From a virus, in the IMG/VR virus record IMGVR_UViG_3300028025_001522, positions 1 through 26,365 of that record: a stretch of DNA of 26,365 bases. The stretch is one strand, 5' to 3'. Shown piece after piece: positions 1 through 26,365 of this stretch. Under the pieces are notes generated by a model, which did no database searches, had not been told where the DNA came from, and saw only the letters and a program-made list of their open reading frames with translations. Position numbers and translations under genes: made by a program. The number at the start of each line of letters is the position of its first letter. The stretch's first letter is position 1.

Positions 1-325
1 TTAGCAGATCAGCCCAGAGCCATGCGGGCATTACCGCGTATGACTCTGAGACATTTGTAGTGCCACGCTTTTTTATTAGCACCACGCCAGTCTCAGCATC
101 AGCATGAGTCATCTCATCTGAGAGCTCCTGCAGATAGCCACTGAGAGTGATCTTCTTTTCGTTCTTACATTCTATTACTACGCCATCGATACCGTCAATG
201 TCTCCGACATCATCGTGACGACCTGCACCATACGCACGTTCAGCGCATGGAAAACCATAAGAGACTAGCCATTTAACTACGTCTCGCTCATACTGTGAGC
301 CTTTGCGTTTGCTTGGTGTTGTCAT
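1..325 (-). CDS. Holliday-junction-resolvase-like PD-(D/E)xK nuclease, C-terminus cut by window edge
   Basis: Start is the ATG at 325-323, overlapping the WhiB stop codon as ATGA, so the two genes are translationally coupled. 108 codons are visible and the frame is open to the left edge, so the C-terminus is missing. The N-terminus is typical of Hjc-type archaeal/phage resolvases: KRKGSQYERDVVKWL (residues 6-20) with acidic E13, then GRHDDVGDIDG with D42, then VVIECKN with E52 and K54. E13, D42, E52 and K54 form the classic PD-(D/E)xK metal-binding set. The family resolves branched DNA or acts as a general phage nuclease. Its place at the end of the replication operon fits late processing of recombination intermediates. 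A VRR-NUC-type nuclease is an alternative; the fold class is more certain than the substrate. Confidence 0.8.
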   Translation of the reverse strand, partial: MTTPSKRKGSQYERDVVKWLVSYGFPCAERAYGAGRHDDVGDIDGIDGVVIECKNEKKITLSGYLQELSDEMTHADAETGVVLIKKRGTTNVSESYAVMPAWLWADLL

Positions 326-579
326 ACGTAGTCCGAACTAAGAATAGATTCTAATTTAATTCCAAGTTTCCTACGCATCTGCATTCTAACGCGAGGAACT
401 GTGCCACCCCAGATACCGAAAGCCTCGTGATGCATACCCCACTCCAAACATTCTTTAACTATTGGACAATTACTACAAATCTTTTTTGCTATTGGAACGA
501 TACTCATATCATCTTCTGGATAAAAAAATTCAGTGCCAATCTCTTTACATAAAGCTTCGCTAAAGTCTGGATACTTCAT
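322..579 (-). CDS. whiB: WhiB-family [4Fe-4S] transcriptional regulator
   Basis: This is an 85-aa single-domain protein. The four cluster ligands are C11, C35, C38 and C44 (C-x2-C-x5-C in the last three), followed by the family hallmark GIWGGT at 55-60 and a basic Arg/Lys segment (VRMQMRRK, 63-70) of the type used for DNA binding. WhiB proteins bind a 4Fe-4S cluster and usually act with the principal sigma factor. Mycobacteriophage TM4 carries one that interferes with host WhiB2, division and superinfection. The gene overlaps its upstream neighbour by 20 bp and the downstream nuclease by an ATGA, so it is part of the replication operon rather than an independent cargo gene. It is the strongest evidence for an actinobacterial host. 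The targets cannot be read from the sequence. Confidence 0.95.
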   Translation of the reverse strand: MKYPDFSEALCKEIGTEFFYPEDDMSIVPIAKKICSNCPIVKECLEWGMHHEAFGIWGGTVPRVRMQMRRKLGIKLESILSSDYV

Positions 580-1081
580 TGATCAGCACCTCTATCGGTT
601 GTAGTTGATTAGCGTCCATGACTAATCGAGTGCCGTAACCATAGTCATGCTTGTAATGATTTGCAAGAAATAATTCTCGTGTCGTCCAACCAAGTATGCT
701 GAACCTACTATCTACATGTGGCAATTGTTTATCACCAAAGAACTGAACCAACACTGCATAGTCAGATACAAATAACTCTGGTGCATTAAAGATTAGTTTA
801 TCTAACGTTGATGTCTTGACCTGTATATTTTTTCCCAGTGGTGTAGATAGGTCGTGTCCATTATCACCACTCGGCGAAATCGTTCTGTCCACCTGTAGCC
901 CAAGTCCCTTGCCACACGCCATCTCACCCAGCTGACCCATAAGATTAACCGAATACGATGAATTGTTTTTGTCAAACTTCTTATCAACAACTTCATATTG
1001 TTTTTTATTTTCTCTCACTAGGTGGATGAAACGAAGCGCATCCAAGATCTCATCTAGGGTTAACTCAACATCTACTGCCAT
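560..1081 (-). CDS. Putative PD-(D/E)xK-fold nuclease (unknown family)
   Basis: 173 aa. I do not recognise a named family. The N-terminal 40 residues are helical and charged. The middle contains MGQLGEMACGKGLG (48-61), then GDNGHDLSTPLGKNIQVKTS (72-91). That layout, with E53 in a helix, D77 after a GHDL turn, and Q87-x-K89 on the next strand, matches the PD-(D/E)xK nuclease core, where Q can replace the second acidic residue, as in several restriction-type enzymes. The rest is predicted mixed alpha/beta with aromatic patches (e.g. HYKHDYGYGTR). The start at 1081 overlaps the upstream ATPase stop by 10 bp and AAGGA lies upstream. The context (ATPase before, WhiB and a resolvase-like nuclease after) supports a DNA-processing role. 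The nuclease call is inference from motif spacing. Confidence 0.55.
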   Translation of the reverse strand: MAVDVELTLDEILDALRFIHLVRENKKQYEVVDKKFDKNNSSYSVNLMGQLGEMACGKGLGLQVDRTISPSGDNGHDLSTPLGKNIQVKTSTLDKLIFNAPELFVSDYAVLVQFFGDKQLPHVDSRFSILGWTTRELFLANHYKHDYGYGTRLVMDANQLQPIEVLINEVSRL

Positions 1082-1905
1082 TGTCTCATTGTCCTTGCTC
1101 GTTGCAGTTCGGCAGGTGAGTTATACAAACTCATGTGGCTTGCCTCCGCTGACAGCGAGATGTAAATCTCTGCTGTTGGGTCGGCTTTACCATGTCGATT
1201 CTTTACTACGGCAACGCGGTAAGCGTTTGCTTGTCCATCTAATGCAACACTAAGAACCAACTCTGGTAGTGCTGCGACCTTACCCATCAACGCTTTACGT
1301 GGAGCTGGATAGTTAGGCTTTGACATCTTCTCGTTCTCGGATACGTGATGAAGAACAATAAAGGCTGACTCATATTCACGAGCCATGTAGTGGAACGCTG
1401 ACATTGCATCACGCAATGCAGTCCATTCATTGTCGCTTGTTGAAGCGACATTCATTAAGTTGTCTACAAAAATTGCTTGTGGTGCAGAGCCGTGCAGTTC
1501 TATCCAAGCTTCTATTTCTTCTTCGATATCTTCTAACGAAGGTGACGGATCGAAGTTGAATCGAACATGCCCTGCACCATCAGCCAGTGCATCCTCTAAA
1601 AGAACTGACGCATCAGAGTCCATCATCTTCTCAACTTGTGCTACTTCTTTCTCCATAAGGATTGCCCCTGCACGAGTGGCTATTGTTCGGGAGTCAGAGT
1701 CGGCTGAGAAATAGAGTGAAGGAACCTTAGATTGAATTGCATACCACAGTGCAAGTAGTGTCTTACCACCACCAGGTTGTGCTGCTATCAAATGCAATTG
1801 CGCTTGACGAAACACCACTTGTGATTGAGTAAGTTGTGGCAATATCTCTGGAAGCATATGACCAACAGGAGATTCAACTCCCACTACTTGCAACAGTGAT
1901 CGCAT
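1072..1905 (-). CDS. RecA-fold replicative ATPase (AAA_25/RepA-like, DnaB-related helicase candidate)
   Basis: 277 aa. The Walker A motif is AAQPGGGKT at 41-49, preceded by a strand (LHLIA). The helix after it, LLALWYAIQ, and then VPSLYFSADSD are as in KaiC/RepA/DnaB-type RecA folds. Walker B is AIFVDNL (144-150, D148). A polar segment around LHHVSENEKMS (about 190-200) sits where the family's sensor or glutamine-switch residues lie. A later patch, VVKNRHGKADP, resembles the arginine/lysine finger region. The protein lacks the DnaB N-terminal domain, so it is a compact RepA-type hexameric helicase or a recombination ATPase. The gene follows the 156-aa gene by two bases. A RecA/RadB-like recombinase remains possible, but no DNA-binding L1/L2 signatures are obvious. 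Confidence 0.8.
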   Translation of the reverse strand: MRSLLQVVGVESPVGHMLPEILPQLTQSQVVFRQAQLHLIAAQPGGGKTLLALWYAIQSKVPSLYFSADSDSRTIATRAGAILMEKEVAQVEKMMDSDASVLLEDALADGAGHVRFNFDPSPSLEDIEEEIEAWIELHGSAPQAIFVDNLMNVASTSDNEWTALRDAMSAFHYMAREYESAFIVLHHVSENEKMSKPNYPAPRKALMGKVAALPELVLSVALDGQANAYRVAVVKNRHGKADPTAEIYISLSAEASHMSLYNSPAELQRARTMRQWQ

Positions 1906-1907
1906 CT

Positions 1908-2378
1908 TTACTTAGCCCAGATTGTTTCTGCTTCTACTACACCTGGAGTGAAAGGCTTTGGTCCCTTAGCTGGATCGAACCAACCAATGTAAGCCTTGCC
2001 AGCCTTGGAAGTACCCTTCTTCTTTGCATACTTACCGCGACCATCTGGTAGTGCTGGTGCATCTGGATGTCCATATGTCCATTCATTACCGTAGCGATCC
2101 ATGATTACTTCAATTGCTTGAGGCGAACCTGCTGCAACTGGAGTTGGGTTGAGACCAGCATCTTGTAGCACCTGCACTGCTGCTGCTGAAGCAGCGAATG
2201 CACCACCTGACGCACCGCCTGAACGGTTGTTAAGTGATTGCTGTAGCGCAGTAGCAGAAGCAATAGCTTCTACCGCTGCTGTTAGATTTGCAGCAAACTC
2301 GCTAACACTATTACCGCGAACGGTAAATAGATCAGTTGAGTTTAACTTGCCTGTGTATGAGAACATAGATTCAGTCAT
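1908..2378 (-). CDS. Unknown phage DNA-metabolism protein (possible ssDNA-binding-type accessory)
   Basis: 156 aa, not assigned to a family. Three parts are visible. Residues 1-45 are mixed (FSYTGKLNSTDLFTVRGNSVSEF). About 46-75 is an Ala/Gly/Ser-rich linker. The C-terminal half is compact and aromatic (DRYGNEWTYGHPDAP, then a Lys/Gly segment, then KAYIGWFDPAKGP, ending in TIWAK). There is no cysteine, so it is not a zinc ribbon, although the spacing of the C-terminal half is reminiscent of ribbon-like tails in other phage proteins. The start at 2378 overlaps the exonuclease stop by 8 bp and has AAAGGAG nine bases upstream. Lying between an exonuclease and a helicase-like ATPase, a single-strand-binding or annealing-accessory role is a reasonable guess, but no OB-fold signature is visible. 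Confidence 0.6.
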   Translation of the reverse strand: MTESMFSYTGKLNSTDLFTVRGNSVSEFAANLTAAVEAIASATALQQSLNNRSGGASGGAFAASAAAVQVLQDAGLNPTPVAAGSPQAIEVIMDRYGNEWTYGHPDAPALPDGRGKYAKKKGTSKAGKAYIGWFDPAKGPKPFTPGVVEAETIWAK

Positions 2379-3048
2379 CTAGTCCATCTCCTTTTCTCTT
2401 TCCCTGGATTTGTAGTGGGAAATCTTTGCTACCGAATGCTGGGCATTGGGCAGTGAAAGAGCACATACGACAAGAGTCTCCGACGGAAGGTGGGAACCAA
2501 CCGTTCATTGTCGAGTGGTTCATCGCTCCGAATACATAATCAAAATAATCCATGCTTAGTGGAGATAAGTCAAGTAACTCATCGAGTTCGCCTTTGCGTG
2601 TCATGAAGAACGCACCCCACTTAGGGCGTATGCCATAGGCTCGCTCTATGCCAGAGGCGTAGAGCCCTGCTTGAACAGCTCCGAAGGGTGTCCTAGAACC
2701 TGTCTTGTAGTCAACGATAACCAAGTCTTCCCCCACCTGATATATCGCATCAACAATCATTCGTACTGGTGTTCCCCCGAAGTGAACATCTGCACTCCAT
2801 TCGATTCCAGGACGCCCATCGGGCATGGTAGCAATCTGCCAACCAGATGACTCATACCATTTCTGGTATGCCTCCACCTGCTTGAGTCCATCATTCTGCC
2901 AGAATGGCAGATCTTCCCCATCAGGACGTGCTGCAGTTTTACGACCAGCTGTCTTCCACTCCGAAGAGGGAATGTTAGATCGTGATTCTACTTCTGCTAC
3001 GGCATCATTAAATACCTCTAGCCATTTAGAAGTCAAATTGATAGTCAT
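2371..3048 (-). CDS. Cas4/RecB-type PD-(D/E)xK exonuclease, C-terminal part
   Basis: 225 aa. The catalytic core is VRMIVDAIY (D100) followed by LVIVDYKTGS (D113 and K115), then a QAGLYASGI helix as in RecB motif QxxxY. C193, C196 and C202 (CRMC...C) are the three C-terminal ligands of the Cas4/AddB-type iron-sulfur cluster. What is missing is the N-terminal part carrying the fourth Cys and the conserved His; both are in the separate ORF 3222-3422, with a zinc-ribbon ORF in between. Intact family members are one chain. The start is ATG at 3048, with weak GGAA upstream, inside the end of the zinc-ribbon gene (23-bp overlap). There are no CRISPR genes nearby, so this is a phage recombination/replication exonuclease rather than an adaptation protein. 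Confidence 0.85.
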   Translation of the reverse strand: MTINLTSKWLEVFNDAVAEVESRSNIPSSEWKTAGRKTAARPDGEDLPFWQNDGLKQVEAYQKWYESSGWQIATMPDGRPGIEWSADVHFGGTPVRMIVDAIYQVGEDLVIVDYKTGSRTPFGAVQAGLYASGIERAYGIRPKWGAFFMTRKGELDELLDLSPLSMDYFDYVFGAMNHSTMNGWFPPSVGDSCRMCSFTAQCPAFGSKDFPLQIQGKRKGDGLDD

Positions 3049-3262
3049 CAGGGTTCCAATCTGGGTGGTCTACTGGGGTTGGGGCTGTCATTGGTGACCC
3101 GCATTGGGCGCAGAATGAATCTAAGAACCACATAACTAATTCGTAGTCAGAGAAGATTGCTCTTATGACTTGAACGTTTGATCCGCAGTTGATGCACTCA
3201 TTGCTGGGTACACCCCGCTGATCAATTAGTTGTGTTGGATCGTTGTTGTCTGTAGAGCTCAT
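3026..3262 (-). CDS. Small double-CxxC zinc-ribbon protein nested in the exonuclease locus
   Basis: 78 aa. Two knuckles, CINCG (C23, C26) and CAQCG (C51, C54), are separated by 24 residues containing IRAIFSDYELVMWFLDSF, the usual layout of a single zinc ribbon. The C-terminus is acidic and Pro/Trp-rich (HPDWNPDDYQFDF). It overlaps the N-terminal exonuclease ORF by 41 bp and the C-terminal one by 23 bp, each in a different reading frame. There is no good Shine-Dalgarno at its ATG, so coupling to the upstream ORF is likely. It could be a separate DNA-binding or protein-binding subunit, or an insertion that now bridges a split enzyme. I do not recognise a named family. Confidence 0.75.
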   Translation of the reverse strand: MSSTDNNDPTQLIDQRGVPSNECINCGSNVQVIRAIFSDYELVMWFLDSFCAQCGSPMTAPTPVDHPDWNPDDYQFDF

Positions 3263-3422
3263 GGTTTAACCACTCAATCATTGAATGTACTGCAGACCCA
3301 GCAGCAAGGTATACTGCTGGTTTCTCTGGAACCATGGCTATCTTACTCAGGTAATATTTCTGAGGACAGGACTGCCAGGTTGATAGCTGGCTAAACGATC
3401 TGTGCGGAGGAAGTTCATTCAT
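3222..3422 (-). CDS. Cas4/RecB-type exonuclease, N-terminal part (split gene)
   Basis: 66 aa. It starts with RSFSQLSTWQSCPQKYYL (8-25), the standard N-terminal motif of PD-(D/E)xK exonucleases, with cluster ligand C19. AAGSAVHSMIEW follows, with H46 as the conserved His of RecB motif I. The ORF then stops, and the rest of the enzyme resumes at 3048 in another frame. It is the first gene of the leftward replication operon, about 140 bp from the divergent methyltransferase gene. I see no convincing Shine-Dalgarno (CTGG just before ATG), so leaderless or weak initiation is possible. Because both halves keep their key residues, I read it as a split functional gene, but decay or an assembly artefact cannot be excluded from one sequence. 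Confidence 0.75.
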   Translation of the reverse strand: MNELPPHRSFSQLSTWQSCPQKYYLSKIAMVPEKPAVYLAAGSAVHSMIEWLNHELYRQQRSNTTN

Positions 3423-3437
3423 TCCAGTAGGATATCA

Positions 3438-3465
3438 GTCGTAACCAAGATTACTTGGTAACGAC
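3438..3465. promoter_or_regulatory. 28-bp inverted repeat between divergent operons (operator candidate)
   Basis: The left arm GTCGTAACCAAG (3438-3449) and right arm CTTGGTAACGAC (3454-3465) pair at 11 of 12 positions around the 4-base centre ATTA. It lies 16 bp upstream of the leftward exonuclease N-terminal gene and about 97 bp upstream of the rightward methyltransferase gene, where a repressor would control both. As RNA it would also form a hairpin; on the plus strand a T-rich run follows at 3471-3478, but no rightward gene lies upstream, so a terminator role is less likely. I could not identify confident -10/-35 boxes around it. Confidence 0.5.
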
Positions 3466-3520
3466 ACGCCTTTCTTTTTTACCAGTATTGGTATAGAGTA
3501 GAGGGGTGGTGGGCGGGAAA

Positions 3521-3540
3521 GGCTCGCCACAGGGCGAGCC
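3521..3540 (+). other. Perfect GC-rich stem-loop in the methyltransferase leader
   Basis: GGCTCGCC (3521-3528) and GGCGAGCC (3533-3540) form a perfect 8-bp stem with loop ACAG. It ends 21 bases before the methyltransferase ATG and 13 bases before its AGGAAG. On the plus strand no T-run follows, so it is a 5'-leader stem rather than a terminator. Read leftward it is followed by only TTT, so it could at most be a weak back-stop for leftward readthrough. Confidence 0.6.
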
Positions 3541-3561
3541 GATGAAAGAGAATAGGAAGTT

Positions 3562-4143
3562 ATGACATATCCGAATTGGTTTGAATCAACAGATGCAAAG
3601 GCAAACTTTGAAAGAAACCTTCTGCCTCTGGCAGACAAAGAGATCAAGTGTCTTCAAGTAGGTGCGTATACAGGGGATGCCACCAAGTGGATGGTCGATA
3701 ATATTCTTAAGCAACCAGATTCATTCCTTGTAGATGTAGATACATGGGAAGGTTCTGATGAGGCAGTCCATCACAACATGGACTGGCAAGACGTATTCAA
3801 AACATACTCAAACAAAAATGCAAAGGCTATCCTTGATCAGCAAGTGGTAGTAATGCAGATGACTAGTGATAAATATTTTGCTGGGATAAGTAACGAGCAT
3901 GTCTTTGACTTCATCTATGTAGATGGTGACCACACTGCGTTTGCTGTATTGCGTGATGGATCAAATGCATATGACAAGCTCAAGGTGGGAGGCATCCTTG
4001 CCTTCGATGATTACACATGGAGCATGAGTAAGGGAGACTTCTATGACCCAGGGTATGCCATTGATGCACTGTGTCATTTACTTATTGGAAGAGTAGAGAA
4101 GATAGAAGACAACTCTCAGCTCTGGTTAAGAAAGATTATATAA
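3562..4143 (+). CDS. Class I SAM-dependent methyltransferase (TylF/Methyltransf_24-like)
   Basis: 193 aa, the only convincing plus-strand gene. Motif I is CLQVGAYTGDATKW (30-43, Gly-x-x-x-Gly loop). The acidic end of strand 2 is FLVDVDTW (D58/D60). FDFIYVDGDHT (115-125) and GGILAFDDYTW (143-153) match the DGDH...DDY pattern of small-molecule O-methyltransferases, in which these acids bind a divalent metal. That pattern argues for a sugar or small-metabolite O-methyltransferase rather than a DNA methylase: there is no DPPY/NPPY or PC motif. It has AGGAAG two bases before the ATG and an upstream stem-loop, and the terminator hairpin lies just downstream. Inverted between two leftward operons, it looks like a moron-type cargo gene. 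The substrate is unknown. Confidence 0.85.
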   Translation: MTYPNWFESTDAKANFERNLLPLADKEIKCLQVGAYTGDATKWMVDNILKQPDSFLVDVDTWEGSDEAVHHNMDWQDVFKTYSNKNAKAILDQQVVVMQMTSDKYFAGISNEHVFDFIYVDGDHTAFAVLRDGSNAYDKLKVGGILAFDDYTWSMSKGDFYDPGYAIDALCHLLIGRVEKIEDNSQLWLRKII

Positions 4144-4145
4144 AT

Positions 4146-4176
4146 AAAAAAAGAGGGGGACGATTAAGTCCCCCTC
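4146..4176 (-). terminator. Intrinsic terminator of the leftward virion/lysis operon
   Basis: A perfect 9-bp stem, GAGGGGGAC (4153-4161) with GTCCCCCTC (4168-4176) and loop GATTAA. Read leftward it is followed by seven U residues (A-run at 4146-4152), the textbook rho-independent layout, 11 bp after the last gene of the block. Read rightward it lies 9 bp after the methyltransferase stop but has no U-run, so it may only partly terminate that transcript. Confidence 0.9.
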
Positions 4177-4187
4177 CTCTTCTAGCC

Positions 4188-4403
4188 CTACCATTCTGGT
4201 GGAGCAACTGCGAGCGCATCCAGCGTGGCTATATTGATGCACCCGACTGCTGGGATGTCATAGCGATGCTGCAACCCTTTAAGTAATTCCTGTAGGGGAG
4301 CATCTAGCCGATCATCACCAGCAACATTAAGAGCTACACGTACACGTGTAACCAATGGCGATCTTTCTTCTGGTTGTACTAATGCAATATATTTTTCAAT
4401 CAT
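4188..4403 (-). CDS. Small unknown protein, weakly peptidoglycan-binding-like
   Basis: 71 aa, last gene of the leftward late operon. The ATG at 4403 overlaps the 637-aa protein's stop as ATGA. The segment VRVALNVAGDDRLDAPLQELLKGLQ followed by YDIPAVGCINIATLDALAV (about 21-66) has the rhythm of a PG_binding_1 domain (helix, LQ, short loop, G-x-I, T-L-x-A-L), but D-G at the turn is replaced by V-G-C. This is pattern similarity only. An alternative is a tail-assembly accessory. The terminator follows directly. Confidence 0.55.
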   Translation of the reverse strand: MIEKYIALVQPEERSPLVTRVRVALNVAGDDRLDAPLQELLKGLQHRYDIPAVGCINIATLDALAVAPPEW

Positions 4404-6313
4404 TGAATTGCTTGTTCAGTGTCAATTGTTTGCAATTGCACTGTGACGATTCCACCGAACCCGCCCGCAAAAGTGGGAGGTGCAGCTTGCTCGAACTGAA
4501 TAGCGCGGATAACACAGACTCTTTCTTCTCCACTTGAAAAGTCTTGGTAGAGAACTGCTCCGCCATTCTGCTCAATACGTTCGAGATAACCGATTCTCTC
4601 CCATGGGCTTGTAACTCTTGTGACACCATTTGGATCTCTTTCCTCTTCATAGCAAAGCAATGGAATAGTTAATGTTCTTGATCTTAGTGGTGCAGGTAAT
4701 GCACGGATCTGCCAAGACTCAAGCGTTGGTCCTTTAGATGCATCAGTTGAATCCCTTGTAAAACTAAAGCTGATTTCAAAATGATCTGCTGGTTGAATAG
4801 ATCCAGACAAGCCAACCTCTACTGACATACCAGTAGGAATGGAACCGATGCTAAAGGATTGAGATGTTTGATCTACAAGATCCATACTGATAAGACCACC
4901 AGTGTTTGGCATTGTTGACACGCTTAGATTAACTGGTTGTTTTCTTTCTGTTGTTCCCCATCTAATCCATCCAGACTTTATATAACCAGAAGATGCTAGG
5001 TTAGTTGCATGCTCTACCCATATACCAGATGATGATGTAATAAATTTACGACCACTTGTTCCAATAAAAGCTACGCCATTTACATTGCCAGCATCTGTTG
5101 ATAGGTCAGATGCATATGCATAACCATTGTCTACAACAGCTCCTAGGTTCATTCTCCATAATCCTTTTGTTCCAGAATATTGAACAGACCTTGTTGCGTA
5201 TACATATGATTCGTCAAATGCTATGTCTTTAACTTCACCTTCAATAGTCAGCGGACCGTAGGTAAATGATTGATTATCTGACCCGACTATTCCAACACGT
5301 AATCCTTTTGTTGTAGCAAGGACAACATACTCATTAAGGTATGTTCTTATTTGGTTTAGAGTTTCACCTCTAGGAAGTTCTGCAATTACAGCTGGGTCTG
5401 TCAACGCAGCTAATGGAGATGAAGGATTAACTGCAAGCGAAAATACTTTTGAGATTGCCCCAATAGTAAACCCAACAACAACCGAACCTGGAAGCTCTGA
5501 TATAGATATCCAGGTTAGATTCATGTTAGGTGTTTCATAAATTTCTTCAGCACCACCTGGTGTAGCAGGTGGGTTAACTGGAGTTGGACTTAGTTCATAT
5601 AATCCCATGTGGTCTACACATCTAACGCCAACTAATATTCTTTCCTTCACATAGTTAATTGCTTGGATAGTCCATCCTGATGGATTATGTGCAGACTGAT
5701 TCCATAACTTAGTTATTGTTCCGCTAGGTGTTACTCTGTATATACCAAGGTTGGCTCCAACAATTGCATCAGACCCATCGGTTGTAATTTTTTGAGCAAC
5801 CGCACTTGACGGCAATGTAAAAGATGTAGATGTGCTAGTCGATTGATTATAAAACTTAAGTGTAGAACCCTCTAAATAAAATGTGCCATTAGACACGGTG
5901 GTTGGTTGCGTTACAGCTGAAGTAGATGCGTTTGTTGTGGCTGGTAATAGTTTAATCTCACCTATATCCCAAGGGTTAATGTTGTTAGACTCATAGAATC
6001 TAGATAGATCACTAGTGTCTGCATCGTAGTATCTTTCACCTGCACCTAAATGCCAGGATGTAGCAGAACGTAACCACCAGTTAGTTAGTGACTGCTCACC
6101 AGTAGTTGAGCTCTGGTCAATACGTTCCTTCTGGTATGTCGTAGTGATACGACTGATGCGGTTGTTATCAGAGGCAGCCGACAGCCATGGTGTATTACCT
6201 ATTGCATAAGAAGCAGCAAAGTCCTCGCGTTGGTATCTAACCAATGCTGTAGGAATACTTGTGCTAATAACAATAGGCAAATCGCCTTTAAGATATTTGT
6301 TGGTCGTTGCCAC
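4400..6313 (-). CDS. Large tail-associated protein, beta-rich/propeller-like
   Basis: 637 aa, no signal peptide. The N-terminal part (about 1-130) is mixed, with TTYQKERIDQSSTTGEQSL and a Trp-rich stretch. About 150-450 consists of repeated short beta segments with G-x-Y/W patterns (ILVGVRCVD, YVVLATTKGLRVGI, YVYATRSVQYSGTKGLWRMN), as in beta-propellers. The last 100 residues, with SPWERIGYLERIEQNGG then YQDFSSGEERVCVIRAIQFE, resemble the C-terminal beta-sandwich of actinophage minor tail proteins (from memory). It lies at the 3' end of the late block, after the lysis cassette. A role as a tail tip, hub or receptor-contact protein is likely; the exact position in the virion is unknown. Confidence 0.7.
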   Translation of the reverse strand: MATTNKYLKGDLPIVISTSIPTALVRYQREDFAASYAIGNTPWLSAASDNNRISRITTTYQKERIDQSSTTGEQSLTNWWLRSATSWHLGAGERYYDADTSDLSRFYESNNINPWDIGEIKLLPATTNASTSAVTQPTTVSNGTFYLEGSTLKFYNQSTSTSTSFTLPSSAVAQKITTDGSDAIVGANLGIYRVTPSGTITKLWNQSAHNPSGWTIQAINYVKERILVGVRCVDHMGLYELSPTPVNPPATPGGAEEIYETPNMNLTWISISELPGSVVVGFTIGAISKVFSLAVNPSSPLAALTDPAVIAELPRGETLNQIRTYLNEYVVLATTKGLRVGIVGSDNQSFTYGPLTIEGEVKDIAFDESYVYATRSVQYSGTKGLWRMNLGAVVDNGYAYASDLSTDAGNVNGVAFIGTSGRKFITSSSGIWVEHATNLASSGYIKSGWIRWGTTERKQPVNLSVSTMPNTGGLISMDLVDQTSQSFSIGSIPTGMSVEVGLSGSIQPADHFEISFSFTRDSTDASKGPTLESWQIRALPAPLRSRTLTIPLLCYEEERDPNGVTRVTSPWERIGYLERIEQNGGAVLYQDFSSGEERVCVIRAIQFEQAAPPTFAGGFGGIVTVQLQTIDTEQAIQ

Positions 6314-6322
6314 GATTTACCC

Positions 6323-6829
6323 CTACTTCTTAGATGGACAGTGCTGACAGCATTTAGATGTATCTTCTGCTGGGTAGGCTTTCTTTGTTGGCACGGCAGC
6401 AACAGCTGCCTTGACTTGATTAATTAACTTAGGTTGATTCATCCACCAAAACCATGGAGAAGTATCGGTAGCATCAGTGGCATTAATAGAAATATGTAGA
6501 TGCTTATTGTGAGGATTACTCCCAGTGTACCGTCTGTTTCCCAGCTTGGATTTTTCTTTAGACCAAATCTGACCTTTGAAAATAAGGTAAGACACACGCT
6601 TGTCTTCTTTAAGTTTTTCAAATATCTCTGCACAATCAATACCATTCTTTGGGTCATGGGTAAGGTCTGCTGCTAGCCCAGTATTGTGATCCGAATTGGG
6701 GCTCTGAGTTATGTGAGCAGCAGATGGTAGAAGACCATCGCTGGCTTTCTTTCTCTTTGGTTGCAATGCCGTCGCTTGGCGAAGCACAGCAAGAGCAGCA
6801 GGTGTGGCTCTCTTGACTACAGGTTTCAT
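6323..6829 (-). CDS. Endolysin, M15-like zinc peptidase
   Basis: 168 aa. Zinc-site motifs are SDHNTGLAADLTHD (46-59; H48 and D55) and NPHNKHLHISI (105-115; H110, H112), the SxHxxGxAxD...HxH arrangement of M15-type L,D/D,D-peptidases that cut peptidoglycan stem peptides. There is no signal peptide, so holin-dependent release is expected. The C-terminus after about 120 is a linker ending in SKCCQHCPSKK with three clustered cysteines (C160, C161, C164), which could bind metal or form disulfides outside the cell; no cell-wall-binding domain is recognised. The start overlaps the holin-like gene's stop as TAATG, so lysis genes are coupled. Confidence 0.85.
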   Translation of the reverse strand: MKPVVKRATPAALAVLRQATALQPKRKKASDGLLPSAAHITQSPNSDHNTGLAADLTHDPKNGIDCAEIFEKLKEDKRVSYLIFKGQIWSKEKSKLGNRRYTGSNPHNKHLHISINATDATDTSPWFWWMNQPKLINQVKAAVAAVPTKKAYPAEDTSKCCQHCPSKK

Positions 6830-7104
6830 TATTCTCCATCTTTTTTCTCTTTTGGTTTAGACTTTAATCCGTTTCCTGCAAGAACCCCAGCAAGGGAACC
6901 AGTAAGGAATACACATAAGGTGCTGACTAGATCAATAAATGCAGCATCGTTTGGGGCTTGTTCACCCAATGGCTGTGTAATAAATAGTAAGGCGTATAGC
7001 AAAGCAAAGACAGATCCTGCAAATACAATTGCAAGGATGATTCCAATAGTTACTATCAGTCTTGCGTGAAGTTCTTCTGGTGCTAACCTAATTCTTTGTT
7101 TCAT
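6829..7104 (-). CDS. Holin-like two-TM membrane protein
   Basis: 91 aa. Hydrophobic segments are at about 16-43 (LIVTIGIILAIVFAGSVFAL...) and 56-78 (FIDLVSTLCVFLTGSLAGVL), separated by a short acidic loop, with a basic N-terminus and a Lys-rich C-terminal tail (KSKPKEKKDGE). Both ends are therefore predicted cytoplasmic, the class II holin topology. AGGAG precedes its ATG by six bases, and it is coupled to the endolysin downstream. It is the best holin candidate of the three small membrane proteins here; the 62-aa protein at 7452-7640 is the alternative. Confidence 0.75.
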   Translation of the reverse strand: MKQRIRLAPEELHARLIVTIGIILAIVFAGSVFALLYALLFITQPLGEQAPNDAAFIDLVSTLCVFLTGSLAGVLAGNGLKSKPKEKKDGE

Positions 7105-7318
7105 CTATAACTCCTGGAAGAATATCTTTTGTGCATGTGCCAGTTGGAATACATTCTGGTGGATTACACTCAGGCTTTTCCCAATTCTCAAACTCTTGGC
7201 AAGGGTATCTAACCCAGCCTTGATAGCCACAGCCAGTTAATAAACTAAGGCTTGCTACGATTAATAAGGATGCTGTAAATTTCCTCAACTTGGCGTTCCA
7301 ATCTATCGACGGAGTCAC
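7088..7318 (-). CDS. Small cysteine-rich lipoprotein in the lysis cassette (o-spanin-like)
   Basis: 76 aa from GTG at 7318. A type II signal peptide ends in lipobox L27-T28-G29-C30. A more typical start is the TTG at 7288, giving RKFTASLLIVASLSLLTGC with a short basic n-region. The mature part is about 46 aa, Pro-rich, with C40, C51, C56 and C62 (RYPCQEFENWEKPECNPP). I recall similar YPCQ/ENW/KPEC proteins in cyanophages, which I cannot verify here. The gene overlaps the upstream TM/coiled-coil gene by 74 bp (44 bp from the TTG) out of frame, as Rz1 genes do with Rz. In a Gram-positive host the product would be anchored on the outer face of the cytoplasmic membrane. Superinfection exclusion is an alternative role. 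Confidence 0.75.
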   Translation of the reverse strand: MTPSIDWNAKLRKFTASLLIVASLSLLTGCGYQGWVRYPCQEFENWEKPECNPPECIPTGTCTKDILPGVIDETKN

Positions 7319-7448
7319 GAAGACTCGACCCAGAATTTGGTTTAAGCTCTACAAGGTAATGCTTTACCATCCAACGAACTAAGCTGGCAAAGCCAGCAGT
7401 TAAAGTAAAAACGGCTACGGCAATGCCAGCCCATTCGTTAGGTGTCAT
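7245..7448 (-). CDS. Small membrane protein with coiled-coil tail
   Basis: 67 aa. One TM helix (about 6-27, WAGIAVAVFTLTAGFASLV), then basic RWMVKHYLVELK, then a predicted coiled coil (SLRDSVDRLERQVEEIYSIL, about 42-61). Proteins of this shape, with the SSLRDxVxRLE motif, are common beside lysis genes in actinophages (recollection). The TM plus coiled coil resembles an inner-membrane spanin, and the lipoprotein gene overlaps its 3' end. However, the positive charges directly after the TM predict a cytoplasmic C-terminus, which argues against that role. GGAG lies 11 bases before the ATG. A holin regulator (antiholin) is another reading. Confidence 0.7.
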   Translation of the reverse strand: MTPNEWAGIAVAVFTLTAGFASLVRWMVKHYLVELKPNSGSSLRDSVDRLERQVEEIYSILINRSKP

Positions 7449-7451
7449 TTG

Positions 7452-7640
7452 TTATTCTGCTCCGCGACCATACTCTGGAGCCGATGAATCTAGCCACTTA
7501 AGGACTGGACCAAGGAACCCTGTTAGGGCTGCCATTCCTAGTGTCTTAAGATCTGTCTCACCAACAAGGTATAAAGCGACAGCAGCGGATACTGCTGCAC
7601 GGAACCAAGATAGTACTGCTGCTTGAAACTTTGCGTTCAT
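7452..7640 (-). CDS. Small holin-like membrane protein, first gene of the lysis cassette
   Basis: 62 aa. The N-terminal amphipathic or TM stretch AAVLSWFRAAVSAAVALYLVG (about 7-27) is followed by a second hydrophobic segment GMAALTGFLGPVLKWL (35-50), with a polar C-terminus. This length and hydropathy are common in small phage holins or holin-antiholin partners of actinophages. AGAGGAG lies just before the ATG, one of the strongest ribosome sites in the cassette. It precedes the TM/coiled-coil gene by three bases. The gene follows an 87-bp intergenic gap with a perfect palindrome, so the cassette may have its own control. Confidence 0.7.
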   Translation of the reverse strand: MNAKFQAAVLSWFRAAVSAAVALYLVGETDLKTLGMAALTGFLGPVLKWLDSSAPEYGRGAE

Positions 7641-7708
7641 TTGTTTCTCCTCTGAAAATAGTAGATGAGCAGTTTAGCCACATGCTCAGGTGGTTTGATA
7701 AATGAATG

Positions 7709-7726
7709 CCTTAACTTAAGTTAAGG
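7709..7726. promoter_or_regulatory. Perfect 18-bp AT-rich palindrome upstream of the lysis cassette
   Basis: CCTTAACTTAAGTTAAGG is fully self-complementary. It sits two bases after the stop of the 85-aa gene and about 70 bp upstream of the first lysis gene. As RNA it would give only a weak 7-bp stem with loop TTAA and no U-run, so a protein-binding site is more plausible than a terminator. A second imperfect structure, TGAGCA (7666-7671) with TGCTCA (7683-7688), lies in the same gap. Confidence 0.45.
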
Positions 7727-7727
7727 T

Positions 7728-7985
7728 TTATTCTTCTTCAGTGTTTGATTCTTCTAGTGCTATAGCTTCTTTAGCTTCAGCTTCTTGTGCTTCATATTCT
7801 TCTCTTGCTTGATTGAAAAATCTAGCACCATTATACGTGTCACCTATAGAAATTTTTTCATTGCCGTATACTGCTAATGCTTTACAGCCTGTTATTTCTT
7901 CAGCCTGCTCAACACTTTCAGCAACAATAATGTTAGATACTATTGTTTCTGATTCATCAAAAATGACATATCTTAGATGGTCCAT
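7728..7985 (-). CDS. Small tail-fibre-associated/chaperone-like protein
   Basis: 85 aa. RYVIFDESETIVSNIIVAES, then EQAEEITGCKAL, then ISIGDTYNGARF match the short proteins that follow tail fibre genes in many phages (Y-x-V-I...V-x-N-I-I-V-A-x-S...IG-x-x-Y-x-G), often thought to be fibre accessory or cap proteins. The C-terminal 25 residues are Glu/Ala-rich. It overlaps the fibre stop by 13 bp and has a strong GGAGGAG inside the fibre gene's end. The role is inferred from neighbour and pattern. Confidence 0.65.
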   Translation of the reverse strand: MDHLRYVIFDESETIVSNIIVAESVEQAEEITGCKALAVYGNEKISIGDTYNGARFFNQAREEYEAQEAEAKEAIALEESNTEEE

Positions 7986-9493
7986 TTTAATATGACTCCT
8001 CCTGAATTACCGTTTCCGCCAAACCTTCCGCGAGAGTCGCCTTCTCCATAGCCATCTATTCCATTACCTGGCATGAAATAGTTCTGCCCGTTCATGTTCG
8101 TCACATATTTAGCTGGGCTACCAGCACCACCAAACATATTACTTACGTTAGTTATTCCATAAATATCTGATTGGCTAGCAACAGCAGAAGTGGCAACATA
8201 GTTGCCCCATAGCCATAGAGCCTCACCTCGGGAAACTAGGATTCCATAAATGGAAGCAGCGCATGCAGATCTACCAAGGGATACTCCAGTAAATTCAGTT
8301 GTCCATGTTATTCCATCTGTAGATGAAGACATTCCGTTAGAACCCCATGCGTAATACTTGCTATCAAAAGGGTTCCATAAGATGTCTGACATGTTAGTTA
8401 CAGGTGAAGTTCTTTCTGTCCATGTAGAACCATTTGCTGATGTGTAATAGAAACCTCCACAAAGCAAGAAGAACAATCCTTGTGCAAATTGAACGTTGCT
8501 AACGCTACGTGGTGTAGCAGTAAAGCCCATTGTGTTCCAGGTTGTTCCATCAGCTGATGTAAATATTGACTGTCCGCTTTGAGGAGCGATAACAAATGCT
8601 CCGTTACCAAACGCTACACCCGCAGCATTGATAGTTGCAGGCAGGGTTCTTGCTGTCCAGTTTCCTGGAGTTTGCAAAGCTGCTGACTGTGTAGCAGTGT
8701 AATAAGTGTTTGTGTTGTCATTAATGACACCAACCACAAACGTTCCACTTGCAGCTATACCATTACATAGGAATTCATTGTTACCACCAGTTGAATCAGA
8801 AAGGAATCTAATATATCCTCTAGTGCTACTTCTAGCACCAGGTGAATAAGCAGTAGCATTGGTTGTTGTAGAGATTCTTCCGTATCCAATAATTCCCAAA
8901 TCGTTTGCTGTTGTTCCAGATCCTGTACCAACACCAAGAGGATTGGTCATACCCATTAAAATACCATTTTGATATTGAGGTGTAGCAAAGTCATATAAAC
9001 TTCCTGGGGCAACGGTTGGGGTTGCTGCGTTCAAGTTTCCAATTCTATGGTTACCTGGGCTTGCATCACCAAAATCAACCATGACTTGGTTGCCTGTTCT
9101 AGATTGCTGGACGTAGCGAGTTCTATATGGAGCAACAGGTGTAAGGTTTTTTGAAACAGACTTTGTTAACCCACCTCCACCGTAACGGTGAAAATCTACA
9201 GTTGAGTTACCACTGATTTGAAAACCACCAGATGGTGCAATTGCTATAACATCACTGGTATTAATAGTGGTTGTTCCACCAGCTGCACCAATTGCAATAT
9301 TCAAGGTAGGTGTAGATGTTACATCAAGGATTCCCTTTACGACAGCTGCACCACATTGAGTCTGATTGCCAGAGATAGCTGTTACCTCTACTGTTTTAAC
9401 ACCAAGTGGAACTGTAAAAGTTCCTGAAGTAGAAAATACTTGCTGATACGTTTGTGGTGATTCTTTAGCTACTGGATAAACTTGCAATGGCAT
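7973..9493 (-). CDS. Tail fibre/adhesin with Gly-rich fold and Asp-box repeats
   Basis: 506 aa. The N-terminal part (about 15-75, FSTSGTFTVPLGVKTVEVTAISG) and the very C-terminus (GRFGGNGNSGGVILKWTI) are the two ends of the glycine-rich phage fibre fold often written as TSSGTFTVPAGVT...GGSGVVIIRW. Between them at about 310, 350 and 388 are Asp-box-like hairpins (SADGTTWN, SANGSTWTER, STDGITWT), as in beta-propeller or sialidase-like carbohydrate-binding proteins. No sialidase Arg triad is apparent. It abuts the 101-aa protein by one base. It is the most likely receptor-recognition protein in this block. Confidence 0.75.
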   Translation of the reverse strand: MPLQVYPVAKESPQTYQQVFSTSGTFTVPLGVKTVEVTAISGNQTQCGAAVVKGILDVTSTPTLNIAIGAAGGTTTINTSDVIAIAPSGGFQISGNSTVDFHRYGGGGLTKSVSKNLTPVAPYRTRYVQQSRTGNQVMVDFGDASPGNHRIGNLNAATPTVAPGSLYDFATPQYQNGILMGMTNPLGVGTGSGTTANDLGIIGYGRISTTTNATAYSPGARSSTRGYIRFLSDSTGGNNEFLCNGIAASGTFVVGVINDNTNTYYTATQSAALQTPGNWTARTLPATINAAGVAFGNGAFVIAPQSGQSIFTSADGTTWNTMGFTATPRSVSNVQFAQGLFFLLCGGFYYTSANGSTWTERTSPVTNMSDILWNPFDSKYYAWGSNGMSSSTDGITWTTEFTGVSLGRSACAASIYGILVSRGEALWLWGNYVATSAVASQSDIYGITNVSNMFGGAGSPAKYVTNMNGQNYFMPGNGIDGYGEGDSRGRFGGNGNSGGVILKWTI

Positions 9494-9798
9494 TATACGA
9501 TTTCCATTCCTGATAAGTGAAATATCACTCCAGTATTAGAGGCAAACCCAGTGATAGTTTGAGTTGCTGCCACTACTTGCTTAACATCAATTGCAACTGA
9601 TGAGTTACCAGCGAGTGGTGATGCTGCTAGAAAAGCAACCCCATTAACGGCAATTGTAAATGTCTGAGTGCTTGCCGTAGTGTTGGTTACCCATATGCTT
9701 GTAAGCACTGCAGTTGTTGCAGCAGGTACAGTATAGAGCGTCACGCTTGACGTAGCTGCTGCTGTACGCGCTAGATTTCTTGGCGTATTAATTGCCAT
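9493..9798 (-). CDS. Small beta-rich virion protein
   Basis: 101 aa. Almost entirely short beta strands rich in Thr/Val/Ala (VTLYTVPAATTAVLTSIWVTNTT, FTIAVNGVAFLA), ending in GVIFHLSGMEIV. This looks like a small phage beta-sandwich decoration or fibre-attachment protein; similar TLYTVPA...T-S-I-x-V-x-N proteins are common near fibres. AAAGGAG seven bases before the ATG is a good ribosome site. It lies between two fibre genes and shares one base with the next. No enzymatic motif. Confidence 0.7.
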   Translation of the reverse strand: MAINTPRNLARTAAATSSVTLYTVPAATTAVLTSIWVTNTTASTQTFTIAVNGVAFLAASPLAGNSSVAIDVKQVVAATQTITGFASNTGVIFHLSGMEIV

Positions 9799-9825
9799 TA
9801 TTTATTCTCCTTTGTGTTTTTCATT

Positions 9826-10137
9826 TTAGTAGGCATCCATAAGTAAGACAACATCAATTGTATTGAGGTTGTCTGCTATTGATGCGACCTGTGCAATAGA
9901 TGCAGCTTCTTCTGCATTAATTGCATTTATTGCACTTGTTTCTTCTGCATTGATTGTTGCAACTGAGTCAGCAGTAGCATCAACAATATCGTTAACACCG
10001 AGCATGTTACCTATCTCGGTTAATGACTTAGCAACATAAAGTAAATCAATACCTGTAAGTTGCCCCGATGTATAATAAGTTGTTAACTCTGATTTGAAAC
10101 CATCAATTTGGGAATTGAGACTTGAGTAATCTGGCAT
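9826..10137 (-). CDS. Unknown small helical virion-block protein
   Basis: 103 aa, not recognised. The first half is mixed polar helix (LNSQIDGFKSELTTYYTSGQLTGIDLLYVAKSL). The second half is an Ala/Glu/Ile helix (INAEETSAINAINAEEAASIAQVASIADNL), with an approximate heptad suited to a trimeric coiled coil. It sits between the 445-aa and 101-aa fibre-block genes, 17 bp after the first. A fibre stalk connector or chaperone would fit; this is inference from shape and position. Confidence 0.65.
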   Translation of the reverse strand: MPDYSSLNSQIDGFKSELTTYYTSGQLTGIDLLYVAKSLTEIGNMLGVNDIVDATADSVATINAEETSAINAINAEEAASIAQVASIADNLNTIDVVLLMDAY

Positions 10138-10154
10138 TCATTTTCTTCTTTCTG

Positions 10155-11492
10155 CTAGTCGAGGATTTGGATTCCAAGTTCGAGTAATGTAACTCGATCT
10201 TGCAATCCTGCTGTTGATGGAATCGCAACCCATGAGGCGTTAGTTCCATCAGTTTGTAGATATTTGTCAGTATGAGTTGCCTGGCTTGGCAGCACATATA
10301 TACTGGATGTATTAAGAGATACGGTTACGCTTCCTGATGTACCGCCACCTAACAAACCAGTACCAACGGCAACTCCTGTAATATCGCCAGGATTAGGTAA
10401 CGTCCAAGCAAGCCCACTAGTAGTTGCGCTGTCAACCGTAAGAATGTATCCATTGGTTGAAGCAGCGGTTAATTGAGTAAAGGTTCCAGAACCTGTTCCG
10501 ACAAGGGTTACACCCTTAGCCGTAAAAGCATTAGCACCAATATTGCCAGCAGGGTTTGATTGCTGTGCGTAATATTTAGCTGAGTATTCGCCACCATCAA
10601 CTGGACCATCTGTTTTAGTAGCCCACTGGGAAGCCAGTGTTGCAGATGCAGCCGAACTGGTAGCACTTGTTGCAGCAAGTGCTGCTGAAGTAGAGATTGT
10701 TGCAACAGATGCAGCAGCCGTTGTTGCTGATGAAGCAGCAGCGGTTGCACTATTAGCAGCAGATGTGGCAGATGTTGCTGCACTAGTTGCAGAGGTTGCT
10801 GCTGAGGTCTGTGATGTAAGTGCTGAGCTTGCGCTAGTTACTGCAGACGATTGAGATGTAAGTGCAGATGATGCTGATGTTGCAGCAGAGTTCTGCGAAG
10901 TCAACGCTGAAGAGGCTGAAGTTGCTGCAGATGACTGAGACGTTAATGCACTTGATGCTGAGGTAGCAGCTGATGCTGCTGATGTGCTTGCTGCTGTTGC
11001 AGATCCAAAGATTGAATCAATGTAACTCTTCGGTGTGGCAGATGATGATGACATACCAACGCTTGACAACCCAGTAATAACTGGAGTTCCGTCAATGATC
11101 GGTGATGTAATTGTTTTGTTGGTAAGTGTCTGTGCTCCACCTGTGCCAACAATTTCGCCAGTTACATTGTGTGCATTAGATGCAACTTCATGTGCTCGAG
11201 ATTCTGTAAAATCTCTAGCCGATACGCCGTGCTCTACAAGAGCACCAACTGCGTGTGACTTAGCACCAGAGAAATCTATGCTACGTGTGATCTGGTAGGC
11301 GGTTCCTACAAGACCCGTGACCTCAACGATCTCTTCATTGGCTGTATCCTTTTCAAGAATAAGCGTGAAGGGATATTGCGCTGGTAGGTTTGATGCTGCC
11401 GACAATTCCAAACTTGTGGAAATGGCAGAAATAGAATTGATTAGTGTTGTCTTTGCTGCGGTAGAACTATAGTAACGTGATGGTGATGGCAT
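10155..11492 (-). CDS. Tail fibre with long Ala/Ser/Thr repeat stalk
   Basis: 445 aa. The N-terminal 100 residues form a structural module (FTLILEKDTANEEIVEVTG...TRSIDFSGAKSHAVGALVEHGVSARDF) common to phage fibre attachment ends. QTLTNKTITSPIIDG (121-135) is a widespread phage fibre motif. Residues about 164-287 are a 14-residue repeat stalk. EYSAKYYAQQS (302-312) is another common fibre motif, followed by a beta-rich C-terminus (LVGTGSGTFTQLTAAS..., SIYVLPSQATHTDKYLQTDG) and a terminal coiled segment (LQDRVTLLELGIQIL). The end may be a trimerisation tip. It starts two bases after the connector-like gene's stop, with GAGGT before the ATG. Confidence 0.8.
   Translation of the reverse strand: MPSPSRYYSSTAAKTTLINSISAISTSLELSAASNLPAQYPFTLILEKDTANEEIVEVTGLVGTAYQITRSIDFSGAKSHAVGALVEHGVSARDFTESRAHEVASNAHNVTGEIVGTGGAQTLTNKTITSPIIDGTPVITGLSSVGMSSSSATPKSYIDSIFGSATAASTSAASAATSASSALTSQSSAATSASSALTSQNSAATSASSALTSQSSAVTSASSALTSQTSAATSATSAATSATSAANSATAAASSATTAAASVATISTSAALAATSATSSAASATLASQWATKTDGPVDGGEYSAKYYAQQSNPAGNIGANAFTAKGVTLVGTGSGTFTQLTAASTNGYILTVDSATTSGLAWTLPNPGDITGVAVGTGLLGGGTSGSVTVSLNTSSIYVLPSQATHTDKYLQTDGTNASWVAIPSTAGLQDRVTLLELGIQILD
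10632..11003 (-). repeat. 42-bp (14-aa) coding repeats in the fibre stalk
   Basis: The clearest units read S/N/T-SAATSASSALTSQ and recur every 14 residues (two heptads, 42 bp), degenerating towards the C-terminal side into SATSAAT-type heptads. This pattern builds an elongated trimeric stalk. Such repeats are hot spots for unit gain or loss, so the stalk length may vary between relatives. Confidence 0.75.
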
Positions 11493-11494
11493 TA

Positions 11495-12388
11495 TTACCT
11501 CGAATACTGTATCGTGTTAAGGAAGTTGGCTTGTTGTTTTGCTACTTCTTCTGAAAGCCTTACTGAATAAAGCTGGAAGATATACTTAGCTGCAGATGTT
11601 GAAGCACCAGCAGAGACTGGTTGATCCATGACGTCAGCAGATACTGAAGTAGCTGTAACTTTTCCTGGGTCAACAGTAGATAGTAAGCGATACATTGCAC
11701 CAAGACGAACGACATCTTCACAAGAAGATGGCAATCCGCTTACTGTTAGTTCTTGGTTGTCTGTGATTGTTGATGGATACTTTGTATATTGAACCCGAAC
11801 GTCAGCACCAGACATTGGTGCTTCATTCAGAATTAAAGCTTGTTTAGTAGTTCCGCTGTCTAAGTAATTAGTATCTAATCTCCAGCGTTTGATTAAAGCC
11901 CAGACCCCAGTAGAGTCGGGTAGTTCCCACGATACTCCAGTTACATCTACCAATGAGTCTGGCATAACGTAGGAGTAATCACTTCCGTTAAATGTAAATG
12001 TTTCGTTGGCAATGACAGGAAAGTTCATGCCTTTAATTGTTTCAAGGATTGCTCGCTTGACTTGAGATCTTGGGAAGATTGGATTGTTACGAACTATTGA
12101 TCCAGCAGTATGGCTAGTAGCAGTTGTTCCACGCCATCCTCGTCCAGAAGCAACGGCTGCCGTTCCAAGGATTTGTAATGTTCCGCTTGCAGCAACAGAT
12201 TTTTTAACATACATTAACTCTTCATTGATTTCAATAATGCCTTTGCTTGCAGCGGTTGCATCATCTACTGTAATAGTTAAATCGTTGTTATCTATTGGGT
12301 TAGTAATAATTGTTACGGATTCTTGGTTCTTAACATAAGAACCAATCTCGCCAATCGTCTGTTCAGTTAATTGAGTTAACGTAGCCAT
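11495..12388 (-). CDS. Putative connector/tail structural protein
   Basis: 297 aa. It opens with TQLTEQTIGEIGSYV. A beta module (ITVDDATAASKGIIEINEELMYVKK...GRGWRGTTATSHTAGSIVRNNP) resembles the N-terminal module of the adjacent fibre. Then come a helix (SQVKRAILETIKGMNFP), a beta domain, and a C-terminal helical part (PSSCEDVVRLGAMYRLLS, then AAKYIFQLYSVRLSEEVAKQ). The helical end is reminiscent of T7-type tail tubular A/adaptor proteins, and its position just before fibres and after capsid genes fits a head-tail connector or short-tail ring. It overlaps the downstream end of the 80-aa gene by one base. The family is not confirmed. Confidence 0.6.
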   Translation of the reverse strand: MATLTQLTEQTIGEIGSYVKNQESVTIITNPIDNNDLTITVDDATAASKGIIEINEELMYVKKSVAASGTLQILGTAAVASGRGWRGTTATSHTAGSIVRNNPIFPRSQVKRAILETIKGMNFPVIANETFTFNGSDYSYVMPDSLVDVTGVSWELPDSTGVWALIKRWRLDTNYLDSGTTKQALILNEAPMSGADVRVQYTKYPSTITDNQELTVSGLPSSCEDVVRLGAMYRLLSTVDPGKVTATSVSADVMDQPVSAGASTSAAKYIFQLYSVRLSEEVAKQQANFLNTIQYSR

Positions 12389-12630
12389 TATGCTTGTAAC
12401 GCCTTTCCTGCTTGATCAGACATACGGACAGCCTTCTGGATGTCCTTCATCTTGGTTGATGCTGGCTGGATGCCATCTTTCCTTGCATTTCTATATGCGT
12501 CGAGTTCTTTATTGGCAAGCTTGTTTGCTGCGTTAGATAGTGGATCCGTGATGCTGAAGTTAGCTGCCTTGGCACACTCACCCCAGTTTGCATGGTCTTG
12601 GGTTTTACAACCTGATCTACAATTAGACAT
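12388..12630 (-). CDS. Small conserved Cys/His phage protein
   Basis: I place the start at the ATG at 12630 rather than 12648: it gives MSNCRSGCKTQDHANWGEC, and a GGAG lies 12 bases upstream; the longer form adds only MEITFS. 80 aa. C4, C8, H13 and C19 form a compact possible zinc site, followed by ELDAYRNARKDGIQPASTKMKDIQKAVRMSDQAGKA. I recall short SNC-x-SGC-x-TQDHANWGEC proteins in other phages but know no function. The basic, helical rest suits a nucleic-acid or virion contact role. Confidence 0.7.
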   Translation of the reverse strand: MSNCRSGCKTQDHANWGECAKAANFSITDPLSNAANKLANKELDAYRNARKDGIQPASTKMKDIQKAVRMSDQAGKALQA

Positions 12631-12877
12631 TGAAAACGTAATCTCCATATCCCGCTGCTGTTAGTTCTGATGCTTCTGCATCTGTTATGACATTGTCATA
12701 ACCTCCGCGTAGGACGCGGTCATATGTTGCTAGATCTGAATCTTGTGGGACAACCATTGTTTTCCAAACGCCATTTATTTTAATAACACTCTTACCAATA
12801 GGATAAGAAACAAACCATAGGTCATACTCACGACCAGGTCTGTATTTGTATGTTGGTCCTCGAAATATCTTTGCCAT
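12623..12877 (-). CDS. Small unknown virion-block protein
   Basis: 84 aa starting at ATG 12877, which overlaps the preceding stop as TAATG. A longer in-frame start at 12901 would add eight residues but overlap the 91-aa gene more. The sequence is beta-rich at first (KIFRGPTYKYRPGREYDLWFVSYPIGKSVIKINGVWKTM), then YDRVLRGGYDNVITDAEASELTAAGYGDYV. The last segment has the form of a terminal 'E-A-x-x-L-x-x-A-G-Y' helix seen in small phage head or tail proteins. Function unknown. Confidence 0.65.
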   Translation of the reverse strand: MAKIFRGPTYKYRPGREYDLWFVSYPIGKSVIKINGVWKTMVVPQDSDLATYDRVLRGGYDNVITDAEASELTAAGYGDYVFNV

Positions 12878-13152
12878 TACCACTTCACCTTGTCTGCCCA
12901 ATAGGCTGCTGACATAACACCTTTAGATATATTCTTTGCATGTCGAGCCTTAAATGATTGGCGTCGTTGACGATACTTCTTTGTCTCACTGGATTTTTTT
13001 GGGGAACCAGAGACACCTTGCTGACCAAAACGAATAGTCTTTACTTGTGTGCCAGATTTGGCTACAACAACATGTGACTTCTTGGGATGTGAAGGCGTAG
13101 CCTTCGGCTTGTTAAAGCCAGATACACCTGCTCGTTTTAGTCTTGGATCCAT
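12877..13152 (-). CDS. Small basic conserved phage protein
   Basis: 91 aa, strongly basic. DPRLKRAGVSGFNKPKATPSH, then SHVVVAKSGTQVKTIRFGQQG, then QSFKARHAKNISKGVMSAAYWADKVKW. From memory this block (RLKRAGVSGFNKPKRTP...FGQQG...FKARHAKNI...MSAAYWA) is shared by cyanophages, pelagiphages and other environmental phages, with no known role. It starts directly after the stop of the 52-aa gene (TAAATG). Virion or DNA-packaging association is likely from charge and position. Confidence 0.75.
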   Translation of the reverse strand: MDPRLKRAGVSGFNKPKATPSHPKKSHVVVAKSGTQVKTIRFGQQGVSGSPKKSSETKKYRQRRQSFKARHAKNISKGVMSAAYWADKVKW

Positions 13153-13311
13153 TTACTTCTTCTTTGCTGCTCTCATGTTGTCTACCAAGTTTGGATACTT
13201 TCGTCCTCCAGCTTTAGCTGCTGCCTTGGCTGCTGCTTTCTTAGCAGGAGTTAATGGCTTTGAAACTTTCTTTGGGTTTGGTTTATCCCAAACTGGTTTC
13301 TTCTTTGGCAT
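13153..13311 (-). CDS. Very small Lys/Ala-rich basic protein (52 aa)
   Basis: ATG at 13311 overlaps the preceding stop (TAATG). The 52 residues begin MPKKKPVWDKPNPKKVSKPL, with a run of Lys/Ala (TPAKKAAAKAAAKAGGRKY) and an AAKKK end. This is a histone H1-like basic peptide suited to DNA or RNA binding or neutralising packaged DNA. It directly precedes the 91-aa gene (stop and ATG adjacent). The coupled overlaps on both sides and its place among other basic genes support a real gene. Confidence 0.65.
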   Translation of the reverse strand: MPKKKPVWDKPNPKKVSKPLTPAKKAAAKAAAKAGGRKYPNLVDNMRAAKKK

Positions 13312-13457
13312 TACTTCTTCTTTGCCTTTTTAATAACTGCCTTCTTAACAGCAGGCTTCTTAACAGCCATCTTCTTTCCAGTCTTCATTGCTTCCATCTT
13401 TGCCATTGCCATACCCTTAGCAGTGTATGCGAATTCTTTTTTTCCAACGTTAGGCAT
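13311..13457 (-). CDS. Very small basic protein (48 aa), MPNVGKK-type
   Basis: ATG at 13457, inside the end of the 69-aa gene (8-bp overlap). MPNVGKKEFAYTAKGMAMAK begins the protein, and VKKPAVKKAVIKKAKKK ends it. The start MPxVxxK-x-Y/F-x-Y-T-x-K-G is seen in small conserved proteins of many environmental phages (recollection). The Lys/Ala/Val C-terminus resembles histone H1 tails. It ends with TAATG into the 52-aa gene. A DNA-binding or virion-internal role is inferred. Confidence 0.65.
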   Translation of the reverse strand: MPNVGKKEFAYTAKGMAMAKMEAMKTGKKMAVKKPAVKKAVIKKAKKK

Positions 13458-13659
13458 CTTCTTCTTCTTCCTCTTCTTCGTAATCATCCATGTCGTTATC
13501 TGACATAGGTGCTGGAAACTCCCACTCTGGAAGTTGTCTGGTTAATAAATCCCATGCTTCGGCATCACTAAATCCAGCTTCCATGAATGCTTTATACATT
13601 TCATGCGCTTCGTAGGCGTAAGCCTGAAGCGGTGTAATTAGATCTAATTCTTCGCTCAT
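13450..13659 (-). CDS. Small acidic protein after the capsid gene
   Basis: 69 aa. The helical domain AYEAHEMYKAFMEAGFSDAEAWDLLTRQLPEW (14-45) has the A-G-F-x-D/E-x-E-A-x-x-L-L pattern of small actinophage proteins. A disordered, very acidic tail follows (DDYEEEEEEEDA). It has AAGGA five bases before its ATG, and the capsid's terminator-like hairpin lies just upstream. Acidic tails next to several very basic proteins suggest a charge-paired assembly or chaperone function, which is inference. Confidence 0.7.
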   Translation of the reverse strand: MSEELDLITPLQAYAYEAHEMYKAFMEAGFSDAEAWDLLTRQLPEWEFPAPMSDNDMDDYEEEEEEEDA

Positions 13660-13670
13660 GGTTTCCTTAA

Positions 13671-13698
13671 GTAAAGAGGGGCAGTTGCCTGCCCCTCT
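13671..13698 (-). terminator. Terminator-like hairpin after the major capsid gene
   Basis: A perfect 9-bp stem, AGAGGGGCA (13675-13683) with TGCCCCTCT (13690-13698) and loop GTTGCC, 8 bp after the capsid stop. Read leftward it is followed by only a short U stretch (UUUAC counting the stem end), so it is probably partial. A partial terminator here would lower the genes downstream relative to capsid protein, a common phage arrangement; it could also protect the 3' end of the capsid message. Confidence 0.6.
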
Positions 13699-13706
13699 CC
13701 GTCAAA

Positions 13707-14681
13707 TTAAGACGCGATAGATGACTTGGTCTTGATAACGTAACGTGCTTCTGTACGGAAGACGTTCCATCCAAGAAGACCCTTCCAGCCCGCTGGGCGG
13801 AAACGCATCAACTTATCTGTAACTGGACCGATAACAGTCTTTGGCTCGTATGAGACAGCCTCAAGAAGAGCCTGCTTTCCAAGAAGAACTGTTCCGTATA
13901 CCTTTGATGTACCAGAACCTGATAGGGCTTCGGCACGAGGTGTCTCGATATAGCGAACCTGATCGAAGATTCCGATCTCGCCAGACCATAGGTTACCTAC
14001 ACCTGCATCGGTGTATGTGTGAGGAAGCTGCCATACAGCAGATCCTGATGTTTGTGCTTCAGAACGAAGATCGTATGAAACATCTGGGTGGATTAGTGCA
14101 GTGTAAAGACCGCCTTCGCGTGTCTGAACATTTGCTCCACGTAGCTTTGCTACACCACGGCGAGCAAGTGCTGCTGTGAAGTTAGCTGCTGAAGTTGATG
14201 CAGAAACATCTTGTCCGTTGACGGTTGATTCGTCAGCAGAAGTTGTTCCTGTGTAACGACCTGTTGCTACAGCTGTGAGCTTAGCCCACACAAGTGAGTC
14301 TAGTGAATCACGCATGTTGAAAGACAACATGTCTGCAACTGCTGGGTCGATTGCTGAAAGAGACTCAAGAGCAAGACGCTCAGTTGTTAGAACAGCATTA
14401 CCGTATTCGTTCACTGTTACGTGGACGCGGTTGGTGTTGCTTAGCTCTACTGCATCTGGATCTGCTGTTTGAGTTAGTGCTGATGTAGCACGTGATAGAT
14501 CTGTGTAGACCTGGAATACAACAGTGTTACCTGGGTTTGTTACATCGACAGGACGCTTGTCCGCAAACTTGCGGAACATTGGCTCTGAACGAAGATTAAA
14601 CTCAATGTACTTGTCATACGCCGTCTGAATCAAGTTCGACATCGTCGATGTCGTTGTTGACGTGGCTGGTGTTGTTGGCAC
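13707..14681 (-). CDS. Major capsid protein (N4-gp56-like)
   Basis: 324 aa. The start is GTG at 14681, supported by AAGGA seven bases upstream; the internal ATG at residue 14 lacks such a site. The sequence has YDKYIEFNLRSEPMFRKFADKRPVDVTNPGNTVVFQVYTDL, then VTVNEYGNAVLTTERLAL, then GLYTALIHPDVSYDLR, then GEIGIFDQVRYIETPRAEA and VYGTVLLGKQALLEAVSYE. These blocks match the N4-gp56 family of HK97-fold capsid proteins (pattern recognition, not a search). It follows scaffold and precedes a terminator-like hairpin, both expected for a capsid gene. Length is typical. Confidence 0.85.
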   Translation of the reverse strand: MPTTPATSTTTSTMSNLIQTAYDKYIEFNLRSEPMFRKFADKRPVDVTNPGNTVVFQVYTDLSRATSALTQTADPDAVELSNTNRVHVTVNEYGNAVLTTERLALESLSAIDPAVADMLSFNMRDSLDSLVWAKLTAVATGRYTGTTSADESTVNGQDVSASTSAANFTAALARRGVAKLRGANVQTREGGLYTALIHPDVSYDLRSEAQTSGSAVWQLPHTYTDAGVGNLWSGEIGIFDQVRYIETPRAEALSGSGTSKVYGTVLLGKQALLEAVSYEPKTVIGPVTDKLMRFRPAGWKGLLGWNVFRTEARYVIKTKSSIAS

Positions 14682-14715
14682 GTTTAATTCCTTCTGTTAG
14701 GGTTGATTTATATTA

Positions 14716-15174
14716 TTACCGTTTTAAGAAGTTAGTGAGTTCTTCAACTGAACTAGCATTGCTAATCAGTGAATGAATGTCTCTACCCACAGTTGGGTCG
14801 ACATCACCATCTTCGAAATCCGATATCTGCCCAAAAGCTTGGGCATCAGGATCTTCTTCTGAAGATTCTGATTCATCAACGGCAGTAATGCCAAAGGCAT
14901 CGCCGTATTCATTTAACCATTCAGCTACTGCTTCCTCGTCGGCTTCAATATCCGATGGAATAAATGCTGCGATTCTTGGATTAAGCCCAAAACTTTCTAG
15001 AACTTCTCCGATTGCTGCTTCGTGACTATATGTCTGATACTCCTCAAGCTGTGAATCTCTTTCCTTTACTTGCTTGGAAAGTTGATCTACCTGCTTACGA
15101 AGTCTCTTGACTAAGTCAGTTCCACTGTAGTCGTCATCATCTTCGAACGTTTCGTACTCGTTGTTTTCTGCCAT
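14716..15174 (-). CDS. Capsid scaffolding protein
   Basis: 152 aa, very acidic. The N-terminus has DDDD, then a coiled coil TDLVKRLRKQVDQLSKQVKERDSQLEEYQTY (19-49), a small helical domain (GEVLESFGLNPRIAAFIPSDIEADEEAVAEWL), an acidic disordered linker, and a C-terminal helix HSLISNASSVEELTNFLKR as the likely capsid-binding end. Directly upstream of the capsid gene in transcription order, with AGGGAG before its ATG, this is the usual scaffold layout. No protease domain is fused and none is visible nearby. Confidence 0.85.
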   Translation of the reverse strand: MAENNEYETFEDDDDYSGTDLVKRLRKQVDQLSKQVKERDSQLEEYQTYSHEAAIGEVLESFGLNPRIAAFIPSDIEADEEAVAEWLNEYGDAFGITAVDESESSEEDPDAQAFGQISDFEDGDVDPTVGRDIHSLISNASSVEELTNFLKR

Positions 15175-15313
15175 TGTTTTCTCCCTGTTAGTTGTTGAAC
15201 CCTCATCGGGTTTGCATCACACGTACTCCTCACAAGGGGAAGTGATTCGTAGACGTGACGACTACCAGACTGATACACGTTACCTGGGCTGGTTGATCAG
15301 GAACGGAACCTAT
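15175..15313 (-). other. 139-bp leader before scaffold/capsid genes
   Basis: This is about the largest non-coding gap in the right block. Read leftward it has a strong ribosome site near its end and a small stem AACCC-GATGA-GGGTT just before it. Weak longer pairings (e.g. CTGAT with ATCAG, ACCAG with CTGGT) are also possible. I found no convincing -10/-35 pair. It is placed where a capsid-gene promoter or structured leader would be expected, but the sequence alone does not decide. Confidence 0.35.
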
Positions 15314-16978
15314 TTATACGTCAGCTTTTTTACTACGACGTCCGAGGGATGTCGTATCAATTGATGACTTCTGTGCAAACATCGCACGTTCTTTAGAAGC
15401 TAATTGCTTCTTCTTCATGGTGACATCTGTGCCACCAGTAAGTGCGAGTTCTTCGCGGGCAAGATCTTGGTCACCAGCTTGCTCACCATATAGACCCATG
15501 AGTCTGCGGTAATCGGCTTGGTTAGTTGCAGCAGCTTGGAATGCACCTTCTGCTTGAGCACCTTTACCAGACTTGTAAATTTCTTCTGCGAATCCTTTGT
15601 CAGATAGTTGGTTAGCACGAAGTGCAGCACCACCAATTTCAGCAGCACCATACATCTGTTGTGCTTCTGCTGTGGTGTATCTAAACTTAGAATTAATAAC
15701 ATCAAATGCTTTTTCACTATCAAGAAGATAGGCAGCCATTTCACCTTCGGTCATACCGTAGTAATTCTTAAGCGAGTCTTTGGTTGCCTGGTCTGCATTT
15801 TGTAGAGCATTGCGAGCAATGTTGACACGATCTGTTAGTTCGGCTGCGCTTACAGAGTTTTCAATAAGACGACGGAAGTCGTCTTGTGTGTCATAGAATC
15901 CGCTTGGTAATCCAGCCTCAGCCATGATCTTTCTGTAACCAGCCTCTGCTTGGATATACTCATATGGTGTAAGAAGCTTGTCACCAGGGCGACCTTTGCC
16001 ATCCTTCATACGCTGAGCGATTGCTTCATTAGCAGCAAAGCGAGTCTTATACGCCTCGCTATCATAAATACTATTTAATACCTGGGCATCAGTAGGCATG
16101 ATGTTATCCCTATATACTGAATCAATTGAATCCATTAAAGAATTCATAAAACTTGTACCAAGACCTGTGTTCTCAAACATCTTAAGAACTGAATCACGAG
16201 CACCAAAGTCTGTATATGAATCAACCATCTGACCTATAGTTCCATCTGACATGACTTGGTAAACTTCTACCACTCCACCAGTTTTACGTACGGTCTTTTC
16301 GTATGCAACAGTTACTTTTGCTGGCTGAGCCATTGCTGTTTGCATGTTAGCAATTTGATTAAGAAGGTCTTGAATCTGAGAATTAACTGATGTTGTTGCA
16401 GCAGCTACTGGATCTACAACACGGTCTGTTACGTATGATGTTGAGAAGCCACTAGTTACCACTGGTGATGTAACAACTGGAGAGGTTACTACTGGTGATG
16501 TAACCACAGGGGAAGTTACAACTGGAGATGTAACTACAGGTGAGGTTACTACTGGTGATGTAACTACAGGTGAGGTTACTACTGGAGTTGTAGTCTTAGG
16601 CTTAGTTCCAGAACCAGGATCAGTAACAATCTTTGTTCCAGACCAAATCATATTTCCGTCATCATATTTAGGGTTGTTCATGATGGCAGGATTGATCGCC
16701 CTGATCTCTTTAAGCGTCATGTTATTAGCTTTGGCAATAGCACTAAGCGTATCTCCAGGTTTAACAGTAACCTTAGTTGGTGCTACATAAGGAACTTCTG
16801 TGGCAGCTTTTTGCATAGCTTGAAATTTTGTTTGTTCATCAACTACTGCTTTTACGGCAGCAGCAAGTGGACTTATTTCATTAATTGTTCCAGCTTTATA
16901 CGGTTGGTTTGCCGTGGTTGGAGTAGAACTTGCGTTGTATGGAAGTGTTGAGTATGGGTAATCGTCATATACTGGCAT
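15314..16978 (-). CDS. LysM-containing virion protein with PVVTS repeats
   Basis: 554 aa. Residues 70-118 form a LysM domain (TVKPGDTLSAIAKANNMTLKEI..., ending NPKYDDGNMIWSGTKIV). Nine PVVTS pentapeptides follow as a flexible linker (coded at 16451-16585). A long, mostly helical and Ala/Gln-rich C-terminal half comes next (GEMAAYLLDSEKAFDVINSKFRYTTAEAQQMYGAAEIGGAAL...), ending in a basic tail LGRRSKKADV. LysM domains bind N-acetylglucosamine polymers, so the protein probably contacts peptidoglycan during entry; position upstream of scaffold suggests an internal or tail virion protein. No lytic catalytic residues are evident. Confidence 0.75.
   Translation of the reverse strand: MPVYDDYPYSTLPYNASSTPTTANQPYKAGTINEISPLAAAVKAVVDEQTKFQAMQKAATEVPYVAPTKVTVKPGDTLSAIAKANNMTLKEIRAINPAIMNNPKYDDGNMIWSGTKIVTDPGSGTKPKTTTPVVTSPVVTSPVVTSPVVTSPVVTSPVVTSPVVTSPVVTSPVVTSGFSTSYVTDRVVDPVAAATTSVNSQIQDLLNQIANMQTAMAQPAKVTVAYEKTVRKTGGVVEVYQVMSDGTIGQMVDSYTDFGARDSVLKMFENTGLGTSFMNSLMDSIDSVYRDNIMPTDAQVLNSIYDSEAYKTRFAANEAIAQRMKDGKGRPGDKLLTPYEYIQAEAGYRKIMAEAGLPSGFYDTQDDFRRLIENSVSAAELTDRVNIARNALQNADQATKDSLKNYYGMTEGEMAAYLLDSEKAFDVINSKFRYTTAEAQQMYGAAEIGGAALRANQLSDKGFAEEIYKSGKGAQAEGAFQAAATNQADYRRLMGLYGEQAGDQDLAREELALTGGTDVTMKKKQLASKERAMFAQKSSIDTTSLGRRSKKADV
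16451..16585 (-). repeat. Nine 15-bp repeats encoding PVVTS
   Basis: Nine perfect pentapeptide units (PVVTS) in 135 bp. At DNA level the units alternate between two spellings (e.g. CCAGTAGTAACCTCA and CCTGTAGTTACATCA), making a 30-bp higher-order repeat. This suggests expansion by whole 30-bp units. It encodes an extended Pro/Thr linker between the LysM and helical parts of the protein. Confidence 0.9.
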
Positions 16979-16982
16979 CTAT

Positions 16983-18215
16983 TTACCCCAAGAATCCGAA
17001 GTCGCGGAGAATGGTATTAGCAATACCAGTCTTTTCTTCTTTAGCCCAACTTGTAAAATCAGAATCAGGAGAACGACGTCCAAGTTTCTTAGTGTCATAA
17101 AGGTTCATAGTCTTTACATTTCCTTTTTCGTCTGTGTAGTTAAGAGCTTGTTGAAGATACTTATCATTAAGATCAATTGTGTTTGGGTCTACTTCCCATG
17201 TGTTTGCAAGAGCATTGATCCATGGATCTGCTGCAGCACGTAGCGTTTGACCTTGTGAAATTTGGTTAGTTAACCCAGGGAACATAGACATTGCTTGCTT
17301 CTGGAAGTCATTATCAATATCCTCTGCGTTCAAAGTGCCAGCAATAAGACCCTTCATGGTTGTTTCAAACCATCCTTCGAACCGTGTGTTAGACATACTG
17401 GATGGGAAACCATAATCCCATGCTCGCTTGTAAAGCTCGTTAGCTACAGTCTCTAACTTTCCAGTCATATTGTAGATTGTCTTGCCACCGATAGTGCTCT
17501 TCTTGCTAAAGTCAATTGAGTTAGCCATGATCTTATTAAGAAATTCCTGGTCATAACGAACTACCTTGCCAGATGAATCAATGATTGCTGACTGCATTAA
17601 CTGCTGTGCGTATTCAATAGCCTGTGCTGCGGTAATCTTTATGCCATTGCCCATGAATTGTTTAACAATATTACTTGCATTTAGCTGCAAGTCTGCAGCA
17701 AACTGACCTGGGTTAGTCTCCTTAGCATAAACAAATTGACGTTGCTTATCGGTTTGGTTCTTATACCAAACAGTTCCTTGAATCATCTGAGTCATTAGTG
17801 CCTCAGATGTAATTCCTTGCTGTAAAATCTGGTCAAGAACAGTCTTAAGACTTGTGTCAGCACCAATGATTCCAGCAGCTATACCAAACTTTGCTTGCAA
17901 TGTAGCCATGTCAAGCTTGTCAACATTGGTTGCTGCTTGGGTTGCTGTGGTTGTTCCAGTTGCATTACCTGTGCCAGTGCCTGTGTTTGCACCAGTGTTG
18001 GTTGCTCCACTAACGGCTGTGTTTAAGCCAGTGCTTGCCCCTGCTGCTGTTGGAAGTGTAAGAACTGTGCCACTAAATATTGTGCTTCCACCGTTATACT
18101 TTGGATTGTTCTTTAACATCGGGTTAGCAGCAAGTAATTTTGCTGTAGTTGTTCCGTTGGCAGAAGCAATCTTGCTAAGCGTGTCGCCAGATTTAACCGT
18201 ATATTTATCTGCCAT
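16983..18215 (-). CDS. LysM-containing virion protein
   Basis: 410 aa. The LysM domain is at the very N-terminus (YTVKSGDTLSKIASANGTTTAKL, 5-27, ending NPKYNGGSTIFSGTVLTLP). An Ala/Gly/Thr-rich linker follows (about 57-95), then a helical domain to the end (LDMATLQAKFGIAAG..., YAQQLMQSAIIDSSGKVV..., ANELYKRAWDYGFPSSMSNTRFEGWFETTMKGLIAGTLNAEDI). The helical region resembles phage internal or muralytic-adjacent virion proteins, but I see no lysozyme or transglycosylase catalytic glutamate context that I can defend. It has GGGGAGG before the ATG and overlaps the 280-aa gene by 11 bp. Confidence 0.75.
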   Translation of the reverse strand: MADKYTVKSGDTLSKIASANGTTTAKLLAANPMLKNNPKYNGGSTIFSGTVLTLPTAAGASTGLNTAVSGATNTGANTGTGTGNATGTTTATQAATNVDKLDMATLQAKFGIAAGIIGADTSLKTVLDQILQQGITSEALMTQMIQGTVWYKNQTDKQRQFVYAKETNPGQFAADLQLNASNIVKQFMGNGIKITAAQAIEYAQQLMQSAIIDSSGKVVRYDQEFLNKIMANSIDFSKKSTIGGKTIYNMTGKLETVANELYKRAWDYGFPSSMSNTRFEGWFETTMKGLIAGTLNAEDIDNDFQKQAMSMFPGLTNQISQGQTLRAAADPWINALANTWEVDPNTIDLNDKYLQQALNYTDEKGNVKTMNLYDTKKLGRRSPDSDFTSWAKEEKTGIANTILRDFGFLG

Positions 18216-19047
18216 CGCTGACTACCTCCCCAATCGCATTAGGGTCTTTAAGTAGTTTTTCAACAAGACCTAAGAATGTGTTTGCTGCAAATGATTCTGC
18301 ATAATCTGGTTGAGACATTGCAAAGTTTCGAGCAAACATAGTTGGATCGAATCCAGTAGTCTGCTTACCAGTTGATACGGTAGAACCTAAAGTGTTCTTA
18401 CCTTTAGGTGCAGCAGTTGTTGTCGAACCTTCATAGATAGAAGGTTCCTTCTGGGACATTTTATTAACGCCTTTTGTGTAAGCATCAATCTCAGACTGTG
18501 TCGCTCTGCGACCAAGTCTACGTTCAAACTCATCACTGATCTGCTGTGCTGCGGTTGATCCACTGAATTCTGTAGTACGGATATCTTTAACAGCCTGTGT
18601 TCCATACTTAGGACCAGTATCTGAGCCTCTGTAGTTATCAGGGTCAAGTGATTCTAGGTAGCTGAAAGGGTCGCCACTGTTAGTTCCTGTTGTCTGTGTC
18701 CAGTCAACTGCATCATTCCAAATAGATTGAAGAGTCTTCTTATCTGTTGGTAATCCAAGTCTTGCAACGTTACCTTTGAAAGAATTGTAGTTGCCTTTAT
18801 ATTTAGGATTAGTGCTTGCAAACTTAAACCATTGCTTAGCATCTGCTGGATCAATGCTATTGATATCTAGAAATTTAAGAGGAAGGATTCCTTGCTGAGC
18901 ATTATATTCAGCACTTCCAAAACCAGGGTTGTCAACAATTTGCTTGCCATTCTTCATGCGCTTACCTTGATTTTGTGCTGTCCAGGTAAATACTTTAGGA
19001 TTCGGATCTACTTTATCTTCAAGTCCATCTTGGTCAAAATCAGCCAT
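18205..19047 (-). CDS. Virion-block protein with Ca-binding-like N-terminus
   Basis: 280 aa. It begins ADFDQDGLEDKVDPNP (2-17), which matches the D-x-D-x-D-G-x-x-D-x-x-D calcium loop of thrombospondin type 3/dockerin-like repeats. The rest is helical and polar, with a LGRRATQSEIDAYTKGVNKMS segment (about 173-193) of a kind seen in phage internal proteins, and a C-terminal helix FDPTMFARNFAMSQPDYAESFAANTFLGLVEKLL. It overlaps both neighbours slightly, so it is translationally coupled to the giant protein and the LysM protein. Function unknown; an internal core or adaptor protein is the best guess. Confidence 0.65.
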   Translation of the reverse strand: MADFDQDGLEDKVDPNPKVFTWTAQNQGKRMKNGKQIVDNPGFGSAEYNAQQGILPLKFLDINSIDPADAKQWFKFASTNPKYKGNYNSFKGNVARLGLPTDKKTLQSIWNDAVDWTQTTGTNSGDPFSYLESLDPDNYRGSDTGPKYGTQAVKDIRTTEFSGSTAAQQISDEFERRLGRRATQSEIDAYTKGVNKMSQKEPSIYEGSTTTAAPKGKNTLGSTVSTGKQTTGFDPTMFARNFAMSQPDYAESFAANTFLGLVEKLLKDPNAIGEVVSDGR

Positions 19048-22000
19048 TGGTATCTACCAGTAACCCTTCTTCTAGTTCAGGCATGTTTGACATCCAACGA
19101 GATGCAAACGCTGCGAATTCTTCTGATGCATGTTGCAAGAAGTCATAATGGAATTGATCGAACTGTGCTTTCTTTGAGCGTTTAGCTGCATCACTCAACA
19201 TTGGACTCTTTACATCCTTGTGGAATCTTTCAGCATTTTCTGACCAGAAAGCAATCTCTGCCCACTTGGGACTACCAGTGCCATCAGTGTGGATTCTCCA
19301 CTTTTCATCATTGGCAATTTCTTTTATAGCTGGGAATGTCATAGTCCAGAAATCCTTGCGCTCACCACTACGAATCTTTGCAAATCCTGGAAGCGTGTCA
19401 TAAAGATCTTGAACCTGGCGGTCATACTCTTGTTTAATTCCAAGCGAGGAATATCTCTTAGATGATGTGGATGTAATTCCATATTGCATCATCATTGATA
19501 CTCTATACATCTCAGCCTTTTGAAGTTCGGCATAGCCGATCTTAGAAATAACTTGAGCTTCTAATTCTTCTTGAGTCTTACGTGTCGAGATCTGGTCAAT
19601 TCTTCCTGGGTATTTTAATCTTTTATAGATTGCAGCAATTGCTGTGTTGTACTCAGAAGATATATCACCGTATCCAGATGAAAGCATCTCGGCATATCTA
19701 GTTCCGTTAGGAGCAATCTTCTTAAGAAGATCTGGATTCTTTCTTAATACCGCTATGTCTTTATCGGTTGCAGCTAGACCAGCAATGTTCTGTTGGTTTG
19801 AACCAACCAGTGCAAGTGCGTCAATACCCCAGTCTTCAATCATTCTTCCTTCCGCTTTGTCGCGGTCTCCGTTATACATGTCGAGTAGATCGCCATAGTA
19901 TTGAGTGGCAGCGCGTGTAAGTGGATCGAAGCTTGATGAAATCGGTAATGTAAACTGTGTAACCGCACGAATAAACGACATGTTTCCAGCAGCCTTGACA
20001 GAGTTATCTAATGTAGGCATCGCTCCTAAGCGACCATTTTTATTCCACTCTGCGATTGATACACGGTAGTTGTTATAAGCTTCATCAAGGAAGCGATTGG
20101 TATCAAATCCCATAGCACCAAGAAGTGATTCCATGTAACTTGGAACAATTGCATTCTTGGCGGTAGCCATAATGTCTTGCAGTCGATTACCCTTTGGCTT
20201 ACCTTCTGCTGGGTATCCACCGTAGAGAATGCTGTTCTCGAAGAAATCATCACCTAATGTTTGACGAAGAGATTTCTCAATCTCTTCTCCGTATACACCC
20301 CAGGTCTTAGATTCAAAGATTCCGTTTTTAATTATGTCTGAAACTAATACGCCACCGAACCATGAGATAGATGGGTCTGCAAGCATGAACTCCATTTGCT
20401 TTGGGTTCCACTTTATGCCACCACCACGTGGATCGGTATAAGCTTTGAGTGCATCTTTGGGACGCAATACTTCTTGACCAAATATTTTAATACTCTCTGG
20501 AAGTTTATCTCCCAGTGGTAAAGGCATGTTTACTTTAAGAACTGCACCTGGTGGTGCATCAGCAGCCTTCTTGTATGTGTTTCCATCTTGGTCTTCGTAT
20601 TGCTCAAAGTTATCAAATGCATTTGCAACACTGTTATACCAGTATGCATTCATTGGGTTCTTTGCCATCAGTCGTAATGCGACTGCTTGGCTGTTAAAGA
20701 ATGCTAGAGGGAATGACATTGCAAATCGTGCAAGGTAGATTCCATTTGTCATACGACGAGCAGAGTAGAGTGTTTGTTCCACTCGCTCTAAAGCAGTACG
20801 GTATGCAGCTTGACGAATCTGGTGGTTAACCACTGCATCTGTTGGATCGAATCCAGCCATACGTGCAGAGCGAACCATTGATGTCATTTCATCTCTGGTA
20901 TATGTTAAGAATAAAGGAGTTCTGACAAGCTTTGTTTCTGCATCAGAAAGAATTTTCCATCCAGTCTGAACGGCAGTTCCAGCGATTGCGCCACCCTTTT
21001 CCATCCAGTTAAGATCACTTAACGAAACGTTTGGTCCGCTGATTTCCTCTGGCATATCCAGTCTACCGCTTAGTAGAAGTTCCATTTCCTTAACAGTTAC
21101 TGGACGTTCAAGAATTAAACGACGAACTTCTGGGTCTGGATATAAACTGCGAATGTATGTGCGAGTTGATGTGATCCAGTTAAGAAGATCTTCATCTGTT
21201 ACGTCTACACCTTCGTTACGAAGCTGTTGTGAAATACGATATGTATATTCTTTTCCAGCATCACCAGTCTTTAACCACTTAAAGATCTGTGAATCAGACA
21301 TGGTGTCATCTATCATCATACCTAATGGCATATCAAGTTCTTGGCGAATCTCACGGTTAGCGCGATGCGCTAATGCGTTGTAATAAGCTTTACCGCCAGT
21401 GTCTCTACGGATCTTTACGAACGTGCTACCACGAGACATAACTCTTTTGCTAAATTGTGTCTGCATTGCTGTAGCAAGGTAGGCTTGGGCTGTATCAATC
21501 TCAGACATGTATGGCAATGCGCCACGAACAGATGGATCAGCAAGACCTTGAATATTATATTCTTTACCATCGACGACTAAGACGTCATCATCTTGACCAA
21601 TACGCTTAAGCATGTTTGGATCAGGACGTTCAAGAATTGCTTTCTTTATTGTGTTTCGATATGACTCAATCGTATTAGCTACTGCTGTTACGTTTGCTGT
21701 ATGGATATCAAATACATCTTCTGCATCATCAAGTATCTTACGAGCTTGTGATAATTCATAGTCGGCTTGAAACATCTTTGCTTCAGCATCAGCTTTGTTT
21801 GCCTTGGTTGCTTTATTTGCTGCTGACCGTGCTTTCTTAGCTGCTGTTTCTGCCTTTGCTACCGCAACTCTTGATTGTGCTACAAGATCTTCTGAGTTCT
21901 TTAGAAGGGGTAGGTTTTTATTCATATCTCCTTTTAGGAGATCAATCTTTTTCATTGTTTCTTTTTCAAGACGTCTTGCTTTTTGACCAGGCATACCTGG

Positions 22001-24076
22001 AATCCAACGAGATGCACGTTCTGCACGGATACCTGCGTTGATTGCAATGTTCTTCATACCTGGCATTGCTTGGTTAGCACCAGCAATAGTCTCAGTTGCC
22101 ATACTTGCTCTCATAAATGGATCAACCATTGAGTTCTTTGGTATGTATGCAAGACGAAGAAGGTTGAGATTACTAAATATCATGTTAGCTGTATCAAGGA
22201 TTGCACCTACGCTCATGCCAGCGTAGAAACCGTAGGCTCCCGCTACCTGACCTGTGCTAATTGGTGCTCGTCCTTTAGCGAGACGCTTAGTATTCAAAAT
22301 AATTTGTGCTTCTAAACGACCAAAGTCAAGCATTGGCAGTGTTCCTGCTTCTGTTGCTTGAGAGATAATGCCGTTTTCAAGAAGATTGAGTGTTCCATCT
22401 TCTGATGGAACCATTTTGTTTGCAGCAAGGTAGTCTTGAATGTTTGCACGACGCTCAGCTGTTGAGTTATGCCAGTTCTTAATCTCGGCAAGCACAGCCT
22501 TGTCAGTATCTAAGCCACCAATAGTGCGAACGCCATAGATTTTAGCCATCTCTAGCATGACATTGCGTTCAATTGCTCCTAGTGCTTTAGCACGACCAGT
22601 ATCTGTTAGCTCGGTCATAAACAATTCGACTTGCTTGTTCTTGAACTCACGACCTTCTGGTGTGTTTAACCCTTTAATACGGTTAAGGTCTGATCGTAGA
22701 TCATTTGCTGCTTCAAGTTTGCGCGGGTTAGATACATTGATGTAACCCTGTGGTGTTCCATCTCCTAGATATGAGATTAGACGAACAGCTCTTTCATATG
22801 GAGATGACTGATAGACAGTAGTTTTCCATGCACTATTGCCATCTGTTCCGAAAAGTTTAAGATCTCCAGTACGAGCAGCGTCAACAATCTTAGCTTTTGT
22901 TAACTGCATCTTTTCATACTTAGCAAACTTACCTGGAGCGAAACGCTCAACAATGTTTGCTTGTGTTAGCTTTGAGTTCCAGTCATCTAATGCATCAGAG
23001 AATCTTTTGTCTACTGATTTAAGACTGTCAATAACTGATTGGTATCGTGATCCGAACTTCTTATCAAGAACGGCAATACTCATATCAGAAAAATTAGTTG
23101 TTGGCGTCAGGTCGCTAAGACCGAAGTCATCTAAGTGATCCGCAAAAAGTGCTTGGTTGTTAAAGAATCTGCTGTATGCTGCAGCATCACCACGTTGTGC
23201 AAGTAAGAAATCTGCAACATCTCTGTGGTTATCTAACCTTGAGACGATTGTTGCTGTAGTTGTTGGGTTTCTTGTATTAAGAACAAGTGGGTTTGTTGAA
23301 AGCTCTGAGATATTCTTACCTTGGACTAGGTCATCAAGGTAAACGGCTGCTCCGTTTGGAGCAGACCCTGTCTTAGTTGTTCCCCAAGTAACTGCTTCTT
23401 CAAGTCTTCCAGCAAAGTTTGCTAGATCTGATGCGGTTGTAATTTCACTTGGTCCAAGAACTGCGTTCTTTGCTGACCTGACTCCGATGCTTGTTGCTTT
23501 TGATCCTGTTGCAGCGATAGCAAAGTCGGTCATGCCAGAGGCAAAGATTCCAAGCCATTCATTTTTGTATGCTTGGTTTCTTTGTTTGTCATTAAAGACG
23601 TTAAAGTTTTCTTTTGCAAAGGTAGGTGTTATTGATTCTGGAAGCACAGCACCAACAAGTGGTCCTGCAAGAGTAGCTCCTGCTTGACCCATTGAGATAT
23701 CTTTTGACTTCTTTTTAGCAAACCTAAATGACTCAACAGGGTTTAACCCTTGAGTAGCCATAGCCTGTGGGGTTAACAGCGTTGTTGAGATACCTTGTGT
23801 AATAGGCTGAATAACTTTGTTAATACCTTGCAACACACCCATACCTACGTTAGTAGCATTGCGTGTAAAGAAGTTACCTGACTCTCTTCCTTGCTGAATT
23901 TTCTCACCAAGTTTTTGTCCGACAGATTCTTCTACTTTACCTACACGTGTGTTAGCAGCAGGATCTCTTTGTTGCTGTACGAATACATCAACCTTTGATG
24001 GGATTGGCTGTGCAGGCTGATCAGGTGTAACCCAACCACTACGGTCAGCAACAAAACCATTAGGAGTCTTAGCCAT
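19040..24076 (-). CDS. Giant virion protein (1678 aa), internal/ejection-protein candidate
   Basis: At 5 kb this is the largest gene in the window. The N-terminus is polar, then has hydrophobic or amphipathic stretches (about 130-145, AGATLAGPLVGAVLP). A further one is at about 610-630 (GFYAGMSVGAILDTA). A strong Ala/Lys coiled coil spans about 696-810. A C-terminal half contains GWKILSDAETKLVRTPLFLTYTR and RFAMSFPLAFFNSQAVALRLMAKNP (about 1115-1140). I recognise no catalytic motif; no HExxH, Walker or lysozyme signature was found. Such giant proteins between portal-side genes and capsid genes are often internal core or genome-ejection proteins in podovirus-like phages; a tape measure is the alternative, but no tail tube genes are evident. 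Overlaps neighbours by 8 bp on both sides. Confidence 0.7.
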   Translation of the reverse strand: MAKTPNGFVADRSGWVTPDQPAQPIPSKVDVFVQQQRDPAANTRVGKVEESVGQKLGEKIQQGRESGNFFTRNATNVGMGVLQGINKVIQPITQGISTTLLTPQAMATQGLNPVESFRFAKKKSKDISMGQAGATLAGPLVGAVLPESITPTFAKENFNVFNDKQRNQAYKNEWLGIFASGMTDFAIAATGSKATSIGVRSAKNAVLGPSEITTASDLANFAGRLEEAVTWGTTKTGSAPNGAAVYLDDLVQGKNISELSTNPLVLNTRNPTTTATIVSRLDNHRDVADFLLAQRGDAAAYSRFFNNQALFADHLDDFGLSDLTPTTNFSDMSIAVLDKKFGSRYQSVIDSLKSVDKRFSDALDDWNSKLTQANIVERFAPGKFAKYEKMQLTKAKIVDAARTGDLKLFGTDGNSAWKTTVYQSSPYERAVRLISYLGDGTPQGYINVSNPRKLEAANDLRSDLNRIKGLNTPEGREFKNKQVELFMTELTDTGRAKALGAIERNVMLEMAKIYGVRTIGGLDTDKAVLAEIKNWHNSTAERRANIQDYLAANKMVPSEDGTLNLLENGIISQATEAGTLPMLDFGRLEAQIILNTKRLAKGRAPISTGQVAGAYGFYAGMSVGAILDTANMIFSNLNLLRLAYIPKNSMVDPFMRASMATETIAGANQAMPGMKNIAINAGIRAERASRWIPGMPGQKARRLEKETMKKIDLLKGDMNKNLPLLKNSEDLVAQSRVAVAKAETAAKKARSAANKATKANKADAEAKMFQADYELSQARKILDDAEDVFDIHTANVTAVANTIESYRNTIKKAILERPDPNMLKRIGQDDDVLVVDGKEYNIQGLADPSVRGALPYMSEIDTAQAYLATAMQTQFSKRVMSRGSTFVKIRRDTGGKAYYNALAHRANREIRQELDMPLGMMIDDTMSDSQIFKWLKTGDAGKEYTYRISQQLRNEGVDVTDEDLLNWITSTRTYIRSLYPDPEVRRLILERPVTVKEMELLLSGRLDMPEEISGPNVSLSDLNWMEKGGAIAGTAVQTGWKILSDAETKLVRTPLFLTYTRDEMTSMVRSARMAGFDPTDAVVNHQIRQAAYRTALERVEQTLYSARRMTNGIYLARFAMSFPLAFFNSQAVALRLMAKNPMNAYWYNSVANAFDNFEQYEDQDGNTYKKAADAPPGAVLKVNMPLPLGDKLPESIKIFGQEVLRPKDALKAYTDPRGGGIKWNPKQMEFMLADPSISWFGGVLVSDIIKNGIFESKTWGVYGEEIEKSLRQTLGDDFFENSILYGGYPAEGKPKGNRLQDIMATAKNAIVPSYMESLLGAMGFDTNRFLDEAYNNYRVSIAEWNKNGRLGAMPTLDNSVKAAGNMSFIRAVTQFTLPISSSFDPLTRAATQYYGDLLDMYNGDRDKAEGRMIEDWGIDALALVGSNQQNIAGLAATDKDIAVLRKNPDLLKKIAPNGTRYAEMLSSGYGDISSEYNTAIAAIYKRLKYPGRIDQISTRKTQEELEAQVISKIGYAELQKAEMYRVSMMMQYGITSTSSKRYSSLGIKQEYDRQVQDLYDTLPGFAKIRSGERKDFWTMTFPAIKEIANDEKWRIHTDGTGSPKWAEIAFWSENAERFHKDVKSPMLSDAAKRSKKAQFDQFHYDFLQHASEEFAAFASRWMSNMPELEEGLLVDTNG

Positions 24077-24230
24077 TTGGTGTCGCCTCTCCCTTAGCAG
24101 TCAGTTCTTCTAACAGTGTTATACGGTCAGCGTCAGACTCAAAGGAGAAGCGAGCCAAGTCCCACGCAACAGGCGCAAGATCAAAGCCAAGATACTCAAG
24201 GTTTTCCTCGAATCTCTTTATTACTTTCAT
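24069..24230 (-). CDS. Very small unknown protein (53 aa)
   Basis: ATG at 24230 overlaps the previous gene's stop as ATGA, and its stop at 24069 lies inside the start of the giant protein gene (8-bp overlap). The sequence starts MKVIKRFEENLEYLGFDLAP and continues VAWDLARFSFESDADRITLLEELTAKGEA, which would form two short helices. It fills what would otherwise be a 150-bp gap, and the tight coupling on both sides supports it. I do not know the family. Confidence 0.65.
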   Translation of the reverse strand: MKVIKRFEENLEYLGFDLAPVAWDLARFSFESDADRITLLEELTAKGEATPNG

Positions 24231-24649
24231 TCAGCTTGGCTCCGTAGGTATTTAATAAATGCTTTTGTTGTTCCAGAAGATTCTGGTGAATCTGCAAATG
24301 TTTCAAACATTGGCATATACTTTGCCAGCATTGAAAGATCTTGCAGTTGTGTATCTACTGGTGTTTTAAGTCCTAATACTTCGCTACCTGGTCCTGGACC
24401 TGCATCGATTCCTGCGGTAACAGGTTCGCTTGGTCGGTTAGTTGGTGCATTAAGTGGCACAAGATTAGCCATTGGATTGCCAGATTTAGCCATTGGTGCT
24501 CCAGCTTGTTCCGCTTGGAACTGTTGCTGTTCACCGTATGCTGCATTAGGTAATTCACGTGCTGCTTGTCCAGCTGGCTTAGGTGGTAAATCACTTCGTT
24601 TCGCACCGCGACCTGGACCTGATACTGCGCCAGGATTAATCATCGACAT
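24227..24649 (-). CDS. Small disordered virion-block protein
   Basis: 140 aa, Pro/Gly/Ala/Gln-rich and probably disordered for the first 95 residues (GPGRGAKRSDLPPKPAGQAAREL, YGEQQQFQAEQAGAP, VPLNAPTNRPSEPVTAG, AGPGPGSEVLGL), then a helical end (LSMLAKYMPMFETFADSP...KAFIKYLRSQAE). I recall the NAPTxRPxEPVTAG...GPGPGxEvL block as widespread in small actinophage and environmental-phage proteins near portal genes. AGGTGA lies before the ATG; seven bp separate it from the LysM protein upstream. Function unknown. Confidence 0.65.
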   Translation of the reverse strand: MSMINPGAVSGPGRGAKRSDLPPKPAGQAARELPNAAYGEQQQFQAEQAGAPMAKSGNPMANLVPLNAPTNRPSEPVTAGIDAGPGPGSEVLGLKTPVDTQLQDLSMLAKYMPMFETFADSPESSGTTKAFIKYLRSQAE

Positions 24650-24656
24650 GCGTCAC

Positions 24657-26141
24657 CTATTTCTTAGTTGGAAGTTTTACCTTTGTGCCAGACCAGATCA
24701 TGCTGCCACCCTTATACTTAGATTTCTTGTCAGCAATCTTTGGATTTGCTGCAAGAACTTCAGATAGCTTTACTCCAGATGATTTTGCAATACCTGAAAG
24801 TGTGTCGCCCTTCTTAACTGTGTAAGAAGTAGTTGATCCACCTGCGTTAACTTGAACGTTAGGACCAAGCTTTACACCTTTACCGCCACCTTTTGGATAC
24901 TGTCCTGCTGGTCGTTGTGGCAGTGGCTTAGATGCTGCTGGTTTAGATCCGCCACCAGTTGGGATTTTGTCAATTGCATAGAATCCTGCTGCTGCAAGTC
25001 CTACCTTCTTGACCTTACCCATCTTTCCTGCTTTAGCTGCCTTCTCTGCTTTAGCAACATTAGCTGCTTTACGTGCAGTATTAGCTGCCTTAAACTTTGT
25101 GCCAGACTCTGCTGCCTTAACAGCCTTAGTTACCTTAACGGCTTTATTAGCACCGATAGCACCTTTAATAAGAGAGCCTGCTTTAAGGAACTTACCTGGA
25201 CCTACAATCATTGCTGCTGTCTTAGCAGCTTTACCTACTGGTGAGTTAAGAACTTTACCAATCGTAGAAACTTCTTTAGCTGCTTTCATGACAGGTGTTT
25301 TCTTAGCTGTGGTTTTAGCAGCAGTTACTTTCTTTTCAAGAGTGCTCAACTTATCTACTTTAGGTGTTGTTACCTTTGGCTTAGTTGGCTTTGGCGCAGT
25401 TGCTTTAGTAACTGCTGGCTTATTAACTCCAGGCTTACTACCCTTTTCTTGACGAAAGACAGCCTTGTTCATTGCTGACTTTGGCTTTACACCTTGCTTA
25501 ATTAGATCATCATAGATCGCTTGACCCTTTGGTGTAAGAGTCTTGCCTGCAGAGAAACCTTTAGTTGCTGGCTTCATTGCTTTCTTTTCTGCTGCTTCAA
25601 CTTTCTTAACATCGTCTACTGTTTTAACAGTTGTTGATCCAGTTGGACGAGTTGTAAACTTCTTTTTTGTCTTCTTTGCAGGTGCTTCTGCTTTAGCAGG
25701 AGCTGCAGTCTTCTTCTTAATAACCTTGCCTTGTGACTTAACTTCTGTAGCCTGAATAAAAGTGCGAGTTTTGTTCATAGTGCTACCTTTGGGAGTAGGC
25801 TTAGAAGGTGCATCTGGTTTAGGAGCACGTCCTTTACCATCTTCTGCATCCCACTTGCGTTGAAGTTCAGCTCTAGCCTCACGGCGATCACGTGCAATAC
25901 GTTCTGCTGAAGTTTCAGTAGGCTTAACATTAATCTTATTACCACGATCATCGGTAATATAATTTTGTCTTGCTTCAGATTTAACTTCGCTAAGAGCTTT
26001 CTTATCATCTGCGGAAATCTTTAACGTGCGGTCTTTTAATCCCGCTTGCTTCTTTCCAGAGAAGTCTTTCTTGGCTTGAGCCAAGGCATCTTTACGTGCC
26101 TGCTTAAACTTCCTTGGGCGTGTTGGTTTCTTGGCTGCCAT
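24657..26141 (-). CDS. Long basic LysM virion protein
   Basis: 494 aa. The first 430 residues are extremely Lys/Ala/Pro-rich (e.g. AAKKPTRPRKFKQARKDAL, KKTAAPAKAEAPAKKTKKK), like histone-like or DNA-condensing tails, with a few hydrophobic patches near 300-330 (AAMIVGPGKFLKAGSLIKGAIG) and about 383-397 (VGLAAAGFYAIDKIP). The end (about 438-494) is a LysM domain (YTVKKGDTLSGIAKSSGVKL..., SKYKGGSMIWSGTKVKLPTKK). The combination suggests a virion protein that both touches packaged DNA and binds peptidoglycan at entry. It has AAAGGAT before its ATG. Low-complexity regions limit what can be inferred. Confidence 0.7.
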   Translation of the reverse strand: MAAKKPTRPRKFKQARKDALAQAKKDFSGKKQAGLKDRTLKISADDKKALSEVKSEARQNYITDDRGNKINVKPTETSAERIARDRREARAELQRKWDAEDGKGRAPKPDAPSKPTPKGSTMNKTRTFIQATEVKSQGKVIKKKTAAPAKAEAPAKKTKKKFTTRPTGSTTVKTVDDVKKVEAAEKKAMKPATKGFSAGKTLTPKGQAIYDDLIKQGVKPKSAMNKAVFRQEKGSKPGVNKPAVTKATAPKPTKPKVTTPKVDKLSTLEKKVTAAKTTAKKTPVMKAAKEVSTIGKVLNSPVGKAAKTAAMIVGPGKFLKAGSLIKGAIGANKAVKVTKAVKAAESGTKFKAANTARKAANVAKAEKAAKAGKMGKVKKVGLAAAGFYAIDKIPTGGGSKPAASKPLPQRPAGQYPKGGGKGVKLGPNVQVNAGGSTTSYTVKKGDTLSGIAKSSGVKLSEVLAANPKIADKKSKYKGGSMIWSGTKVKLPTKK

Positions 26142-26150
26142 GGTTATCCT

Positions 26151-26300
26151 TTACTTAAGCTTGTTGTTGTTGCCTTTGATACCCTTTGGGGTAACGCCTT
26201 GCTTAACCATGCCACCGCCAACGGTCTTACCGCTGTTCTTCTTTGCTGACATTGCTGTTGAAGTTGGAGCCTTTGCTGGCTTTCCTTGCTTTCCGAACAT
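26151..26300 (-). CDS. Very small Lys/Gly-rich protein (49 aa)
   Basis: ATG at 26300 with AAGGAG seven bases upstream, a strong site. The 49 residues start MFGKQGKPAKAPTSTAMSAKK and end in GVTPKGIKGNNNKLK; basic and probably unfolded. It ends nine bp before the long LysM protein. The sequence and the good ribosome site support a real gene; function unknown. It adds to the group of tiny basic genes in the virion block. Confidence 0.6.
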   Translation of the reverse strand: MFGKQGKPAKAPTSTAMSAKKNSGKTVGGGMVKQGVTPKGIKGNNNKLK

Positions 26301-26314
26301 TTGTTTCTCCTTAG

Positions 26315-26365
26315 TTATGCTGGGATTTGACGAGTTACTCTCGCTGCTAGATTTGGATTTCCTCC
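26315..26365 (-). CDS. C-terminus of a gene entering from the right edge
   Basis: Only the last 16 codons are visible (GGNPNLAARVTRQIPA then TAA), followed within ten bases by the ribosome site of the 49-aa gene. By position this could be the end of portal or another head gene, but 16 residues cannot identify it. Another open frame exists here, so the call rests on the stop codon's placement. Confidence 0.45.
   Translation of the reverse strand, partial: GGNPNLAARVTRQIPA

Follow-up and report, generated by a model that had tools for sequence, protein, structure and literature searches.

Nucleases of the Cas4 and AddB type have one N-terminal and three C-terminal cysteines as ligands of an Fe-S cluster (PMC3466216), and Cas4-like PF12705 proteins constitute a large clade in the mycobacteriophages (PMC5704561); the part of that report consulted here makes no mention of a split form. 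The enzyme family is known, and so are split phage enzymes, with both the split NrdA of phage Aeh1 and the split gp43 of phage 25 being functional (PMC2988022). The locus described here is in a viral sequence of 26,365 nt (IMG/VR record IMGVR_UViG_3300028025_001522; the whole stretch is referred to as the window), where a nuclease of this type is encoded in two parts, N and C, with a third ORF, Z, between them. The features of the locus are as follows.

3222-3422, minus strand: N cistron, 66 aa, predicted N-terminal lobe of a Cas4/AdnA/AddB-type nuclease, matching PF12705 and the N-terminal parts of phrog_69 and phrog_1870
3366-3368, minus strand: codon for C19 in N, a presumed Fe-S ligand
3285-3287, minus strand: codon for H46 in N, a presumed active-site histidine
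3222-3262, minus strand: N/Z overlap of 41 bp, in which the N stop codon TGA (3222-3224) lies within the Z codons ATT GAT
3026-3262, minus strand: Z cistron, 78 aa, zinc-ribbon-like (CINC...CAQC), situated in the break
3026-3048, minus strand: Z/C overlap of 23 bp, containing the C start codon ATG
2371-3048, minus strand: C cistron, 225 aa, predicted nuclease core, matching PF12705 (34.1 bits) and phrog_1870 (E 5e-57)

The three ORFs occupy three frames, with steps of +1 from N to Z and +1 from Z to C, and these frames, both overlaps and the eight named residues are all as described in the initial annotation. D100, D113 and K115 are in the C cistron, and the four-cysteine layout is distributed over the two ORFs, with C19 in N and C193, C196 and C202 in C, as judged from the residues only. 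Each of N and C matches PF12705 independently (30.2 bits for N, the score for C being that given above) above the gathering cut-off of 22, and they cover complementary parts of the 313 positions of phrog_1870 (11–68 for N and 76–292 for C), so that N plus C make up one complete protein. The earlier suggestion that the two ORFs hold the set of residues normally found in a single chain is borne out by this complementary coverage and by their end-to-end alignment with single-chain relatives, and N and C are thus the two halves of one Cas4/RecB-type nuclease. The scores against the CRISPR-associated Cas4 equivalog TIGR00372 (30.6 bits for C and 14.8 for N) are both below its NCBIfam cut-off of 65 bits. 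No relative was found when bacterial genomes were scanned with the alignment of C, and a profile search of the PDB with C alone gave no match at E 0.01.

The single-chain relatives are in phages of Mycobacterium and Streptomyces and in soil and other metagenomes, and share about 30% identity with the split enzyme. In all of the single-chain loci compared (83 of 83), N and C both match one ORF, and in the alignment the halves are joined by a short linker without a ribbon. An AlphaFold2 model of one of these proteins (L365), with the C of the window among the alignment rows, has a pLDDT of 90.2 and a pTM of 0.87, and contains a helix at residues 37–54 that includes the histidine, a loop at 55–60, and a second helix at 61–82; in this model the break maps to the loop, between the two helices. 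The closest solved structure to the model is AdnA of AdnAB (Z 17.8, rmsd 3.3, 229 aligned residues), and there are further matches to ACE1, a Cas4-family protein associated with Argonaute (Z 16.8), AddB (15.4) and type I-C Cas4 (13.8). By descent the split enzyme appears to belong to the PF12705/phrog_1870 family, a placement carried by the alignment, and it departs from the single polypeptide of that family in having two cistrons in every split locus. We note that two of the single-chain proteins (L374 and L381) have a cysteine-rich insert (e.g. GRGICSTETWKDTNCKECEQ) between 'IWxTP' and 'PAIEL', and inserts of this type are also present in other mycobacteriophage homologues (e.g. L344, L345 and L351); the site differs from that of the ribbon gene.

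Relatives of the window, which we refer to as clade A, were collected by scanning IMG/VR with C, Z and N. The order N–Z–C with +1 and +1 frame steps is present in all loci of a first analysis with the exception of four that are cut by contig ends, and all 293 clade A loci that contain the three pieces (120 distinct N-to-C sequences) have the same order; conservation of order and breakpoints had been proposed as a check on the arrangement, and it recurs in every clade A relative that reaches far enough. Residue conservation was counted by alignment columns. In distinct clade A sequences C19 and H46 are each present in 46 of 47, the exceptions among the N sequences being one call that is apparently mis-assembled upstream and one with a 26-aa in-frame deletion. 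D100 is present in 83/83, D113 in 82/83, K115 in 83/83 and the three C-terminal cysteines in 83/83, and the CxxC..CxxC pattern of Z is kept in all 61 distinct sequences. With a dN/dS of 0.02, N is the best conserved of the three ORFs; the ratio for C is 0.12, and Z has a pN of 0.09 against a saturated pS of 0.76. Variable columns are concentrated at codon position three. All three ORFs are under purifying selection. One IMG/VR contig of 82,688 bases carries two different N–Z–C copies (L025 and L093), and probably represents two joined phage genomes.

A sequencing or assembly error, or a gene in decay, would also give a nuclease in pieces, and single odd copies are all that speaks for this. One has the 26-residue in-frame deletion in N (L030, 975–1085) with loss of H46, which could be real or an assembly slip, and the other has D113 changed to V (L076). 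The split itself is present in 120 distinct sequences of clade A and 65 of a second clade, B, from many samples and including two cultured isolates, and the split ORFs are under purifying selection, such that we regard the chance of error or decay as negligible. The initial annotation had argued against decay from the retention of every key residue, and this stands, together with the selection and the recurrence of the arrangement across relatives; the relatives carry the identical split, and the assembly or read errors that it had envisaged as a source of the arrangement are not what is seen.

Clade B was defined from E7 (OX376640) and F5 (OX376641), the cultured phages that are closest in capsid and helicase and the first to have been isolated on 'Ca. 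Planktophila' (PMC10202952). Their exonuclease is split at the same loop, and N and C overlap directly, without a ribbon between them. Scanning with the C of F5 yielded 305 relatives; 80 of these were retained, for a total of 82 loci with the two isolates. N and C are on separate ORFs in all 79 loci that hold both, the other three being cut by contig ends, and the residues are conserved in all distinct sequences (13/13 for N and 50/50 for C). Where there is no insert, the halves adjoin with one +1 step. A few clade B phages have unrelated ORFs in the junction, spanning about 288, 312 or 923 nt and lying in other frames. Examples of these inserts are as follows.

L449, 5664-6008: ORF of about 110 aa between N and C
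L455, 5658-6002: ORF of about 110 aa between N and C
L421, 4332-4658 and 4642-5307: an ORF of about 110 aa and then one of about 220 aa
L534, between 5536 and 6531, minus strand: an ORF of another kind, about 70 aa long

The L421 arrangement, an ORF of the L449/L455 type followed by the ORF of about 220 aa and 923 nt in all, is also present in L422 and L424. Scans of the clade B junction inserts gave no clear family. The junction therefore has at least four kinds of content, being empty in some phages, occupied by the ribbon in others, and filled in the rest by inserts of two or more further kinds that are unrelated to it. The break is a normal boundary between genes, into which DNA has been inserted more than once, and the junction looks like a recurrent insertion site. 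Its contents vary in kind, length and frame, a pattern that neither an obligatory frameshift nor a fixed intron could account for.

The start and stop signals in clade A are consistent with this. The stop codon of N (TGA or TAA) is at the same offset in all 119 sequences, and the Z isoleucine codon that lies over it is ATT in all 119; the synonymous codons ATC and ATA would destroy the stop of N. In 119/119 sequences C begins with an in-frame ATG, preceded by a Shine-Dalgarno-like match of at least five bases in 50 of 119 as against 8.5% at random ATGs. Z starts with ATG in most clade A loci; in two (L035 and L037) the start codon is ACG, and a TTG three codons before IDQRG could substitute. 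The stop of Z lies at three different offsets relative to the frame of C (−4, +5 and +8, in three subclades), and there is thus no conserved shift site. In every clade B locus examined, C begins with a start codon of its own, which is ATG in 76 and GTG in two (L449 and L455). N, Z and C are read as separate genes.

These signals bear on a proposal of the initial annotation that two programmed +1 frameshifts join N, the ribbon and C into one chain. The +1 and +1 steps in all clade A loci are what such a mechanism would require, but fixed frames follow from the overlaps alone. In clade B the halves are related by a single +1 step without a ribbon, or else are set apart by unrelated ORFs that do not keep to these frames. 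There is no conserved shift motif, the N stop is retained and the Z stop moves, and C has its own ATG, often with a Shine-Dalgarno-like match. We therefore consider joining by frameshifts very unlikely. Removal of the ribbon ORF within an intron would likewise restore a single N–C chain, and N and C are indeed contiguous in relatives, with a short linker only. However, there is no Rfam match in the window, nor in 2300–3600 at E 0.1, and no group I or group II intron core at the break in either search; the interval is almost entirely conserved coding sequence, and clade B lacks it altogether although N and C remain in separate frames. Splicing is hardly credible on these grounds.

The nature of Z itself is less clear. 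Profile searches with Z gave no clear family, with only sub-threshold matches to HNH profiles (phrog_4234, E 0.51); a profile search of the PDB had no meaningful match, and tblastn of the window Z against cultured phages had none at E 0.1. A structure model of Z alone has a pLDDT of 49, which is too poor for any fold claim. A MAFFT placement of Z over the start of C, with GIPSxE present in both, raised an origin of Z from a piece of C, which was set aside as probably due to chance. The Z profile search did detect a homologue in E7, F5 and clade B, where it is a gene standing on its own on the strand opposite to C, about 5 to 6 kb away, and has a CxC plus CxxC cysteine pattern in clade B. In F5 (L383, 26008–27127) it follows WhiB-like and lytic-transglycosylase-like ORFs and precedes a second small ribbon ORF, these neighbour families being assigned by eye.

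One full ribbon gene is present in each of the genomes with a split enzyme (13/13 in clade A, 12/12 in clade B, and both cultured phages), one of which (G018) has an extra ribbon end fragment besides its full copy, and in none of 14 genomes with a single-chain enzyme. The initial annotation had asked whether the ribbon co-occurs with the split halves, and it does so in all 27 split genomes, but only in clade A does it lie between N and C. All of the split genomes are on one side of the tree, so this co-occurrence is a single phylogenetic contrast, and it may just as well reflect a core gene of these phages. The ribbon is probably in the break by insertion and is not needed between the halves: its proposed role as a linker or tether is strongly contradicted by the clade B phages in which the halves adjoin without it, and by those with unrelated inserts in its place.

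A different possibility is that the ribbon protein belongs to the enzyme as a genuine third subunit, or assists its assembly, acting in trans whether its gene is inside or outside the break, with a role that may be, for example, DNA binding or metal delivery. Its presence as one copy in every split-enzyme genome and in no single-chain genome is compatible with this, as is its translation between N and C in clade A. Against it, any core gene would show the same single contrast, the ribbon of E7 and F5 is encoded on the other strand, outside the recombination module, with a WhiB-like gene and a second small ribbon ORF as neighbours, and no neighbour relation is conserved across the clades. We consider a subunit role doubtful but not far-fetched. 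A stronger form, in which neither the cluster nor the active site is complete until the two polypeptides come together, the ribbon protein being an indispensable third partner in trans and exonuclease activity being gated by assembly, is rather unlikely.

The history of the split was addressed with a tree of 67 N plus C sequences, including 30 single-chain rows. Clades A and B are together on one side of a branch with 100/99 support, with all 30 single-chain rows opposite; each forms a group, with long stems of 2.2 and 1.45. The tree is unrooted and the stems are long, and the simplest reading is that there was likely one split before A and B diverged; independent splits in the two clades were considered, but nothing in this unrooted tree calls for them. 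From the bare overlap in clade B, it would seem that the split preceded insertion of the ribbon. That overlap, present in most of clade B, could have arisen from one small indel in the linker codons together with a nearby ATG, with the inserts coming later. The split is lineage-wide in these lake actinophages.

The N, Z and C cistrons are followed by other genes transcribed in the same direction.

1908-2378, minus strand: next gene of the module, no family match
1072-1905, minus strand: DnaB/RecA-like helicase (phrog_243, E 8e-76), same module
322-579, minus strand: WhiB-like regulator (PF02467, E 4.5e-14)
2-325, minus strand: Holliday-junction-resolvase-like gene (phrog_244, E 7e-21), same module, cut by the window end

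A helicase homologue is also downstream of the exonuclease in E7 and F5 and in mycobacteriophages. The putative WhiB-like regulator points to an actinobacterial host. Elsewhere in the window there is a methyltransferase-like ORF at 3562–4143 on the plus strand (PF13578, E 4e-14), just upstream of the N cistron and on the opposite strand to it, and three large minus-strand ORFs (15314–16978, 16983–18215 and 24657–26141) have LysM-like motifs (e.g. 'VKPGDTLSAIAKANNMTLKEIRAINP') recognised by eye.

Together, these observations make it probable that two separately translated chains dock in trans and share an active site and an Fe-S site, with the ribbon gene being there by insertion. N would provide the first helical lobe, including one of the Fe-S cysteines and the histidine of the catalytic site, and C the catalytic core (D, D and K) and the remaining three cysteines. 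The two would be translated from separate, overlapping cistrons, probably with coupling, and on docking each would provide part of both the metal site and the Fe-S staple. The split, its conservation, the purifying selection, the separate start signals, the changing junction contents and the fold of a single-chain relative are observed directly; we infer docking, Fe-S binding and the biological role, and nuclease activity of N plus C is predicted from the conserved residues. The position of the gene beside the DnaB/RecA-like helicase and the Holliday-junction-resolvase-like gene makes a role in phage DNA recombination or resection likely, and the product may be a resection nuclease acting beside the helicase and resolvase. 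Of the working two- or three-part enzyme that was originally proposed, separate chains are the most plausible form, with all key residues kept, whereas joining of the chains and a ribbon linker are not sustained. It could alternatively be that only one half matters, with C either standing alone or inactive and N a relic or otherwise employed, as the presence of the halves as separate genes would allow. This is quite improbable, as N is the most conserved of the three ORFs and keeps a cysteine and a histidine that are useless without C, while C is without both in every locus.

If the halves dock, this would be a PD-(D/E)XK Fe-S nuclease that is naturally split, with a separate small protein providing a cysteine ligand and the catalytic-site histidine. 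It provides a ready system for asking whether two chains can together form an Fe-S staple, and how phages preserve the function of essential enzymes once their genes have split, and the cultured phages E7 and F5 with their 'Ca. Planktophila' host make the split testable. The junction illustrates how genes are gained where another gene has split, in viruses of abundant lake bacteria. The annotation is also corrected, as automatic calls would give a truncated exonuclease and two hypothetical proteins.

Several known systems resemble parts of this locus. NrdA of Aeh1 (with a MobE insertion), gp43 of Aeromonas phage 25 and the topoisomerase gp60/gp39 of T4 are likewise single enzymes encoded by two genes, with precedent among them for halves that regain full function on reassembly, and their splits involve a homing endonuclease insertion or an untranslated spacer (PMC2988022). 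Here, in contrast, no endonuclease domain was recognised, a bare overlap is the ancestral-like state, and different lineages have different ORFs in the break. The insertional fission of mitochondrial cox2, as given in the part of the report consulted (PMC5374615), also has complementary genes around an insert, in a different enzyme and a different system. The open-licence literature searched contained no split Cas4, RecB or AddB, and no Fe-S nuclease of this type with cluster ligands on two genes. The nuclease domains of AdnA and AddB, ACE1 and Cas4 have a fold like that of the modelled single-chain relative (Z 17.8 to 13.8), and the layout of one N-terminal and three C-terminal cysteines in Cas4 and AddB (PMC3466216) is also found here; in AdnA, AddB, ACE1 and Cas4 the four cysteine ligands are on one chain, whereas here, as known from the residues, they are on two. 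Closest overall are the 'Cas4 exonucleases' of mycobacteriophages and Streptomyces phages (e.g. BobSwaget gp66 and Ponzi gp36), which have the same family, module, and catalytic and cysteine residues, have a helicase and a resolvase close by, and align with N plus C over their full length. These are single chains at about 30% identity, whereas the enzyme described here is encoded by two cistrons, with the ribbon gene between them in the clade of the window.
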